From: Acidobacteriota bacterium
GTDB lineage: Bacteria; Acidobacteriota; Holophagae; Acanthopleuribacterales; Acanthopleuribacteraceae
Assembly (NCBI GenBank): GCA_020439745.1
Contig: JAGQSC010000003.1
Coordinates: forward strand, 124,001-188,000
Reading direction: 5' to 3'
DNA length: 64,000 nt
The notes beneath the pieces are model-generated. The model had not been told where the DNA came from. It saw only the letters and a program-made list of their open reading frames with translations, and did no database searches. The position numbers were made by a program, and so were the translations under genes. The stretch's first letter is position 1. Each line of letters starts with the position of its first letter. Shown piece after piece: positions 1 through 64,000 of the stretch.

Positions 1-266
1 TTGAGCAGCTCATTGATTTTGTGGTTGGTGCGGGCCAGTACCAAACTTCCCTTGATCTCATCAAGGGCGGCATAACCACCGGCCAGTTGACCCATGCCAA
101 TACTGTCAATGTACTTGACCTTGGTCATGTCTAGAACGATTTTGGTTCGACCTCGACCCACCTGTTCCTCAAACATCTTGGAGAGCTGAATGTCGGAACC
201 CAGCGTAATCATCCCATCCACCGTTACCACAGTAATGTCATCAATATCGTTCACATCAATATACAT
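1..266 (-). CDS. STAS-domain anti-sigma factor antagonist (partial)
   Basis: This reads as a SpoIIAA-like STAS protein whose C-terminus lies outside the window; 88 codons are present. It opens with an acidic beta-strand segment (MYIDVNDIDDITVVTVDG). It carries the family's phosphorylation-site motif as YIDSIGMGQL, in which the Ser after Asp is the residue normally phosphorylated by an anti-sigma kinase. In the family such proteins release a sigma factor or act in partner-switching cascades. No cognate kinase, phosphatase or sigma factor is visible nearby, so the target is unknown. The ATG at 266 is the natural start, about 75 bases downstream of moaB on the same strand. Confidence 0.85.
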   Translation of the reverse strand, partial: MYIDVNDIDDITVVTVDGMITLGSDIQLSKMFEEQVGRGRTKIVLDMTKVKYIDSIGMGQLAGGYAALDEIKGSLVLARTNHKINELL

Positions 267-341
267 GTCCCACCCACAGAGCTGACTTTGCCGCTCACTT
301 TACTTGCCGTTGTAGACGCTGTCAACTTTACACACTGCCTT

Positions 342-860
342 TCAACGTCCGACGATCTCGCGGAAGTTACAGGGCTTATGCCGATTGTCTAATTGCTCCA
401 GGATGATGGCATCCATAGCCAATCGGCACGCGGGCGTCGAGCCGGGCAACAAAAACACCAGCGTGTTGCCGCATAGTCCCGCATCGGCGCGGCTCTGGAT
501 CGTGGAGGAGCCGATTTCCTGATAACTGAGCATGCGAAAAAGTTCACCGAACCCGGGGATGTGTTTCTCGAAAAGTGGCTGAACCGCATCGGGGGTGACA
601 TCGCGTGCGCTAAATCCGGTGCCACCTGTTACGATGATGGCCGCACATTGGTCCTGTTGTACAAGGCTGAACACCGCATTGCGTATGGCAACCCGATCAT
701 CCTTCACAACCAACCGTTCGCCGATATGGTGACCCGCATTTCTCAGCTTTTCCTCAATGAGCTGACCTGACCGGTCGTCCTGCAAGGTCCGCGTGTCCGA
801 AACTGTGACAATAGCGATGATGGCGGGCAAAAAGTCACCCGTCTGATGATCACGATTCAT
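342..860 (-). CDS. moaB: MoaB/Mog-family molybdopterin biosynthesis protein
   Basis: This is a molybdenum-cofactor protein of the MoaB/MogA fold, which adenylylates molybdopterin or belongs to that family. Visible motifs are TGGTGFSARDVTPDAV (substrate loop), a PGFGELFRMLSYQEIG segment, SRADAGLCGNTLVF and LPGSTPA. The length of about 172 residues fits MoaB. I chose the ATG at 860, which sits just after GGGGGTG, over a GTG at 878. With this start it overlaps the end of the quinone-reductase gene by 11 bases, suggesting translational coupling. moaA lies far away at 53.3 kb on the same strand, so the cofactor pathway is scattered. MoaB and Mog cannot be separated by eye. Confidence 0.9.
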   Translation of the reverse strand: MNRDHQTGDFLPAIIAIVTVSDTRTLQDDRSGQLIEEKLRNAGHHIGERLVVKDDRVAIRNAVFSLVQQDQCAAIIVTGGTGFSARDVTPDAVQPLFEKHIPGFGELFRMLSYQEIGSSTIQSRADAGLCGNTLVFLLPGSTPACRLAMDAIILEQLDNRHKPCNFREIVGR

Positions 861-1443
861 GCTGCACCCCCAATTCACGTCCCAAGATCAGGATGTCGTT
901 CAAGTAGGCATTCCTTTTCTCGGCGGATGAATAGACATCATGTAGGAAGACATGATCCACTTGTTCAATCCCACAATAGCCGAACACGCCTTCCTTTTCT
1001 TTCAGGCGCATCGCGGACTCCAGTGCTTTTTGTGCCTGCGACTCACCCGAGTTGCCCAGTGTACACACCAATATGACACGTTGGATTCGCAGCAATCCCC
1101 GATCGCCCTGCGCATCAATCTGATAGGCAAAACCTTTGGAAAAAACGCGATCCACCCAGCCCTTGAGGATGGCCGGCATGTCATTCCACCAGACCGGATA
1201 GAACAACGCCAAAACATCAGTTTCATCAAGGCGGCTCTGGTAATTAAGGATCTCCTGAGAGAGGCTGCCACCCAGGAACTGATTAAAATCATCACCATGC
1301 ATCACCGGATTGAAGGCGAGGGCATACAAATCGTAACTGACAATGTCCGAACACACACCGGAAGCACCTTTGAGAAATGACTTGAACAATTGGTGCACGT
1401 AGGATTCCTGATAGTGGCTGGCAACGACGGCTGTGATTTTCAT
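850..1443 (-). CDS. NAD(P)H quinone oxidoreductase-like flavodoxin-fold protein
   Basis: A 197-residue protein of the NQO1/MdaB/KefF flavodoxin-fold family, which uses FMN or FAD to reduce quinones with NAD(P)H. It begins MKITAVVASHYQESY, the usual first beta-strand and phosphate loop, although the loop is less canonical than SxR/PxS types. The characteristic LFYPVWWNDMPAILKGWVDR segment (flavin and dimer region) and the VFSKGFAY stretch are clear. I chose the ATG at 1443 because it is preceded by AAAGGA at good spacing and starts at the first beta-strand; an upstream extension would overlap lplA. It lies 13 bases after the lipoate-ligase gene and overlaps moaB. Confidence 0.88.
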   Translation of the reverse strand: MKITAVVASHYQESYVHQLFKSFLKGASGVCSDIVSYDLYALAFNPVMHGDDFNQFLGGSLSQEILNYQSRLDETDVLALFYPVWWNDMPAILKGWVDRVFSKGFAYQIDAQGDRGLLRIQRVILVCTLGNSGESQAQKALESAMRLKEKEGVFGYCGIEQVDHVFLHDVYSSAEKRNAYLNDILILGRELGVQHES

Positions 1444-1456
1444 AAGGGTCCTTTCA

Positions 1457-2086
1457 TTATCCACCCACCAAATCCAATTCGGTGCGTAATCGGTGAGGTA
1501 ATAGAGTCTGTAATTGGTGACAAAGCTCGGCCATGGACATGGTGACACCCAACCTCCGCAGCGACGTCACAAAGGATGCATGATCGCGACCCTCCCGATA
1601 ATCAGGCTCACGGGGGGGATGCTGCAAATAGCGGCTCATGAGCCCATCTTCAGACGCCACAAGAAGTGATGCCTGATAAAGCAGCAGGGATTTGCGTCGA
1701 AAAATGGATGACCCAACCAGTTTTTGGGTACCCGTCGCGATGTCCGAAAGCCCGCGTTGCGCCAGATTTGGAACGCCCCACCGTTCCATGACATGCATCA
1801 TCGCGCGGTTAATGGCAGCGAAATAGGAACCATTCTGAAAGGGTTGTTGGACGCCCGCCCTCACCGTGATCACGAGGACATGGGGCCCCAATAGAACCGT
1901 GCCCCCTCCGCCCCGCCTTTTAAAAACCGGTATCCCGTCGGCCTCCATGTGTTCGATGACAACTTCACGTTCCACCTTACCACTGGCACCCATGACAACC
2001 GCATAGCTGTCGGGACACGTCACAGCCAGCTCTATCATTCCGGTCTCGATGGGTCCCGTATCCTCAAGGTATGGTTCAACCTGCAT
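1457..2086 (-). CDS. Lipoate-protein ligase A-like protein (single catalytic domain)
   Basis: This belongs to the BPL/LplA/LipB fold that attaches lipoate or octanoate to lysines. The motif KRRGGGGTVLLGP matches the RRxGGGG substrate loop, and TQKLVGSSIFRRK matches the LplA lysine loop, followed by the LLLYQASLL strand. At 209 residues it has only the catalytic domain and lacks the C-terminal accessory domain of E. coli LplA (338 residues). It could therefore be a LipM/LipL-type octanoyltransferase or half of a bipartite ligase. The start at 2086 follows CTGGAGGTGGC, a strong ribosome-binding site. It leads the reverse-strand group with the quinone reductase and moaB. Octanoate- versus lipoate-transfer cannot be decided from sequence alone. 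Confidence 0.85.
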   Translation of the reverse strand: MQVEPYLEDTGPIETGMIELAVTCPDSYAVVMGASGKVEREVVIEHMEADGIPVFKRRGGGGTVLLGPHVLVITVRAGVQQPFQNGSYFAAINRAMMHVMERWGVPNLAQRGLSDIATGTQKLVGSSIFRRKSLLLYQASLLVASEDGLMSRYLQHPPREPDYREGRDHASFVTSLRRLGVTMSMAELCHQLQTLLPHRLRTELDLVGG

Positions 2087-2186
2087 GCCACCTCCAGAGA
2101 CCGCAGATTCTAGCAAACATCGATTCGTTTAATGCGTAAGCCTGCTGTGCTAGATTGAGCACAAACGCGGTCGGGGAGCCGATAAA

Positions 2187-3500
2187 ATGCTACAGGGTGC
2201 ACAACAATTTATCTTCGATGATGGCCCATGCACGCTTGACGAAATAGACCGTGCCATCGAGGGTCTTGAGCTCGGCAAGCCTGAGCGGAGTTCATCCTTA
2301 CTGATGGCCTGGCGATGTGGCACCAACCGCCAAAACATACTCCGGATGCGAGTTGCAGACCAATGGGGTTTGCCCACCATGCCTGTTCGCTTCGATCTGG
2401 GCCGCGAGCTCGCAGTGTTGGGAAACATGCGCATCGTTCGGCAGTTTGAGCCCAATTGGGCTTTAGTCGATGCACCCCATCTGACACCGGCACTGGAGCG
2501 CTGCAGCTACTTGAATTTGTCGTCGGGAACCTCGGCGACTCGCACCATCGCTTTCCCCACGCATGAGCAGTTATTTGAAAATGCTCGCAGTTGCAATGAA
2601 GCATTCGGCTTAAGCCATCGCCGATGGTACTGGTGCACCTTTCCGTTTTTTGCTCACGCCCATGAACTGATTTCAAAATCTATTGCGGCCGATATCCCCT
2701 TATTGAATTGCGCGCCGACGGCGGTCTCCAGAATCAACACCATCCTCAACGAACAACCGATTGAACTTCACATACTCACCACCCCTCACGTGGCAACAAG
2801 CTTCCTTAGTAAGCATTTGGATGTGGCAGATCCGTCAAGGATCCGGTTCGAGTTGGCTGGTGAATATGTCTCATTGGGTGTGGTCAATCGACTCCGCGCC
2901 AAGGGCTTCAAAGCCGCGGTCTCATGGGGATCTGCCGAAACGTCCGGAGTAGCAATGGCCGATCTCCATCCACAAGTAGCTGGAAGTATTGGCAAACCCT
3001 TACCACGCTACCAGGTAACGCCTGATCAAATATGTGATCGTGCCCCACTCACCATTGCGGGACCTGCAATACCCTCGTATCTATTCAGAAATCATCAACT
3101 CAATGCCACTCATGGTCATTTCGTTTCCAAAGATGAGGTTGGGTATGACGGACATAACCTCATTTTCCGCGGGCGAAGCGACAAGCAGATCAAGTTCAAG
3201 GGAACCTATATCAACGTTACAGAAGTTGAGAGTTGGGCCAAGAACTTTGATGAAGTAGACAATGCGTTTTTGACGGTGGAAGACACACCCAACCAAACCG
3301 AACTCCGACTCTACGTTCAATGTGAACAGAAATCGCTATGGCCAGAAATTGAAAGTGTCATCAAAAGCCGTATGTTCCAAACCTATGGAGGCATTCGAAT
3401 ACACGTATTGTCGCGTGTCGCATTAAGTCACACGCCAACCGGCAAACTAATCCGCGAGGCAAGCCAACAAACCCAGCCATTTCAGCCAAGTGGGGCCTGA
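2187..3500 (+). CDS. ANL-superfamily adenylating enzyme (acyl-CoA synthetase-like)
   Basis: A 437-residue AMP-forming enzyme of the ANL superfamily. The ATP-binding loop reads LNLSSGTSATRTIAFPTHEQ, the aromatic/acidic motif SWGSAETSG, the hinge GRSDKQIKFKGTYINVTEVE, and the catalytic-lysine tail HTPTGKLIRE. All core motifs are therefore present. It is shorter than typical acyl-CoA synthetases (about 550) because the N-terminal part is reduced, closer to phenylacetate-CoA-ligase size. The substrate is not predictable, and no carrier protein lies beside it. The ATG follows GGGGAG at 2173-2178. It is divergent from the lplA group, with about 100 bases between them. A promoter for fdxA overlaps its stop codon. 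Confidence 0.88.
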   Translation: MLQGAQQFIFDDGPCTLDEIDRAIEGLELGKPERSSSLLMAWRCGTNRQNILRMRVADQWGLPTMPVRFDLGRELAVLGNMRIVRQFEPNWALVDAPHLTPALERCSYLNLSSGTSATRTIAFPTHEQLFENARSCNEAFGLSHRRWYWCTFPFFAHAHELISKSIAADIPLLNCAPTAVSRINTILNEQPIELHILTTPHVATSFLSKHLDVADPSRIRFELAGEYVSLGVVNRLRAKGFKAAVSWGSAETSGVAMADLHPQVAGSIGKPLPRYQVTPDQICDRAPLTIAGPAIPSYLFRNHQLNATHGHFVSKDEVGYDGHNLIFRGRSDKQIKFKGTYINVTEVESWAKNFDEVDNAFLTVEDTPNQTELRLYVQCEQKSLWPEIESVIKSRMFQTYGGIRIHVLSRVALSHTPTGKLIREASQQTQPFQPSGA

Positions 3501-3525
3501 CAGCAAAAGCGGATGGTGGTAGGAT
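3497..3525 (+). promoter_or_regulatory. sigma70-type promoter for fdxA
   Basis: A -35 element CTGACA (3497-3502, five of six consensus) and a -10 element TAGGAT (3520-3525, four of six) are separated by exactly 17 bases. The -35 overlaps the stop codon of the upstream ANL gene. The predicted transcript would begin about 30 bases before the fdxA ATG, leaving room for its GGAGG ribosome-binding site. Confidence 0.5.
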
Positions 3526-3564
3526 AGTGCCGCAAATCAACACCTTGTCTGGAGGCAACAAAAA

Positions 3565-3885
3565 ATGACTCATGTAGTGACATCCAACTGCGTAGATTGC
3601 AAGTTTACGGACTGCGTTCTGGTATGCCCGGTGGATTGCTTTTACGAATTGGATCGACAACTGATCATCGATCCGGACGAGTGTATTGACTGCTCTGCGT
3701 GTGTGGCGGAGTGCCCCGTTGAGGCCATTTATGCCGAAGACGAAGTGCCTGACGAACATGAAGCAGACATCGAATTCAACGCGTCCGAATGTGAACGCGT
3801 GAAGGATGCAAACCAACCTCCCATTACCGATCAGAAAGATCCTCTACCAACGGCAGAAGACAAGAAATCCAGTTTGGGATTCTAA
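3565..3885 (+). CDS. fdxA: FdxA-type 7Fe (3Fe-4S/4Fe-4S) ferredoxin
   Basis: A 106-residue ferredoxin of the Azotobacter FdI/FdxA family. The first motif is [18 protein letters not shown], with the C-x2-C-x4-C-x3-CP spacing typical of the mixed cluster region. The second is [16 protein letters not shown], a classical C-x2-C-x2-C-x3-CP 4Fe-4S motif. The tail is acidic and ends in KKSSLGF. It would be a soluble low-potential electron carrier; the partner is unknown. The start is set by GGAGGCAACAAAA before the ATG. It is convergent with the HD-GYP gene, overlapping by four bases at the stop codons. Confidence 0.95.
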
Positions 3886-4817
3886 CTTTCCTTTTCGTCT
3901 AAATACGATCGGGGCAGGTCCAGCAGGTCTGGTCTGACATGAGCATGGCACCAGTCATCGGGTACCCGCCAGTACCAATGCTTCAGTTCGCGATGGATGG
4001 TGTCATGGGGCGCACCATCGAAATCATCGACATTTAAAACATCTCCATCGCAATTGGTGACTGCAAAGGGTTGTGGCCCAAGCTCGCCTGGCGCCATGAC
4101 GGCGCGTCGTCCATCCTTCAATTCCACAAATGTGCCCAGTGGATACCGACCCATGAAACGCAAAAACCCCTGAAACAGGCCTTTGCTGAACTTATGCCCG
4201 GCCCACCGGCCCATGACGATCAAAGCTTCGTGCTGGGAGTACGTGGGGCGAATACGACGGGGCGTGGTCAGCCCGTCAAAACAGTCTGCGATTCGCAATA
4301 CTTGAGATAGTGCTGTGGGTTCTGTTGTACCCGTAGGATAACCCCTTCCATTGGGTTGCTCATGATGCTCTTCGATCCACTGGACCATTTCATTATCCAG
4401 AACCGCTTCCCGCCAAGCGCTGACACGGGTATGGGCCGCAAGCAGTCGAGCCTGGCTATGGGTATAAGCACCGAACACATGTACCAAATCGTCGGGATGC
4501 CAATGTCCCAGGTCATGAATCAGTGCACAAAAAGAAAAATCATCGCGGCGCCGCCCCAGTTGGTGCACAGCATTCGTCCAGGCTCGGGCCAAAAGCATGA
4601 CATTGATCCCGTGTCGCGGGGTCATCGCGTGACCGCTCTTAATTCGCGTCATGCAAACTGCCGCAACGGGATCCCGATCGATTTCTTCCCACACCCGCTT
4701 TAGCGATTCCTTGGTGCGGAGCTCGGCCAAACTCAGATGTCCTCTGATCAGTTGCAAAAAATCACGTTCAAGCGCGACGATTTCACGATTAAACCCATCA
4801 AGCCGGCCTGCGGCCAT
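3882..4817 (-). CDS. HD-GYP domain phosphohydrolase, probable c-di-GMP phosphodiesterase
   Basis: A 311-residue protein built mostly of an HD-GYP domain. The metal-binding HD signature is [11 protein letters not shown] (about residues 95-106), and the GYP signature is [11 protein letters not shown]. The following helix [17 protein letters not shown] is also typical. The HD element reads HDLGH rather than the usual HDxGK, so one position of the consensus differs. There is no receiver or membrane domain, only a short helical N-terminus and a beta-rich C-terminal tail that resembles those of PilZ-less HD-GYP proteins. The gene starts four bases after the stop of a small membrane protein and is probably co-translated with it. 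Cyclic-di-GMP as substrate is a family inference. Confidence 0.85.
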
Positions 4818-4821
4818 GAGC

Positions 4822-5013
4822 TTAGCTTTGGTTATCTTCGCGTTGCTTGGACTGAGCGAACTTGAAGATTCCGATCTTGGCGCTCACACCGAGTACGGTT
4901 CCAGCAATGCCAGGACTTGAAAAAAGAAATGCAACGACAATCAATGCCACAATGTGCAAAATGCTGTTGAAAGGGCGTAACGTCATCACAATTTCATAAA
5001 GGGCAGTTAACAT
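4822..5013 (-). CDS. Small single-pass membrane protein, function unknown
   Basis: A 63-residue protein with one long hydrophobic stretch (SILHIVALIVVAFLFSSPGIAG, about residues 17-38), a short charged N-terminus and a basic, hydrophilic tail. It is supported as a gene by AAGGA at good spacing before its ATG and by its stop lying four bases before the HD-GYP start. I do not recognise the family. The arrangement suggests it could tether or regulate the HD-GYP protein at the membrane, but that is inference from position only. Confidence 0.65.
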   Translation of the reverse strand: MLTALYEIVMTLRPFNSILHIVALIVVAFLFSSPGIAGTVLGVSAKIGIFKFAQSKQREDNQS

Positions 5014-5229
5014 GATTCGTCCTTAACGCATCAATTTCATCAAACCGCAGCCATTATAGGCGAGATTGGTGACTGGATCCACCCAAGATCCCGGGTGCCG
5101 GCTTCAAATTCGCGCTGCAATCTGGCCGCGACTTGCTTTAGACTGGATGCAAAGCGCCTAAATGATGTAAAACGGTGTAGATGTTGTTCAATCAACCCTA
5201 GATGCAAATGTTTGGAGGAGTTTAATCGC

Positions 5230-6174
5230 ATGACTGTGCAGTGTTTTCTGTTTCCCGGACAGGGATCCCAGAAACTAGGAATGGGTAAGAGTTTCCACGA
5301 AGTTGACGAATTAGTTGAAGCCCTTTTTGATGAAGCTTCTGATATTGCCGGATTTGATGTTGCAGACCTGTGTTTCAACGGGCCTTTCGAAAAATTGACG
5401 GAAACTCGTTACCTGCAACCAGCTCTTGCAACTGTTATGTTAGGTTGCCTGACAGCCATGGAAGAATTCGACGTGATCCCCAACAATGTGGCGGGACACA
5501 GCTTAGGCGAGTATGTGGCTTTGGTCTCTGCGCGGGTCATTTCCCGCCGAGAATGCCTGAAACTTGTGACTGAACGCGGGAAGTTGATGCAGCGTGAGGC
5601 AGAAGCCCATCCGGGCACCATGTCTGCGGTCCTGCGTGTCGCTGAAGCTGAACTGCAATCCATCATTGATCAAGTCGCCGGCGAGGACGTGATTATTGCC
5701 AACTACAATACCCCGGAACAATTAGTGATCTCCGGGTCGATTGCCGGCGTCGAGAAAGTGGAAGGCGCGCTTAAGGAAAAAGGCATGCGATTTATTCGAT
5801 TGGCGGTGTCCGGCGCATGGCATTCCCGTCTCATGAAGGGCGCTGAAGAGGAGTTCAATGCCATCATCGATGAAATCGATTTTGACGATGCCCGTATCCC
5901 CATCATGATGAACGTCACTGGAATGCCGGAAACGGAAGGTGCTGCCATTAAGGAATTGATGAAACGGCAGATGTGTTCAGGGGTTCGCTGGTATCAGGGC
6001 GTTCGTCAGGCCTGGCTGGGTGGTTCTCGTAAATTCACGGAACTCGGACCGAAAAGCACACTGATCAAAATGCTCAACGCCATTGTGCCCGATCCAACCG
6101 CATTGACGACCTACGTCATCGATTCACACATTGCGCTTAACAGCTTTGTCACGGAAGAGGACGACGAGCTCTAA
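5230..6174 (+). CDS. fabD: Malonyl-CoA:ACP transacylase FabD
   Basis: A 314-residue FabD that transfers the malonyl group from CoA to acyl carrier protein in type II fatty acid synthesis. It begins with FPGQGSQKLGMG. It has the nucleophile elbow GHSLGEY (Ser91), Arg116 in TERGKLMQ and the catalytic histidine in SGAWHSRLM (His198), all at expected positions. The length is normal. The ATG at 5230 follows TTGGAGGAG; an in-frame extension to 5095 has no family similarity. It heads the run fabD-pyrD-Nfu-FNR and is three bases from pyrD. No fabH, fabG, acpP or fabF is adjacent, unlike the common fab cluster. Confidence 0.95.
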   Translation: MTVQCFLFPGQGSQKLGMGKSFHEVDELVEALFDEASDIAGFDVADLCFNGPFEKLTETRYLQPALATVMLGCLTAMEEFDVIPNNVAGHSLGEYVALVSARVISRRECLKLVTERGKLMQREAEAHPGTMSAVLRVAEAELQSIIDQVAGEDVIIANYNTPEQLVISGSIAGVEKVEGALKEKGMRFIRLAVSGAWHSRLMKGAEEEFNAIIDEIDFDDARIPIMMNVTGMPETEGAAIKELMKRQMCSGVRWYQGVRQAWLGGSRKFTELGPKSTLIKMLNAIVPDPTALTTYVIDSHIALNSFVTEEDDEL

Positions 6175-6177
6175 ACA

Positions 6178-7254
6178 TTGCTCTACCAATACATCCTGAA
6201 ACCCCTCCTTTTCCAATTGGATCCGGAGCGGGTGCATAATCTAGCAGCCTTCTTCCTATCACAGAAGTGGTTCCATCCGTTCCTTCGATGCGTGAATTGG
6301 CAACGCAAATGTCAAGGCATCGACTTGACGACATCACTTTGCGGCATCCCATTGAAGCATCCGATTTCACTAGCAGCCGGATTTGATAAGCACGCACACA
6401 TGGTGAAGGGTTTGCACCAGTTGGGCTTTAGCGCCATCGAGATTGGCACAGTGACGCATTTGCCTCAAGAGGGCAACCCACAGCCGCGCTTGTTTCGCTT
6501 ACCCAAGGATCAGGCACTGATCAACCGAATGGGATTCAACAATGGGGGCGCCCATGCGGTTGCCCGTCGATTACCCGTCGAAGGTGTGGTTCTAGGTGGC
6601 AACATCGGCAAGAGCAAAGTGGTCCCCTTGGAACAAGCTCGGGACGATTATCAACAAACGTTTCATGCCTTGCATCCGCATGTACAGTACTTTGTGGTCA
6701 ACGTCAGCAGTCCCAACACACCCAATCTAAGGAAATTACAAGACAAGGCCCCCTTGACCGAGCTGATCATGGCATTGCAGTCCATCAATCGCCCCAAAAA
6801 ACCGATACTGCTCAAAATCGCACCTGACCTCACCGATCCCCAACTGGATGACATCGTAGAAGTGGTGCAGGCCACCGACATGGATGGTGTGATAGCCACG
6901 AATACAACCATTGAGAGATCTGGCTTGAAGACTGACGCCCACAGAATTGAGGCCATAGGAGCGGGGGGACTGAGCGGTGCGCCGGTTAGGCAACGATCCA
7001 CGGAAGTGATACGTCTACTTCGCGCGCAACTCCCAAACACGATCGATGTGGTGGGTGTCGGAGGTATCTTCACGGGCGAGGATGCATATGAGAAAATCTG
7101 TGCGGGGGCAAATGTCGTACAAATCTATACGGGCTTTATCTACCGAGGTCCAGCGACGGTCATAAAGATCCTCAATGAGCTCGAAACATGCCTGAAGCGC
7201 GACGGACACACAAGCCTCCGCCAGGCAGTCGGTAGTCGTACTCAAGCCCTTTAA
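6178..7254 (+). CDS. pyrD: Dihydroorotate dehydrogenase (quinone), class 2
   Basis: This enzyme oxidises dihydroorotate to orotate in pyrimidine synthesis, passing electrons through FMN to membrane quinone. It has the class 2 N-terminal helical extension (LLFQLDPERVHNLAAF), the SLAAGFDKHAHMVKGLHQLG segment, INRMGFNNGG, the active-site serine in VNVSSPNTPNLR, and the FMN phosphate-binding GGIFTGEDAYEKICAGA. The length of 358 residues is normal. The start is a TTG at 6178, three bases after the fabD stop, so translation is probably coupled. The class 2 type implies a quinone-based respiratory chain. Confidence 0.95.
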   Translation: MLYQYILKPLLFQLDPERVHNLAAFFLSQKWFHPFLRCVNWQRKCQGIDLTTSLCGIPLKHPISLAAGFDKHAHMVKGLHQLGFSAIEIGTVTHLPQEGNPQPRLFRLPKDQALINRMGFNNGGAHAVARRLPVEGVVLGGNIGKSKVVPLEQARDDYQQTFHALHPHVQYFVVNVSSPNTPNLRKLQDKAPLTELIMALQSINRPKKPILLKIAPDLTDPQLDDIVEVVQATDMDGVIATNTTIERSGLKTDAHRIEAIGAGGLSGAPVRQRSTEVIRLLRAQLPNTIDVVGVGGIFTGEDAYEKICAGANVVQIYTGFIYRGPATVIKILNELETCLKRDGHTSLRQAVGSRTQAL

Positions 7255-7272
7255 GCAAAGCAAGGAGACCAC

Positions 7273-7827
7273 ATGAACCGCAAAGACGTCTACATCACCG
7301 CCAACCCCACGCCAAACCCGGAATCGCTGAAATTCATCATCGATCGGCAAATCGTTGACGGCGAACCCATCACCCTTTCGTCAAGTGCGGAAGCTCAAGG
7401 CAGCCCTCTTGCCGAGAAATTATTTGCCTTGGGTCACATTGACCATTTGTTTGCATTTCAGAATTTCATCACCATTACCAAAACCGCAGGGACTGTAGTT
7501 TGGCAAGATTTCGCCCGACAAATTGGACAGACCATTCGCGAACATATTCAATCGGGAGATCCACATTTCAACGTTGAACAAGAAGCCGAATCGACCTCTT
7601 CCGATCCCAAAATAAGACTGATCAAGGAAGTACTCGACGAAATCAGACCCTCGGTTGCCATGGACGGTGGCAACATCGTATTTGCGGGTTTTCAGGACGG
7701 AATCGTCCAGGTCTTTATGCAAGGTGCGTGCAGTGGATGCCCAAGCTCCACCATTACGTTGAAGGCCGGTATCGAACAAAGACTCCGCCAGGTCTTACCT
7801 GACATTAAAGGCGTGGTTGCGATCTAG
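7273..7827 (+). CDS. Nfu-type iron-sulfur cluster scaffold/carrier
   Basis: A 184-residue protein with the Nfu N-terminal domain (ITANPTPNPESLKFI at the start) and a C-terminal NifU-like domain. The CxxC cluster ligands are in GACSGCPSSTITLK (about residues 150-163). This matches the eukaryotic NFU1/bacterial Nfu layout rather than E. coli NfuA, which has a degenerate A-type domain. It would carry 4Fe-4S clusters to client enzymes. AAGGAGACCAC before the ATG sets the start. Its TAG stop shares a base with the GTG start of the FNR-like gene, so the two are coupled. Confidence 0.92.
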   Translation: MNRKDVYITANPTPNPESLKFIIDRQIVDGEPITLSSSAEAQGSPLAEKLFALGHIDHLFAFQNFITITKTAGTVVWQDFARQIGQTIREHIQSGDPHFNVEQEAESTSSDPKIRLIKEVLDEIRPSVAMDGGNIVFAGFQDGIVQVFMQGACSGCPSSTITLKAGIEQRLRQVLPDIKGVVAI

Positions 7828-8459
7828 TGTCTCCGAGTCTGATGCGGATACGCCGCAATGAACAGACCTCGGATCCACACACGCGCATCTTGCGCCTGGA
7901 TCTGCCCACATGGACCCATTTCAAACCAGGCCAATGGATGAGCGTTAAGCACCATGGGATCGCGCGTTCCTACTCCCTGTTAACCCGAGAAGCGGATGCC
8001 ATTTGCGTCGACCAGGTATCTGAAGGTGTACTTTCGCCCATCCTTTGCCAGTCCAAAGAGGGAGACGTGTTTGAGGTAGCGGGTCCCTATGGCGCGTTTA
8101 CCCTTCCAGAGCCCATGCCGCGCAACTTGCTACTGATTGGGTGCTACACGGGGATGACACCCATCCACTGCCTCAGCCAACATTTGCGACACACAGACAC
8201 ATCATTCACGGCCAAAATCCTCGATTTCCACGAACACAACACCTGGCCCATTGAAGACCTAATCACCGAGAACATCCTTGGCGACCCACGTTTCTCCTAT
8301 GTCCGTCACACCCATCATTGTGAGCAGATCCAGCCGCTCCTCAGCGATCGGCCCTATGTCATGGCTGCGGGGCGCACGCATTTCGTCAAATCAGTTCAAG
8401 CATTATTGAAATCTGCTGGTTATGTTCGAAGCCAATACGCTCTGGAACGGTTCGGCTAA
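7827..8459 (+). CDS. FNR-like flavin reductase domain protein
   Basis: A 210-residue protein with the ferredoxin-NADP+ reductase fold. It has the FAD-binding motif RSYSLLT, the GPYGAFTLPE loop and the pyridine-nucleotide motif LLIGCYTGMTPI (Cys in place of the common Gly or Ala). The C-terminal YVMAAGRTHFVKSVQALL matches the usual NAD-ribose region. There is no fused 2Fe-2S domain, so the electron partner would be separate; the neighbouring Nfu protein and fdxA are possible but unproven. The start is the GTG overlapping the Nfu stop (an ATG at 7842 is the alternative). It converges on the winged-helix gene with a four-base overlap. Confidence 0.8.
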   Translation: MSPSLMRIRRNEQTSDPHTRILRLDLPTWTHFKPGQWMSVKHHGIARSYSLLTREADAICVDQVSEGVLSPILCQSKEGDVFEVAGPYGAFTLPEPMPRNLLLIGCYTGMTPIHCLSQHLRHTDTSFTAKILDFHEHNTWPIEDLITENILGDPRFSYVRHTHHCEQIQPLLSDRPYVMAAGRTHFVKSVQALLKSAGYVRSQYALERFG

Positions 8460-8932
8460 CCTCGAATATAGGTGTATGTAGTGTCGCGCCTGTTTCCGTG
8501 ACGCTCTACTCTACCTGCCCGCAACAGTTCTTTGATCCTGATGTTCCATGTAGATGCCGAAATACCCGTTGACTTGATGATTTCAGCTTTCTTGAGGGGA
8601 CGCCTAGCCTGCTCGAGACATTTCAGAATTCGATCACGTGAATCTTTGGCCGACATCCGTGTCGATGACAAACTTGTCTTTGGACGCTTGAAATTCAAGG
8701 CCAAGCTCTTGGTACCGCGAACCTGGCGGATGGTGATGCTCATGCCTTCGCGTTCGGCGACATGATAAAAGGAGCGCTTGACGCGGCTAGCCTTCTCGCC
8801 GTCCTCCAAGTCAAAAAATATGTTGTTGTCTTTTGCAGCGCGTTGCGCTTCCTGTAAAACGCCCAATATCTGACGATACTCCAGGTCACTGACAACAGTC
8901 TTTGATTTCGGCTCGGTTCGCAACCTGCCCAT
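8456..8932 (-). CDS. Winged-helix DNA-binding protein, function unknown
   Basis: A 158-residue basic protein. The C-terminal half (about residues 95-158) looks like a winged helix: SRDRILKCLEQARRPLKKAE, then STGISASTWNIRIKELLRAG and an arginine-rich wing ending in a beta hairpin. The N-terminal half is not recognised; it has a charged helix (LEYRQILGVLQEAQRAAKDN) and a mixed beta region. The ATG at 8932 is chosen because GGGAG lies five to six bases before it; a TTG at 8944 is also in frame. It has its own promoter in the AT-rich gap to the antiporter gene. It may regulate itself or the antiporter, but nothing shows this directly. Confidence 0.65.
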   Translation of the reverse strand: MGRLRTEPKSKTVVSDLEYRQILGVLQEAQRAAKDNNIFFDLEDGEKASRVKRSFYHVAEREGMSITIRQVRGTKSLALNFKRPKTSLSSTRMSAKDSRDRILKCLEQARRPLKKAEIIKSTGISASTWNIRIKELLRAGRVERHGNRRDTTYTYIRG

Positions 8933-8944
8933 CTCGTCTCCCAA

Positions 8945-9406
8945 TTGAATCGGATCCTCGATTTACAACAATAAATGTTCACTATCTCAATGTCAATAAT
9001 TTGAATGGAAACTAAGTATAAAAAACAGACCCAACGACCCAACTCCAATAACAATGAAGCCAAACAAAAAGCGGCTTACCATCAGTAACATTCCTTAACA
9101 GACAACACACAAAACTTGTTCATTTACATATATTTAGAAAAACTCGCTGCCGATAACGCACAATCCATTTCATCCGTGAGTCTCAAAATTGATCCATGTT
9201 CCGAGCTCGGGATAACAGCTCATTGAACGCCAATTTTTGGTCTGCAAACCCGCTCATTGAGATACTATAATTAGTGCATTAATATTACTAACACACATCA
9301 TATTGTGGTGCACCCTTCGCGAAACGTCGATTTCACGCATTTTGCGCCTAACTCCAGGTTGGCATGCAGGCTTGGTTCATGATAAGTAGGGTTGTTGGAG
9401 GAATCG
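8945..9406. other. AT-rich intergenic region between divergent genes
   Basis: No credible gene was found in this 460-base gap. It holds the reverse-strand promoter at 8968-8996 and a perfect 10-base palindrome CCGAGCTCGG at 9201-9210. A nine-base direct repeat GCTCATTGA occurs at 9218-9226 and 9252-9260, 34 bases apart. A TATAAT sequence sits at 9266-9271 with only a weak -35. These could form a control region for the forward antiporter gene. The base composition is noticeably more AT-rich than the surroundings. Confidence 0.5.
8968..8996 (-). promoter_or_regulatory. sigma70-type promoter for the winged-helix gene
   Basis: On the reverse strand a perfect TTGACA (8996-8991) is followed after exactly 17 bases by TATTGT (8973-8968, four of six matches to TATAAT). 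It points toward the gene starting at 8932, giving a leader of about 28 bases that contains the GGGAG ribosome-binding site. Confidence 0.6.
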
Positions 9407-10648
9407 TTGAATACTTATCAAGTGATCGCCCTACTGATTACACTCACAGCTACATTCGCTTATCTGAATCATCGTTTCCTAAAGTTGGCCCCCACCATTG
9501 GCATAATGGTGTTGTCTTTGGTGCATGCAATTGCCCTGCTCTTACTGGGTGTAGTCGGTGTGGATATCCATCAGCAGGCCAGCGAATTGCTCGCGCGCAT
9601 TAATTTTGCCGATGTCTTGATGAATGGCATGCTGGGGTTCTTGCTGTTTGCTGGTGCCCTCCACGTGAATCTTGAAGATCTGTACCGACAGAAGTGGCCC
9701 GTTTCGATTCTAGCCACACTGGGAGTCGTGGCGTCCACTTTTTTGGTTGGCGGATGTGTATACCTGCTCTCGCAGGCCATCCAACTGAACCTAACCATGC
9801 CGCAGTGCCTTGTTTTTGGTGCATTAATTTCCCCTACCGATCCAATTGCGGTCATCGGCGCTTTGAAAAGTGCCAAAACCCCAAAATCACTCGAAACCAA
9901 AATCATCGGCGAGTCTTTGTTCAACGATGGCATCGGTGTCGTCGTATTTGTCGTCATCCTAACGGCAGCCACCTCGAGCGAGCCCCTGTCCACCTCAGGC
10001 ATTGCAACCCTCCTTTTCAAAGAAGCCATCGGGGGCATTATCCTGGGATTGGCAGTTGGGGGCGCCGGCTTTTATCTACTCAAGGTCACTGACGACTATC
10101 AGGTCGAGATTCTGGTCACACTTGCCATGGTTGCCGGCGGCTACGCACTTGCGCAGTCCCTCCACACTTCCGGACCCTTAGCTGTCGTTGTCGCGGGACT
10201 TCTGGTGGGCAACCACGGGCGTAGACTGGCCATGTCTGACAAGACCAGGGAGCATCTGGATACGTTTTGGCTATTGATCGACGAGATCCTGAATGCCGTG
10301 TTGTTCGTCTTGATCGGACTGGAAGTCTTGATCTTGACGTTTAGCAGCAAGCTCATCGTCGCTGGATTTGCAGCTGTTTTCATCGCGCTCCTGGCGCGTT
10401 TCCTGACCATTAGCAGTGCCACTGCCATCCTACGTCGTTTTCACAATTTCTCCCCTCACGCCGCCAAGATCATGACCTGGAGCGGCTTACGAGGAGGCAT
10501 CTCCGTGGCACTGGCACTATCCATACCCGAACATGCTGGACGACACACCATACTTGGCTTGACTTATGTGGTAGTGGTCTTTTCGATCGTCGTTCAAGGA
10601 TTGACGCTCGCCCCCATGGTCAAGAAGTTGCTAAGCACAAAGACATGA
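9407..10648 (+). CDS. CPA1-family Na+/H+ antiporter (NhaP-like)
   Basis: A polytopic inner-membrane protein of about 413 residues with roughly 12 hydrophobic segments. The ion-binding helix reads ISPTDPIAVIGALK, and the next conserved helix reads GESLFNDGIGVVVFV, containing the ND pair of CPA1 exchangers. MTWSGLRGGISVALALSIP is the family's C-terminal signature. It would exchange Na+ (or K+) for H+ to control pH and salt. The start is placed at TTG 9407 because GGAGG at 9397-9401 is at the right distance; a TTG at 9392 would put that site inside the gene. There is no C-terminal regulatory domain. Confidence 0.92.
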   Translation: MNTYQVIALLITLTATFAYLNHRFLKLAPTIGIMVLSLVHAIALLLLGVVGVDIHQQASELLARINFADVLMNGMLGFLLFAGALHVNLEDLYRQKWPVSILATLGVVASTFLVGGCVYLLSQAIQLNLTMPQCLVFGALISPTDPIAVIGALKSAKTPKSLETKIIGESLFNDGIGVVVFVVILTAATSSEPLSTSGIATLLFKEAIGGIILGLAVGGAGFYLLKVTDDYQVEILVTLAMVAGGYALAQSLHTSGPLAVVVAGLLVGNHGRRLAMSDKTREHLDTFWLLIDEILNAVLFVLIGLEVLILTFSSKLIVAGFAAVFIALLARFLTISSATAILRRFHNFSPHAAKIMTWSGLRGGISVALALSIPEHAGRHTILGLTYVVVVFSIVVQGLTLAPMVKKLLSTKT

Positions 10649-10708
10649 GCCACGTCACGCCTTACTAAAGCGCAGGGAGATATAATGGGTCCAAACCCCG
10701 GAGGATTT

Positions 10709-13700
10709 ATGCGTTGGATGTACCTGATCTGGTTTTCCTGGGCAGGCCTGTCTGGCGAGACGTTCCTACTTGGTCCTGGCTCTAACGTTCGTATTGTGAA
10801 CGGTCAGCCATTCGACCAAACTGTGTTGGTTCGCAGCTTGGATCAAAGCGGAGCCACCGTCGCCCAAACGAGCTACAGCGTTCCGTCGGGGTCCGTGGCT
10901 CAAATCACGCTTGAGGCACCTCCGGTCGCGTTGCAGATTATTGCTCAGGGCGAAGTGGCCGCAGCTTCAATCGTCAATCACCAAGGCATGTTGGATGTGC
11001 GCCAGAATCAGGCTGCACATAATTTGCCATTGCTTATCCCGCACATTGCCGAGAACCTCAGTTTCTGGGACACGCACACTGAAATCCTGTCTGCGGCAGG
11101 TCTTTCCGATGTGGTCATCAAGTCCCCGCAACGGATAACCGTCACCGACATATCATCCAATCTACAGTCTGTCTCTATCGATCTGGAATCGCTATTCTCA
11201 GAGACGCCCACCCCTGGCAGCGGTTGGGGTGTCATGCGAGCCCGTGATGCGGAGCTCGTGTCTTTGTTGGCGTTTCAAACAGCGGACGGAAAGACGGGAA
11301 CGTCGTTACCTCTCCCCTTACAACGATCGAACCTGCTCATCCTGCCTCACGTACCCTCCGATCGAGCGACATGGTGGTCGGGATTGGCTCTGGTCAATTC
11401 CAACCAGACATCGGCCAACGTTCGAGCTACGGTATACGCCCAAGGCCAGGTGGTCACCACGCGTTCGTTACAGATTCAACCTCAGAGTAAACAGGTCGGC
11501 TTGATTGATGACCTATTGACGCCTGCGATTCCACTGCAGTCCGATTGGATTTTGTTCGAAAGTAATGTGCCCTTGGCGGGTTTCGAATTGTTTGGCACGC
11601 GAAATGGCGAGACGCTTACCGGGCTTGCACTCGGTTATAAATTCCATAAGCACGTGGCATTCAGTCATACGGCACCTAGTGGGTGGTGGAGTGGATTAGC
11701 GCTGCTCAATCCAGGTCCCGCTGCCATCCAAATCAGGGTCCGAGCCAACCGTGATAGTGGGCCTATGATTGACCAAACAGTCATCGACTTAGGTCCCAAC
11801 GAAAAAAAGACCATTCTTCCGGAACAGGTATTTGGTCTCTCCCGGGGCGATGCCTGGCTTGAACTCGAAAGTGACTATGGCTTTATCAGTTTCCAGTTGT
11901 ATGGCGATCAAGCCCAGGAGTTACTTGCCACATTCACACCATCTTCCCTTCGTGCGCAGACCATTGATTTGGCCACACCTGTTCCCAGCGTAGATATGGC
12001 AGAGAATCTGTCCGCAGCGACTAGTGACGTCAAAGACTTGGATGGCGATGGCGACGACGAGCTCGCCATACTGACCAACGAGACCCTCAGCGTCGTCGAT
12101 TGGCAACCCGGTCCAACCTTGACCTCTTCACCCCACACGGATTTCGACTATGTCAATGAGACCAGCGTCCCTCCGAACCTATTCCTGGAAGATCTGGATG
12201 GCGATGGTCTGTCTGAAGTGATGGTTCTAACGAGAGAAATGACTCTGGCCACCCTTGACGCTGAACATCACCCCACAAGGCTCCAACCAGCACGCCCAGA
12301 GGTGGCTGACGATCCGGTCATACGCGATTTTGCCGACGTTAACAACGACGGCATGTTGGACATCCTGACACACAGACGGTTGTTCAAGTCTCAATTGGGT
12401 CTGACGAATTTCTATTTCTGGAACACCTTCCCCTATATGTTCGCCAATACCGGCAGAGGTAGCCTGTTTCTCGATCTAAATCAAGATCCTAATATCGACA
12501 TCCTCACCGTACTATTTGACAGCGTCTTTGCGGTACTTACCAACAAACTGGACGTGGATCCGGACCCCATCTACACGCCTCAACAGTTTCAGGACATCAT
12601 TGCCATATATCGAGGCGATTTTAATGGCGACCAAAAAGAAGACATCATGTCGCTTCTGGCCGAGACACACGAATCGGCGACCGCTACTGCTATGGATATT
12701 TCCACGTATCGGGAAGACGGTGCTGACACCATTGCTCAATTTCCGCTGTTAATCGAGTGGGGCCTCAACGAACTGGTACCCGTGAATCGCAATAATCGGC
12801 AATTATTTGGACAGGAGATTGACAATTTCACACGCTACTGGGACGTGGATCTCGACCAAGGGTTGCAGGTCGCTGAGTCCCGAGCTTGGCGGGGACATGA
12901 CGCAGACGTCAATGGAGATGGCTTACTGGACCTTGTCGCTCCAAGTGGCGTTTTGCTAGGGGAACCAAACAATCACTGGGATCAGCCAGCACTACCGATC
13001 CTGCTGCGGCGTACCACCTCGGACGTGATTACCGCATTTCAGGATGACTACGATGATGATGCCCAGATGGAAGTACTTACCATGCGTCGCACCGGCTCAT
13101 CCTCATTTTTGAGTGTTGATTTGTGGGAGTACCAAACCGATGGAAGATCGTGGGAACCACAACACCTGCTTGAGGCCAATGTGGTTGGCACCTCCTTGAT
13201 CGATTTGTCTGATATGGACGGCGATGGCGATTTGGACCTCGTGTTCATTGGTTTTGGGATTCGTTATTTCCCCTGGGAGGAAAGTGGCTTTTCAGCCAAC
13301 CCGATTTTCCTTCACACGCCCGATCGCGTGGCTGTGGGTCCTGCAAGGTTTTCGGAGATTAACGGAAACCACACCAAAGACTTGATCGCTGAAAACCCAG
13401 ACGGCTCCAATCGAGTGCGAATCATTTATGACGTCTACGGGGAAAATCCTGTCACAGAGGACCTATCGATTTATGTCCCACTTGCACAACTAGAGCTGGT
13501 CGATGCGGACCGCGATGGCGATTTGGATATCAAAGTTGACAGTCCCAGTCGCGGGCGGTTCATCTTGCAGCGAGCGGGTGAGCAATGGCAGCGTCGTGAC
13601 TTTAACTTCAACATGGATCACTACGAGCTGGTGGATTTTTCAGGTGATGGCATACTTGACACATTGGCCTATGTCACGAGTCCAGACAAGAACACGCAGT

Positions 13701-14101
13701 ACCTGCGGTTCCTCAAACATCGAGGCGACTTCACGTATTACACAGCCTTCACCCTGGAGTTACCCCCACAAACGCACTACACGGCACTTGCGGCCATGGA
13801 CGTGAACGGCGACGGTAGGCAGGACATCCTCGCCCTCGGAACCACTGAAACAGCCACCAGTCAGTACCTCGATATTTGGGAAAGTCGCTACACGGACCCC
13901 TTGGAAGAAATTCCGTTTGCCAGACTGCAACGCCTTGAGTGGCGTCATGCTGCTGGATCGTTTGATTTGGTCGACTTTGATTACGATGGTTTTCAAGATC
14001 TTCAATTTTGGGTAGATTATCATTTCCTGTGGTATCGAGCCCGCACCAGTTACTTTCCGTATTACGGTGTCAATCCATACCCCTGGCCCACCTCTAATTG
14101 A
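10709..14101 (+). CDS. Large secreted FG-GAP/VCBS repeat protein
   Basis: A secreted protein of about 1130 residues. The signal peptide is MRWMYLIWFSWAGLSG. The first 410 residues contain about three related beta-sandwich repeats, each starting near a P-H element and WSGLAL(V/L)N (about residues 108, 208 and 314). From about residue 440 there are ten D-x-[DN]-x-D-G calcium loops of FG-GAP type, for example DLDGDGDDELAIL, DVNGDGLLDLVAP and DMDGDGDLDLVFI. These predict a calcium-binding beta-propeller or array. ATG 10709 follows CCGGAGGATTT and gives a clean signal peptide; ATG 10685 is a possible alternative. The role is probably adhesion or surface binding, with no enzyme motif seen. The gene ends next to speA. 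Confidence 0.85.
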   Translation: MRWMYLIWFSWAGLSGETFLLGPGSNVRIVNGQPFDQTVLVRSLDQSGATVAQTSYSVPSGSVAQITLEAPPVALQIIAQGEVAAASIVNHQGMLDVRQNQAAHNLPLLIPHIAENLSFWDTHTEILSAAGLSDVVIKSPQRITVTDISSNLQSVSIDLESLFSETPTPGSGWGVMRARDAELVSLLAFQTADGKTGTSLPLPLQRSNLLILPHVPSDRATWWSGLALVNSNQTSANVRATVYAQGQVVTTRSLQIQPQSKQVGLIDDLLTPAIPLQSDWILFESNVPLAGFELFGTRNGETLTGLALGYKFHKHVAFSHTAPSGWWSGLALLNPGPAAIQIRVRANRDSGPMIDQTVIDLGPNEKKTILPEQVFGLSRGDAWLELESDYGFISFQLYGDQAQELLATFTPSSLRAQTIDLATPVPSVDMAENLSAATSDVKDLDGDGDDELAILTNETLSVVDWQPGPTLTSSPHTDFDYVNETSVPPNLFLEDLDGDGLSEVMVLTREMTLATLDAEHHPTRLQPARPEVADDPVIRDFADVNNDGMLDILTHRRLFKSQLGLTNFYFWNTFPYMFANTGRGSLFLDLNQDPNIDILTVLFDSVFAVLTNKLDVDPDPIYTPQQFQDIIAIYRGDFNGDQKEDIMSLLAETHESATATAMDISTYREDGADTIAQFPLLIEWGLNELVPVNRNNRQLFGQEIDNFTRYWDVDLDQGLQVAESRAWRGHDADVNGDGLLDLVAPSGVLLGEPNNHWDQPALPILLRRTTSDVITAFQDDYDDDAQMEVLTMRRTGSSSFLSVDLWEYQTDGRSWEPQHLLEANVVGTSLIDLSDMDGDGDLDLVFIGFGIRYFPWEESGFSANPIFLHTPDRVAVGPARFSEINGNHTKDLIAENPDGSNRVRIIYDVYGENPVTEDLSIYVPLAQLELVDADRDGDLDIKVDSPSRGRFILQRAGEQWQRRDFNFNMDHYELVDFSGDGILDTLAYVTSPDKNTQYLRFLKHRGDFTYYTAFTLELPPQTHYTALAAMDVNGDGRQDILALGTTETATSQYLDIWESRYTDPLEEIPFARLQRLEWRHAAGSFDLVDFDYDGFQDLQFWVDYHFLWYRARTSYFPYYGVNPYPWPTSN

Positions 14102-14112
14102 AGGAAACCGGA

Positions 14113-16011
14113 ATGACCGATTGGGATCGAGAAGAAGCCACCTCGCATTACAAAATTGAAGAGTGGGGATTGGGTTACTTCACCGTTAATGAGGCGGGGA
14201 ATTTGTGTGTTAGCCCTTCCAAAGACGCACCCTACAAGGTTGACCTGAAACTGCTGGTCGACGAACTACGGGCGCGAAAGGTACAACCGCCCATCCTCAT
14301 TCGCGTGTTGGACATACTCAAAGACCGCATCAATGAAATTGCCAATTGCTTCAAGAAAGCCATCGACGACTATGAGTATTCAGGCACGTACTATCCGCTT
14401 TATCCCATCAAAGTGAATCAGCAGCGTCATGTTGTGGAGGCCATGCTTGAATACGGACGACCCCACGGGTTGGGTCTGGAAGCAGGGTCTAAAGCAGAAC
14501 TCCTTGCTGTGCTGGCACTTACAGAGGATCCCTCCATTCCCATTGTATGTAACGGATACAAGGATAACGAATTCGTCGAGTTGGTCGGTATGGCGCATAA
14601 GATGGGCAAATTTATTTTCCCAGTCATTGAAAAATACTCTGAACTCGAATCGTTCATCCGCTATTACAAAGAAACAGGTACCATGCCCAACCTCGGTATT
14701 CGGATCAAACTCAACACCAGAGGGTCTGGACAGTGGGCCAAAACGGGTGGGGACGATTCGAAGTTTGGCCTGCGCATTCCAGAAGTTGTGGATGCAATCG
14801 AAAGACTAAAGCAAGAAAATCTATTGAGCCATCTCAAGTTACTTCACTTTCATATCGGCAGTCAGGTCACGCAAATCACGGTCATCAAACAAGCTATTAA
14901 CGAAGCGGGCCGGGTGTTTGTGGAGATGTCAAAGATGGGTGCCGAACTTGCTTACCTCGATGTGGGCGGTGGACTTGGTGTGGATTATGATGGCTCAACG
15001 CGAGATACCTTCTCCACGATCAATTACACCATCCAGGAATATGCGAATGACGTCGTTTATCGCGTTCAACAACTGTGCCTGGAAAACAAGATCCCTTGCC
15101 CAACAATATTCTCCGAATCAGGGCGATATCTAACCGCACACTATTCGATGTTGATCACTAATATCGCGACAACCGGGGTCGTATACGATCCATCGCGCGA
15201 GGACACACCCGTATCCAGCAGTGCCAGCTCTTTGAACGAACTTCAGGAATTGGTGAACTCCATCAACGAATCCAACTATCTGGAGTGTTATCACGATGCC
15301 CTCCAATACCGAACGGACCTGATGAACCTGTTCCATTTGGGGTACCTCAGCCTCACGGAGCGTGCTGCCATGGAGTCCACGTTTAACCGTTTGATGGACA
15401 ACGTCATTCATTACTCCCATCGCGCCGATCAAGAGCCCGTGGAACTGATGGACCTGGACCGTGGTCCGATTGACACCTATTTTGCGAATTTCTCGTTGTT
15501 CCAATCGTTGCCGGACGCATGGGCCATCAACCAAGTCTTTCCCATCGTGCCCATTCACAGATTGAACGAGCGACCCGAACGACGGGCAGTGCTTGTGGAT
15601 TTGACCTGTGACTCGGACGGTATCATTCGAGAATACATTGGCGACGATGACGAAAATCCGTTCGTGAAGCTCCATGCCGTCAATCCGAACGAGCCCTACT
15701 ACGTAGGCATCTTCATGATCGGCGCCTACCAAGAGACACTTGGCGAGCTACACAATTTGTTTGGCGACACCCATGCCATTCAAATTGACATACAAGGTGA
15801 AAACCAGTACCGCATTGCCAGCTTCATCAAGGGTGACACGGTCAATGACGTCTTGGGATATGTTTCATACAGCCATAAAGACCTTATTCACCGTATGCGA
15901 CATCAAATTGAGAAGGCCGTAGAAAGCCGCATGCTCACCTTGGATGAGTCAGCCCTTCTGATGGATCAATATGAACAAGGGATGTACGGTTACACCTACT
16001 TCGAAGATTGA
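14113..16011 (+). CDS. speA: Biosynthetic arginine decarboxylase SpeA
   Basis: A 632-residue PLP enzyme that converts arginine to agmatine, the first step of the arginine route to putrescine. The PLP lysine lies in YPIKVNQQRHVVEA, the glycine loop in DVGGGLGVDYDG, and the catalytic cysteine in LTCDSDGI. The SESGRYLTAHYSML segment is also diagnostic. The length matches bacterial SpeA. The ATG at 14113 has AAGGAAACC upstream; a TTG at 14098 overlapping the previous stop is the alternative. Neither speB nor aguA is in the window, so the fate of agmatine cannot be read here. The 3' end overlaps the convergent kinase gene by 16 bases. Confidence 0.96.
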   Translation: MTDWDREEATSHYKIEEWGLGYFTVNEAGNLCVSPSKDAPYKVDLKLLVDELRARKVQPPILIRVLDILKDRINEIANCFKKAIDDYEYSGTYYPLYPIKVNQQRHVVEAMLEYGRPHGLGLEAGSKAELLAVLALTEDPSIPIVCNGYKDNEFVELVGMAHKMGKFIFPVIEKYSELESFIRYYKETGTMPNLGIRIKLNTRGSGQWAKTGGDDSKFGLRIPEVVDAIERLKQENLLSHLKLLHFHIGSQVTQITVIKQAINEAGRVFVEMSKMGAELAYLDVGGGLGVDYDGSTRDTFSTINYTIQEYANDVVYRVQQLCLENKIPCPTIFSESGRYLTAHYSMLITNIATTGVVYDPSREDTPVSSSASSLNELQELVNSINESNYLECYHDALQYRTDLMNLFHLGYLSLTERAAMESTFNRLMDNVIHYSHRADQEPVELMDLDRGPIDTYFANFSLFQSLPDAWAINQVFPIVPIHRLNERPERRAVLVDLTCDSDGIIREYIGDDDENPFVKLHAVNPNEPYYVGIFMIGAYQETLGELHNLFGDTHAIQIDIQGENQYRIASFIKGDTVNDVLGYVSYSHKDLIHRMRHQIEKAVESRMLTLDESALLMDQYEQGMYGYTYFED

Positions 16012-18734
16012 TGTTCCAGCAACCAAGCTTCGAGACGCGGTAATCGCTGCATGTCGATATATACCGACTTAACATGAGCTATCGCGGCGTCCAAAATGCC
16101 ACCTGGTCCGATGTGCTCGGCGATCCATTCCAGATAGGCCTCATAGTGTTCGCATGCCCGGTCATAAGAGCCGCGGCCCTTCAACGCATCCGCGAGATCA
16201 GAATGAATGTAGCTCCGAGGAATATTCAATTGTTCGCCGAATTTGTCATGTAAAGACAGAGACTGCTCGAATCGATCGATCGCTTTATCCCACTGCTTCA
16301 AATAGGAAAACACCCTACCTGTGAGCATGGCTGAACCGCATAGGTAGAATTCGTACTCGCTTCGTGAACTGTGAATTTGGTATACACGATCAGCCAATTC
16401 CCTAGCCTCTTCCGCTTCACCCCGGCGAAGGAGACTAAACGCGAGGTTCATTTTGAAATTGACTAGCATGAGGTTGTCTGGTGGCAGAATTTGATCGCCC
16501 ACAGCAATCAATCGACGATAGGTCTGAAGCGCCGCATCTTGTTCATCCAGTTGTGAATGAGCAATAGCCAAATCGTTTAATGCAAAAAGCATCGAAACAT
16601 GATCATCACCGAGCGATCCTGAATAGATATTGACAGCCTGTTCGAGGAGGGTTTTCGCCGCCTGCGGTCGCTGCGCCATGGTGTCTATTTTCGCCGCGGT
16701 CACCAGGTAGTCAGCATAAAGAGGATGTTCGTCTCCAAATAGAGCGGATAAAACAGGTTCGCTTTGCGATGCCAGCGCCTCCGCTTCGTCCACTTTCCCC
16801 AACACCGCCTTGATCAAGCCCAATGAGAGTTTGTCCATGACCGTTAGAATGTGGTCATGTCCGAAATCGCGAACGGAAATTTCGACCAATTCTGTCATGG
16901 CGGTCTCCGCCGAAGCCAACTCACCCCTTTCAACTTGGGCATTGATTTCCGATCGCCGTAACACATGTCGCCTGGTTTCTATTGTGGGACCCGTTTTCCC
17001 CTCCAACAGCTTTTGGGCAGCCTTAATCGCATCCACCATTCGGTCCGTATCAAAAACCGCCATGTAGTGCGTCATCAATTCAATATACAACTCGGATTTG
17101 AGCTTGAATTCGCTGTCGGGCATCAGTTGGATTGCTTCCCTTAAGCGCGACTCTGAGCGGGCATAATCACCTTCTGCACGGGCAGTAACGCCCTCAATCC
17201 CCTTCAATTGTGCGCGAATGATATCTGTCATCAGATGGTGTCTCTCCGCAACCTCTGCGACGCGTTGTGCCGACAACTTGGACTCCTCCAAATTGCTCTG
17301 AGCCAAGTTCAGTCGAGCCAGAAGGATGTTCAGTTCGATTTCAGCCTCTGGATGGAGACCCTTGGGTTCAGATGCCGAACGCGACGCTTCGCGCAACAGT
17401 TGTTTCACGGTGACCGCGCGACTGTTGGGATTCAGCGGGTCCACACCGTTGAATATGTTGGACAGGAATTGTGTCACCTGTTCGGAACGCTCACGTTCGG
17501 CCAGAATCACCGCATTTCGCGCCCGCATCTCAAGACCAAACTGAAGAGATCCCACAGCCAACATCAAGAGCAGGATCGCGATCAAAGACGCACTGATCAC
17601 CGCTAATCGGTGTCTGCGGATGTACTTTCGCACCCGGTACCAGGTGCTGTCGCTTCGCGCCTTCACAGGAAAGCCATCCAAAAAACACTGAATATCGTCT
17701 CGCATGTCTGCCACCGAGCCGTAGCGCAATTTCGGTTCCTTGCGGAGCGCCGTATTGACAACAGCATCCAAATCACCGCGCAGTTGACTTGACTGCTTGC
17801 CACCAGTCACTTCACTAGGCCTTCTAGGAGACTCATGCAAAATCATCTGGTCTATTTCGGCCAGCGATTTCGACGAGAAATCGAAGGCCTTGACTCCGGT
17901 TAGGACCTCGTAAAGCAGCAAGCCCAACCCATAGATGTCTGTGGCCGTGGAAACAGGTTCGCAGGCGTATTGTTCCGGACTCGCATATTGGGGCGTCATC
18001 ATGGCAACCCCTTCTCTCGTTTCAATGGCTGAGACCAATTCGAAGTTGGGAGCTGCTCGATCGAGGATCTTGGCAATACCAAAGTCGAGCAGTTTCAACA
18101 CCCCCTCATGGGTGACCAACACATTGCCTGGCTTCAAGTCGCGATGCACAATCAAATGTTGGTGCGCAAAAGAAACCGCATCGCACAACTGTAGAAAAAG
18201 GATGAGCCGCTCTCGCGTATTCAACTGGTGACCTTCCACAAAGTCAGTCAACGAATCGCCTTCCACATATTCCATCACCAGGAATGGCGCACCCTCTGTA
18301 GTCACGCCACCATCCACCAATCGAGCAATATTGGGATGACTCAGTCTGGCTAGAATCTGGCGTTCCATTCGGAAACGATGGACCATATCTTCAGAGGCCA
18401 GTCCAATGCGAATCAGCTTAATGGCAACCCGCTGTTGAAACTGGCCATCGGCACGTTCGGCTTCGTAGACCACACCCATACCGCCTTGACCCAAGACTCG
18501 AATCAAGCGGTAGGGACCCAGTTGGGATTCACCCACAGCCGTTCCTTCACCAAAAGGCAAGTTGCCGGTGATTAACTGGCTCTTTTTTTCCGCATCTACG
18601 AGTTCGGCCAGATCCCGCGCCAAATCTGCATCGGCTTCGCGAATTTGTTGGATCAGGGCTTCCCGCGCCGGTTCCGGCTCATCCATGATGCGATCAAAAT
18701 GCGCCTTCAATTGTTGCCAATAGTCGCGATCCAT
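15996..18734 (-). CDS. Membrane Ser/Thr protein kinase with periplasmic/extracytoplasmic TPR repeats
   Basis: A 912-residue PknB-type kinase. The P-loop is GQGGMGVVYEAE (from about residue 82), with Lys106 in VAIK, Glu124, HRDLKPGN (catalytic Asp199) and DFG 217-219. The activation segment ends TPQYASPEQY, so the kinase looks active. A transmembrane helix (AVISASLIAILLLMLAVGSL, about 385-405) separates it from a roughly 480-residue helical region with many TPR-like units. This architecture is common in Acidobacteriota and related phyla. A short N-terminal helical segment precedes the kinase domain, as is usual in this group. GGGGTG before the ATG supports the start. The substrate is unknown. 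Confidence 0.93.
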   Translation of the reverse strand: MDRDYWQQLKAHFDRIMDEPEPAREALIQQIREADADLARDLAELVDAEKKSQLITGNLPFGEGTAVGESQLGPYRLIRVLGQGGMGVVYEAERADGQFQQRVAIKLIRIGLASEDMVHRFRMERQILARLSHPNIARLVDGGVTTEGAPFLVMEYVEGDSLTDFVEGHQLNTRERLILFLQLCDAVSFAHQHLIVHRDLKPGNVLVTHEGVLKLLDFGIAKILDRAAPNFELVSAIETREGVAMMTPQYASPEQYACEPVSTATDIYGLGLLLYEVLTGVKAFDFSSKSLAEIDQMILHESPRRPSEVTGGKQSSQLRGDLDAVVNTALRKEPKLRYGSVADMRDDIQCFLDGFPVKARSDSTWYRVRKYIRRHRLAVISASLIAILLLMLAVGSLQFGLEMRARNAVILAERERSEQVTQFLSNIFNGVDPLNPNSRAVTVKQLLREASRSASEPKGLHPEAEIELNILLARLNLAQSNLEESKLSAQRVAEVAERHHLMTDIIRAQLKGIEGVTARAEGDYARSESRLREAIQLMPDSEFKLKSELYIELMTHYMAVFDTDRMVDAIKAAQKLLEGKTGPTIETRRHVLRRSEINAQVERGELASAETAMTELVEISVRDFGHDHILTVMDKLSLGLIKAVLGKVDEAEALASQSEPVLSALFGDEHPLYADYLVTAAKIDTMAQRPQAAKTLLEQAVNIYSGSLGDDHVSMLFALNDLAIAHSQLDEQDAALQTYRRLIAVGDQILPPDNLMLVNFKMNLAFSLLRRGEAEEARELADRVYQIHSSRSEYEFYLCGSAMLTGRVFSYLKQWDKAIDRFEQSLSLHDKFGEQLNIPRSYIHSDLADALKGRGSYDRACEHYEAYLEWIAEHIGPGGILDAAIAHVKSVYIDMQRLPRLEAWLLEHQSSK

Positions 18735-18778
18735 GGATCACCCCAATGTAAAGACGAGCCGGCACCTCATCGCGGTCT

Positions 18779-19438
18779 TTAGAAGATCGTCATGATCTCC
18801 TGCAACGATTTTCTATGAATGTCGGGAACACATGCGTCCTCGGCGGGATAACCGACAGGCATCAGCAGGATCGGCACCTCGTTCTTCGGCCGATCGAGAA
18901 TCTCGTTCAAGAAAGCCATCGGATTAGGTGTGTGCGTGAGCGTGGCCAATCCCGCGTTGTGCAGTGCGGCAATCAACATGCCTGAAGCGATACCCACCGA
19001 TTCATTGACGTAGTAATTCTTCTTTCGATCACCGTCAACCAGGCGGTAGTTTTCCTTAAACACGACGATCAAGGCTGGCGCAATGTCCAAATACGCTTTG
19101 ACATGATCGGTCCCGAATATTTCCAGATCTTCCAGCCAGTCGTCTGGAAAGCGCCCTGAATAGTTGATTCGCTCTTCATGTTCCGCAGCTTCGCGAATCT
19201 GATGTTTGATCACCGCGTCCTTGACCACACAAAAGTGCCAAGGCTGCTTGTGTGCCCCCGAAGGTGCCGTTCCAGCCGTCAGGATTGCGCGTTCAAGGAC
19301 ACCTTCGGGAATGGGGTCCGGCGCAAATTGACGAACTGTACGTCGTCGGTTCATCAACTCATAAAAGGTGTCAGCTCGTTGTTGCATCGCTGCAGGTGCG
19401 AGGCGCTCAAGCGCATAGGGAATCATCGTCTGTTTCAT
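18779..19438 (-). CDS. Iodotyrosine deiodinase-like nitroreductase-family flavoprotein
   Basis: A 219-residue FMN protein of the nitroreductase fold. It resembles iodotyrosine deiodinase (IYD) more than ordinary nitroreductases. The flavin-binding start is RRRTVRQFAPDPIP, and TAPSGAHKQPWHF is the second flavin motif. The lid carries Glu89, Tyr93 and Lys114. Their spacing (4 and 21) equals that of human IYD Glu157, Tyr161 and Lys182, which bind the halotyrosine zwitterion. The end, MPVGYPAEDACVPDIHRKSL, also tracks IYD. The start at ATG 19438 follows AAGGAG. It may dehalogenate halotyrosines, an inference from family. Its neighbours (a kinase and a zinc-ribbon protein) do not clarify the role. 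Confidence 0.88.
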   Translation of the reverse strand: MKQTMIPYALERLAPAAMQQRADTFYELMNRRRTVRQFAPDPIPEGVLERAILTAGTAPSGAHKQPWHFCVVKDAVIKHQIREAAEHEERINYSGRFPDDWLEDLEIFGTDHVKAYLDIAPALIVVFKENYRLVDGDRKKNYYVNESVGIASGMLIAALHNAGLATLTHTPNPMAFLNEILDRPKNEVPILLMPVGYPAEDACVPDIHRKSLQEIMTIF

Positions 19439-19475
19439 AGTCAAACTCCTTGCTTCCTGCAGACCGCGATTGTAA

Positions 19476-19517
19476 CAAAAAATGGGCTCCGCTCGCAGAT
19501 GCCTTTGAGGGAGCCCT
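19476..19517 (-). terminator. Rho-independent terminator of the zinc-ribbon gene
   Basis: Read on the reverse strand, GGGCTCC (19517-19511) pairs with GGAGCCC (19490-19484) across a 20-base loop and is followed by A and six T residues. It lies about 150 bases downstream of the zinc-ribbon gene and before the deiodinase-like gene. The long loop makes it a moderate rather than strong candidate. Confidence 0.5.
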
Positions 19518-19522
19518 AACGT

Positions 19523-19568
19523 TTTGACCAACATGGTTTCCCTGTTGGAGGAGGAGTTTGGTCAAAAT
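19523..19568. repeat. Nested inverted repeat
   Basis: A perfect 10-base inverted repeat, TTTTGACCAA (19523-19532) and TTGGTCAAAA (19559-19568), encloses a second one, CCAACA (19529-19534) with TGTTGG (19544-19549). The two share CCAA, so they cannot form at the same time. The element lies between two reverse-strand genes, close to the terminator. Confidence 0.55.
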
Positions 19569-19669
19569 CGGGGATTTGAGCAACGCGAGTAATCGGGACG
19601 TTTACCCGCGCACTCTTACTAACAATGTAATTCCTTTTTTTATTTCCGACAAATGAGCCAGCGGTCGCA

Positions 19670-20188
19670 TCAAAAGGCGATAAACGGCAACGCCCGCAAA
19701 ACACGCTCGCCCAACAGCTTAAGAGAAAGCAAAGCATGACCTGCTGCTTCGCCTAAGGGCAACTCGTCGGAAAAAACCGAAACGGCCTCCTTGGCCGCTA
19801 GCGCCACATACGACGCCACGTCGTCAGCAGCATGCTCCAAGTGGGATACCAGTTTCTCTTCTTCACCGGTATGCACCCAAAGCGAATGCGTCACAGGATC
19901 ACCATACACCATGATGTGCATGACTTCGGTGTCCCTAATCTCAATCATAGGCCTGGGACCATCGGGACTCATCAGTGGCGATTCAGACACTGAAAAACGT
20001 TCATGATCGTTCCACAACCGCAATTCCAAGCCGCCGATACCCGAAACGGCAGCGGCAATTTTTTCGAGTTCTCCCTTGGGATACAAAGTACCGTGACCTT
20101 CAGGGCACACCCACACGTGGAAAAGCTTGTAGGTCTTCGCATCAAGCGTCGCTTCACATTCTGGGCAGATCTTCAAAGCCTCATCCAT
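19670..20188 (-). CDS. Hypothetical protein with N-terminal zinc-ribbon
   Basis: A 172-residue protein. The N-terminus has a likely zinc site Cys8-x2-Cys11 with Cys28 and His32 (CPECEATL and VWVCPEGHGTL), resembling the TFIIB-type ribbons in small bacterial proteins. The middle (about residues 60-120) is beta-rich with no recognised motif. The C-terminal third is hydrophobic and alanine/leucine-rich and could be an amphipathic or membrane-associated helix. TAGGAGGC before the ATG is a strong ribosome-binding site. A terminator follows about 150 bases downstream, so it is likely a single-gene unit. No function can be assigned. Confidence 0.65.
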   Translation of the reverse strand: MDEALKICPECEATLDAKTYKLFHVWVCPEGHGTLYPKGELEKIAAAVSGIGGLELRLWNDHERFSVSESPLMSPDGPRPMIEIRDTEVMHIMVYGDPVTHSLWVHTGEEEKLVSHLEHAADDVASYVALAAKEAVSVFSDELPLGEAAGHALLSLKLLGERVLRALPFIAF

Positions 20189-20244
20189 GTGCTAAGCCTC
20201 CTACTAACCAACATAGCCAACATTGACCATACGAGCAAGCCCAC

Positions 20245-20273
20245 TTGACCTGGCCATCTCAAACCCATACATT
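20245..20273 (+). promoter_or_regulatory. sigma70-type promoter placing asnB on a leaderless mRNA
   Basis: TTGACC (20245-20250, five of six) and TACATT (20268-20273, four of six) are spaced 17 bases. The expected transcription start is 20279-20281, which coincides with the asnB ATG at 20281. No convincing ribosome-binding site precedes that ATG, which fits a leaderless transcript. Confidence 0.45.
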
Positions 20274-20280
20274 GGCGGCT

Positions 20281-22158
20281 ATGTGTGGCATCGCGGGGAT
20301 CATTTCAGCGGAACCGATAGAAGGTGATCGGGTGTTGTCCATGCTCCGCGCCATTCCCTATCGTGGACCTGATAATCTTAGTATCAAACATTACAGCATA
20401 TCCACTCACCTCCACCTCACGATCGGTCAGGTACGACTGGCTATTCTTGACCCGACCCCAGATGCCAACCAGCCATTCGACATCCAATCAGGGCACAGCC
20501 TTACCTTTAACGGCGAGTTTTATAACTTTCGTGATGTCCGGCGTGAGCTCGAAGCGGGCGGCACGCAGTTCCACACGCAAAGCGACACGGAAGTCGCCAC
20601 TCACCTCCTAGCGGGTGGCGATATCCAGGCGCTCAACCAGTTGGAAGGTATGTTTGCAGGCGTGTTTGCCGATCCCATTCGGAGACAAATCACACTGTTT
20701 CGCGATCGAATGGGGAAAAAACCACTGTATATGTACCCCACAGAGAACATGGTGTTCTTTGCCTCGGAAGCCAAAGCGATTCTCGCAGCCATCGACCAAT
20801 ATCCCGAACTGGACCAGACCTCCATCGAAGCCTTTTTTCTTCTGTCCTATATTCCCGATGACCGATCGGCCTTTATCAACATGAATCAGTTGGCCCCGGG
20901 TCATGCGATGACCTGGCACTCCATGGAAATGCCATCCCCTGTTCGTTGGTATCACCCCAAACCACAGGAACCCACTCTTGAGGCATTGAAACCGTTGTTT
21001 TTGGACGCAGTAAAGAAACGCATGATCAGCGACGTGCCACTGGGCGCATTTCTGTCGGGAGGACTCGACTCGTCACTGGTCGTAGCTGCCATGGCGGAGC
21101 TTTCAGAACAACCGGTGCACACATTCTCGGTCCGTTTTCAGGGTCCCCAAGCTCTGGATGAATCTCCCTATGCGCGCCTCGTGGCGTCCCATTTTGGGAC
21201 TAGGCATGAGGAAATCACATTGGACGAGACCGAACTCACAAATCTGGTCCCTCTAGTTTTGAACCATTTCGACGAGCCATTTGGTGACTCGTCTGCAGTG
21301 CCCAGTTTCCTGGTGTCTCGAGAGGCTCGACGCCATTTCACCGTTGCATTGTCTGGTGATGGCGCAGACGAAGTGTTTGCCGGATACCGCAAGTACCTCG
21401 GAGAACACTACATCCACAAGCTGGGCCCCTACTTTCTCAGGAAGTGGGTTTGGCGGCCGTTGGCCAACTTACTACCTAGCGGACGAACCAGTGGCGTGCT
21501 GGAACGGGCACGTCGCATGCAACGGTTGCTTCGAGGCGACGCACCTACGCCCGCAGAACGCCATGTCAATTGGATGGACATGTCGCCCATTCCGTGTGAA
21601 CAGCTACTACAAGCCCCGTTCCAGTCGGGTCGCAAGCGTTGGCAATCGCAATTGGTCGCACGCATACCAAAATCCGCGACATTGAACGACCTCCTCCGAT
21701 TTGACCAATCTCTGGTCTTGGTTCACGACATGTTTGTCAAAGTCGACCGCATGAGCATGAAGGCCAGTCTTGAGGTTCGCAGCCCTTTTGTCGACCATCG
21801 CCTTGTCGAGTGGGCCAATTCACTGAAGCCCGATCAAAAGCTAAAAGGCACCATGCGAAAGCGCGTATTGGTCGAACAACTGGGTCACATGTTGCCACCC
21901 CAAATACTCCACCGTCCCAAGTCGGGTTTTGAAATGCCGATTGGCGCCTGGCTGAGGACATCCTTAAAATCCTGGGCCTATCATCAGTTGTTCGAGCAAG
22001 ATGACACCCAAGAATGGGTTTATCGAGACCATCTCAAACGAATCTGGCAGAGCCATCAATCGGGTCGCGGGGATTTCACCGAACCGCTTTGGTACCACCT
22101 CGTATTCGCGACCTGGTACCAACGCTATCAACGGCGGCTCTTGCACAAGGTGACCTAA
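20281..22158 (+). CDS. asnB: Asparagine synthase (glutamine-hydrolysing)
   Basis: A 625-residue AsnB that makes asparagine or amidates a related acceptor, using ATP and glutamine. The start is fixed by the amidotransferase Cys2 (MCGIAGII). The N-terminal glutaminase domain follows (YRGPDN, FNGEFYNF). The synthetase domain has the PP-loop FLSGGLDSSLVVAA, the LSGDGADEVFAGYRKY motif and the VKVDRMSMKASLEVRSPF motif. It overlaps the GT4 gene by one base (TAATG). In polysaccharide regions, AsnB-like proteins often amidate sugars instead of making free asparagine. The coupling to a glycosyltransferase makes that worth considering, but sequence alone does not decide. Confidence 0.93.
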   Translation: MCGIAGIISAEPIEGDRVLSMLRAIPYRGPDNLSIKHYSISTHLHLTIGQVRLAILDPTPDANQPFDIQSGHSLTFNGEFYNFRDVRRELEAGGTQFHTQSDTEVATHLLAGGDIQALNQLEGMFAGVFADPIRRQITLFRDRMGKKPLYMYPTENMVFFASEAKAILAAIDQYPELDQTSIEAFFLLSYIPDDRSAFINMNQLAPGHAMTWHSMEMPSPVRWYHPKPQEPTLEALKPLFLDAVKKRMISDVPLGAFLSGGLDSSLVVAAMAELSEQPVHTFSVRFQGPQALDESPYARLVASHFGTRHEEITLDETELTNLVPLVLNHFDEPFGDSSAVPSFLVSREARRHFTVALSGDGADEVFAGYRKYLGEHYIHKLGPYFLRKWVWRPLANLLPSGRTSGVLERARRMQRLLRGDAPTPAERHVNWMDMSPIPCEQLLQAPFQSGRKRWQSQLVARIPKSATLNDLLRFDQSLVLVHDMFVKVDRMSMKASLEVRSPFVDHRLVEWANSLKPDQKLKGTMRKRVLVEQLGHMLPPQILHRPKSGFEMPIGAWLRTSLKSWAYHQLFEQDDTQEWVYRDHLKRIWQSHQSGRGDFTEPLWYHLVFATWYQRYQRRLLHKVT

Positions 22159-23309
22159 TGGAGACACTTCGCGTTCTGCGCATTCAGTCCCGTATTTGTA
22201 TTGGAGGCCCTGCCCTGAACTCGATTTACCTCAGTGCCCATCTTGGAGAGCCGTTCCAAACCATATTGGTTGGAGGTCGATTGGAATCTGGTGAGTCGAC
22301 CCTTGAACCCCTAGCACATGATCTGGGCGTGCCCATCAAAATACTCGATGATATGGGCAGACGCGTGAGTTGGCTGGACGACTGGCGCGCATTCCGAACC
22401 TTAATAAAAATCATCCGTCTTTATCGACCGCACATCGTGCATACGCATACCGCCAAAGCTGGCGCGTTGGGGCGACTGGCCGCCTTCTTTTGTCGGGTAC
22501 CCATTCGCGTACACACATTTCACGGCCATGTGTTTGAAGGCTATTTTTCCCGTTGGGGAAATCTTGCCGTTCGATGGGCGGAACGAGGGTTGGCGCTCAT
22601 ATCCACAGCTATTGTTGCCATTTCACCGCGTCAACAAGACGATCTGATACGGCGGTTTCGAATCACATCGCATCGTAAGTGTCACGTGATCCGCCTGGGT
22701 TTTAAGCTGAAAGATCTTTCAAAGGGTCGACCAGGCGTTTTTCGCCAACAATTGGGCATCCCCGAAGCGGCGCGATTTGCGGCTATCATTGCTCGCCTGG
22801 TCCCTGTGAAGAATCACAGTCTTTTGCTGGAGTCTTTGTCAATCTGGCTCAAGCAATCCGACATCTCGCCCGATCAATTTCGTTTGGCTATTATCGGCGA
22901 TGGCGAACTCAGAGCAACACTGGAAGAGCAGTGTCGCGCACTCAATCTCGAGGCATGGGTAACTTTTACCGGTTGGCAAACAAATATGGCGGATATCTAT
23001 GCAGATATCGACCTGAATGTGTTGGTTTCTCGCAATGAGGGCACACCTGTCACCCTAATCGAAGGCCTGGCCGCAGGTGTGCCACTGATCACCACCGACG
23101 TAGGTGGCGTACGCGATATCGTGGAGCCCGACCAGGGCATTGTTATTGATCCTCAATCGAAACCTGAAACATTGGCTGAAGCACTGAAACAATGGTGGCT
23201 ATCACCCTCACCACGACTTTCACCCGAGGCTCAATTACGAATTCGCAATCAATTCAGTGTGGAACGGCTCGTAAACGACATGGAAGCGCTTTACCGTTCA
23301 CTGCTTTAA
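22158..23309 (+). CDS. GT4-family glycosyltransferase
   Basis: A 383-residue GT-B fold enzyme of family GT4. The N-terminal domain has the HTHTAKAGALGRLAAFF loop and a TFHGHVFEGYF segment. The C-terminal domain carries the nucleotide-sugar signature SRNEGTPVTLIEGLAAGVP, whose two Glu residues seven apart form the E-x7-E motif, followed by TTDVGGVRDIVE. It resembles exopolysaccharide glycosyltransferases. Its ATG overlaps the asnB stop, so the two are co-translated. The donor and acceptor sugars cannot be told. No signal peptide or transmembrane helix is seen. Confidence 0.9.
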   Translation: METLRVLRIQSRICIGGPALNSIYLSAHLGEPFQTILVGGRLESGESTLEPLAHDLGVPIKILDDMGRRVSWLDDWRAFRTLIKIIRLYRPHIVHTHTAKAGALGRLAAFFCRVPIRVHTFHGHVFEGYFSRWGNLAVRWAERGLALISTAIVAISPRQQDDLIRRFRITSHRKCHVIRLGFKLKDLSKGRPGVFRQQLGIPEAARFAAIIARLVPVKNHSLLLESLSIWLKQSDISPDQFRLAIIGDGELRATLEEQCRALNLEAWVTFTGWQTNMADIYADIDLNVLVSRNEGTPVTLIEGLAAGVPLITTDVGGVRDIVEPDQGIVIDPQSKPETLAEALKQWWLSPSPRLSPEAQLRIRNQFSVERLVNDMEALYRSLL

Positions 23310-23348
23310 TCGTGTTACAAATAGGCATTAAACTCCCCAGGCGATCAC

Positions 23349-24107
23349 ATGCCAAACATCGCACGTATCCGAGCCCTTTCCTACAACATGCACAAAGGCC
23401 TATCCACCAGTGGTAGGCGCAATGTGCTGCAAGACATGAAACAGGCGATTTCCGAGGTGCATGCAGACTTGGTGTTTCTTCAAGAAGTACGTGGACTCGA
23501 TCGCCAATCCACTCACAGTTCACAGTTCGAATACCTGGCCGACTCCATATGGCATCACTATGCTTATGGCAAAAACGCAGTCACCGACCGCGGCCATTAC
23601 GGCAATGCGATCTTAAGTAAATACCCCTTTGTATCTTGGGAGAACGTGGATATTTCAACCAACATCCTCGAGCGCCGAGGCATGCTGCATGGGGTCATTC
23701 ACATACCGGACACACCGATCCACGTCCACTTGATCTGCCTTCATCTAAACCTGTTGGAAGGCGGCCGAAACAAACAAATCGATCGCATGTGTGAACGTAT
23801 CGAAATGGTCGTGCCCCACGATCAACCACTTATCATCGGCGGCGACTTTAACGACTGGCGCCTCAAAATATCAGAGGCCTTGTACGAACGGTTGGGAGTC
23901 AAGGAAGCACACGTCAACATCCACGATGACCATGCGCGGACATTTCCCAGTTGGATGCCCATACTAAAGCTGGACCGCGTCTACTGCCGAGGGTTTCAGA
24001 TCAAACGGGCTGAGTCTCTCAGCGGTCAGCCCTGGCGAACCCTTTCCGACCATGCCGCATATTTGGCTGAGTTGGAACTCAAAATGTCATCTTTGTGTCA
24101 CGTTTGA
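23349..24107 (+). CDS. Endonuclease/exonuclease/phosphatase (EEP) family hydrolase
   Basis: A 252-residue metal-dependent hydrolase with the full set of EEP catalytic elements: YNMHKG, LQEVRG (metal-binding Glu), YGNAILSKYP, CLHLNLLEGGR, GGDFNDWR (Asp-x-Asn) and LSDHAAYLAEL (final Asp-His). Family members cleave phosphodiesters in DNA, phospholipid or sphingolipid head groups. There is no signal peptide, so it is likely cytoplasmic. Similar small EEP proteins often sit next to phospholipase D genes, but none is here. It lies 39 bases after the GT4 gene and may be the end of the asnB-GT4 operon. Confidence 0.9.
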   Translation: MPNIARIRALSYNMHKGLSTSGRRNVLQDMKQAISEVHADLVFLQEVRGLDRQSTHSSQFEYLADSIWHHYAYGKNAVTDRGHYGNAILSKYPFVSWENVDISTNILERRGMLHGVIHIPDTPIHVHLICLHLNLLEGGRNKQIDRMCERIEMVVPHDQPLIIGGDFNDWRLKISEALYERLGVKEAHVNIHDDHARTFPSWMPILKLDRVYCRGFQIKRAESLSGQPWRTLSDHAAYLAELELKMSSLCHV

Positions 24108-24167
24108 GTCAATTCCGCGACCTAATTTGCACATGTCGGGTCCACCCGAAGATCTTCTGAGCGCGTC

Positions 24168-24860
24168 ATGAGTATTATGCCTACCGAAACCCTTCAGGTC
24201 CTGATTATTGAAGATGACTGGTCACAGTCCAATTTACTGGCCGCCTTTCTCGAAACTCGGCAGTATCAGGTGCATCAGGTGCCCACAGCCAAAGAGGCAC
24301 TCGACTGTGACTTCGCACCACACTTCATCCTGTTGGACTTGAATCTGCCTGACATCGATGGTTTGAGACTCTCGCCACTACTTCGCGAGCGTTTTCCCAG
24401 CGCGTTCATCGTCATGCTCACCGCTCGTCAAGAAGAGATCGATCGCATCGTAGGTCTGGAATCCGGTGCCGACGACTACATCACAAAACCCTATTCGCTC
24501 CGTGAAGTCGACGCGCGCATGCGAGCAATCATTCGGCGCCATCAACGAACACATGAAAAAAGTCGTAACCAGGGTGGTCTCACCTTAGAACCTGACCGAT
24601 GCTGTGCTCATTATCATGGCAAGCAGACCGAATTCACCGCTCAGGAGTTTCGCGTGCTCGAAACGCTGGTCCACGCACCACGTCGTATTCTCAGCAGAAA
24701 TCAACTGATGGACCAGGCTTGGGACGAGGGTCTGTTCATCACCGATCGCGCCGTCGATGCGATGGTGGCGCGCATACGAAAAAAGCTGCGGCACGCATTC
24801 GACCGCGAGTTCTTATTTACCAAACATGGGTTGGGTTATGGATACGATCCAGAAGCCTGA
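24168..24860 (+). CDS. OmpR-family response regulator
   Basis: A 230-residue two-component regulator. The receiver domain has the acidic pair in IIEDD, the phospho-acceptor Asp57 in LLDLNLPD, the Thr in MLTAR and the Lys in ITKPYS. The C-terminal winged helix has FTAQEFRVLETL, QLMDQAW and VDAMVARIRKKL, typical of OmpR/PhoB. It is followed with a 23-base overlap by its histidine kinase. The genes it controls are not known. No good ribosome-binding site is visible before the ATG. Confidence 0.95.
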   Translation: MSIMPTETLQVLIIEDDWSQSNLLAAFLETRQYQVHQVPTAKEALDCDFAPHFILLDLNLPDIDGLRLSPLLRERFPSAFIVMLTARQEEIDRIVGLESGADDYITKPYSLREVDARMRAIIRRHQRTHEKSRNQGGLTLEPDRCCAHYHGKQTEFTAQEFRVLETLVHAPRRILSRNQLMDQAWDEGLFITDRAVDAMVARIRKKLRHAFDREFLFTKHGLGYGYDPEA

Positions 24861-26061
24861 TCTCGTCTATGAATTCAAACGTCGCCACAGAATCATTGCA
24901 CTGTTCATCGGCTGGGGCGCATCGCTCATACTGGTTTTTGTCTTCTTCGCCGTGTTGCGAAACTTGGTAATTGCGGAGCTGGAGAAAGTTCGCGACTCCG
25001 TACTTTCGTGTCTAGCCGAGGAATCGGACGAACAAACGCTCAAGGACTATATCAGGCATCTTCACGGCTATTACCTCGCTGTCGAGACACCCCAAGGAAG
25101 TTACACATCTGACAATTTCTCGATTGAGAAAGACCTTCAACAGCGGATCCAAAACCAACATGGCCAGGCTTCGAGGATCTTGAGGGTGAACGGTTACTTG
25201 AAGATCGGCCTGTTTTTCGAAAACGGGGCCACGAGAATGCTGGTCGTGCGAGCCGACAATCCGGTGATGTACTACATCATGATGGCTCTCATCGTTTTGA
25301 GTGTCTGCGCCATCTTGCTCTTTTTTGTCACCAAAGGCCAACGATACCTGATGGCTCCGGTCATGACTGAAATCAAACTCTTCAAAGAACTGGACCGCGC
25401 CAAGGAACGCTTCTTTGCCTCAATTTTTCACGAGCTGGGAACGCCGCTCACCAGTCTGATGTCGCGTTTAGAGTCTGAAATCAGTGTTTTGCCAGAGGGA
25501 GCGCGAAAACGAACGCTTGAATTGGCCTACCTGGATGCGCAACGTATCTCGCGAACCACCAGCGACCAGCTTCAACGGTCACGCTACGAGGCTGGCACAT
25601 TTACGCTAAATCTGGAACGTGTAGATGCCGACGAGCTGTTCGAAATCGTAGCCATCCGTCTGGAGATCTTATTGAGGCATCACAACAACTCCCTTATCTG
25701 CGAAAACAATCTGAACAAATCCTTTCTGGCAGACCGATGGAAACTAGAGCAGGCACTTGTAAATCTGGTAACCAACGCCATTAAATATGGACCTGAAGGA
25801 CCCATCGCGCTCGCCGCTTTGTGGCTAAACAATGAAGTCTGGTTGGAAGTAAAGGACCAAGGTAGTGGATTCGATCCAAGCCAGGCGGACATCTGGATCC
25901 AACCATTCAGAAACCGAAACCAAAATACTCATTCAAAGCTGGAAAGCACGGGTCTTGGGCTATACCTGGTGGATCGCATCGCCAACGCCCACGGTGGGAA
26001 ACTGATCTTCCAACGCACGAAATCCGGATTCATTGCTCGGTTGACGCTCCCCCAAAACTAG
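24838..26061 (+). CDS. Membrane sensor histidine kinase
   Basis: A 407-residue kinase paired with the preceding regulator. It has two transmembrane helices (about residues 19-43 and 143-165) that flank a periplasmic sensor loop of roughly 100 residues. The H-box is FFASIFHELGTPLTSL (His198), followed by the N-box LVNLVTNAIKYG and the G-boxes VKDQGSGF and GLGLYLVDRIANAHGG. The ATG at 24838 lies inside the regulator gene and starts just before the cytoplasmic N-terminus. The signal is unknown. Its last 102 bases are also read by the opposite-strand YheT-like gene, an unusually long tail-to-tail overlap. Confidence 0.94.
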   Translation: MDTIQKPDLVYEFKRRHRIIALFIGWGASLILVFVFFAVLRNLVIAELEKVRDSVLSCLAEESDEQTLKDYIRHLHGYYLAVETPQGSYTSDNFSIEKDLQQRIQNQHGQASRILRVNGYLKIGLFFENGATRMLVVRADNPVMYYIMMALIVLSVCAILLFFVTKGQRYLMAPVMTEIKLFKELDRAKERFFASIFHELGTPLTSLMSRLESEISVLPEGARKRTLELAYLDAQRISRTTSDQLQRSRYEAGTFTLNLERVDADELFEIVAIRLEILLRHHNNSLICENNLNKSFLADRWKLEQALVNLVTNAIKYGPEGPIALAALWLNNEVWLEVKDQGSGFDPSQADIWIQPFRNRNQNTHSKLESTGLGLYLVDRIANAHGGKLIFQRTKSGFIARLTLPQN

Positions 26062-27024
26062 ACCCGCCAAATTTTCCACCATAGTCATAACGGCATAATC
26101 AAGCCATCTTCTGGTACCGAGCGGGGTCGGCTTGGCGCTTAGGTAACCCATATGCCCGCCCCTTGACTCTACATGCAATCGAACCGATTTTCCCAGGGTT
26201 GCCTGGTGATAGGAGTGGACAGGCACCATTGGGTCGTCTGCGGATGTCAACATGAGCGTGGGCGTGGTGATCGCCGCCAAATGCGGCCCTGCTGAACAGG
26301 TCTGATAGTAGTCGTCCCTGTCCGCGAACCCGCCGGCTGGAGCGGTATACAGATCATCAAATCGTTGTAAAGTCATATTCCACGGAAGCTTGTAAGGCGG
26401 CGCGCCCAGACCATCTAATTCACGCTCTCGCACGGTACGCTTGCACAGCCTCGCAAAACGGAAGTCGTAAAGTCTATTCTCACGAGCCAAGAGTCGGTCA
26501 GAACACAAAGCCAAATCAATGGGCGCATTCACGCTTATAGCGGCATCTGGGAACGCCACACCGCCTCTACCCACAAGCAACAAGAGAGCATTCCCACTCA
26601 ATGAGAAGCCAACTGCTATATGTTTCTTATCAGGCCACTGCTTACGGGCAAATGCCACTACATGCCCCAAATCACCAGATCGCCCTGAATGATACGGAAG
26701 ACGCGCTTTGCCACGACCTGCCCCACAGCCACGATGGTTGCCCCGCAATACCGAATAGCCCGCACGGGTCAGCCAACGGGTGGCGCGCAACACATAACCG
26801 GACTGTGCATGTCCACATAAGCCATGCCACAGATGCACCATCACGGGCCGCTTACCGGCATGCACCAAAACCGTCAGCCGATCTCCGTCTGGAAGGGAAA
26901 CATCTATTTGGTCGTCAGCGTGGGGACCCCGAGAGGGCAAGGTATTACCCAACAAGGTCTGACCATGAGGGCCTGCGCATATGGCCGGGGGTACAAGAGG
27001 CGCCAATAGTGGGAACTCAATCAT
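25960..27024 (-). CDS. YheT-like alpha/beta hydrolase
   Basis: A 354-residue alpha/beta hydrolase of the YheT/ABHD1-3 group. It has the oxyanion region LWHGLCGHAQSGYV, the RGNHRGCGAG motif and the nucleophile elbow GFSLSGNALL. The catalytic Asp is in TSADDPMVP and the His in RGGHMGYL. Members are carboxylesterases of largely unknown substrate. I start at the ATG of MIEFPLLAPL (27024), where family similarity begins; no strong ribosome-binding site is visible. The mtnA gene is divergent, about 80 bases away. Its end overlaps the histidine kinase by 102 bases. Confidence 0.88.
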   Translation of the reverse strand: MIEFPLLAPLVPPAICAGPHGQTLLGNTLPSRGPHADDQIDVSLPDGDRLTVLVHAGKRPVMVHLWHGLCGHAQSGYVLRATRWLTRAGYSVLRGNHRGCGAGRGKARLPYHSGRSGDLGHVVAFARKQWPDKKHIAVGFSLSGNALLLLVGRGGVAFPDAAISVNAPIDLALCSDRLLARENRLYDFRFARLCKRTVRERELDGLGAPPYKLPWNMTLQRFDDLYTAPAGGFADRDDYYQTCSAGPHLAAITTPTLMLTSADDPMVPVHSYHQATLGKSVRLHVESRGGHMGYLSAKPTPLGTRRWLDYAVMTMVENLAGLVLGERQPSNESGFRALEDQFPTVGVGDAIHQV

Positions 27025-27065
27025 GTGCAAACCATATATGTGAATACGTCTCAAGGCAATGCGAA

Positions 27066-27074
27066 TGCTAAGAT
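27066..27074 (+). promoter_or_regulatory. Extended -10 promoter element for mtnA
   Basis: TGC followed by TAAGAT (27066-27074) is an extended -10 sequence (TG one base before a five-of-six -10). No clear -35 is present. It lies about 30 bases before the mtnA ATG at 27105 and points the right way. Confidence 0.35.
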
Positions 27075-27104
27075 ACGCGAAACCTGTGCCGAGAGGTGAA
27101 GACC

Positions 27105-28100
27105 ATGGTAGACGCAATCTTATGGCGTGGCACTCACTTGGATCTACTGGACCAAAGAATCCTACCTTTTGAAGAGCAGTTCATCCACTGCCACACCGCA
27201 CAAGACACGGCGACGGCTATTAGAGACATGGTGGTACGAGGTGCACCGGCTATCGGTGTGACGGCTGCCTATGGCATGGTCTTGGCCCTAAAACAGAACC
27301 ACGGCGAGGCGTCCTTTCGGCACGCATGTGAGGTGCTAGCTGCCTCCAGACCTACGGCCGTCAACCTATTTGACGCCATCGAGCTCATGCAGCGAGAAGT
27401 GACCCCTTTACTCGGCACAGACCAAGCCATCGATCATGCGGAACAGGTTGCCCTCAAATACCACCGAGATGACCTGGAAAAAAACAAGGCTATCGGTAGA
27501 CACGGCGCGAGTTTCCTCAGCGGCCCACGACGCGTGCTCACCCATTGCAACACAGGATCCTTAGCCACAGCGGGCTGGGGCACCGCATTGGGAATCGTGC
27601 GGCAATTGCACGCAGAGCATCGGCTGGTGGAGGTCGTCGCCGATGAAACGCGGCCTTATCTCCAAGGTGCGCGGCTCACGGTATGGGAATGTGCAAAGGA
27701 TGGGATTCCTCACCGATTGGTGACCGATGGCATGGGTGGCTACTTGATGACGCATAAGATGGTCGATTGCGTCATTGTAGGTGCAGACCGCATAGCCGCC
27801 AACGGAGACGCAGCCAATAAAATCGGTACTTTCATGCTGGCTATGGCAGCCAAACACCACGGAATTCCATTCGTGGTGGCTGCTCCCACAACCACCATTG
27901 ACCGCAATACTCCAGACGGGTCAGGAATTCCAATTGAACAACGACCTGAAAAGGAAGTGACGCATGCGAGAAACGAGCAGCTAACGTGTGATCGCACTCT
28001 CGTGTATAACCCAGCGTTTGACGTAACGCCCGCATCACTGATCTCGGCCATTGTTACTGAAGACGGTGTCCACCAATACCCCTACCGGTTCGGCGGTTGA
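27105..28100 (+). CDS. mtnA: S-methyl-5-thioribose-1-phosphate isomerase MtnA
   Basis: A 331-residue methionine-salvage enzyme that isomerises methylthioribose-1-phosphate to methylthioribulose-1-phosphate. It has RDMVVRGAPAIGVTAAYG, the catalytic cysteine in LTHCNTGSLATAGWGTALG, and the catalytic aspartate in VIVGADRIAANGDAANKIGT. These separate it from eIF2B subunits, which lack the pair. GAGAGGTG before the ATG at 27105 supports the start; a GTG at 27096 is possible. It overlaps sfsA by four bases. Other salvage genes (mtnB, mtnC, mtnD) are not in the window. Confidence 0.96.
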   Translation: MVDAILWRGTHLDLLDQRILPFEEQFIHCHTAQDTATAIRDMVVRGAPAIGVTAAYGMVLALKQNHGEASFRHACEVLAASRPTAVNLFDAIELMQREVTPLLGTDQAIDHAEQVALKYHRDDLEKNKAIGRHGASFLSGPRRVLTHCNTGSLATAGWGTALGIVRQLHAEHRLVEVVADETRPYLQGARLTVWECAKDGIPHRLVTDGMGGYLMTHKMVDCVIVGADRIAANGDAANKIGTFMLAMAAKHHGIPFVVAAPTTTIDRNTPDGSGIPIEQRPEKEVTHARNEQLTCDRTLVYNPAFDVTPASLISAIVTEDGVHQYPYRFGG

Positions 28101-28816
28101 AGTGGCCCGGTCCCTTGGTAGAGGGCCGTTTTGTTCACCGCTACAAGCGGTTTTTTGCAGACTTTGAGTGTGACGATGGCTCTATCATAACCGCCCACTG
28201 TGCCAACACCGGAAGCATGGCCACCTGCCAGAAAGTGGGTGCTCGGTGCTGGTTGACCCACCATCCGGGTGGCACGCGTAAGTTGAAATACAGCTGGCAA
28301 GCCATTGAAATGGGCGATGGCTGGGTAGGCATTCACACGGGATCTGCCAATACCCTGGTCGCAGAGGCGATTCAAAGCGGACTCGTTCCCCAGTTGCCGA
28401 AACCGGACACCTTGGCACGCGAAGTGAAATTGAACGACAAAACCCGACTTGACCTGCGCCTGGACTACGGCGCACAAAAGGTCTTTGTTGAGGTCAAGAA
28501 CGTCACGTTGGACCTCGGACAGGGGTTGGCCGCTTTCCCAGATACTGTGACCCGTCGAGGATTGAAGCATCTACAGGAGCTGGCAGAACTCGTACAAAGC
28601 GGTCACCGAGCAGTGCTCTTTTTCTGCGTCCAACGATGTGGTGCCACGAAGGTAAGCCCAGCCTGGCAACACGACCCTGACTACGCCGAGACACTTGTTC
28701 GGGTAGCAGAGGCAGGCGTCGAAATCCTTGCCTGGCGCGCTGAGATCGACCGCCAAGGCGTGCGCCTGAAGCAACCCCTTCCCGTGGTTCTTGACCCTCC
28801 CTTTGGTTCGTGCTAA
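28097..28816 (+). CDS. sfsA: SfsA family nuclease-fold protein
   Basis: A 239-residue SfsA homologue. The start TTG (MKWPGPLVEGRFVHRYKRF) matches the usual N-terminus and overlaps the mtnA stop, so translation is coupled. Other conserved parts are HCANTGSM, a TRKLKYSWQAIE segment, IHTGSANTLVAEA, the PD-(D/E)xK-like VFVEVKNVTL and FPDTVTRRGLKHL. SfsA was described as a DNA-binding regulator of sugar fermentation in E. coli, but the fold is that of a nuclease and its biochemical role is unsettled. Confidence 0.95.
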   Translation: MKWPGPLVEGRFVHRYKRFFADFECDDGSIITAHCANTGSMATCQKVGARCWLTHHPGGTRKLKYSWQAIEMGDGWVGIHTGSANTLVAEAIQSGLVPQLPKPDTLAREVKLNDKTRLDLRLDYGAQKVFVEVKNVTLDLGQGLAAFPDTVTRRGLKHLQELAELVQSGHRAVLFFCVQRCGATKVSPAWQHDPDYAETLVRVAEAGVEILAWRAEIDRQGVRLKQPLPVVLDPPFGSC

Positions 28817-28831
28817 TTTCTCGCCTTACGT

Positions 28832-28918
28832 GCCGATGTGGTGAAATTGGTAGACGCACTGGATTCAAAATCCAGCGGGGGCGACCCCATCTCGGTTCGA
28901 GTCCGAGCATCGGCACCA
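28832..28918 (+). tRNA. tRNA-Leu (CAA)
   Basis: An 87-base class II tRNA. The acceptor stem GCCGATG pairs with CATCGGC, with discriminator A and an encoded CCA at 28916-28918. The anticodon loop TTCAAAA gives anticodon CAA for the UUG codon. The long variable arm (GCGGGGGCGACCCCATC region) and the TTCGAGT T-loop are those expected of leucine tRNA. Confidence 0.97.
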
Positions 28919-28926
28919 CGCCATCC

Positions 28927-28959
28927 ATCCGCAACCAAACCGAGGGGGGTTTGGCGGAT
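28927..28959 (+). terminator. Hairpin downstream of tRNA-Leu
   Basis: ATCCGC (28927-28932) pairs with GCGGAT (28954-28959), and CAAACC (28936-28941) pairs with GGTTTG (28948-28953). There is a three-base bulge and a six-base loop. No clear T-run follows, so it is a processing or termination hairpin of moderate confidence. Confidence 0.45.
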
Positions 28960-29042
28960 ACACAAACCTGCGCGACGACATTGTCGCCTTATCATGAGAT
29001 GGCGTAATTTTCGGTCCGTGATAACATGGCGCGAGGTCATCC

Positions 29043-31286
29043 GTGCTGCTTGTATTCATGTCTTGGACCCTTTTATGTCCGCTTCAGGAGTCGTCCTTCC
29101 AACAATCTATGGATGACCTAAAACGCATGGTGAATCGAGAGCCAGAATCAGCCATCCAATTGGGGAAGCAACTGCTGGAAACATGCAAACAGAACGGGGA
29201 CAGGCACAACCAAGCCCATGTTGAGTTCCGCATGGCAAGCGCCTTTTTGCGAGTGAGTGATTTCGATGCGGCGATGAATCACATCCAAAGTTGCAGATCC
29301 CTGCTCGCCGAAGAACCTCAAGTCACCTTAACCATAGGCTGCGCCACTTTGGAAGGGACCATTCATGCCACCCAGCACCGCTATCCTCAAGCCCTTGAAG
29401 CGTATCTGGTAGGCATTGAATTCGCCAAACGGAATCAACTTCCCGAGAACGAGGCCGACCTGCTCTCGAATATGGCCATCGTTTATCGCCGCATGGGTGA
29501 CTATGCCATGGCACTTTCCACCAATCTCGCCAGTCTCGAGATCCGGGAAACCATTGATGACCCCATGGGTCTGGCCAACACATTAAACAACATCAGCAGT
29601 GTGTATTACGACCTCGGCAACTTACAGGAAGCATATGTCTATCTTGAACGGTCACTGGACGTGAAACGGGGCATTGAAGACCCCCGTGCACTTTCGATTG
29701 CATTGAATAATCTCGGAACCGTAGCCCTGGAACTGGGACAGTTGGACCGCGCTCGCGATTTACTCACTGAGTCTTTGGCGCTCAAGCGTGTTCTGGGCAA
29801 CAAGGACGCCACCGCAACTACGTTGAATGCGTTGGCGCAAGTTCACATCAAATTGCATGAATTGGATCGAGCTCGTGAACTATTGGACGAAGCGGGCGTT
29901 TTGTCAGCGGAACTCAATGACCCGTCCATCAATACCGACCGAAACTCGGCCGAAAGCATGTGGTTTCGAGCCAATGGCCAGATGGATCAGGCTCTTTCTC
30001 ACGCGGTGGCAGCCGTTGATTTAGCACGACCCCTTGGAAACAAGAAACGTCTTTCAGACACGTTGATGGCTTTGTCCCATGTACTGTCAGAATCGGGTCA
30101 ACATGACAAAGCACTTGAAGTGTACCGTGAAGCCCATGACCAGTACGTCGATGCCTTCGACGAACAGACTCGTTTGCAAACGGCGGACCTTCAAAGTCGA
30201 ATCGAAGCCAATCAAAAGACGCGTCAGCTTAACGAGCTGAAACACGACCATCAGATTCAGGAATTGGAACTCAACCGCAAAGTATGGGTCCGCAATGCAT
30301 GGATCACCGGATTGGTGAGCCTATTGCTCTTTGTCTGGGCGATCTATTTGGTCCGGTCACGGCACAATCAACGTCAAGTCAATCAACAACTGGAACGACG
30401 GGTAGCCGAGCGAACGGCAGATCTGCAAGCCAAGACTCAGGCGTTGGCAAACATGCAACATCAACTGACAGAGGCAGCCCACCATGCCGGTATGGCTGAA
30501 CTTGCTATGGGCGTTTTGCATCACATTGGCAATGCACTGAACCAAGTGAATACCTCCGCAGGTGTCCTATTGGAACAGCTTCATGATGTTCGGTCCTTGG
30601 AGCTCCTGGACAACATAGCCGTAGCACTTAAAGAAAACCAACATAATCTCGACCAGTTCCTCAGCGAAAAACCGGCCTTTCCCTCGGCCCTGACGCGCAT
30701 GGCGGAACAGCTACGTGATCGCAACCATGGCCTTGTACAGGAAGTGGTCCAACTTCGGGAGGGGTTGGTGGAAGTGAATGCCATGGTTCACGACCAGGAA
30801 ATACACGCCAACGTGCAATGGGCCACGGAAACCCTACCCGTGAGCGTTTTGATCCACGACACCATGAACAGTCATCGCCACATGATGGCTGCCCACGATA
30901 TTGACTTGAGGATTCAGGGTGATTCGGAAGCTACCGTAGCCATTCAAAAGCTTCGAGTGCAACGCGCTCTTTTCGGTTTGCTGCAACACATCGTCGGATA
31001 CACGGGTCAAATCCAAGGTGAGCGCTGGCTGCAGGTGTCCTTTCGTCACAATTCAGACCAGTTACTTATCGACTTTCAACATCCATGTGACCAACTCAAC
31101 CAAGATCAAATCGATCAGTGGTTCCATCAAAATGCAAGCTCAGACAAGCAGCTTGGGCTCCACAACTGTGCCACGCTTTTGGTTGAGATGAACGGGGCCA
31201 TCGCTGCAAGCCTCGATAGCGGACGTGTTCATTATGCCGTTCAGGTCCCTATCAAAGTGACAACCAAGGAGCAAAAGTATGTGTAG
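29043..31286 (+). CDS. TPR membrane protein with degenerate histidine-kinase-like C-terminus
   Basis: A 747-residue protein. A probable signal peptide (MLLVFMSWTLLCPLQ) is followed by about nine TPR-type helical repeats up to residue 370. A coiled coil, a transmembrane helix (ITGLVSLLLFVWAIYLV, about 420-437) and a second coiled coil come next. The cytoplasmic part has GVLHHIGNALNQVN, the H-box-like motif of TPR sensor kinases. The ATPase part is eroded: no Asn is found where the N-box should be (ALFGLLQHIVG) and no D-x-G-x-G. It may therefore be a pseudokinase sensor. The start is a GTG at 29043. Its end overlaps the VOC gene by eight bases. Confidence 0.8.
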   Translation: MLLVFMSWTLLCPLQESSFQQSMDDLKRMVNREPESAIQLGKQLLETCKQNGDRHNQAHVEFRMASAFLRVSDFDAAMNHIQSCRSLLAEEPQVTLTIGCATLEGTIHATQHRYPQALEAYLVGIEFAKRNQLPENEADLLSNMAIVYRRMGDYAMALSTNLASLEIRETIDDPMGLANTLNNISSVYYDLGNLQEAYVYLERSLDVKRGIEDPRALSIALNNLGTVALELGQLDRARDLLTESLALKRVLGNKDATATTLNALAQVHIKLHELDRARELLDEAGVLSAELNDPSINTDRNSAESMWFRANGQMDQALSHAVAAVDLARPLGNKKRLSDTLMALSHVLSESGQHDKALEVYREAHDQYVDAFDEQTRLQTADLQSRIEANQKTRQLNELKHDHQIQELELNRKVWVRNAWITGLVSLLLFVWAIYLVRSRHNQRQVNQQLERRVAERTADLQAKTQALANMQHQLTEAAHHAGMAELAMGVLHHIGNALNQVNTSAGVLLEQLHDVRSLELLDNIAVALKENQHNLDQFLSEKPAFPSALTRMAEQLRDRNHGLVQEVVQLREGLVEVNAMVHDQEIHANVQWATETLPVSVLIHDTMNSHRHMMAAHDIDLRIQGDSEATVAIQKLRVQRALFGLLQHIVGYTGQIQGERWLQVSFRHNSDQLLIDFQHPCDQLNQDQIDQWFHQNASSDKQLGLHNCATLLVEMNGAIAASLDSGRVHYAVQVPIKVTTKEQKYV

Positions 31287-31743
31287 TGGTTTGTTGATCA
31301 TGGTCCTGGCAACATTGCCATTGACACAAACCGGAGATCCCAGTGATGGGATGGCAACCGGTGTGACAAAACCTTACTATTTTGCCGTCTTGACGTCCGA
31401 TTATGACCTCGCTGTTGACTGGTACCTAACCACATTCGGCCTGGAAAAGATCGACCAAATGCAAGCGGATGACAAGAGTTGGCGAATCGCCAATCTTCGC
31501 AACGCAGACCTGTGGATCGAAATCATTTGGCTCCAGTCGGCAGCACCAGCCCAACGCGATCACGGCCTGTTCAAGGTGGGCTTCTTTGTGCCAGACCTGG
31601 CATCCATCGCAAGTCGGTTGGGAAACACCATGGACGAACCACCCCGAATCATTGAGGATCCGGCACACAAGGTGCGGTTTATCCAACTCAAAGACCCAGA
31701 TGGGAATATCATCCAGATCTTTGAGTCAGAACAAGAGCCGTAA
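31279..31743 (+). CDS. VOC (glyoxalase/dioxygenase-fold) protein with probable signal peptide
   Basis: A 154-residue protein with a single vicinal-oxygen-chelate domain. It has the pattern YFAVLTSDYDLAVDWYLTTF at the start and VRFIQLKDPDGNIIQIFE at the end, both common to VOC proteins. The first 20 residues are hydrophobic (LLIMVLATLPLTQT), suggesting export, which is unusual for the fold. The expected metal-binding residues are not all evident, so the activity is unknown. Its ATG overlaps the end of the TPR gene and follows AAGGAG, so the two are likely co-expressed. Confidence 0.8.
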   Translation: MCSGLLIMVLATLPLTQTGDPSDGMATGVTKPYYFAVLTSDYDLAVDWYLTTFGLEKIDQMQADDKSWRIANLRNADLWIEIIWLQSAAPAQRDHGLFKVGFFVPDLASIASRLGNTMDEPPRIIEDPAHKVRFIQLKDPDGNIIQIFESEQEP

Positions 31744-31935
31744 CGGCCCGTTTCAGATTAACTGTGGTCTCACGTTCACTGAATCGTGGTGACGGCACGC
31801 AAACTAGCTGTTTACGATCGGCACGTCGTCCAGCCACACGAGCACATATCGGCCCATGAGCGCACGTCAGTTGCCAGGCATGGAGAGATGCAAATGCGCG
31901 CCATGAGAGGTAATCAATAAGGCACCGCCATTATC

Positions 31936-31964
31936 TTGTGACGAGCTGAAGACAGATTTATGAT
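31936..31964 (+). promoter_or_regulatory. sigma70-type promoter placing the GNAT gene on a leaderless mRNA
   Basis: TTGTGA (31936-31941, four of six) and TATGAT (31959-31964, five of six) are 17 bases apart. The predicted transcription start falls at about 31971, the first base of the GNAT start codon, and no ribosome-binding site lies before it. Confidence 0.45.
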
Positions 31965-31970
31965 GGGCAT

Positions 31971-32402
31971 ATGCAGATCATCAGAGCAGCCAATGCGAGT
32001 GATATCTCACAAATCCAGAGCCTGTTGGCTGAAAATCGGTTGCCCATTCAATTAACATCGCTTGATGGGTTTTGTGTGGCTACAGATGAGGTGGGACTGA
32101 TCGGTGTTGCCGGCGTAGATGTGTGCGGGAACTATGCACTGCTTCGATCTGTGGTTGCTGTTCCCCGAGTGCGCGGCACTGGGCTTGGCAAACAATTGGT
32201 AGACAATCGGGAAGATTGGGCCCGCGAACAGGGGCTCGCCTCACTTTACTTGCTCACCACGACCGCAGAAACCTTCTTTTCCCGACTAGGCTATGCAGTC
32301 TTTCCACGCGAAAAGGCACCCAAACCCATTCGAGATACCGAGGAATTCCGCGACTTATGTCCTGCCAGCGCGACATTTATGGCTAAATCCCTCAAGCCTT
32401 GA
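31971..32402 (+). CDS. ArsN2-like GNAT N-acetyltransferase
   Basis: A 143-residue acetyltransferase. The acetyl-CoA loop is VPRVRGTGLGKQLV. The core LLRSVVAVPRVRGTGLG, LYLLTTTAETFFSRLGY and the closing FRDLCPASATFMAKSL match ArsN2, the GNAT sometimes found beside arsenic-resistance genes. Here no arsenic gene is nearby, so the name is by similarity only, and its substrate could differ. A promoter just upstream would start the transcript at the ATG. It is separated by about 230 bases with no gene from the VOC gene, and by 171 bases from the next. Confidence 0.85.
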   Translation: MQIIRAANASDISQIQSLLAENRLPIQLTSLDGFCVATDEVGLIGVAGVDVCGNYALLRSVVAVPRVRGTGLGKQLVDNREDWAREQGLASLYLLTTTAETFFSRLGYAVFPREKAPKPIRDTEEFRDLCPASATFMAKSLKP

Positions 32403-32573
32403 TGTTTCAGCCCGAAGAATTGATACGTCAGTCCAAAGTCAAAACCCACTATTGGCGGTCGGCGCATAAAGGACTTAATTTATAGGTAACCATTGCCTTT
32501 TCCTCGATTCGTGATTCAGCTCACGACAATTTGACGCCATCGAAGGCAGGTTAATAAGAGTCGAGGAGGTACC

Positions 32574-35500
32574 TTGAAAACGAATGTGGTGATTGTTTTT
32601 TGCTGTCTTTATGCGTCCAGTCAAAATCATGACTTGATTTTCCCTCCTACCCCGCCCACTAGTTTTGAATTGACGTTGGATGAACGAGCGGGCATCGCCC
32701 GAGTGAATGAAGTGGTGCAGGGGGGCGTGCCACTTCCACGGACGCTGAACTTGACGGACACCAGCAATCTCGCAATCACCACTTTAGGAGGTACACCCGT
32801 TGCTGCAGCCTTTGAGATTCTTGGGAGGTGGGACCGTCCCTTGTCCGATACATCAGCACCCATCCAATGGTTGCTGATCTCATTCATCGCTGATTGTCCT
32901 GCGATGTCATCGACTACCTACCTCCTGATCACCAATGGAACCGTCGTCAATCCAGCTCCCAGTACACCTATCTCACTTTCGACGGTCTTGACGGGTCCAG
33001 ACATCACCCAAGTCATTGTGGATACCGGGCCGTCCATATTCAGAATCGGCAATACCGCAGGCCTGTTCGACAGCGTGGAAGCAAATGCAACGTCGCTGCT
33101 CACGTCTAGCGACTTGACTGCAACCGTTCTCGACGAGGACATGCTCGGCAGCCAAATCTACGGTCATGGTACCGTCGATGAAATACTCATTGAACGAACC
33201 AACGACCTCACCGCAACCGTCGTCGTTCGCGGACGCTATACCATGCCCCCACGGGGCGACAGTCCTTCCGGCCAACTTCTATGCGAACGACAATACACGT
33301 TTCTCAGTGGCTCTCCCACCACACTCGTGAGACAGGTTATTTCATGGGCCGGTTCCTACTGCGATTTGCAAAATGAGTGGCCGTACATCGAGTGTGATTT
33401 CAATGGCACCAGCTACGACACCATCAATGGTATTCGGTTGGACCTCGTTAGAAATCAATTGGCACCTTCTTTCACGGTGACCAACGCCATCTGCCGCGCA
33501 AATTCAGGAACAGCCACACGCACCGAACCAGTTGGCGGTACATTTGCCGTGCAGCAACTCCGTCGGCCGGACCGATTCACAAACCGAGCCTACACGTTCG
33601 ACTCACCCCTCGGCGGCACTGAGAACGGCGAAGCTGCCGATCGAGCCTACATGGCAGCCTTCGGTCCGGATTTCGCCATGGCCGTCGCTTTCAATCAGAT
33701 GCACTTTTTCGAGCCCCAACGCCTTGCCTTCCAGCCTAGTGGTACCTTGGATGTAGACTTGGTGTCCGAACCTATTTGGATCTCAGGTCGTCAGGGCTTT
33801 TACACAGAATTCGCGTTTAGTGCGTTTGCTACGTCCTCCTTTCCAGCCAGTCAAACCACGATCGAGCAACTCACATGGTCTCGCCTCAACCAGCCTTTGC
33901 GGCCCTGGCCGAGCGCGAGGTGGTTTGCATCGTCCAATGCTGTTGAGCCCTTCCCCTGGTTGACCCTCAATGGGCCACTCGCGCAATACGACGTCATTAT
34001 GGATCGGGTGATGACCAACTCCCGCAACAACATTGCCTACAAGGGCCTGTTTGGCATGATGACTTACGGCTCCTACCCGAGGTATTGGGCCGATTCCGTG
34101 CGCACCGACGAATTAGATTGTGCGGACCCTACCCCAGGCGAGGATTGGGACAATGCATTCTGGTGTGGCGCATGGACGGATTATCACAACACGATCGCAG
34201 CAGTTCCCATGTGGGTCATGCGTTCCGGTGACACGGAATGGCTCGACGAACTGGCCTTTCCTGGGGCGAAACGCATGCTCTACACACAAGTCATGCAATG
34301 CGATGACGGCGACGGCTGGTTCTATTGTGGGCAGGCACCCGCCGGTTATGGCGGTTATCGATCAGATTTCAACAGTTCCCACGCTTATTGGGACAACTTG
34401 ATACTCTACTACTGGTTGACAGGCGATCAGTCGGTCATCCGTACCATTCAAGGGGGCGCAAGCAATATGCAGGCGTTCTTGTGCGCCAGCCGCCCAGGCA
34501 GTGCTTGCGGTCCGGAAGATACCATCCAAGACTATTGGGCCCAACTCACGGGACGTTCAACCTCTCAGTGGTACCGCGCATTTCGCTTTCTCGGCCTCGC
34601 TTCAGATGATCCAACCTTTCTCGAAGACTGGCATGCCAACCTTGCACGTGCGTTAACGCAACATTACGTCGAGCAGCAGTGGTGGGACGACGGCTTCAAT
34701 TACGGTTTTTGGTTGGTCGGTGACCAAGGTGCTGCCCCTTACTTCTGCCCGCCTTGGCGAGACCCTAGCAACCCAGGCGACAACCCCAATCGGCGCTATT
34801 GGACCGATCAGCTGTGGATGTCATGTCTTTATGACTTGCAGAATGTGTACACCTTGAAGCAGGACACGCTGAATGCAGCTGTAGGTGTACCCCTGATCAA
34901 TCCGAGTCAGGTGATTGCAGCGACTGCACGCATGCAGACGCGATTTGCTGCCACCTTGGCGGGGGCCGCGGGAGATCCCACTGGGGATTGGCCCAACACT
35001 TTGTGGCTCTTGTTTGATGAAACAAATCGGATTGGAGGCTTGGCCATGGAGCCCTGCTCCACCGGTCACATACCGGACAACGCCAGTTGCATCAACCGGT
35101 TCCCTCCTACCGCTACCAGCCTACCTCCCCTGGACACCACCGCCCCCTGCGTTGAGTTCTTAAATGGCGGGGGCGACCCACTGCTCTATGACACGGGAAA
35201 AGCCTCACTGACAGGTAACTTGGTTCGTGGTGGTCTTATTGCCGAAGACACCAATGTCATCGACATGGGCCGAACTATGACCGAGTACGCCCTGGACATC
35301 ATATGGAATCAAGTAGATGGCCAAGGCGGCGGTTCGCAGACAATTGGCTCACCTTATGGCATGTGCCTGGGTAAGTTGATGGGCGAGTATCTGGCACGGT
35401 TACATTCCGCAGTTGCATTGTTAGCCGCATATGACGCCGGGACCACCAACTGTGCTTACCCTTCTGTAGCCGGTTCCAATGCTGTCGATTGTGTCGACTT

Positions 35501-35630
35501 GTATGCCATGAGGCCATGGTGGCGGGACGCGATCAGCGCACATCCAATGGCTCAGGATCTCAATGGGAATGGCTTGCTGGATATGATTGAGTTAGTCGCG
35601 GTCAGCAACTGTGCACTGAACTGTCCGTGA
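32574..35630 (+). CDS. Secreted PcRGLX/YetA-like (exo-rhamnogalacturonan-lyase-type) protein
   Basis: A 1018-residue exported protein. It starts at a TTG after GGAGGTACC, and the N-terminus MKTNVVIVFCCLYASS is a likely signal peptide. The early RVNEVVQGGVPLPRTLNL strand resembles the PcRGLX/YetA family, whose GVPxP element opens the beta-sandwich domain. Trp/Tyr-rich alpha/alpha-toroid-like repeats follow in the middle, for example GMMTYGSYPRYW and NSSHAYWDNLILYYWLTGD. The C-terminus ends in DLNGNGLLDMIEL, a single dockerin- or EF-hand-like calcium loop. It may degrade or bind a plant-type polysaccharide such as rhamnogalacturonan; family placement is by partial motif match only. Confidence 0.5.
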   Translation: MKTNVVIVFCCLYASSQNHDLIFPPTPPTSFELTLDERAGIARVNEVVQGGVPLPRTLNLTDTSNLAITTLGGTPVAAAFEILGRWDRPLSDTSAPIQWLLISFIADCPAMSSTTYLLITNGTVVNPAPSTPISLSTVLTGPDITQVIVDTGPSIFRIGNTAGLFDSVEANATSLLTSSDLTATVLDEDMLGSQIYGHGTVDEILIERTNDLTATVVVRGRYTMPPRGDSPSGQLLCERQYTFLSGSPTTLVRQVISWAGSYCDLQNEWPYIECDFNGTSYDTINGIRLDLVRNQLAPSFTVTNAICRANSGTATRTEPVGGTFAVQQLRRPDRFTNRAYTFDSPLGGTENGEAADRAYMAAFGPDFAMAVAFNQMHFFEPQRLAFQPSGTLDVDLVSEPIWISGRQGFYTEFAFSAFATSSFPASQTTIEQLTWSRLNQPLRPWPSARWFASSNAVEPFPWLTLNGPLAQYDVIMDRVMTNSRNNIAYKGLFGMMTYGSYPRYWADSVRTDELDCADPTPGEDWDNAFWCGAWTDYHNTIAAVPMWVMRSGDTEWLDELAFPGAKRMLYTQVMQCDDGDGWFYCGQAPAGYGGYRSDFNSSHAYWDNLILYYWLTGDQSVIRTIQGGASNMQAFLCASRPGSACGPEDTIQDYWAQLTGRSTSQWYRAFRFLGLASDDPTFLEDWHANLARALTQHYVEQQWWDDGFNYGFWLVGDQGAAPYFCPPWRDPSNPGDNPNRRYWTDQLWMSCLYDLQNVYTLKQDTLNAAVGVPLINPSQVIAATARMQTRFAATLAGAAGDPTGDWPNTLWLLFDETNRIGGLAMEPCSTGHIPDNASCINRFPPTATSLPPLDTTAPCVEFLNGGGDPLLYDTGKASLTGNLVRGGLIAEDTNVIDMGRTMTEYALDIIWNQVDGQGGGSQTIGSPYGMCLGKLMGEYLARLHSAVALLAAYDAGTTNCAYPSVAGSNAVDCVDLYAMRPWWRDAISAHPMAQDLNGNGLLDMIELVAVSNCALNCP

Positions 35631-35640
35631 GTTGCTTTTC

Positions 35641-35669
35641 TTGACATCTCCCGGTGGTGCCAACAGAAT
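35641..35669 (+). promoter_or_regulatory. sigma70-type promoter for the radical SAM gene
   Basis: A perfect TTGACA (35641-35646) is followed after 17 bases by CAGAAT (35664-35669, four of six). The gene start is at 35705, with GGAG just before the ATG. Confidence 0.45.
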
Positions 35670-35704
35670 GGTGCTAATTAACCTACCAAAACACGGAGCA
35701 GCCC

Positions 35705-37117
35705 ATGAAAGTGTCGTTCATCAAGCCACCAATAGGCGGCATTTTAGGACTGGAAATGCTCACTTTCGTGGAGCCGTTAGGCATGGAATGTGTCGCTGGT
35801 GCACTTGAACCGAACGGCCACGAATGTCGTATCTACGATCTGCGATTGGAGGGCGAAGAAGATGGCCTCCAGAAATGCATCGCTTTTGAACCCGATGTCG
35901 TGGGACTTCAGTGTAATTTCACCACGGAACGCAGGCGTACTTTGCGACTGGCTCAGCGCATTCGAGACAGTCTACCTGATGCCACGATTGTGGTCGGTGG
36001 CCACGACGCATCCCGTGACCCGAAGTGGTTTGAACGCGACACAATCGATGTCATCGCGGTAGGCGACGGTGAAGAAGTCATGCCTGCCTTTATGGACGCG
36101 TTGGAGGGCGGCGGTTACGACCACGTACCCGGCATCGTGATCAATACCAAGCAAGGTCAAAAGACGACGTGTGGTTCACCGGGCCGATCCAACCTGGATG
36201 AACTCCCTCTGCCCGCTCGCCACTTGATCAAGGACTATGCGCCCCACTACTACATCAACTTCCGCAAACCGCTGGCACTCATGGAAACGGCTCGCGGCTG
36301 TCCATATCGTTGCAATTTTTGTTCGGTCTGGAAGTTCCACGAGAAGACTTTTCGTGAAAAGTCACCCGAACGGGTGGTCGAGGAGCTCAAGACCATTGAC
36401 GCACCCAACATTTTCATAACCGATGACATATTCTGGTTGGACGTCCATCGAGGTCGCGAAATGGCGCGCCTTATCAAGGCCGCGGGCATCAAGAAATATT
36501 TCACCGTGCAAACGCGCACCGACATCATTTGTCGGCACCCTGACTTGATCGAAGAGTGGAAGGATTGTGGCAACCTGGCCATTTTCCTGGGTCTCGAAAA
36601 AGTAGACGACGAAGGGCTCAAATCGGTCAACAAAAACAATAAGGCCATCAATAATGAACGCGCGATCGCCATCCTCAAGGAACTGGATGTAGGATTTACG
36701 TGCAATTTCATTGTCGACCCAGCATGGGAGCGTAAGGACTTTGCACAACTGCGTAAATGGGTCGATGAACACGGCACTTACAACAGTGGGTTCTCGGTCC
36801 TCACGCCTCTGCCCGGCACTGACCTGTGGGGTGAGGTCTCGGATCAGGTCACAACCGACGATTGGGAGCTATTTGATATCGTCCATTCTGTTTTGCCCAC
36901 GAAACTAGGTCTAAAAGACTTCTATGAAGAATACTCTCGTTTGTGGGACTGGTCACTTCAGGTTCGCTACAAACACCGAGGCAAAATGAAAACCTATTTA
37001 GCCATGGTCATGGCCATCGCGACAGGCAGGGTTTCCTTGAATGCCATACGCAAAGGCATGAATATGGCCCGAGTTTTCAGTAACCCTGACACATTCATGG
37101 CGGGTCACTCGGCGTAG
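35705..37117 (+). CDS. B12-binding radical SAM protein (HpnR-like)
   Basis: A 470-residue protein with a cobalamin-binding domain (about residues 1-150) followed by a radical SAM domain. The iron-sulfur cysteines are in ARGCPYRCNFC (Cys199, Cys203, Cys206). The opening MKVSFIKPP and the LTFVEPLGMECVAGALE element resemble hopanoid C-3 methylase HpnR. So do IFITDDIFWLDVHRG and NFIVDPAWERKDF in the radical SAM part. Whether it methylates hopanoids or another lipid cannot be settled; no squalene-hopene cyclase or other hpn gene is present in the window. It is convergent with the esterase gene, overlapping by 13 bases. Confidence 0.85.
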   Translation: MKVSFIKPPIGGILGLEMLTFVEPLGMECVAGALEPNGHECRIYDLRLEGEEDGLQKCIAFEPDVVGLQCNFTTERRRTLRLAQRIRDSLPDATIVVGGHDASRDPKWFERDTIDVIAVGDGEEVMPAFMDALEGGGYDHVPGIVINTKQGQKTTCGSPGRSNLDELPLPARHLIKDYAPHYYINFRKPLALMETARGCPYRCNFCSVWKFHEKTFREKSPERVVEELKTIDAPNIFITDDIFWLDVHRGREMARLIKAAGIKKYFTVQTRTDIICRHPDLIEEWKDCGNLAIFLGLEKVDDEGLKSVNKNNKAINNERAIAILKELDVGFTCNFIVDPAWERKDFAQLRKWVDEHGTYNSGFSVLTPLPGTDLWGEVSDQVTTDDWELFDIVHSVLPTKLGLKDFYEEYSRLWDWSLQVRYKHRGKMKTYLAMVMAIATGRVSLNAIRKGMNMARVFSNPDTFMAGHSA

Positions 37118-38778
37118 CGCCAAGAGGTCAGGTCCGCATGGTCAGGGGCTGAAATTTCAATTCGTTTCAGAATTTTGGGTAGGTAGAGGGTGTTGTAGCG
37201 TAGACGGGTCAGGTAATTGGGATTGTCAGGATCGCCATTCCAACAATGTTCTTCGCGATCACCGTAGGCCACCTCACCTTCGTACTTCGGTTGGTCCAAG
37301 CGTTCCAGAACAGCTTCAGTCAAATACACCGCATTGTTCAAGTAGTAGTTGTCCATGTCGCCCACATAAATGTGCAATTTACCTCTTAGCCTTTCGCCGA
37401 TCACTTTCCAGTCACGTTGAATGATGTGTGTTAAATCGTAGTGGTCTCGCCAATAAGCGGCCACTTCAGGATCAATGTCACCGGTTTCTTTGTTCCAGAT
37501 AGGTTTCGGATAACCATCGTCATTCATGGGCGAGTATGTAGCCTCCCAAATGTCGAATTGGCCCCCAGACCGGCTGTGATCACCCAACACCCATTCCAGT
37601 TGGTTTTGATCGCGTATCGAAGCAGAAACATGTCCCAAACAGTCGCGATGGCCGGGTCTCGGTACCTTCTTAAAGGTCCCTTCGTAGAAATAGGCGTTCT
37701 TGTCTTCATACAGATTGATCGTCATAAAAGCGCGGAAATCAATGGGGTCAGGACAGGCGATGAATGCGCCATTAAACTCGTCCGGATAGAAGACCTGAGT
37801 AGCCATAGCCTCCCATCCGCCCGTCGAACCACCATAAAGGAATCTGGCCCAACCTTCACCGATTCCACGAAACATCTTTTCCACATGCGGAATCAATTCG
37901 TAAACAATGGCATCGCCATAAGGGCCTTGACAAGCCGAATTCACAGCATAGGAATCGTCATAGTACGGGGTTGGGTGCTGTATTTCCATAACTAGGAAAC
38001 GTGGGAATTCAGCAGACGTCCATTGATTAAAGAATCGGTAGCTCTCTTCTTGAATGATCTTGTTATACCCGTGGATCCCAAATCGTTCTGAGTAATCTGC
38101 TTTCAGGTCTGGGTCCGGCGGAACCGACCTAAGTCCCCATGGGCTCGCTGGAAAATGACCATGAAACACCATCAATGGGAATTTGGTGTCTGGATGCGCA
38201 TCAAAGCCATGAGGAATCAACACCCAGGCCGCGAGAGACACATCTTCGCCCCAAAACTTGCTCAGCCGTTCACTCCGAATCTTCACGTACTTGTGGTACC
38301 GCGTCTCTTGCGGCGGCGAAATGGGCTCGATTTCTCGATCTAGCTTGATGGTGACCGTTGGGTCCGACAGATCTAGACGGATCGGCTCATTGTAGATATT
38401 GCCCGGTTTGCTGTGCCACTGCTGGCCTTCACCACGGTCCGGCGGTAGCCACACCTGTTTGCCGTTCTCGAGTTTGAATAGATGGTACCGATTCAATAGC
38501 ACCTGTACGTTGTAGGTTCCCAAAGGAACATCCGACAATTCGGCGATCGGGTAGCCAGGCGCGTGGGGATCAAATATGAGGGGACTCCCGTCCCAGTCGC
38601 TGACATTCATTCCAAATATGAGCTGGGCGTTCAATCCGTCAGTGATTTGAAAGCGCGGATCCTCACTAAAATCCTGAGAAAGCATAAGCAGTAGCCGACC
38701 AGTTTGAGGCGTCTTTAGTGAGTGCGTGATTTCAAACTCCGGCCCCGAACCAAGCATTAACATCCACAGGAGCAACAT
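37105..38778 (-). CDS. Putative secreted esterase (alpha/beta hydrolase)
   Basis: A 557-residue protein with a short N-terminal signal segment (MLLLWMLMLGSG). An N-terminal beta domain (to about residue 160) precedes an esterase-type alpha/beta hydrolase domain. The nucleophile motif is YGGSTGGWEAM (G-x-S-x-G), an early element is PLMVFHGHFP, and a late histidine lies in REEHCWNGD. This is the layout of PF00756-type putative esterases (esterase D/Fes-like). The substrate is unknown. GAGGAGGTCCAC before the ATG is a strong ribosome-binding site. It is divergent from creD, about 100 bases away. Confidence 0.8.
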   Translation of the reverse strand: MLLLWMLMLGSGPEFEITHSLKTPQTGRLLLMLSQDFSEDPRFQITDGLNAQLIFGMNVSDWDGSPLIFDPHAPGYPIAELSDVPLGTYNVQVLLNRYHLFKLENGKQVWLPPDRGEGQQWHSKPGNIYNEPIRLDLSDPTVTIKLDREIEPISPPQETRYHKYVKIRSERLSKFWGEDVSLAAWVLIPHGFDAHPDTKFPLMVFHGHFPASPWGLRSVPPDPDLKADYSERFGIHGYNKIIQEESYRFFNQWTSAEFPRFLVMEIQHPTPYYDDSYAVNSACQGPYGDAIVYELIPHVEKMFRGIGEGWARFLYGGSTGGWEAMATQVFYPDEFNGAFIACPDPIDFRAFMTINLYEDKNAYFYEGTFKKVPRPGHRDCLGHVSASIRDQNQLEWVLGDHSRSGGQFDIWEATYSPMNDDGYPKPIWNKETGDIDPEVAAYWRDHYDLTHIIQRDWKVIGERLRGKLHIYVGDMDNYYLNNAVYLTEAVLERLDQPKYEGEVAYGDREEHCWNGDPDNPNYLTRLRYNTLYLPKILKRIEISAPDHADLTSWRYAE

Positions 38779-38878
38779 GTGGACCTCCTCAATTCCTCAG
38801 TGTTTGCTCACGATTCCATCATGACCAAGTGCACAAAACAACCCATCATGGACCAAATTCCAACAGAAGGACAACACC

Positions 38879-40087
38879 ATGCCTGCCTGGTCAAACAGCA
38901 TCGTCAAACTAACATCCATGTGCATCATCATTCTGATCCTCTTGATACCCGTCGCACTCATACGCAAACAGGTTGAAGACCGCAACAGGTACCAAAACGA
39001 AGCATCGCGAGACATAGAGGCAGGTTGGGGTGGGCCTCAGTGGATTGCCATGCCCACGCTATCGGTTTACAACGATGCAGGAGAGACTCACATCATACCG
39101 GAAGAGGTCCAAATCAACTGTGACTTAGATGTCCAAATACGCTCGCGCGGGATCTTCGATTCGCCGGTGTTCGATGCTGCGCTGGTCATCACGGGCCATT
39201 TTTCAGAAGTGCCCTTGTCGGACAGCGTTCATCTGAATCTGTTTATGCCGAATACGGCGCGCATTAAGGGCGACATTACGCTTAATGGCGCACCTTCGTT
39301 TTCGGCCGAAAACGATGAAGCCACATGCTTGATAGCTAAATTGTCACCCTTGGAGCGTACTGAAGTTCCCTTTGAAATCAGGTTCTCATTATTGGGCAGT
39401 CAGGAATTGATGTTCAAACCGACGGCAAGATCTAACCGAATCAAGGTCAAATCCAACTGGCAAGAACCCAGTTTCGTCGGAACACGGCTACCGTTAACAC
39501 ACACGCTGGGCCCTTCTGGGTTTGAGGCGAATTGGCATGTCGTGAACTACGGTGGCGCCCGGGCCGATATTAGTCACCCATATGGCCACGAGTCGCTGGG
39601 CGTGAGGTTGGTAAAGAGCGCTTCGATTTACCAGATCAGTGAACGAAGTGTGAAATATGCGGTTCTGTTCATCGGGCTCACGTTCTTTGGCTTCTTTATG
39701 TTCGAGGTATTGAACCGACTGCGCATTCACCCGATCCAGTACACCTTGGTGGGTCTTGGATTGTGTCTCTTTTATCTCCTGCTCCTGTCTTTGGGAGAAC
39801 ATCTGCCCTTCGGCTGGGCCTACCTGATTTCAGTGGCTGCGGAGCTGGCCCTGAATCTCGGCTATGCCACTGCGGTTTTGGGATCATTTCGCCGCGCATC
39901 GATCATTGCGATCATCCTAAGCGTAATTTATGCCTATCTTTGGGTTGTCATTGTCGCGGTTGAGTATGCGCTTTTAATGGGCACGGCAGGTCTATTCGCG
40001 GCACTCGCCTTGACCATGTTTCTTACCAGACGTGTGGATTGGTACAGTTGGGAAAAACAACCGCCACCCATCCCAGGTGCAAGTTAA
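38879..40087 (+). CDS. creD: Inner membrane protein CreD
   Basis: A 402-residue CreD homologue. An N-terminal transmembrane helix anchors a roughly 250-residue periplasmic domain. Then come about six helices beginning VKYAVLFIGLTFFGFFMFEV and the diagnostic RIHPIQYTLVGLGLCLFYLL. The C-terminal TRRVDWYSW is also a CreD signature. In E. coli creD is induced by the CreBC system and affects envelope stability and colicin tolerance. Here no creB or creC lies beside it; the two-component pair at 24.2 kb is not obviously CreBC. AAGGACAACACC precedes the ATG. It overlaps the DM13 gene tail-to-tail by four bases. Confidence 0.92.
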   Translation: MPAWSNSIVKLTSMCIIILILLIPVALIRKQVEDRNRYQNEASRDIEAGWGGPQWIAMPTLSVYNDAGETHIIPEEVQINCDLDVQIRSRGIFDSPVFDAALVITGHFSEVPLSDSVHLNLFMPNTARIKGDITLNGAPSFSAENDEATCLIAKLSPLERTEVPFEIRFSLLGSQELMFKPTARSNRIKVKSNWQEPSFVGTRLPLTHTLGPSGFEANWHVVNYGGARADISHPYGHESLGVRLVKSASIYQISERSVKYAVLFIGLTFFGFFMFEVLNRLRIHPIQYTLVGLGLCLFYLLLLSLGEHLPFGWAYLISVAAELALNLGYATAVLGSFRRASIIAIILSVIYAYLWVVIVAVEYALLMGTAGLFAALALTMFLTRRVDWYSWEKQPPPIPGAS

Positions 40088-41100
40088 GGAGGTGCAAACA
40101 CGCCGCTACCAAAGTCGGAACTGAACTGACGACACCAAATACTCACGCTATTAAAGTCAGCTAAGGTCACATTCCCAGGCAACGTGATCAATACCGTCTC
40201 GTTGTTGTAGGGAGTGGACCTAAGTTCGGGTGTCACAGCCATCCCATTGATGAAGTCCCTGTCTTGGGCCACATAGACATACACGTCTGGCCCTAGGCCA
40301 TCATAGTTAAACGAGTCCAGTCGAAGTGTACGCTCGTCGACAATGGTTACCATGCCACTGACACCATGAAAATGAGGTTCCAGCACAGCCACCCAACCGA
40401 CCATTTCAGGGCCCGGAAGCGGCGCCATGGGTATAGCAGCGGTTTGCCAGAAATAGGGTGCTCCATCCAGTGCAAATCGCAACGCTACAACCGCCATGTC
40501 ACCTCCTGCGTCTAATTCGAAATAGGATCCTTCTTGATGCGCAAAATCGTCATTAAACAAATAAAGGGCTTTTGCCATTGGGTCCAGTGGCTCTGAGGTT
40601 AGTGACGCCTCGGCCAGAACATCACCAGCCAGATTCAATTGCCGAATGCGAACATTAAGCGGTGAATCACTGGTGTTTACGACCGCCAACCCATCGGCTA
40701 CATCCGTCAGTTCCCCTGGAAAAATCCGAAAGCGTTCCGCCTGTTGCTCGTTAATGGGTACGTGCGCCGCGCTATACTGCTGTTTGGCGTCGCGATAAGC
40801 GAGTGTGATGTTGACATCACCATCGCCTTCAATCACGAAATGTGACACATCCATGGCCCCAAACAATTGTGAAGGCATCATACGCAGGATTGCCCCAGGC
40901 ACCACCTGGCCGGACACTATCGGCAAGCCCGTTCCATTTTCCAAATAGGGCCGTATGCGATAGGTTTGCGTGTCATTGACGAGATTAGAGATGAGAATCA
41001 CGGTCTCAAATCCACCGTTTGCTCGGGTAAGATGGGGAACAATCCGCATTTGAGCCCATGCTAATGAACCACTCATCGCCAACAGTGCAATCCACTTCAT
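40084..41100 (-). CDS. Secreted protein with C-terminal DM13 domain
   Basis: A 338-residue exported protein (signal peptide MKWIALLAMSGSLAWA). The first 220 residues form two beta-rich units, opening with RIVPHLTRANGGFETVILIS and resembling the N-terminal repeats of the FG-GAP protein at 10.7 kb. The last 110 residues are a DM13 domain: HGVSGMVTIVDERTLRLDSF, DGLGPDVYVYVAQD and the SIWCRQFSSDFG end, with the conserved Cys. DM13 has been proposed as a redox (electron-transfer) domain. TTGGAGATAGCA before ATG 41100 decides the start. It is 80 bases downstream of the beta-propeller gene and could form a secreted pair with it. Confidence 0.85.
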   Translation of the reverse strand: MKWIALLAMSGSLAWAQMRIVPHLTRANGGFETVILISNLVNDTQTYRIRPYLENGTGLPIVSGQVVPGAILRMMPSQLFGAMDVSHFVIEGDGDVNITLAYRDAKQQYSAAHVPINEQQAERFRIFPGELTDVADGLAVVNTSDSPLNVRIRQLNLAGDVLAEASLTSEPLDPMAKALYLFNDDFAHQEGSYFELDAGGDMAVVALRFALDGAPYFWQTAAIPMAPLPGPEMVGWVAVLEPHFHGVSGMVTIVDERTLRLDSFNYDGLGPDVYVYVAQDRDFINGMAVTPELRSTPYNNETVLITLPGNVTLADFNSVSIWCRQFSSDFGSGVFAPP

Positions 41101-41180
41101 TGCTATCTCCAAATGATCAAGATACCCCTAACATACGTCAGTCAAGCCTACTTGCCCAATGATCATTTGGTCATGTTCAC

Positions 41181-42179
41181 TCAACTCTCCAATCTGAAAA
41201 CCAGCTTCTGCAACCAGATTTCGTCGTCCCGCTCGATGGTGATCACGCAGCTGTCCTTGCGAATCTGAATGGGCACACCAGGAACTTTGATCGTTCCCAT
41301 CACATGCCCTTTCGCATCAAACATCGTACTTGTGTAGGGTTCTTCCTGAGTGCGGCGATGACTAAATGCCCAGATGCGTTGCTGATCATCCACCACCAAC
41401 GCACTCAGGGCCGGCCAGAACTCAGCGCGGTGCAACCCCCTCGCCAATGCCGAACGGTATTCCGAATCGAACGATTCCACTTGACGATCCACATCATCAT
41501 CGGTAATTGGATATCTTGGCAAAGAACAACCAAACGATGTCATAACTTCGTCTGTTTTCAAATCCACCAAGTGTATCTGCCCATCGCCAGGCCAGCTAAC
41601 AGCCAAGAAATCTTTACCCAAGGCGTAAGCGAGGCGCGGGTCCCATGAAACCAACATGGCTATTTCTCGACCGCCCTCCAACGAGGCGGACGTGAGTGGC
41701 ATCGTGCCCGGCAGCTTCTTTTCCCATATGGTAGTCACAGGGCTGCCATAACGGACCAGCGAAGGTCGGCCTTCAAAGTGACCTGCTAGGTCCTTAAGAC
41801 CGTATAGGGTTTCACCGGACATTGAAAATTCGAAGACCATATCGGCCGGGAACTGCATTTCACGTTGCAATTCACCCTCGCTATTCCAAATCGACAGACG
41901 ACGATTTCCATGGTCAGATACGACAATCAGATCGCCGTCAAAGGTCAGTCGATGGATTCGTTGAAACTCACCTGGACCTTGACCCTGACTGCCAATTAAC
42001 TGTTTGAGACTTCCATCAGGGTTCAGATAAATAAGCTGTATACGCCCCGCAACCACCAACGTGCCGTCCTCAAAGCTCCCAGCCGTTCGAGTTTCAAAGA
42101 CATCAAAATCACTCAAGCTCTTGTCCAGTGTCGTTTGAGTGGACAACGATCCGAAAGCGAGTACCCAAAAAAGAAACAT
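41181..42179 (-). CDS. Secreted six-bladed beta-propeller (NHL-like) protein
   Basis: A 332-residue protein with a short hydrophobic leader (MFLFWVLAFGSLS). The propeller signature is LIGSQGQGPGEFQRIHRLTFDG followed by VSDHGNRRLSIWNSEGELQRE, which matches the 6-bladed beta-propeller/NHL family common in Bacteroidota and Acidobacteriota. Later blades are less regular (STMFDAKGHVMGTIKVPG). Such proteins bind or scaffold other molecules and usually lack catalytic residues. GGGAGGCGCT before the ATG is a good ribosome-binding site. The gene is divergent from the FNR-like gene, across a palindrome at 42235-42251. Confidence 0.8.
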   Translation of the reverse strand: MFLFWVLAFGSLSTQTTLDKSLSDFDVFETRTAGSFEDGTLVVAGRIQLIYLNPDGSLKQLIGSQGQGPGEFQRIHRLTFDGDLIVVSDHGNRRLSIWNSEGELQREMQFPADMVFEFSMSGETLYGLKDLAGHFEGRPSLVRYGSPVTTIWEKKLPGTMPLTSASLEGGREIAMLVSWDPRLAYALGKDFLAVSWPGDGQIHLVDLKTDEVMTSFGCSLPRYPITDDDVDRQVESFDSEYRSALARGLHRAEFWPALSALVVDDQQRIWAFSHRRTQEEPYTSTMFDAKGHVMGTIKVPGVPIQIRKDSCVITIERDDEIWLQKLVFRLES

Positions 42180-42234
42180 AGCGCCTCCCAGTTAGACAAC
42201 GCGATCGGGTCGGAAAAAGTTTGAACGTTCGAAA

Positions 42235-42251
42235 ATCAGTCGCTGACTGAT
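42235..42251. promoter_or_regulatory. Palindromic operator candidate
   Basis: ATCAGTC (42235-42241) and GACTGAT (42245-42251) form a perfect 7-base inverted repeat with a 3-base spacer. It lies between two divergently read genes, where a dimeric repressor or activator could act on both. No regulator gene is adjacent. Confidence 0.4.
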
Positions 42252-42299
42252 GGATTGCCTTATATACTGGGTGCATCAATTCCTCTAAGGAGCGTTCAC

Positions 42300-43133
42300 C
42301 TGGTAGACCTGCGCCACGCGGCAAATCAAAGGACCTTTCAAGGAACGTTGAAATCCAATCTTAGGCTGACTTCAAATGACAGCGAATTGGACGTTCGCGA
42401 CTTGTTGATTCAATTGAACCCAACAGCTCCAAACATCGAGCGTGGCGAACTAATCGGTGTGCACCATGAATGGGAGGAGGGCCACTATTTTAGGCCTTAC
42501 TATGTCGTGGACTGCCTGAACACAGCAGAAGGCCGGTTCATATCCATCTGTGTTCAACGTTGTTTTACGACCGAGGGCCATAAGCCCGGATTGTCTTCAG
42601 GCCGTCTATGCGATTTGGCAAAAGGGCAATCAATCGCCCTCAGTGGCCCCTACCCAAGCCCATTCAGAATACCCTCTGACCCAACCTGCGATATCATCAT
42701 GATTGGTATTGGTACTGGAATGGCCGCGTTCAGAACCTTACTTTCAGGGGTCTTTTCGGCTGACACACCCTGGGCAGGAAGCATTAGTCTATTTTACGGA
42801 GCACGCAGCGGCCTTGAAGTCTTGTTCTTTAACGGCGAACGTGACGACTTGAGCCCTTACCTTGATGAACCTAATTTTTCGACGTTCATTGCAACCCGCA
42901 AAGACGACCATATGCATGATGGCGAGCCGGTCTCAGACCAATTGGTCAGGAATCGAAGTCTGGTTTTGGATTTGATTCGAAAGCCGAAGACCCATATTTT
43001 TGTGGCTGGCAATCACACCCTCGCCTTTTATCTGGACCGCAGTTTTGTCGCCATTGCAGGTGGGAAAGAGCAGTGGGTGAGCATTCATAACCAGATGCTC
43101 AGTGAAGGCCGCTGGCAAGAGACCCTTTACTAG
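42300..43133 (+). CDS. Ferredoxin-NADP+ reductase-like oxidoreductase
   Basis: A 277-residue FNR-fold protein. The FAD domain includes YFRPYYVVDCL and SGPYPSPFRIPSD, and the NADP domain has IMIGIGTGMAAFRTLL with SLFYGARSGLEVLF. No iron-sulfur domain is fused. The start is uncertain. A clean AAGGAG at 42287-42292 points to a CTG at 42300, seven bases on, while the longer frame starts at TTG 42255 with no good site before it. The FNR similarity begins after residue 15 of the CTG form. It precedes the GT2/WecD sugar genes by about 100 bases, and a role in deoxysugar reduction is possible but not shown. Confidence 0.72.
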   Translation: MVDLRHAANQRTFQGTLKSNLRLTSNDSELDVRDLLIQLNPTAPNIERGELIGVHHEWEEGHYFRPYYVVDCLNTAEGRFISICVQRCFTTEGHKPGLSSGRLCDLAKGQSIALSGPYPSPFRIPSDPTCDIIMIGIGTGMAAFRTLLSGVFSADTPWAGSISLFYGARSGLEVLFFNGERDDLSPYLDEPNFSTFIATRKDDHMHDGEPVSDQLVRNRSLVLDLIRKPKTHIFVAGNHTLAFYLDRSFVAIAGGKEQWVSIHNQMLSEGRWQETLY

Positions 43134-43232
43134 AGTTGGGAATCACTCGGATTGGTGGATTGCCCAATGGCAACCATTGAACACGAAAACCAAAATTTGT
43201 AGAGTGGCCCAGAAGGTGGCCCGTAGGTATCC

Positions 43233-44177
43233 ATGAACAACATCAGTGTGATTCTCCCGCTCTATAACGATGCAGCCATCGCTGAGAGCGCCATTTCGAC
43301 CATCATTAGTTTGCTTGAACAACATCTTCCCCTTTGGGAACTTGTAATCGTTGACGATGCATCCACCGACCAAACGTTGGCGGTGATCAAAGCCCAGCGC
43401 AACGCAGAAAGAGCCAACGTCCGCATCTTCTCGATGGCACGCAATCGAGGCCAACATGCTGCATTCGTTGTGGGTTGTCAGATGGCCAAGGGTCCATGGT
43501 ACCTAACATTTGACGCCGATTACGCGGCCGCAATTGCGTCACTTCCCTCGCTTGTTGAAACGGCTGCATCGCACGATTCTGATCTCGTGAGCGTGTCGCG
43601 GGCTGGACAACGCAAAATACCTGGATACAGGCGCCTTGGATCGATAGTCCTGAACGCACTCGTCAATAGGGCCACCAAAAAAGCCATGCAGGACCCGCTG
43701 AGCCCGATAAAACTTGTGCATCAATCCATCGTTCACCAATGCCAGCACTTCGGGGAGAAGCGCCGTTTCTTAGCTCCTCTGGCCATTTCTCTTGCGCGAA
43801 ATCCTATCGAGACGAGTATCCCTCTGCCACAGAAACGCGGCAGAACTCATTTCGACATCTATGATCTGGCCCGATTGACATTGGACTTCATGCTCAATTT
43901 CTTTCCCCGAATTTTTCCAAGACTCCTTGTCTGGAGTCTCCTCGGCATTGTGTTATCCAGTCTTGCGGGCGCTGGTTACCTGATCATGAGAATAATGGGC
44001 TTCATTGAGGCAAACGTCATTTTTCAGGTACTCGATTTCGCGTTCCTGTTTATGTGCCTCAATGCACTATCGCTGGCTATCATCGGTGAATATCATTTAA
44101 GAGCGTATACGCTGATTTCTGAGTCGTCTCCCTATGAAGCCACCGAGATCAAGATAAGCCCCGAGGTCATTTCATGA
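43233..44177 (+). CDS. GT2 family membrane glycosyltransferase (ArnC/DPM-like)
   Basis: A 314-residue GT2 enzyme with two C-terminal transmembrane helices (LLVWSLLGIVLSSLAGAGYL and FLFMCLNALSLAIIGEYH). The GT-A domain has SVILPLYNDAAIAESA, VDDASTDQT and FSMARNRGQHAAF. The DxD-like element reads FDADYA where DADLQ is usual. The IIGEYHLRAY end is typical of polyprenyl-phosphate sugar transferases of the ArnC/dolichol-phosphate-mannose-synthase type. It would load a sugar onto undecaprenyl phosphate. Its last bases overlap the start of the GNAT gene (TCATGA), so the two proteins are co-translated. Confidence 0.88.
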   Translation: MNNISVILPLYNDAAIAESAISTIISLLEQHLPLWELVIVDDASTDQTLAVIKAQRNAERANVRIFSMARNRGQHAAFVVGCQMAKGPWYLTFDADYAAAIASLPSLVETAASHDSDLVSVSRAGQRKIPGYRRLGSIVLNALVNRATKKAMQDPLSPIKLVHQSIVHQCQHFGEKRRFLAPLAISLARNPIETSIPLPQKRGRTHFDIYDLARLTLDFMLNFFPRIFPRLLVWSLLGIVLSSLAGAGYLIMRIMGFIEANVIFQVLDFAFLFMCLNALSLAIIGEYHLRAYTLISESSPYEATEIKISPEVIS

Positions 44178-45145
44178 ACATCCAACCCTTGACGCAAGAT
44201 CTGGTTTTAGACAGTGGACTCGTTACCTTTGATGGATATGCCAGCTACCCTCTTCTCAGTTCCGATATGAGATTGAACCTACTGCGTGACCGCGCGAATT
44301 CATTATCAATCGGCGAGGGCGCCACCTGCCTTGCCGCGATCTCGGGCAGCCAAGTTCAGGGACTCATTGCGCTGCGGCGTTTTCCCTGGGGGGAAACTCA
44401 TTTTCACATGGGTATGGCCCATATCGAGTTGTTTGCCATACACAGCCAATTGAGTCGAAAAGATGCGCAACTCGTGCGCATGGAACTGTTTGAATCCGCC
44501 ATGAACTGGATCAAGAAACACGGCATTCAGCACCTCGCTGCACGTATCGATGCATCTGACCAGGAGACGGTCCATTTCCTGGAAGCACACGAATTCAGAT
44601 TGATGGATACGCTGGTCACCTACATCTACAACTCAAAACGCTATCGCCGTGTTAGCGCTGCACGACATATATTTCCGGTTCGAGAATTTCAAGCAAGTGA
44701 CGAAGAAGCCGTATTGAGACTGGCTTCCGGAAGTTTTGAGGAGACTCGATTTGCGCGAGACATCCATATATCTCGTTCCGGCCTGAATCGTTTTTACGAG
44801 GATTGGGGCAGACGCCTATGCGCTGGTGAAATGGCTGATCGTTTGATCGTGGCTTGCAACCGCCACGCTGAAGTTGTCGGTTTTCTTGGGTATCGTCTGG
44901 ATCAACAACTATTCGCCAGCACGGGTCTCCGTGCTCGCGGTGGCGGATTGGGGGCCGTCCATCCCCGTGCAACCGGAGCCTATTTGGCCATGATCCACGA
45001 AGCATTTGCGACAGACCATACGCAAACCGACTTTGCCGAGTTGGACGGAGACATTCGCACCTTTAGCGTGATCAAGATCTGGAACAAACTCAAGTGCCAA
45101 CAAGTCCGTGTGAGACACACACTCCATGCCTGGTTAGGCAAGTGA
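44174..45145 (+). CDS. WecD-like GNAT N-acyltransferase
   Basis: A 323-residue protein with two GNAT-like halves. The N-terminal half ends in VHFLEAHEFRLMDTLVTYIY, the type of strand seen in WecD (dTDP-fucosamine acetyltransferase). The C-terminal half has a glycine-rich CoA region (STGLRARGGGLGAVHPRATG) and the ELDGDIRTFSVIKIWNKL tail, again as in WecD. It probably N-acylates a nucleotide aminosugar. That fits the sugar aminotransferase at 51.4 kb and the GT2 just upstream. The acyl donor and sugar are not known. Confidence 0.8.
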   Translation: MNIQPLTQDLVLDSGLVTFDGYASYPLLSSDMRLNLLRDRANSLSIGEGATCLAAISGSQVQGLIALRRFPWGETHFHMGMAHIELFAIHSQLSRKDAQLVRMELFESAMNWIKKHGIQHLAARIDASDQETVHFLEAHEFRLMDTLVTYIYNSKRYRRVSAARHIFPVREFQASDEEAVLRLASGSFEETRFARDIHISRSGLNRFYEDWGRRLCAGEMADRLIVACNRHAEVVGFLGYRLDQQLFASTGLRARGGGLGAVHPRATGAYLAMIHEAFATDHTQTDFAELDGDIRTFSVIKIWNKLKCQQVRVRHTLHAWLGK

Positions 45146-45150
45146 TCTGC

Positions 45151-46572
45151 TCACTCTACATAACCCAACGCGCGCAATTGTTCCATCATGTGGTCATCAA
45201 TCAGGGGGTCTGACGAATGCTGATGCGGCTCTTGGTCGACCAATCCAATAAAGTTGTATTGACCCACGACAGCTAAAAGCTTTGTTTCAAGTGCTTTTGC
45301 CCGCTGCTGATTCTCCAAAGGCACTTCATGGTCGCCGTGAATCTGAAACAGATCGATGTGACCTGATGCCACGTCGACCACAATTTTCTCATCACCCAAT
45401 ACCAACGTCTGTAGGTGTCGAAGATCGTTACTGAGTAATGCGCCCACCGCACCCTTCCCTGCTCTCGACTCCGTTACAAGCGGTGCACTGCGACCCGAAT
45501 AAGGAGAGAGGTCTAATCGGTTTGCGTAATGGAGAATGCTAGGCCCTACGTCGATCAAAGAAACCACATCCCCGCGCACAAACGGCTGATTCTGGTGTGG
45601 CAGTTTTACGAGCAAGGGAACTCTAAATGTGGTTTCGTACAAGTTGTTCCCGTGACCCATGGCGCCGTGCTCCATGAATTCCTCGCCATGATCGGCAACG
45701 ACCAAGATTAGGGCCCGATCGTATTCCCGTCGTTGTCGCAGCTCCTGAAACAGTTGGCCCAAGTTCGCGTCAAACTGCATCAGTCCAGCTGCATAAAAAT
45801 CAAACAACAACGACACAGTATCCTGATCCGCATTTGTTGCAAGTTGTTCATGCATGCCCATGTCGTACCGTGTGAGGTCAAATCCTACTTCTGTTTTTCG
45901 AACACGAGACAGATACGTCTCTAAGGGTCCATAGGGATAATGCACATCGTTAAAATGAGCCCATACAAATTTGGGGCCCTTGTGATTCGCAAGAAATTCA
46001 CGGATTCTGCCGTTCATGACAGGCGTGTTGGCATACATGGTCCCTGTTTGAAAAGTCTTGGACGGAAAAAAACCAAAGCTATCCCATCCTCGATCAAAGC
46101 CGAATTGCGCATGAAGATGTGGGTTATTGACAAATGCGCCCCTCGCATATCCCGAAAGAAACTCCTGGAACATAGGCAAATGTGGCGGAACAACAGATAA
46201 CCGACCCAATCGCTGATTTACATCTTGCATTAATTCTTGTTTCTTGTCCGTGTCAGCAAACTGTTCCGCTCGGTTCAAGTGAACTTTGAGCCCGGACATC
46301 AATACAAGGTGCTGCGACGGCAGCAGCCCGGTCATTAATGAGACTATGGAGGGCTTGGTCCAACTCGAGGTTGCGTAGGCTCGGTCAAACCTGGTGGCCT
46401 GCCGGGCAAACTTATCCAGATTCGGCGTTAACCCGTGCTCACTTCCATAGGCACCAAGCACGTCCCATCGCAGCGAATCTACGGTGATCAGGATGATGAT
46501 AGGTGCATCGTCTCGACGGGCACACTGGCTCTGTGTCAGCAATAACACGCCCACTACAAGCCAATTTCGCAT
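45151..46572 (-). CDS. Sulfatase-like (alkaline phosphatase superfamily) envelope protein
   Basis: A 473-residue exported protein. The metal-binding opening is ITVDSLRWDVLGAYG. The nucleophile region reads SSWTKPSIVSLMTG, with Thr at the position where true sulfatases have Cys or Ser. The later metal site is VVADHGEEFMEHGAMGHGNN. The Thr suggests a phospho- or glycerophosphotransferase or a hydrolase that does not need formylglycine maturation. The N-terminus is a signal peptide, with Cys in TQSQCARR at a possible but non-canonical lipobox. ATG 46572 follows GGGAGC. It is divergent from the DUF2723 gene. Confidence 0.88.
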   Translation of the reverse strand: MRNWLVVGVLLLTQSQCARRDDAPIIILITVDSLRWDVLGAYGSEHGLTPNLDKFARQATRFDRAYATSSWTKPSIVSLMTGLLPSQHLVLMSGLKVHLNRAEQFADTDKKQELMQDVNQRLGRLSVVPPHLPMFQEFLSGYARGAFVNNPHLHAQFGFDRGWDSFGFFPSKTFQTGTMYANTPVMNGRIREFLANHKGPKFVWAHFNDVHYPYGPLETYLSRVRKTEVGFDLTRYDMGMHEQLATNADQDTVSLLFDFYAAGLMQFDANLGQLFQELRQRREYDRALILVVADHGEEFMEHGAMGHGNNLYETTFRVPLLVKLPHQNQPFVRGDVVSLIDVGPSILHYANRLDLSPYSGRSAPLVTESRAGKGAVGALLSNDLRHLQTLVLGDEKIVVDVASGHIDLFQIHGDHEVPLENQQRAKALETKLLAVVGQYNFIGLVDQEPHQHSSDPLIDDHMMEQLRALGYVE

Positions 46573-46604
46573 CGATGCTCCCAAACAAAGGCTTGCATAT
46601 TAGC

Positions 46605-48914
46605 ATGACATGTCAAAGCAGTGTGCTATCCTTCCCGGCTTGGGTGCGTACCGTGAAAAAAGATTACAAATTTACATTTGATATTCTTTCCTGTGTTGCC
46701 TTAATCGGCGTTATGGCCACAACCATGCCGCAGACAATATCTTTCGGCGATTCCGGCGAGATTGCAGCCGCGGCCACCACATTGGGCATGACACACCCAC
46801 CAGGCCACCCCTTTTATGTGATCACGGGATGGCTGTGGACGCAGCTTTTTCAGGGGAACCCAGGATTTGTTCTCAATCTGTTTTCTCTTTTGACCGCCGC
46901 TGTGTTTTTTTTGGTCTTGGTCAGGATCCAAAGATCACTTGCAATGCTCCTGCACATTCAACAACCATCGGACTGGATCGCTCGTTTGGTGGCAGCCCTC
47001 GTGATGTCGATGCCTTTTGTTTGGCGCTACAGCACAACAACCGAAGTGTACGTGCTTCAATGGTTATTGCTTTCCCTGTCAGGCCTTTCACTCATCAATT
47101 TTGCAAAGGAAAGATCCATAAATCACTGGCGCAACTCATGGCTATTCCTGTCACTTGCAATTGCCACCCACCCTTACAGTCTGTTCTTTGTTCTGATCCC
47201 ACTGGCGTTTGCCAGCATGAACAGGGACGTGCTTAATCCTCGCCATTTGAAATGGCCATTCATCGGTTCCGCGGTGACCGCCACTTGCTACCTCTGCACA
47301 ATCCTTATTGCGCAAAAAGGGGATGGCTTCCAATGGCCACACGATCCGAGTATTTCGGGTTGGGTAAGATATTTTCTCGCCCGGGACTACGCGCAACGGG
47401 CCCATCTTGGCGGATGGGAAGAGTTACTCAAAGAACAGTGGCACTACGCCATTCCCCAAATAGTCGACCAATGGGGTCACCTCTTCGCACTTTTGGGTGT
47501 GCTGGGCGTCGCACTTGCCGTCACTATCCTGAAACCCATTCGCAGCAAGCGTTGGTTAGTGGCCGCGGTGCCCCTACTCCTTTTGATTGTCTTGCCCTTT
47601 TTTTCAAGTGGCCTCAAAGACAGCCTCGACTTGATGAGCTACTTTGCCATGCCGTTGATCATGGGGCTTTTGAGTTTGGGAATCGCTTTGATGGCATGGT
47701 CCACCAGCCAACTTAGAAGGATCGTGGTCAGCACCGTCTTGTTAGCTGGCCTGGTTTTTTTCACTGGTCATACCTGGCCTAAACGAGATGCACACCACGC
47801 GCAATTCCCTCTTTTCTTGGCCCGGTCTATCACATCCATCGTGCCACGAGGATCCATCATATTGTGCAAGGACGACGCTTCTTACTTTTCGCTAATCTAC
47901 CATCAGTATTGTGAAAAGAAGCGGACAGACCTGAGCGTGATTCATTTAGATCAGTTGAAAACGCAAAGCGACTTCTATCGTCGACTCTACCCCCATATTT
48001 CCATTCCTGAAGAAATACCCACGGTGACCAATGACATCATCACAGCCATGGTTGTTGCCAACGAGCAAAAACAGCGCGTGTTTTGGTTTGGCGAGGATTT
48101 TCACGTATCAGGAATACCCAATACCTATCGACATGAACACCTGATCGCCTTTTCCAAACCCGCCATTAGGCCTATACCTTTCCTTGCTATGTATCGGGGA
48201 CTCAATCAGAAGCTACGCGATGCATTGGTGGCCGACCCAGTGGCCCAACATGTTTTTCATGCGGCAGTCGAGCGCATCTTGTCCTCTCAAATTACTGCCG
48301 GCAACCTCGACCAAGCTCGACAAATCACCGAACAATGGTACGAACTGAATCCGCATGATTCACGAGCCACAGCACTCAAGGCCGAACTCCTAGCTGCAGA
48401 AGACCAGCGAGAAGAGGCAGAGCGCCTGATGGAACAGGTGATCCACCAAAAGCCCGTACACCTGCAGGTCGCCAAAACCTATTGCTCACTCTTGGAGGCA
48501 CGTCAGGCCCACAAGGAAATCGTCGATTTCCTATCAGACAAGCGGTTTTTGTTAGCTAACTCCGGGGAGATAACGCATGCATTAGTACGCGCCTATTTGG
48601 CACTGGGCGATTTCCAACAAGCCCATCAACTGATTGATCAGCATCCCATGGCATCCGCACTCATACCCATCAAAGCGGAGGTGCTCTTCAAGTCAGGCGA
48701 CCCCGTGTCGGCGACCCATCTACTCGAAAGCCGTCTCGATGAGAACCCCCAGGATATCGGATGTTTGCAGCAACGGATCTATTTCGCGGTAGCAGAAGGA
48801 GACCAGGCAGCACTGACCAAGTGGGTAGGCCAACTGGCAGAAGTCCTCCCAGATCATCCATTGGCACTTGAGTACGAACGTCAATTGATGGGACATTTTC
48901 TCAATGAACCTTAA
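46605..48914 (+). CDS. DUF2723 (TMEM260-like) GT-C membrane protein with helical-repeat tail
   Basis: A protein of about 769 residues. It has about ten transmembrane helices, the DUF2723 opening TISFGDSGEIAAAATTLGM and the MTHPPGHPFYVITGWLW loop. In this family the Asp of GDSGE is the likely catalytic residue. DUF2723 includes vertebrate TMEM260, an O-mannosyltransferase. The last 230 residues are soluble TPR-like helices (DQARQITEQWYELNPHDSRA and similar). The start is taken at ATG 46605; GTG 46644 or 46653 are possible. It overlaps the downstream sulfatase-like lipoprotein gene by 11 bases, which suggests the two act together on a surface glycan or glycoprotein. Confidence 0.85.
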   Translation: MTCQSSVLSFPAWVRTVKKDYKFTFDILSCVALIGVMATTMPQTISFGDSGEIAAAATTLGMTHPPGHPFYVITGWLWTQLFQGNPGFVLNLFSLLTAAVFFLVLVRIQRSLAMLLHIQQPSDWIARLVAALVMSMPFVWRYSTTTEVYVLQWLLLSLSGLSLINFAKERSINHWRNSWLFLSLAIATHPYSLFFVLIPLAFASMNRDVLNPRHLKWPFIGSAVTATCYLCTILIAQKGDGFQWPHDPSISGWVRYFLARDYAQRAHLGGWEELLKEQWHYAIPQIVDQWGHLFALLGVLGVALAVTILKPIRSKRWLVAAVPLLLLIVLPFFSSGLKDSLDLMSYFAMPLIMGLLSLGIALMAWSTSQLRRIVVSTVLLAGLVFFTGHTWPKRDAHHAQFPLFLARSITSIVPRGSIILCKDDASYFSLIYHQYCEKKRTDLSVIHLDQLKTQSDFYRRLYPHISIPEEIPTVTNDIITAMVVANEQKQRVFWFGEDFHVSGIPNTYRHEHLIAFSKPAIRPIPFLAMYRGLNQKLRDALVADPVAQHVFHAAVERILSSQITAGNLDQARQITEQWYELNPHDSRATALKAELLAAEDQREEAERLMEQVIHQKPVHLQVAKTYCSLLEARQAHKEIVDFLSDKRFLLANSGEITHALVRAYLALGDFQQAHQLIDQHPMASALIPIKAEVLFKSGDPVSATHLLESRLDENPQDIGCLQQRIYFAVAEGDQAALTKWVGQLAEVLPDHPLALEYERQLMGHFLNEP

Positions 48915-50205
48915 GGTGTTCATAGCGGTGATGGTTCTAGCGACACTGGTCGCCTGTCACCAGAAACCACAGAAACCTGACGTCCTGTTGATCGTCGTTG
49001 ACACACTTCGATGGGATCACGTGGGTTTTAACGCCGCAACGGGTCACACTCCGAATATGGACAGGATTGCACAATCAGCTACGGTTTACAGCCAATGCCG
49101 TTCCGCTTCATCCAATACGAGCATTAGCATGGCCAGTTTTTGGACGGGCCTACCGCCGCACGAAACAGGCGTCCTTACGCAACTTGTCGCGCTCCCGCAA
49201 CGGCACATTACTGTGGCCGAGCAATTTCAGCAAGCTGGTTACCAAACTTTGGGCATCACCGCGAATCCAGTTCTCACGCCCGGTATGGGATTTAGCCAGG
49301 GATTTGATCACTATCAAGTCACGTCTAGATATGGACCGGACCTGATTCAGGCGCTCAAAGATCAACTCGAAACGCCCTCGCCCAAACCCCGGTTCATCTA
49401 CGTTCAATTCATGGACACACATTTTCCCTATAACCCAGGACCCTTCGCCAGCAATTATGATTGTGCAGATTTTGGCTATTTTGATGAGGTTTCGGCCCAT
49501 CACAAATCCCTGTCCGAAATGTTGTTTCATCCCCCCTTGGACGAAGTGGAAATGGCTCGTGCAAAACGCGTCTATGCCGCTTCGGTGCGGCATGTAGATG
49601 CACTTGTGGGTGAAATCGTAGAGACGTTGCGCGATCCACTGCTGATTATCACCGCTGATCATGGGGAGAGCTTAGGCGAGCACGGTTACTTTTTTGGACA
49701 CAGCATCATGACCTACGAAGCCACCATCAAAGTCCCTTTGCTCATACGCTCGCCTGGCCAATTGGAACAAGAGCGCATCGAGCAGCCTGTAACACATATG
49801 GGCCTGCACCATGCCCTCTCACGCTGGTTGTGGCAGGACATCCCTGTCCACATTGAAGCAGAAACCAAACCACAAGTTGCCTGGGGTCACCCAAACCTCG
49901 GACTCTTGGAAGACAACACCAAGGTACCCGCAAAAGGCATCTTAGGGGCTCGCAGGTCTGTTTTCATCCAGCCCAACAAGATTCACTTGGTCCCTCAACC
50001 CGAAACCGCGGCTGCTTTTGAAGTCTATGAATTGGATTCTGATCCCAACGAACAAACCATCCTGCCACACGGCCATCTCTCTGACGATCAGTGGCGAAAC
50101 GTGATCAACGTTTTCGAAACCTCGGTACCAACCCAAGAGAATACCGGGACAGCGCATGCTGCACAACTGGAGTTATTGCGTTCTCTTGGATATGTGGCCG
50201 ACTAA
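48904..50205 (+). CDS. Sulfatase-like (alkaline phosphatase superfamily) lipoprotein
   Basis: A 433-residue lipoprotein with the canonical lipobox LVAC (MNLKVFIAVMVLATLVAC). The metal site is IVVDTLRWDHVGFNAATGHT. The nucleophile region SSNTSISMASFWTG again has a Thr rather than Cys/Ser, with Ser at the later position. The C-terminal metal site is ITADHGESLGEHGYFFGH. It is a paralogue-like relative of the gene at 45151-46572 and is translated from within the end of the DUF2723 gene. It may transfer or remove phosphate-type groups on surface sugars made by that protein; this is inference from position. Confidence 0.88.
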   Translation: MNLKVFIAVMVLATLVACHQKPQKPDVLLIVVDTLRWDHVGFNAATGHTPNMDRIAQSATVYSQCRSASSNTSISMASFWTGLPPHETGVLTQLVALPQRHITVAEQFQQAGYQTLGITANPVLTPGMGFSQGFDHYQVTSRYGPDLIQALKDQLETPSPKPRFIYVQFMDTHFPYNPGPFASNYDCADFGYFDEVSAHHKSLSEMLFHPPLDEVEMARAKRVYAASVRHVDALVGEIVETLRDPLLIITADHGESLGEHGYFFGHSIMTYEATIKVPLLIRSPGQLEQERIEQPVTHMGLHHALSRWLWQDIPVHIEAETKPQVAWGHPNLGLLEDNTKVPAKGILGARRSVFIQPNKIHLVPQPETAAAFEVYELDSDPNEQTILPHGHLSDDQWRNVINVFETSVPTQENTGTAHAAQLELLRSLGYVAD

Positions 50206-50315
50206 ATAGCTTGCACTATGGACCATTTTCCGATAAAACATCGATAATGATTGGTTTTTGTCTATATATATGGGCATGGTTTGATTGCGTTTGAGTTATT
50301 AGGAGGAGTGAAGGA

Positions 50316-51359
50316 ATGAAACGGGTACTGTTAGCACTTTTCATGGCAGGCATTGCGTTTGCCGGTGTCTACGAACAAAAACTGGCGCTGAAGCAACGGG
50401 CTGATGCAATTGGCGTACAGTTGGATGAACTCGGGATTCGCGATGCCGTGATGCAACGCGGGCCTCGCCGTGTGGCCATGCCACAGGAGTTGCTCCAGGA
50501 AATCCTTTTGCTGGTTGACGATTACCGAGCATTGAACTCGGGTCGCTTCAACACGCGATTCCTGATCTCGGGAACGGAAACAGAACCGAACAACACCTTT
50601 GGGTCCGCCAACAGTTTTTCAGCGGTTGACGTATACGCGGCTGAAATTCCCAGTGGCGACACCGAGGACTGGTTCAGCCTGAATGCACCCACCTCAAACA
50701 GCATCATCATGTTTGAAATGACCGATTCATCTGGATTCACCGGATTTTCGGGCGCGTCCGCTTCTGCAGTGGAACTCTACGGTCCGGACAACGTGAATTA
50801 CGTCATGCAAGGACCTGGTGGCCACCGCATCTCCGGAGTGACGGGTTTGGCCGGTGGATGGCGCATTCGCGTGCTGCCCGACGGTTCCTCAACAGGTAAT
50901 GGTTCTACGGTAGATCCATACCTCATGTGGGGCGCAGCTTGTGACGCACAAAACACAGGTATCACTTTGACGGCACCTGGCGACACCGCTCAGCACACCT
51001 TCAATGCGGATACGGGTGATTCGGTTTTTGCGGCAGTTCTAGTCAATGCTGATCCCATGGTGACCGACTACGATTTGGATCTCGAAGTGTTCGATCCTAC
51101 GCTGGCTAGCGTGGGCACCTCTGTCTCAACGGCAAGCAACTTCGAAGCGGGGATGTTCCACAACCTGCCTGCCAGTGGCACATACATTCTGGAAGTATCG
51201 GCATTCGCACTGACAGGCACTCCGGCACCTTATCTGCTCTGCATTGATCTTTCTGGAGTTCAAGTGCCTACGTTGAGCACGTTTGGCATGATCGCGTTGA
51301 TCTCCGGCTTGGTGATGGCCGCCATGTACATGGCGCGCCAACGACGGCACACCGCATAA
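50316..51359 (+). CDS. Secreted protein with IPTL-type C-terminal sorting signal
   Basis: A 347-residue exported protein. The signal peptide is MKRVLLALFMAGIAFA. A mature region with heptad-like helices follows, then a pre-peptidase C-terminal-like domain with TETEPNNTFGSANSF and GDTEDWFSLNA. The tail VPTLSTFGMIALISGLVMAA plus a basic cluster (RQRR) has the P-T-L-x-x-[WF]-G-M pattern of IPTL-CTERM tails, a sorting signal related to exosortase processing. No exosortase or sortase gene is in the window, so the processing enzyme would lie elsewhere. GGAGGAGTGAAGGA precedes the ATG. It ends before a strong terminator. Confidence 0.8.
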   Translation: MKRVLLALFMAGIAFAGVYEQKLALKQRADAIGVQLDELGIRDAVMQRGPRRVAMPQELLQEILLLVDDYRALNSGRFNTRFLISGTETEPNNTFGSANSFSAVDVYAAEIPSGDTEDWFSLNAPTSNSIIMFEMTDSSGFTGFSGASASAVELYGPDNVNYVMQGPGGHRISGVTGLAGGWRIRVLPDGSSTGNGSTVDPYLMWGAACDAQNTGITLTAPGDTAQHTFNADTGDSVFAAVLVNADPMVTDYDLDLEVFDPTLASVGTSVSTASNFEAGMFHNLPASGTYILEVSAFALTGTPAPYLLCIDLSGVQVPTLSTFGMIALISGLVMAAMYMARQRRHTA

Positions 51360-51378
51360 CGCCAACTAAGATTCATGG

Positions 51379-51408
51379 AAAGGCCGGGCAATTGTCCGGC
51401 CTTTTTTT
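51379..51408 (+). terminator. Strong Rho-independent terminator
   Basis: AAAGGCCGG (51379-51387) pairs with CCGGCCTTT (51396-51404) across an 8-base loop and is followed by a run of seven T residues (51402-51408). It ends the IPTL-protein gene. The next start codon is only three bases after the T-run. Confidence 0.92.
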
Positions 51409-51411
51409 GTC

Positions 51412-52569
51412 ATGAAAGATTCTTTTATCGTATTCGGCGAACCCGACATTCACGAAGACGAGTGTCAGGAAGTGCTTGACACCTTACGGTCAGGTTGGAT
51501 CGGTACGGGACCTAAAACCCATCGTTTTGAGCACCTTTTCGCTCAATATTTGGGGGTCCCCGAAGCGGCGGCGGTCAATTCCGCTACGGCCGGTCTGCAT
51601 CTCGCATGTTTGGCTTTGGATCTGAAGCCCGGTGACGAAGTGATCACCACGGCAATGACCTTCTGCGCGACGGTGAATGCCATCCTGCATGCGGGCGCGA
51701 CGCCTGTGTTGGCAGATATTGATCCGAACACATGGAATATGGACCCCAACGACGTGGCACGTAAGATAACGTCGCGAACCAAGGCAATTCTGCCGGTACA
51801 TTTGGCGGGCAGATGTTGCGATATGCAAGCAATTGGAGATTTGGCAGAGGCGCATAGCCTTTACGTGATTGAGGACTGTGCCCACGCCATCGAAACACAG
51901 GTAAACAACTTACATGCCGGTACATTGGGTGACCTAGGTGTCTTCAGTTTTTACGTGACGAAGAATGTGACCACGTGCGAAGGAGGGATGGTCACTGCCA
52001 AAGATCCCGAGCGACTCAAAAAAATAAAAACCATGGCCCTGCATGGTTTGAGTGCCCATGCATGGCAACGTTATTCGGATCGCGGCTTTAAACATTACCT
52101 GGTTCAAGAATTAGGGTTCAAATACAACATGACCGACCTGCAAGCCTCTATTGGCATGCACCAACTGAAGCGTGTCCAAAGGAACTGGTCACGACGGAAA
52201 GAGATTTGGGAAAGGTATCAAAATGAATTCACCCAACTCGCTCAGGTACCGTCGCCTGTCGCACACAACCAAAAACATGCCTACCACCTATTTCAATTGG
52301 TTCTACCGGAATCACAGGAAACAACTCGGGACCAATTTCTCGACCACCTCCACCGCAGTGGTATCGGCAGCGGCGTTCACTATCTATGCCTCGCTGAACA
52401 CCCTTATTATCAGAAAGCTCTGGGGTGGCACCCTTCTCAAACGCCGAACGCCACCCAGGTGGGCCGCCGAACCATCAGCCTGCCGCTTTCCGCAAAGCTC
52501 TCGGACAGGCAGGTCAATCGAATTGTAGACACAGTGAGAAAGCTCCTAGTCGCACTTCAATCCCGGTAG
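51412..52569 (+). CDS. DegT/DnrJ/EryC1-family sugar aminotransferase
   Basis: A 385-residue PLP aminotransferase of the DegT/WecE group that aminates 4-keto nucleotide sugars. It has GSGWIGTGP-type LRSGWIGTGPKTHRFE, VNSATAGLHLACLAL, VIEDCAHAIET and the PLP-lysine motif FYVTKNVTTCEGG. The ATG at 51412 is the true start, because the conserved DSFIVFGEPDIHEDE follows at once. A strong terminator ends three bases before it and no ribosome-binding site is seen, so it may be leaderless or poorly read through. With the WecD-like and GT2 genes it suggests synthesis of an N-acylated aminosugar. Confidence 0.92.
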   Translation: MKDSFIVFGEPDIHEDECQEVLDTLRSGWIGTGPKTHRFEHLFAQYLGVPEAAAVNSATAGLHLACLALDLKPGDEVITTAMTFCATVNAILHAGATPVLADIDPNTWNMDPNDVARKITSRTKAILPVHLAGRCCDMQAIGDLAEAHSLYVIEDCAHAIETQVNNLHAGTLGDLGVFSFYVTKNVTTCEGGMVTAKDPERLKKIKTMALHGLSAHAWQRYSDRGFKHYLVQELGFKYNMTDLQASIGMHQLKRVQRNWSRRKEIWERYQNEFTQLAQVPSPVAHNQKHAYHLFQLVLPESQETTRDQFLDHLHRSGIGSGVHYLCLAEHPYYQKALGWHPSQTPNATQVGRRTISLPLSAKLSDRQVNRIVDTVRKLLVALQSR

Positions 52570-52622
52570 ACGCAGCATTCAGATAACGCTATAGTTGCGG
52601 CCGGGGGAATTCGGAGGAAACA

Positions 52623-53291
52623 TTGGACAGCACTTTGAAAAGCCAAATCAGCGAAATGATAGCCGGCCAACCCGTCTTCTTGTTCATGAAGGGAAACCCG
52701 ACATTTCCACAATGTGGCTTCTCTAACCAGGTAGTACAGATTCTGAAAGCTTTTGATATTCCTTTTGGGCATTGTGATGTCCTCGCCGATTCAGATATCA
52801 GACAGGGAATCAAAGAGTATTCCGACTGGCCAACAATCCCGCAACTCTACGTAAGTAATGAATTTGTAGGCGGATGCGACATTGTCCGTGAGCTTTGGGA
52901 AAGTGGTGAGTTACTCGAGTTGCTAAGCAATGCATTTCCTGACCGAGAAGTGAAAGCGCCTCAGCCACCCGCCAAAGTGGTTCACATATCGCCAGAGGAA
53001 GCCAACGCCATGCTCGCCCAAAGCGAAACGAGGTTTTTGGATGTACGCTCGCCCCAGGAAAAACAGCTAGCATCCGTACCCGGTTTTCAATTACTTACCC
53101 AGGAATCATTAGATGACATGTTGAGTCATTTGGACCGTCAAACGCCCTTGGTGTTTATGTGTCATTTTGGGGGACGTTCTGCCCAAGCAGCCGAGTTCTT
53201 TTGCCAAAATGGCTTTCAGAATGTCTTCAATGTGGCCGGAGGCATTGATGCCTGGTCCAAAACTGTAGACAACAACATTCCGCGATACTAA
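52623..53291 (+). CDS. Monothiol glutaredoxin (Grx4-type) fused to rhodanese
   Basis: A 222-residue fusion. The N-terminal domain (about 1-105) is a CGFS glutaredoxin: LFMKGNP, FPQCGFS (Cys31) and [19 protein letters not shown]. Such proteins carry 2Fe-2S clusters. The C-terminal domain is rhodanese-like, with [10 protein letters not shown] and the active-site Cys in [14 protein letters not shown]. The fusion would link iron-sulfur handling to sulfur transfer. The start is a TTG after GGAGGAAACA. A truncated Grx4 or rhodanese alone is ruled out because both sets of motifs are in one frame. Confidence 0.93.
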
Positions 53292-54281
53292 TCAACCACC
53301 GATACGGAACATCTCCACCCGATCGGGCTGCTTTTGTTCCTGGGCGCGTAATTCAGAATATCGATCGGCTCGATGACCCCACCAGCGATTCATGGCCTGG
53401 ATAATCTCAGCGTCGTCGCATCCTGATCGAAGCATGCTTTTCAGGTCATGGCCCTTGGTTCCAAATAGGCAGGTAAACAACTGTCCGTCTGATGACAGAC
53501 GAAGACGAGAACAGCCGCCACAAAACGGCTCGGATACGGAAGCGATTACGCCAAAGGTGCCACCGTTGCTGTACTTGAAACGCCTTGCCACCCCATGGGA
53601 TGTGGGCAAGGGTTCAAAAGAAAATCTCTTCCCAAGTTCTGCCAAAATCTCTTGAATCGTCACCACTTCTTTGGCATCCCAGCCATTTACGGTTCCCACG
53701 TCCATATACTCGATAAAACGAAGTTCCGCACCCAGATCGCGCATCACGCGCGCCATCTTGCAAATTTCATCGTCATTCACACCGCGCTGAACGACCATAT
53801 TCACCTTGACTGGCGCGAAGCCCAGCTCGTTGGCTTTTTCAATAGCAGTCAGGACCTCTTTTGCTGACGTCTGATTTAACGTGATCCTCTTGAGCCTTTC
53901 CGGATCGAGACTATCCAGGCTAAACGTGACGCGATCGAGTCCTGCCCGCTTCAATGCATCCGCCAGAGGCATAAAGAACATGCCATTGGTCGTCAGCGCC
54001 AGGTCCTCAATGCGTTCCACTGCCCTAATCAACGAGATCAGATGCGCAATGTTCTTGCGCAGCAACGGTTCGCCTCCCGTAAGACGAATCTTCTTCACGC
54101 CGCATTCAGCCGCCAACACAACAACCCGATGAATCTCCTCAAAACTCAATAGCGCGTGTCGCGGAAGAAACGAGTACGTTCGGTCACCGGGCATGCAATA
54201 CTGACAACGCAGATTGCACCTGTCGGTCACCGACACACGTAAATCGCGCAGGGGTCTGTGAAGAAGGTCCGTTACACTCAT
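53292..54281 (-). CDS. moaA: GTP 3',8-cyclase MoaA
   Basis: A 329-residue radical SAM enzyme of molybdenum cofactor synthesis. The N-terminal cluster site is CNLRCQYC (Cys22, Cys26, Cys29), the SAM motif is LTGGEPLLR, and the second cluster is CGGCSRLRLSSDGQLFTC. The C-terminal FRIGG double glycine is intact, as in active MoaA. ATG 54281 gives MSVTDLLHRPLRDLRVSVTD, which fits the family; an ATG at 54320 would overlap the upstream gene by 14 bases. It follows the two-gene methyltransferase unit and may be read through from it. moaB is at 0.3 kb. Confidence 0.96.
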   Translation of the reverse strand: MSVTDLLHRPLRDLRVSVTDRCNLRCQYCMPGDRTYSFLPRHALLSFEEIHRVVVLAAECGVKKIRLTGGEPLLRKNIAHLISLIRAVERIEDLALTTNGMFFMPLADALKRAGLDRVTFSLDSLDPERLKRITLNQTSAKEVLTAIEKANELGFAPVKVNMVVQRGVNDDEICKMARVMRDLGAELRFIEYMDVGTVNGWDAKEVVTIQEILAELGKRFSFEPLPTSHGVARRFKYSNGGTFGVIASVSEPFCGGCSRLRLSSDGQLFTCLFGTKGHDLKSMLRSGCDDAEIIQAMNRWWGHRADRYSELRAQEQKQPDRVEMFRIGG

Positions 54282-54306
54282 CCTGTGTATCTTCCCACAT
54301 CTCGTT

Positions 54307-55233
54307 TTAATCTGTTTCATCGAATCCCAAATGCCAGCCCCACCGCGTACGATCTAGCGCGATCAGTTTGTCTTTGAGCATCAGTCTTTTCTTTGCCAAC
54401 ACCGGAAATGGGGCCTGCCAACTCGCTGGTCCATTCGCATTTGAAGGGAAATAATCACCACATATCGAGACCACTGGCCAATGCGGTAAACAAGCCTCGC
54501 TTTGGTATCGACGATCGATCAACAAGAATCTGGGCTGTGGATCTCGCGGATCTGGTTTCTCGGGCCATCGGATGACAGCCACTCTGCTTGCATAAATCCG
54601 CCGCACATCCCGTTCAAACCAATCCATTTGTCCCCTGGTCCGAGCCAAAACAATACAACGATGAGGTGATCCCAACGAACGGCGGAGCATCCTGTCAAAC
54701 CAGTCGCAATCGATGGTCGATGGCGTGGATTCCACAGCAAATAGATCCTTCTGAAAGAAGAACAGTCCATCTTCTTGAACGGTGGTGTGCCCAACTAAGG
54801 ATTGCAGTTTCCGCAACAACTGCACACGTGGATGATCGCGATAACGAAGTACAGGTGCCCACGATTTGGGTGCGTGGATAGGATGGGTCTTACACCACAA
54901 CAAGGGCAAGCCATAATCTCCCACTCCTGTGATCACATCGCGACTTAGCTTTAGTGCAGTCACGTTGAGCCGTATCGGCAATTGGAGCCTGGACACCCAT
55001 ACCACGCCCCGGTTTGGTTGATCGCGTTTCACCTGTACGGCACGCCTTAAGGAAGTGGTGATCAGGTTGGCACACAAAGACCCCCGGGCCAAAGGCACGC
55101 CATTCAGCTGGCCAGCTTCACTCCGATGACACACTAAACCCGTGTTCTTGATCGTGGATGCGCTCAGAGGTGAGCCATCCGTCGCCAGCCAGACAAACTT
55201 CTGAAACATTAGCCTCAATGCCAATGGGTTCAT
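54307..55233 (-). CDS. Unrecognised 308-residue partner of the adenine methyltransferase
   Basis: I do not recognise this family. The protein is 308 residues, basic, rich in Arg and Trp, and has no signal peptide or transmembrane helix. Its ATG overlaps the methyltransferase stop as ATGA, so the two are translationally coupled. The segment RCIVLARTRGQMDWFERDVR, followed by FLLIDRRYQSEACLPHWPVV, has an alternating beta/alpha look reminiscent of a helicase-like nucleotide-binding core, but no Walker A is present. No nuclease motif (PD-(D/E)xK, HNH, GIY-YIG) was found. It could be a specificity subunit, a nuclease of an unknown type, or an inhibitor. Position supports a role in restriction or another defence function. 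Confidence 0.6.
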   Translation of the reverse strand: MNPLALRLMFQKFVWLATDGSPLSASTIKNTGLVCHRSEAGQLNGVPLARGSLCANLITTSLRRAVQVKRDQPNRGVVWVSRLQLPIRLNVTALKLSRDVITGVGDYGLPLLWCKTHPIHAPKSWAPVLRYRDHPRVQLLRKLQSLVGHTTVQEDGLFFFQKDLFAVESTPSTIDCDWFDRMLRRSLGSPHRCIVLARTRGQMDWFERDVRRIYASRVAVIRWPEKPDPRDPQPRFLLIDRRYQSEACLPHWPVVSICGDYFPSNANGPASWQAPFPVLAKKRLMLKDKLIALDRTRWGWHLGFDETD

Positions 55234-57953
55234 AGATCGTCCAACGTGAAAAGCGACTTTTCAGGGGGTACATTCAGCTCGAGCAACGCATCCCAATCGA
55301 TGGGTAACGCATGAACGGTATGCGCGTAATAGAAAAAACAACCATCCTTACCCCGCTCGGCCGTCGCCTTCAACCAAGTAAGGGTTTGTGGCCGACTGAG
55401 CCAAACAAAAATCCGATATGCTTGAGCGAAATCATGCGATTGTATGTAATAGGTGGTCTGGTCTGGAATCCATTGGGGATCACGCGCCAGCACACACACG
55501 GGTCTCTGCGCCAAATATTTCCAAACCAGGATCCAACCTTTCATGGATCGATGACGGTAAGGCAGGCGCATGTTTTTTACTTTCCCGCTGCGTCTCAACC
55601 ATTGCCTTTCAGCGTGACCTAGTTCTTGAGGCCAATCGGGGCTGTGGAACGGCCAATAGATCCAACGGGAAGGTTGGCATGAGTTAGGTTGAATATCGCG
55701 TCCACTAAGCAAGCGCATTTGATGATTGGGCGCCAAACAGGTCTGGGGTTCATCAAAGCAGAACCAACGTTTACAATGGGTCACCACACCGCGTCGGATC
55801 ACAATGCCGAGGTCTCCAAAAACACAACCCGTTGGAACCAGTGCAGGATCCAGGGACCAGGCCCCAGGTCCCAACTTCATGCGCTCAAAGACAGAGTGGC
55901 TGGTCTGTTCGACTTCATGGCGTACCACCGACACGACACCCTCTTCAGGAGCCTTATGCGTGACACCCAGGGCAACAGGAAAGGTGTCTGCCTGAAACAA
56001 CTGGGCCTGTTGGACACCGTAGTCAAGCAAGTAATCGACATTCATCCTTTTCGCCATGTAGGCCCTCAAGGGCATCGCATACCTCGACTGCAGTAGCTTT
56101 CCGGGCAACAACATGCCCAAATGAGCTTCGCGACGCATGAGACGCAAGGCTAGAACGACAAAATACAGGCTTAAGTCAGCATTACCCGGCAACAGTCGGC
56201 TTTCGGATGGTTTGAAGCCCAAGCGAAACCGATTCTTAGTGGCCTTGTCCATGCGCGATCCACTCAGCCAAGGCGGATTTCCGAGAATTAGATCGAATCC
56301 ACCCTCCAGAAAGGCTTCGGCAAAAACGATATGTGGGCTAAACGGCTGGCACCAAGTAGTGCTTGGCTCAAAGCTAAGGTTCGTGGTTTCCATTCCGGTT
56401 AACTGACCCTGTGACTCGCACTCCTTGAATCGACACAGCTCTTCCTGCTGTTCTCTCTGGTCCAGATAACGTTGAAGCTCTCCCTCGAGCCGATAAAGAT
56501 GCTTCAAAATTGCATTTCTGCGATGACTCGGCGAATCCGGAAAAAGTTGCTGATAGCGCTTCAGCTTGCCCATTTTCGGCCATGAAGCCAAGACGCCGGC
56601 CGGAATCTGGCTGCGTTGGAAAAGGAAGTCGCCCACACGTATGTGATGCCTTAAGCTAGGTAACACTGGCGCCGACTCGGGGTCGGAAACTTCTACATCT
56701 TGAATCATGTTCAACCAAAGGCGCACCTCGGTCAGGCGCACAGCAGTGGCATTAATGTCCACGCCAAAGAGATTACGGGTGACGATTTTGCGTTTAAGCG
56801 CGAGTAGCTTGCCGTTGGTTCGCCCAGACGCGGGCATGATCTCTAGCCACATGTCCAACAGCGTTTGATAGGCTGCAACCAGATACGTACCACTCCCGCA
56901 ACTGGGATCCAGTATTCGCAGTCCTTCAAGAAACTCAGGCAGCTGATCCCGGTCTATGTTTGCCGTAAGTTTGCGAAGACCGATCTGAGCTTGTCTAATA
57001 GCAACCTCGTGGGGTGTGTAATAGACACCTTGCGAGCGCCTTTGTGTATCGCACAAAAGATTCTCAAATACATGACCCAATATCTCCGGGCTGACACCAA
57101 ATACCTTACGGCCCTGTTTGGTTTCAATCAGGGAAAATGAAAACTGTGTACATAAGTCTTCGTGCAGTTGCAAAAGCCAGTGATTCTCAATCACTGGCAG
57201 GTCTCCGCTCATCTCAAACAGACCTCCACCCAACCTCGGAAGGTTTCCCAATCCCAATGGCTCAGCAATACGATTGCCCTCAAGCCGGGCAAATAGCGGC
57301 TTTAGAAAGCACTGGATGATCGAAAGACCTCTGCGGTGACAGGCTGAATACATACGTTTCAGGTATTGGGGATCGCCATTCAGCCACCCCTTTCGTTGGA
57401 CAAAAATCAAAAAGACTAGCTGGAGCATCAAGGCAAGGACCGCATGACGCTGTTTTGGTTTGTTTGGTGAAACTGCCGAGGCTAAACTGTTCGCTAATAG
57501 CTGCTTGAAATGGCCTTTGACTGAGGGATCGCGAGCGATGTTCAGCAACGCTTCAAAGTGAGCTTCATTCAACTGACGGACCAGTTCCACGACATGATGA
57601 TCAACGTTTGAAAGATGACCAAAATCGAGATCGATATGTAGGCCTTCAAGGGGCAATAGCCGACGCCAGAGGATGAGGTGCGCAGTTGCACTGCGCCAAT
57701 GGACCATGTGAATCAGCACGCGATCCAGTTTCAAAGCCTCCGCTACGGGTATTAAGGCCGTATATGAGTCTTTGGGAAACAGATCGGAAACCACAAACTC
57801 AAGTACACCGACGCCATTGCGAACACCGCTACTGACGCGAAAAACAAGATCAGCCAAGTGATTGGGAATACGGATACGATCCCAGTCGGGTATTTCTTCC
57901 AGGTCTAGATCACCCATCAGGTGCTGGGTTGGAAGTGATGTGTATGCAGGCAT
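55230..57953 (-). CDS. Type IIG-like adenine-N6 DNA methyltransferase
   Basis: A protein of about 907 residues with the N6-adenine methyltransferase core. The SAM site is LDPSCGSGTYLVAAYQ (motif I), a second element is VDINATAVRLTEVRLWLN, and the catalytic motif IV is DLILGNPPWL. The N-terminal 300 residues contain LIFVQRKGWLNGDPQYLKRM, typical of the middle of Eco57I/MmeI-type enzymes and PglX. The C-terminal GRDIQPNSCQPSRWIYWPF region resembles a target recognition domain. No PD-(D/E)xK nuclease was seen in the N-terminus. The start is uncertain: ATG 57953 is used here, and TTG 57980 is the alternative. It is coupled to the unknown 308-residue gene. Confidence 0.85.
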   Translation of the reverse strand: MPAYTSLPTQHLMGDLDLEEIPDWDRIRIPNHLADLVFRVSSGVRNGVGVLEFVVSDLFPKDSYTALIPVAEALKLDRVLIHMVHWRSATAHLILWRRLLPLEGLHIDLDFGHLSNVDHHVVELVRQLNEAHFEALLNIARDPSVKGHFKQLLANSLASAVSPNKPKQRHAVLALMLQLVFLIFVQRKGWLNGDPQYLKRMYSACHRRGLSIIQCFLKPLFARLEGNRIAEPLGLGNLPRLGGGLFEMSGDLPVIENHWLLQLHEDLCTQFSFSLIETKQGRKVFGVSPEILGHVFENLLCDTQRRSQGVYYTPHEVAIRQAQIGLRKLTANIDRDQLPEFLEGLRILDPSCGSGTYLVAAYQTLLDMWLEIMPASGRTNGKLLALKRKIVTRNLFGVDINATAVRLTEVRLWLNMIQDVEVSDPESAPVLPSLRHHIRVGDFLFQRSQIPAGVLASWPKMGKLKRYQQLFPDSPSHRRNAILKHLYRLEGELQRYLDQREQQEELCRFKECESQGQLTGMETTNLSFEPSTTWCQPFSPHIVFAEAFLEGGFDLILGNPPWLSGSRMDKATKNRFRLGFKPSESRLLPGNADLSLYFVVLALRLMRREAHLGMLLPGKLLQSRYAMPLRAYMAKRMNVDYLLDYGVQQAQLFQADTFPVALGVTHKAPEEGVVSVVRHEVEQTSHSVFERMKLGPGAWSLDPALVPTGCVFGDLGIVIRRGVVTHCKRWFCFDEPQTCLAPNHQMRLLSGRDIQPNSCQPSRWIYWPFHSPDWPQELGHAERQWLRRSGKVKNMRLPYRHRSMKGWILVWKYLAQRPVCVLARDPQWIPDQTTYYIQSHDFAQAYRIFVWLSRPQTLTWLKATAERGKDGCFFYYAHTVHALPIDWDALLELNVPPEKSLFTLDDL

Positions 57954-58036
57954 AAAAACATAGCCTGCCTGATCCCACAAAAACCCTACACCGCCAAAAA
58001 AGCGCAGTCAATAAAAAATCTGCAACAAGTCAAAGA

Positions 58037-59911
58037 TCAGCTTGGTCGATGAATGCGCAAATGCGGTTCGGGTGGGTCCATGGCTGTCGGCTGGTATTCG
58101 GGCACAATCGCCTTGAGCACTGAGGCTATATCCCCATTCTGGCTTGTTGCGGACTCAATCAGACGATCCACCTCTGCGTCAACAACCACTTGAGCAGACT
58201 GTTTGGCCATCAATATCTTCTTATGTGATGTTTTTTCTTGGGCCTCGTTTATCGCGAACAGTTCTTCAAACAGCTTTTCACCCGGCCTTAACCCGGTTAT
58301 GGCGATATCCACATCAATGCCAACCTCAAATCCATGCAGTTCAATGAAATCGCGGGCAATTTCCATGATGCGCACGGGTTCGCCCATATCCAGCACAAAA
58401 ATCTCGCCGCCGCGACCCATGCTGGCAGCTTGAAGTACAAGCTGGGTCGCTTCAGGAATGGTCATAAAGAAGCGCGTGATCTCGGGGTGTGTCACCGTCA
58501 AAGGTCCCCCCTGCTTAAGTTGACGCTCAAAAATGGGGATCAAGCTGCCCTTGCTTCCCAACACGTTGCCAAATCGAACGGTAATAAATCGACAATTGCC
58601 TCGACCATTCAGGCCCAGAATATATTTCTCAAGAACGCGTTTGGTGGCACCCATGAGGTTCGTAGGATTTACCGCCTTGTCAGTTGATATGAGAATAAAA
58701 CGCTCGCACTGAAACTCCAGTGCCAAATCGGCAACATTTTTGCCGCCTTCGATATTGTTGATGATCCCGCTTTTGGGGTTCAGTTCCACCATGGGTACGT
58801 GTTTGTATGCGGCAGCATGAAAAACGATCTGTGGTTCGTGGGAAGCGAACAGATCATTGAGTAAAGACCTATCCCTTAGGTCGAGTAAGACAGCCGTGCA
58901 GTTAAGTTCAGGAAAGCGCTCCTTGAGCTCACACTCAATCTCATAGAGGGGTGATTCGGCTACATCCACCAATAAGAGGTGATCGGGCATGAACTGAACA
59001 ATTTGCCGACATAGCTCGGAACCTATGCTTCCCGCCGCACCTGTGACAAGCACACAGTTTCCGCGCAGATGTCGTTCAATCTGGGAAAGGTCCAAAATGA
59101 CTGGATCACGACGTAGCAGATCTTCCAGATTTATGGAACGCAGCTGTGTGGCTGGGTTCTTACCCTCGACGAAATCGGTGAGATTTGGCATGGTCTTAAT
59201 GGGCACGCCGAGGGGACGTAACAATCCCAACAACCGCTTCAAGCGATCTCCAGACGCGGAAGGCATGGCAATGATAATTTCCTGGAACGGGACTTTGGCA
59301 GCTATTTGAATCACATCCTCTGTACGACCCAAGATTGGCAAATTGCACAGTTCTTTTCCTTGAAGCAGCGGATCATCGTCTAAGAATCCGACGATTCGGA
59401 TCCTGTTCTGATGACGTAAGGCTCTAACCAACTGCACGCCCGATGTTCCTGCGCCAGCAATAATGATGGATTTCATCACGGAACCTGTTGGCTTGGCAGC
59501 CTTCTTCTTGGTGCGATGGCGTTCTTCGTGAGCAAAGCGCCCAAAAAACCGCAATGAAATGACCAACCCTGCCAATATCATCGGGTACAAGACGAAAATG
59601 GACCGGGGATAACCAGATGGGTGCGAAAAATAGAGAAACCCACCCGCAGCACCCGCACCGACTGCGATGGATGTGAGTAATCGCACGGAGTCTTCAAACG
59701 TGATTCGGAGGAGACTCAATTTGTGTGTGCCCAGCAAGAGGAACACGGCTGTTTGTATGACAACCACAGGAATGATGCCGTGATAGAAGTGCTCTTTATA
59801 GAGGATGTCCGTTTGAAACTCGGAGCGCACAAAAAAAGACAACCAAAACGCCGCCAATGAAAAGAACGCGTCCAGCAACAAGATTACATATCGATTGAAT
59901 AAGAAATTCAT
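58037..59911 (-). CDS. CapD/FlaA1-type membrane nucleotide-sugar 4,6-dehydratase
   Basis: A 624-residue protein. It has four N-terminal transmembrane helices (to about residue 120) and a CoA-binding-like Rossmann domain (IIIAGAGTSGVQLVRAL). A SDR dehydratase domain follows, with VLVTGAAGSIGSELCRQI, AAYKHVPMVE and STDKAVNPTNLMGATKRVLE; the last contains the Ser/Met/Lys catalytic set of this family. It probably converts UDP-GlcNAc to a 4-keto-6-deoxy sugar for polysaccharide or glycan synthesis. The divergent BY-kinase gene starts about 120 bases away. The DegT aminotransferase at 51.4 kb could use its product, although it is on the other side of the methyltransferase unit. Confidence 0.92.
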   Translation of the reverse strand: MNFLFNRYVILLLDAFFSLAAFWLSFFVRSEFQTDILYKEHFYHGIIPVVVIQTAVFLLLGTHKLSLLRITFEDSVRLLTSIAVGAGAAGGFLYFSHPSGYPRSIFVLYPMILAGLVISLRFFGRFAHEERHRTKKKAAKPTGSVMKSIIIAGAGTSGVQLVRALRHQNRIRIVGFLDDDPLLQGKELCNLPILGRTEDVIQIAAKVPFQEIIIAMPSASGDRLKRLLGLLRPLGVPIKTMPNLTDFVEGKNPATQLRSINLEDLLRRDPVILDLSQIERHLRGNCVLVTGAAGSIGSELCRQIVQFMPDHLLLVDVAESPLYEIECELKERFPELNCTAVLLDLRDRSLLNDLFASHEPQIVFHAAAYKHVPMVELNPKSGIINNIEGGKNVADLALEFQCERFILISTDKAVNPTNLMGATKRVLEKYILGLNGRGNCRFITVRFGNVLGSKGSLIPIFERQLKQGGPLTVTHPEITRFFMTIPEATQLVLQAASMGRGGEIFVLDMGEPVRIMEIARDFIELHGFEVGIDVDIAITGLRPGEKLFEELFAINEAQEKTSHKKILMAKQSAQVVVDAEVDRLIESATSQNGDIASVLKAIVPEYQPTAMDPPEPHLRIHRPS

Positions 59912-59979
59912 TCAGGACCCTACAGCGACTATTATCTACAAAACGCCCCAACAAATAAACCTGGCGCCGCGGTGTGTGA

Positions 59980-60008
59980 TTTCTCTCGACTTTATATGCA
60001 GCTATAAT
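59980..60008 (+). promoter_or_regulatory. Weak sigma70-like promoter for the BY-kinase gene
   Basis: TATAAT is present at 60003-60008, about 27 bases before the ATG at 60035. The best -35 at 17 bases (TTTCTC, 59980-59985) is weak. The divergent capD-type gene would read from the same 120-base gap. Confidence 0.3.
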
Positions 60009-60034
60009 ACCCAAGGCTGGATGTGAAGGATGTT

Positions 60035-62281
60035 ATGAACAATCGGGATTTTGTCGTAGACCAGGAACAGGTCGAATTTAATGTGCTTGAGTACTTGGGG
60101 CTGCTGCGTAAGCACCTCAAAGTGATCGTGTTGTTCGGCGTAGCAGGTTTTGCGGCAGGTTTTCTCTACTGGTTCATAACCCCGCCCAAGTATCGGGCAG
60201 CGGTCATTCTCAAAATGAGTCACATGAGTCGGGACGTGATCGGCTTTGGGCAACAATTCGTTTGGGACCCATACAGAGAGGAATTCTTCAAGACCGAGTT
60301 CCAAATCATTGAAAGTATTCCAGTTGCAGAACGTGTTGTGCGCGAATTGGGTCTTGCCTACTTTACAGACGAAGCTGACGTCGCCAAGGATGGCGAGAAC
60401 CTCACCACCTTGATCACCGATGAGCTTTCCGAGGCCGAAGAAAAAGATGCTCAGACCCGCAGGGCACAGGAAATCACGTCTTTAGCACGAGGACTCGTGG
60501 GTTCGGTGGCAGCCAACAGTGTACGGGGTACCAATCTCGTACAAGTTTCCTTTACCGCCCGCGATGCAGAACGCGCCCAAACCATCGCCAACACCTGGGC
60601 CAAAGCCTACATCGCACACGATTTGGATGTGAATTACGAAAAGAACCTCGAAGCTTACACGTTCATTTCCAACAAGTCTGATGATTTGCGAAGCAAAGTG
60701 GACCGTATGGTGGCTGAGGTGAATCGCCTCAAGCAAGAAAAGGACATCGTCTCGATTGGTCGTTCCAACACCACCATGGAAGAAGACGCGCTTTCCCGTC
60801 TGAACGATCTGATGCTGGAAATCGAGTCGGAACTAGCCCAGAAAATGACCTATAAAGAGACACTCGTGAAAAGTGGACATACTCAGTCCAGTGCCGTCAA
60901 TCAAGAACCGGTTGTCAAAGATCTGGTCACCCGACTTTCACAAGAACGGTCCAAGTATGAGCAAGACCTAAAAATCTATAAACCGCAAGCACCAGTGATG
61001 GAAAGCCGAGCAAATCAGATTTCGGCCATGGAACGCGAACTGGACAAGCAAAGGCGCAAGGTGCACGAGCAACTAGTCACGGCGGCACAGGCCGAAATCG
61101 CGGCCAAAGAATCGGAGCTAGAGCGCATTAAGGGCAACTTTGAACGTCAGAAAAGGATATCTACCGAAACCAAGGTAGTCGCCCAATCACAAATTGACGA
61201 TTTGGATTCACAGATATCTGTAATGCGCAAACAATTAGAAATGCTCGATTTTAAACGTGAAGAGCTCGATCTCGCACTGAGTCTTAAGAACATTGGCAGA
61301 TCTGACAAAGTCATCATGCAAGAAGCAACCAAACCTGGCGGACCGTTTGCGCCTTCATTGAAAAGGTTCTCGATGGCAGGTGTTGTGATCGGGTTGCTTA
61401 TTGCTGCGGGGTTGATCTTTATCTTGGAAGTCACCGATCGAAAGATACACACGGCTGAGATGTTGGAACGTATTTCGGGCGTTCCCAGTTTGGCAACCAT
61501 TCCCAGGATTGAATCTGACACCAAAATCAAAAAGGGTGCAACGGATAACCACGAAGACCGGGCCAAAATCGCCTTTCTCACGCATAGCAACCCAACTTGT
61601 GCCTTTGCTGAGAATTACCGACATTTGCGAACGAATATCCAGCTATCGAAAGCTGAACGCAACCAAGTGATCCTGGTCACAAGTGCCATGAGTGGAGACG
61701 GCAAGACGATCTCCAGTACCAATTTGGCGATTTCTATCGCACAACTCGATCGTAAGGTACTGCTGGTGGATTGTGACCTTCGCAGGCCTAAAATGCATAA
61801 GATATTTCGTACAAGTGATCAACGCGGCGTGGTGACCATGATTGTCGATCGCGACCCAGTAACAAAGTCCGCCCATCACACCGCCATCCCAAATCTGGAC
61901 GTACTACCTGCAGGGCCCATCGCACCCAATCCAGCTGAATTAGTGGCATCACCCCGGATGGCTGAGGTTGTCGATGAATGGCGCAAGGCTTACGATTTCA
62001 TTGTCATGGACTCGTCACCCATTCTGGCAGTCACCGACGCAAGCATCCTCGCGCACCAAGTTGACAGTGTCATCTTCGTTGCCAAGGCATCCGTGACCAT
62101 CCGAGATGACGCAGCCCGGGCCACACAGATTCTGGCCCAAAACGGAATAAGAGCATTGGGGACCATCCTCAATGGCTACGACTACAACATGGGACGAAAA
62201 TACGGTTACAAGTATGGATATCGCCGCTATGGATACGGTTATGGCTATGGCCCTTACGAATACAAGGCCGAGAAAGTATAA
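60035..62281 (+). CDS. Wzz/BY-kinase exopolysaccharide co-polymerase
   Basis: A 748-residue protein in which the Wzz chain-length domain and the bacterial tyrosine kinase are fused. The Wzz part has two transmembrane helices (about 28-50 and 440-460) flanking a long coiled-coil periplasmic region. The kinase part carries Walker A in SAMSGDGKTISSTNLA, Walker A' in LLVDCDLRRPKMHKIF and Walker B in FIVMDSSPILAVTD. The C-terminus is a tyrosine cluster (GRKYGYKYGYRRYGYGYGYG), the usual autophosphorylation tail. The ATG 60035 follows AAGGA; GTG 60023 is an alternative. It is four bases before the UXS-like gene. It sets polymer length and export of a surface polysaccharide. Confidence 0.94.
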   Translation: MNNRDFVVDQEQVEFNVLEYLGLLRKHLKVIVLFGVAGFAAGFLYWFITPPKYRAAVILKMSHMSRDVIGFGQQFVWDPYREEFFKTEFQIIESIPVAERVVRELGLAYFTDEADVAKDGENLTTLITDELSEAEEKDAQTRRAQEITSLARGLVGSVAANSVRGTNLVQVSFTARDAERAQTIANTWAKAYIAHDLDVNYEKNLEAYTFISNKSDDLRSKVDRMVAEVNRLKQEKDIVSIGRSNTTMEEDALSRLNDLMLEIESELAQKMTYKETLVKSGHTQSSAVNQEPVVKDLVTRLSQERSKYEQDLKIYKPQAPVMESRANQISAMERELDKQRRKVHEQLVTAAQAEIAAKESELERIKGNFERQKRISTETKVVAQSQIDDLDSQISVMRKQLEMLDFKREELDLALSLKNIGRSDKVIMQEATKPGGPFAPSLKRFSMAGVVIGLLIAAGLIFILEVTDRKIHTAEMLERISGVPSLATIPRIESDTKIKKGATDNHEDRAKIAFLTHSNPTCAFAENYRHLRTNIQLSKAERNQVILVTSAMSGDGKTISSTNLAISIAQLDRKVLLVDCDLRRPKMHKIFRTSDQRGVVTMIVDRDPVTKSAHHTAIPNLDVLPAGPIAPNPAELVASPRMAEVVDEWRKAYDFIVMDSSPILAVTDASILAHQVDSVIFVAKASVTIRDDAARATQILAQNGIRALGTILNGYDYNMGRKYGYKYGYRRYGYGYGYGPYEYKAEKV

Positions 62282-62284
62282 AAC

Positions 62285-63265
62285 GTGAGCCTTAGGCGAA
62301 GGGTTCTCATAACCGGCGGAGCGGGATTCCTTGGTTCTCACCTATGTAAGCGGCTACTGGGCGAAGGCAACGAAGTTATTTGCCTCGACAATTTCTACAC
62401 CGGTCAACGGCGCAATGTAAAAAACCTTCTGTCACACCCACGTTTTGAGTTGATTCGGCACGATGTTGTGGAACCCATCAGGCTTGAGGTAGACGAAATC
62501 TTCAACATGGCTTGCCCAGCCTCCCCAGTTCACTATCAAACCAATCCTGTGGCCACGACAAAGACTTCAGTGATGGGTGCGCTCAATATGCTTGGTCTCG
62601 CCAAGCGACTGAACATCAAAATCCTCCAAGCCTCGACGTCTGAGGTGTATGGTGATCCCTTGGTGCACCCTCAGCCGGAAAGCTATTGGGGCAACGTGAA
62701 CCCATTCGGTATTCGTTCTTGTTATGACGTAGGCAAGCGTTGTGCCGAGGCCCTGTTCTTTGATTACCGCCGTCAGCACCACCTGAAAATCAAAATCGCC
62801 CGTATCTTCAATACCTTCGGGCCCAATATGCACCCTAACGACGGCCGTGTCGTTAGTAATTTTATCGTCCAAGCGCTGCTCAATAAACCCATCACTATCT
62901 ACGGTGATGGCAGCCAAACGCGCTCGTTTTGTTATGTTGACGACCTGCTTGATGGGTTAGTCGCGCTCATGAACACCGAAGATTCTTTTGTGGGTCCCGT
63001 GAACTTGGGAAATCCTCATGAATTCACCATTCTACAGCTGGCCAAACAAGTGATTGAACTCACCAACTCACAATCACAGCTCGTGTTCAAGGCACTACCT
63101 GGCGACGACCCCAAACGCAGATGCCCCGACATTGGTTTGGCCCAAGAGAAGTTGTGTTGGAAGCCCAGATTCAGCCTGGACCAAGGTCTTGAAAAGACCA
63201 TTCGCTATTTTGAGGATTTGCTGAAAGAGGACGACGGATACGTGAGGGGTTGTATCACAGCCTGA
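62285..63265 (+). CDS. UDP-glucuronate decarboxylase (UDP-xylose synthase)-like SDR
   Basis: A 326-residue extended SDR of the UXS type that makes UDP-xylose from UDP-glucuronate. It has the NAD motif [12 protein letters not shown], the [12 protein letters not shown] region, [13 protein letters not shown] and the YDVGKR catalytic Tyr/Lys. The usual NPIGPRSCYDEGKR segment reads [24 protein letters not shown] and [13 protein letters not shown] are also diagnostic. The GTG start is four bases after the BY-kinase stop, so it belongs to that operon. dTDP-glucose dehydratase activity is less likely because of the CPASP element. Confidence 0.92.
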
Positions 63266-63291
63266 ACGCCAGCCGCTTTTCCGGTTATAAT
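63262..63291 (+). promoter_or_regulatory. sigma70-type promoter for cysS
   Basis: CTGAAC (63262-63267) and a perfect TATAAT (63286-63291) are 18 bases apart. The -35 is weak but the -10 is consensus. It lies at the stop codon of the UXS-like gene and 25 bases before the cysS ATG, giving cysS its own start of transcription. Confidence 0.4.
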
Positions 63292-63315
63292 GCCGAGTTC
63301 CGAAAGGGAAGCGGT

Positions 63316-64000
63316 ATGGGAATTCAGGTTTACAACACGATCACACGTACAAAAGAACCGTTTGAGCCCTTGGAGGCTGGAAAGGTTCGCATGTATGCCT
63401 GCGGTGTGACTACTTACGACGTGTGTCATATTGGTCACGGGATGCAAGCCCTGATTTATGACGTCATTCGTCAATACCTCACCTTTCGCGGCTACGACGT
63501 CACCTATGTTCGCAATTACACGGATGTCGATGATAAGATCATCGCCCGCGCCAATGGTTTGGGCATTCCAGCGCTTGAGCATGCAAGTAACATGATTGCC
63601 AGCAGTGAGCGTGACCTAGCCGCACTGGGTGTTCAACCGGCAACCATTCAACCCAAAGTCTCAGACAACATTCCCGAAATCATTGAACTAATCCAGTCGC
63701 TCATCACGCGGGATTACGCCTACGAGATCAACGGTGATGTCTATTTCAGGGTACGTGCATTTCAAGACTACGGGCGCTTGTCAAACCGTAATGTGGATGA
63801 TCTGAGGTCTGGAGCCAGAATCGAGGTCAGCGAACACAAGCAGGACGCACTGGATTTTGCACTCTGGAAACGTGCCAAGGAGGGAGAAATCAGCTGGAAT
63901 TCTCCTTGGGGACCCGGTCGCCCGGGGTGGCACATCGAGTGTTCGGCTCTCGCCATGAAGTATCTGGGCGCTTCTTTTGATATCCATGGCGGTGGCAAAG
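63316..64000 (+). CDS. cysS: Cysteinyl-tRNA synthetase (partial)
   Basis: The first 228 codons of CysRS, which loads cysteine onto tRNA-Cys; the rest is beyond the window. The start is [18 protein letters not shown] after AGGGAAG. The zinc and ATP motifs are [16 protein letters not shown], with the HIGH signature, and the [10 protein letters not shown] segment. The later [15 protein letters not shown] carries the second zinc cysteine region. ACGVTTYD is a slight variant of the common CGPTVYD. Confidence 0.95.

Follow-up and report, generated by a model that had tools for sequence, protein, structure and literature searches.

A bacterial homologue of iodotyrosine deiodinase encoded in an Acidobacteriota genome

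The deiodinase-type gene and its neighbours

The window analysed here is a 64,000-nucleotide stretch of Acidobacteriota DNA (contig JAGQSC010000003.1, positions 124,001 to 188,000). On its minus strand, at 18779..19438, lies a gene for a 219-residue protein that sequence searches, alignment, a tree and a fold model all assign to the FMN reductive dehalogenases of the iodotyrosine deiodinase (IYD) type. The ATG at 19438 has a Shine-Dalgarno sequence, AAGGAG (19446..19451, minus strand), 7 bases in front of it. A longer reading from the ATG at 19534 is less likely, because its additional N-terminal segment is not conserved as protein in the sister species (L004) and because AAGGAG precedes the ATG at 19438. 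From the alignment, a possible extended -10 element for this gene can be placed at 19469..19477 on the same strand (TGTTACAAT; TGTTAGAAT in the sister species). The source genome encodes this one IYD and one other protein of the Nitroreductase family.

Downstream, a gene for a Ser/Thr kinase with C-terminal TPR repeats (15996-18734, minus strand) starts 44 bases past the IYD stop codon and is possibly co-transcribed with it; in the sister species no such kinase gene stands at this position. An arginine decarboxylase gene (14098-16011) adjoins the kinase gene. On the other side lie genes for a Zn-ribbon protein (19670-20188), an asparagine synthase (20245-22158, plus strand) and a glycosyltransferase (22014-23309, plus strand); the strong NCBIfam relatives of the last two include exosortase/PEP-CTERM-associated families, with scores under those families' cut-offs. 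Both the Zn-ribbon gene and the asparagine synthase gene stand in the same position in the sister species, but not in the other family members examined. When the ORFs around 80 IYD loci were clustered, no neighbour held a constant place beside IYD from phylum to phylum, and IYD behaves as a stand-alone gene. Given this, the context speaks neither for nor against an IYD function, and the sequence-only reading, which had called such an enzyme unexpected among these genes, drew more from the neighbourhood than it can tell.

The same genome also encodes three flavin-halogenase-like proteins with the WxWxIP motif (L126, L127 and L129, on its contigs C60, C35 and C63), of which L126 most resembles the FADH2-dependent halogenases of the PltA type (E = 4.7e-56). 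It further encodes a vanadium-dependent haloperoxidase-like protein (L137, at L143:7669-8934 on the minus strand; 4cit, E = 3.4e-21) with KxxxxxxRP and SRxxxxxH motifs and with PSAH replacing PSGH. No gene of either kind adjoins IYD within the window, and no biosynthetic cluster is evident around them, as judged from the ORF list alone; we therefore claim no link between these genes, as a host-encoded source of halotyrosine, and IYD.

A small-RNA candidate upstream of the gene

Directly upstream of IYD, folding and a two-species alignment point to an unannotated, 145-nt RNA on the minus strand (19474..19618), which is probably a genus-specific small RNA. In the gap that separates IYD from the Zn-ribbon gene, a block on the IYD strand is near-identical in the sister species, and 19474-19618 folds with z-scores of -4.75 and -5.26 in the two species, with 0 of 200 shuffles as good. 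Changes between the species keep the first hairpin paired, and the second hairpin (19522-19567) has a perfect 10-bp stem, is unique in the genome and carries the anti-Shine-Dalgarno sequence CUCCUCCUCC in its loop. The predicted intrinsic terminator (19478-19516, minus strand) has a stem that differs between the two species yet stays paired. Because pair counting for this RNA could draw on only two alignment rows, the accompanying shuffle control carries no information. Each species also has a promoter-like TTGTCG-17-TACATT ahead of the RNA, the spacer having diverged between them; this pair was not among the promoters called by the scan.

A covariance model built for the RNA gives convincing matches in both genomes of the genus and none outside it. 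We considered and rejected the alpha-r14/cuckoo family (RF02344), whose Rfam model gives a sub-threshold 12.3 bits against a gathering threshold of 58.8. By definition, that family has three hairpins and carries CCUCCUCCC in unpaired parts of every one (PMC10746234); here CUCCUCCUCC occurs in the second hairpin only. It is a long shot that the RNA also serves as a leader or attenuator controlling deiodinase expression, for instance with halotyrosine or some other metabolite as the signal, but were that so it would provide a regulatory clue to the role of bacterial IYDs.

Family membership, active site and proposed activity

In a phmmer search of the PDB, the window protein matches a bacterial IYD (5ko7, E = 3.3e-76) and the mouse and human enzymes (7.9e-60 and 1.1e-57) at levels far beyond chance as sequence matches go, and the matches under other names begin with the nitroreductase 4dn2 at 4.9e-12. 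Pairwise identities follow the same order: 56% to the IYD of Haliscomenobacter hydrossis, 49% to mouse and 48% to human IYD, and 27% to BluB, 25-27% to NfsB/NfsA and 20% to RutE among the controls. The other nitroreductase encoded in the source genome gives 22%, and one from a related genome 29%. In a tree of 29 IYD rows and 12 controls, the IYD rows, the window protein included, form one side of a branch with support of 97/96. An earlier tree of 110 rows, made from a cruder alignment, had placed the very long E. coli NfsA branch inside the IYD part; we consider that tree unreliable at this branch and therefore rebuilt it from a smaller set of rows, aligned more accurately, whereupon the misplacement disappeared. 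The AlphaFold model of the window protein (pLDDT 90.2) has the nitroreductase fold of the IYD type, and the leading matches in a fold search with this model are all IYDs, the best being the iodotyrosine-bound structure 5ko8 (E = 1.5e-25, TM 0.89). By its sequence, then, the protein belongs to the IYD subgroup of the nitroreductase superfamily.

These data also bear on two other members of the superfamily. The protein falls within Pfam Nitroreductase (PF00881), and BluB (TIGR02476) is its best NCBIfam match, but the 65.8 bits fall short of the cut-off of 150, whereas true BluB relatives from the same class score 272-285 bits and lie outside the IYD clade; an identity as a BluB-type flavin destructase, that is, a 5,6-dimethylbenzimidazole synthase, can thus be set aside. 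The same holds for an ordinary NAD(P)H nitroreductase of the NfsA/NfsB type with the IYD triad present by chance, which is excluded by the tree, contradicted by the low identity and hard to reconcile with the absence of the triad from all 15 control nitroreductases described below.

The active-site residues were compared in a MAFFT alignment of 110 proteins, comprising 95 IYD-type rows (the window protein, 91 prokaryotic relatives and three IYDs from the PDB) and 15 controls (BluB, NfsA, NfsB, RutE, YdjA and other nitroreductases). Glu89 (codon 19172..19174, reckoned, like the others, on the minus strand from the start at 19438), Tyr93 (19160..19162) and Lys114 (19097..19099) align with human Glu157, Tyr161 and Lys182, which contact the amino and carboxyl groups of the halotyrosine, and the spacings of 4 and 21 are the same in both proteins. 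This triad is found in 95 of 95 IYD-type rows versus 0 of 15 other nitroreductases. Its conservation is not circular, since the 80 relatives from the genome collection were picked by peptide patterns of which the triad residues are no part. Also invariant in all 95 IYD rows are Arg32, Arg33 and Arg36, which align with the FMN-phosphate arginines of the human enzyme (R100, R101 and R104), Ala62 (human A130) and Thr170 (codon 18929..18931, minus strand), the equivalent of human Thr239, which we take from the established IYD literature to hydrogen-bond to flavin N5. Ser60 aligns with human Ser128, and the C-terminus, VPDIHRKSLQEIM, tracks human VPDLKRKPLDQIM. The sequence-only reading had proposed an IYD homologue with a full triad and an IYD-like C-terminus, and had named placement among NfsA/NfsB in a tree as the outcome that would speak against it; the tree gave no such placement, and on these points the reading is borne out.

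In characterised IYDs, the halotyrosine lies on the FMN with its zwitterion gripped by the triad and the flavin, a lid closes, and a threonine at flavin N5 favours the one-electron steps that expel the halide. All the residues that this mechanism requires are present in the window protein. By analogy, we infer that it is very probably a soluble, homodimeric FMN flavoprotein that reductively dehalogenates halotyrosine. Free 3-iodo-, bromo- or chlorotyrosine would stack on the flavin, and Glu89, Tyr93 and Lys114 would, together with FMN, hold its amino and carboxylate groups, a grip that would cause the lid helix to shut over the site. With Thr170 positioned at its N5, the reduced flavin would then drive out the halide in two one-electron steps to leave tyrosine. 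In the cell, the enzyme might serve in halotyrosine salvage or detoxification.

A different natural substrate is the alternative that survives best, although we judge it unlikely: the enzyme could have the IYD fold and act on another tyrosine-like molecule, such as nitrotyrosine, another modified tyrosine or a phenolic metabolite; deiodination would then be a side activity. What the triad touches is the zwitterion, not the halogen, and it would hold nitrotyrosine or another tyrosine derivative equally well, the H. hydrossis enzyme has also been crystallised with 2-iodophenol, and the neighbours at the 80 IYD loci hint at no halogen metabolism. On the other hand, the closest characterised relative, at 56% identity, is a deiodinase solved with I-Tyr, and the key IYD residues are all conserved, which favours halotyrosine dehalogenation.

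Distribution and comparison with known systems

In one genome collection, 84,980 species genomes were scanned and yielded at least 575 confirmed relatives. The best 80 of these, all with the triad, come from at least 14 phyla, among them Bacteroidota, Balneolota, Fidelibacterota, Acidobacteriota, Actinomycetota, Gemmatimonadota, Ignavibacteriota, Chloroflexota, Pseudomonadota, Planctomycetota, Verrucomicrobiota, Zixiibacteriota and Calditrichota, and include a single archaeal bin. Closer to the window, a full-length copy is found in 11 of 99 related genomes (1 of 1 in the genus and 4 of 5 elsewhere in the family). In view of these numbers the family is widespread and not uncommon in bacteria, contrary to the rarity supposed in the sequence-only reading, and by 2017 the PDB already contained structures of bacterial IYDs. 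That IYDs are known from mammals to bacteria is already stated in a 2026 review (PMC13078365), which cites a key survey of IYD in diverse phyla, Phatarphekar 2014. That IYDs with the triad stand alone in genomes of at least 14 phyla of prokaryotes suggests a task of general use, such as the salvage or repair of halotyrosine, and not a part in some specialised pathway. The window gene is one more well-supported member of a known bacterial family, an ordinary enzyme whose bacterial relatives have already been crystallised.

The FMN nitroreductase fold of the window protein is also that of BluB and of NfsA, NfsB and RutE, which have 20-27% identity to it, lack the triad and lie outside the IYD clade. 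A second type of IYD in the PDB, 6PZ0, which we take to be a Thermotoga neapolitana protein, is named as an iodotyrosine deiodinase and was solved with L-Tyr; at 192 residues it is shorter than the window protein and about 30% identical to it (E = 1.2e-20 by sequence and 4.8e-15 by fold). Human and mouse IYD/DEHAL1 (4TTB/4TTC and 3GB5/3GFD/3GH8) are 48-49% identical in the catalytic domain and share the triad and the C-terminal tail, but have an N-terminal extension that the window protein lacks. Bacterial and mammalian rows further differ at positions 146 (E versus I), 149 (G versus S), 169 (H versus T) and 173 (P versus N). The IYD of H. hydrossis (5KO7, 5KO8 and 5KRD) differs from the window protein in lineage and gene neighbourhood, and has been solved with I-Tyr and with 2-iodophenol; the two proteins share the triad and the flavin residues, with 56% identity over 218 residues.
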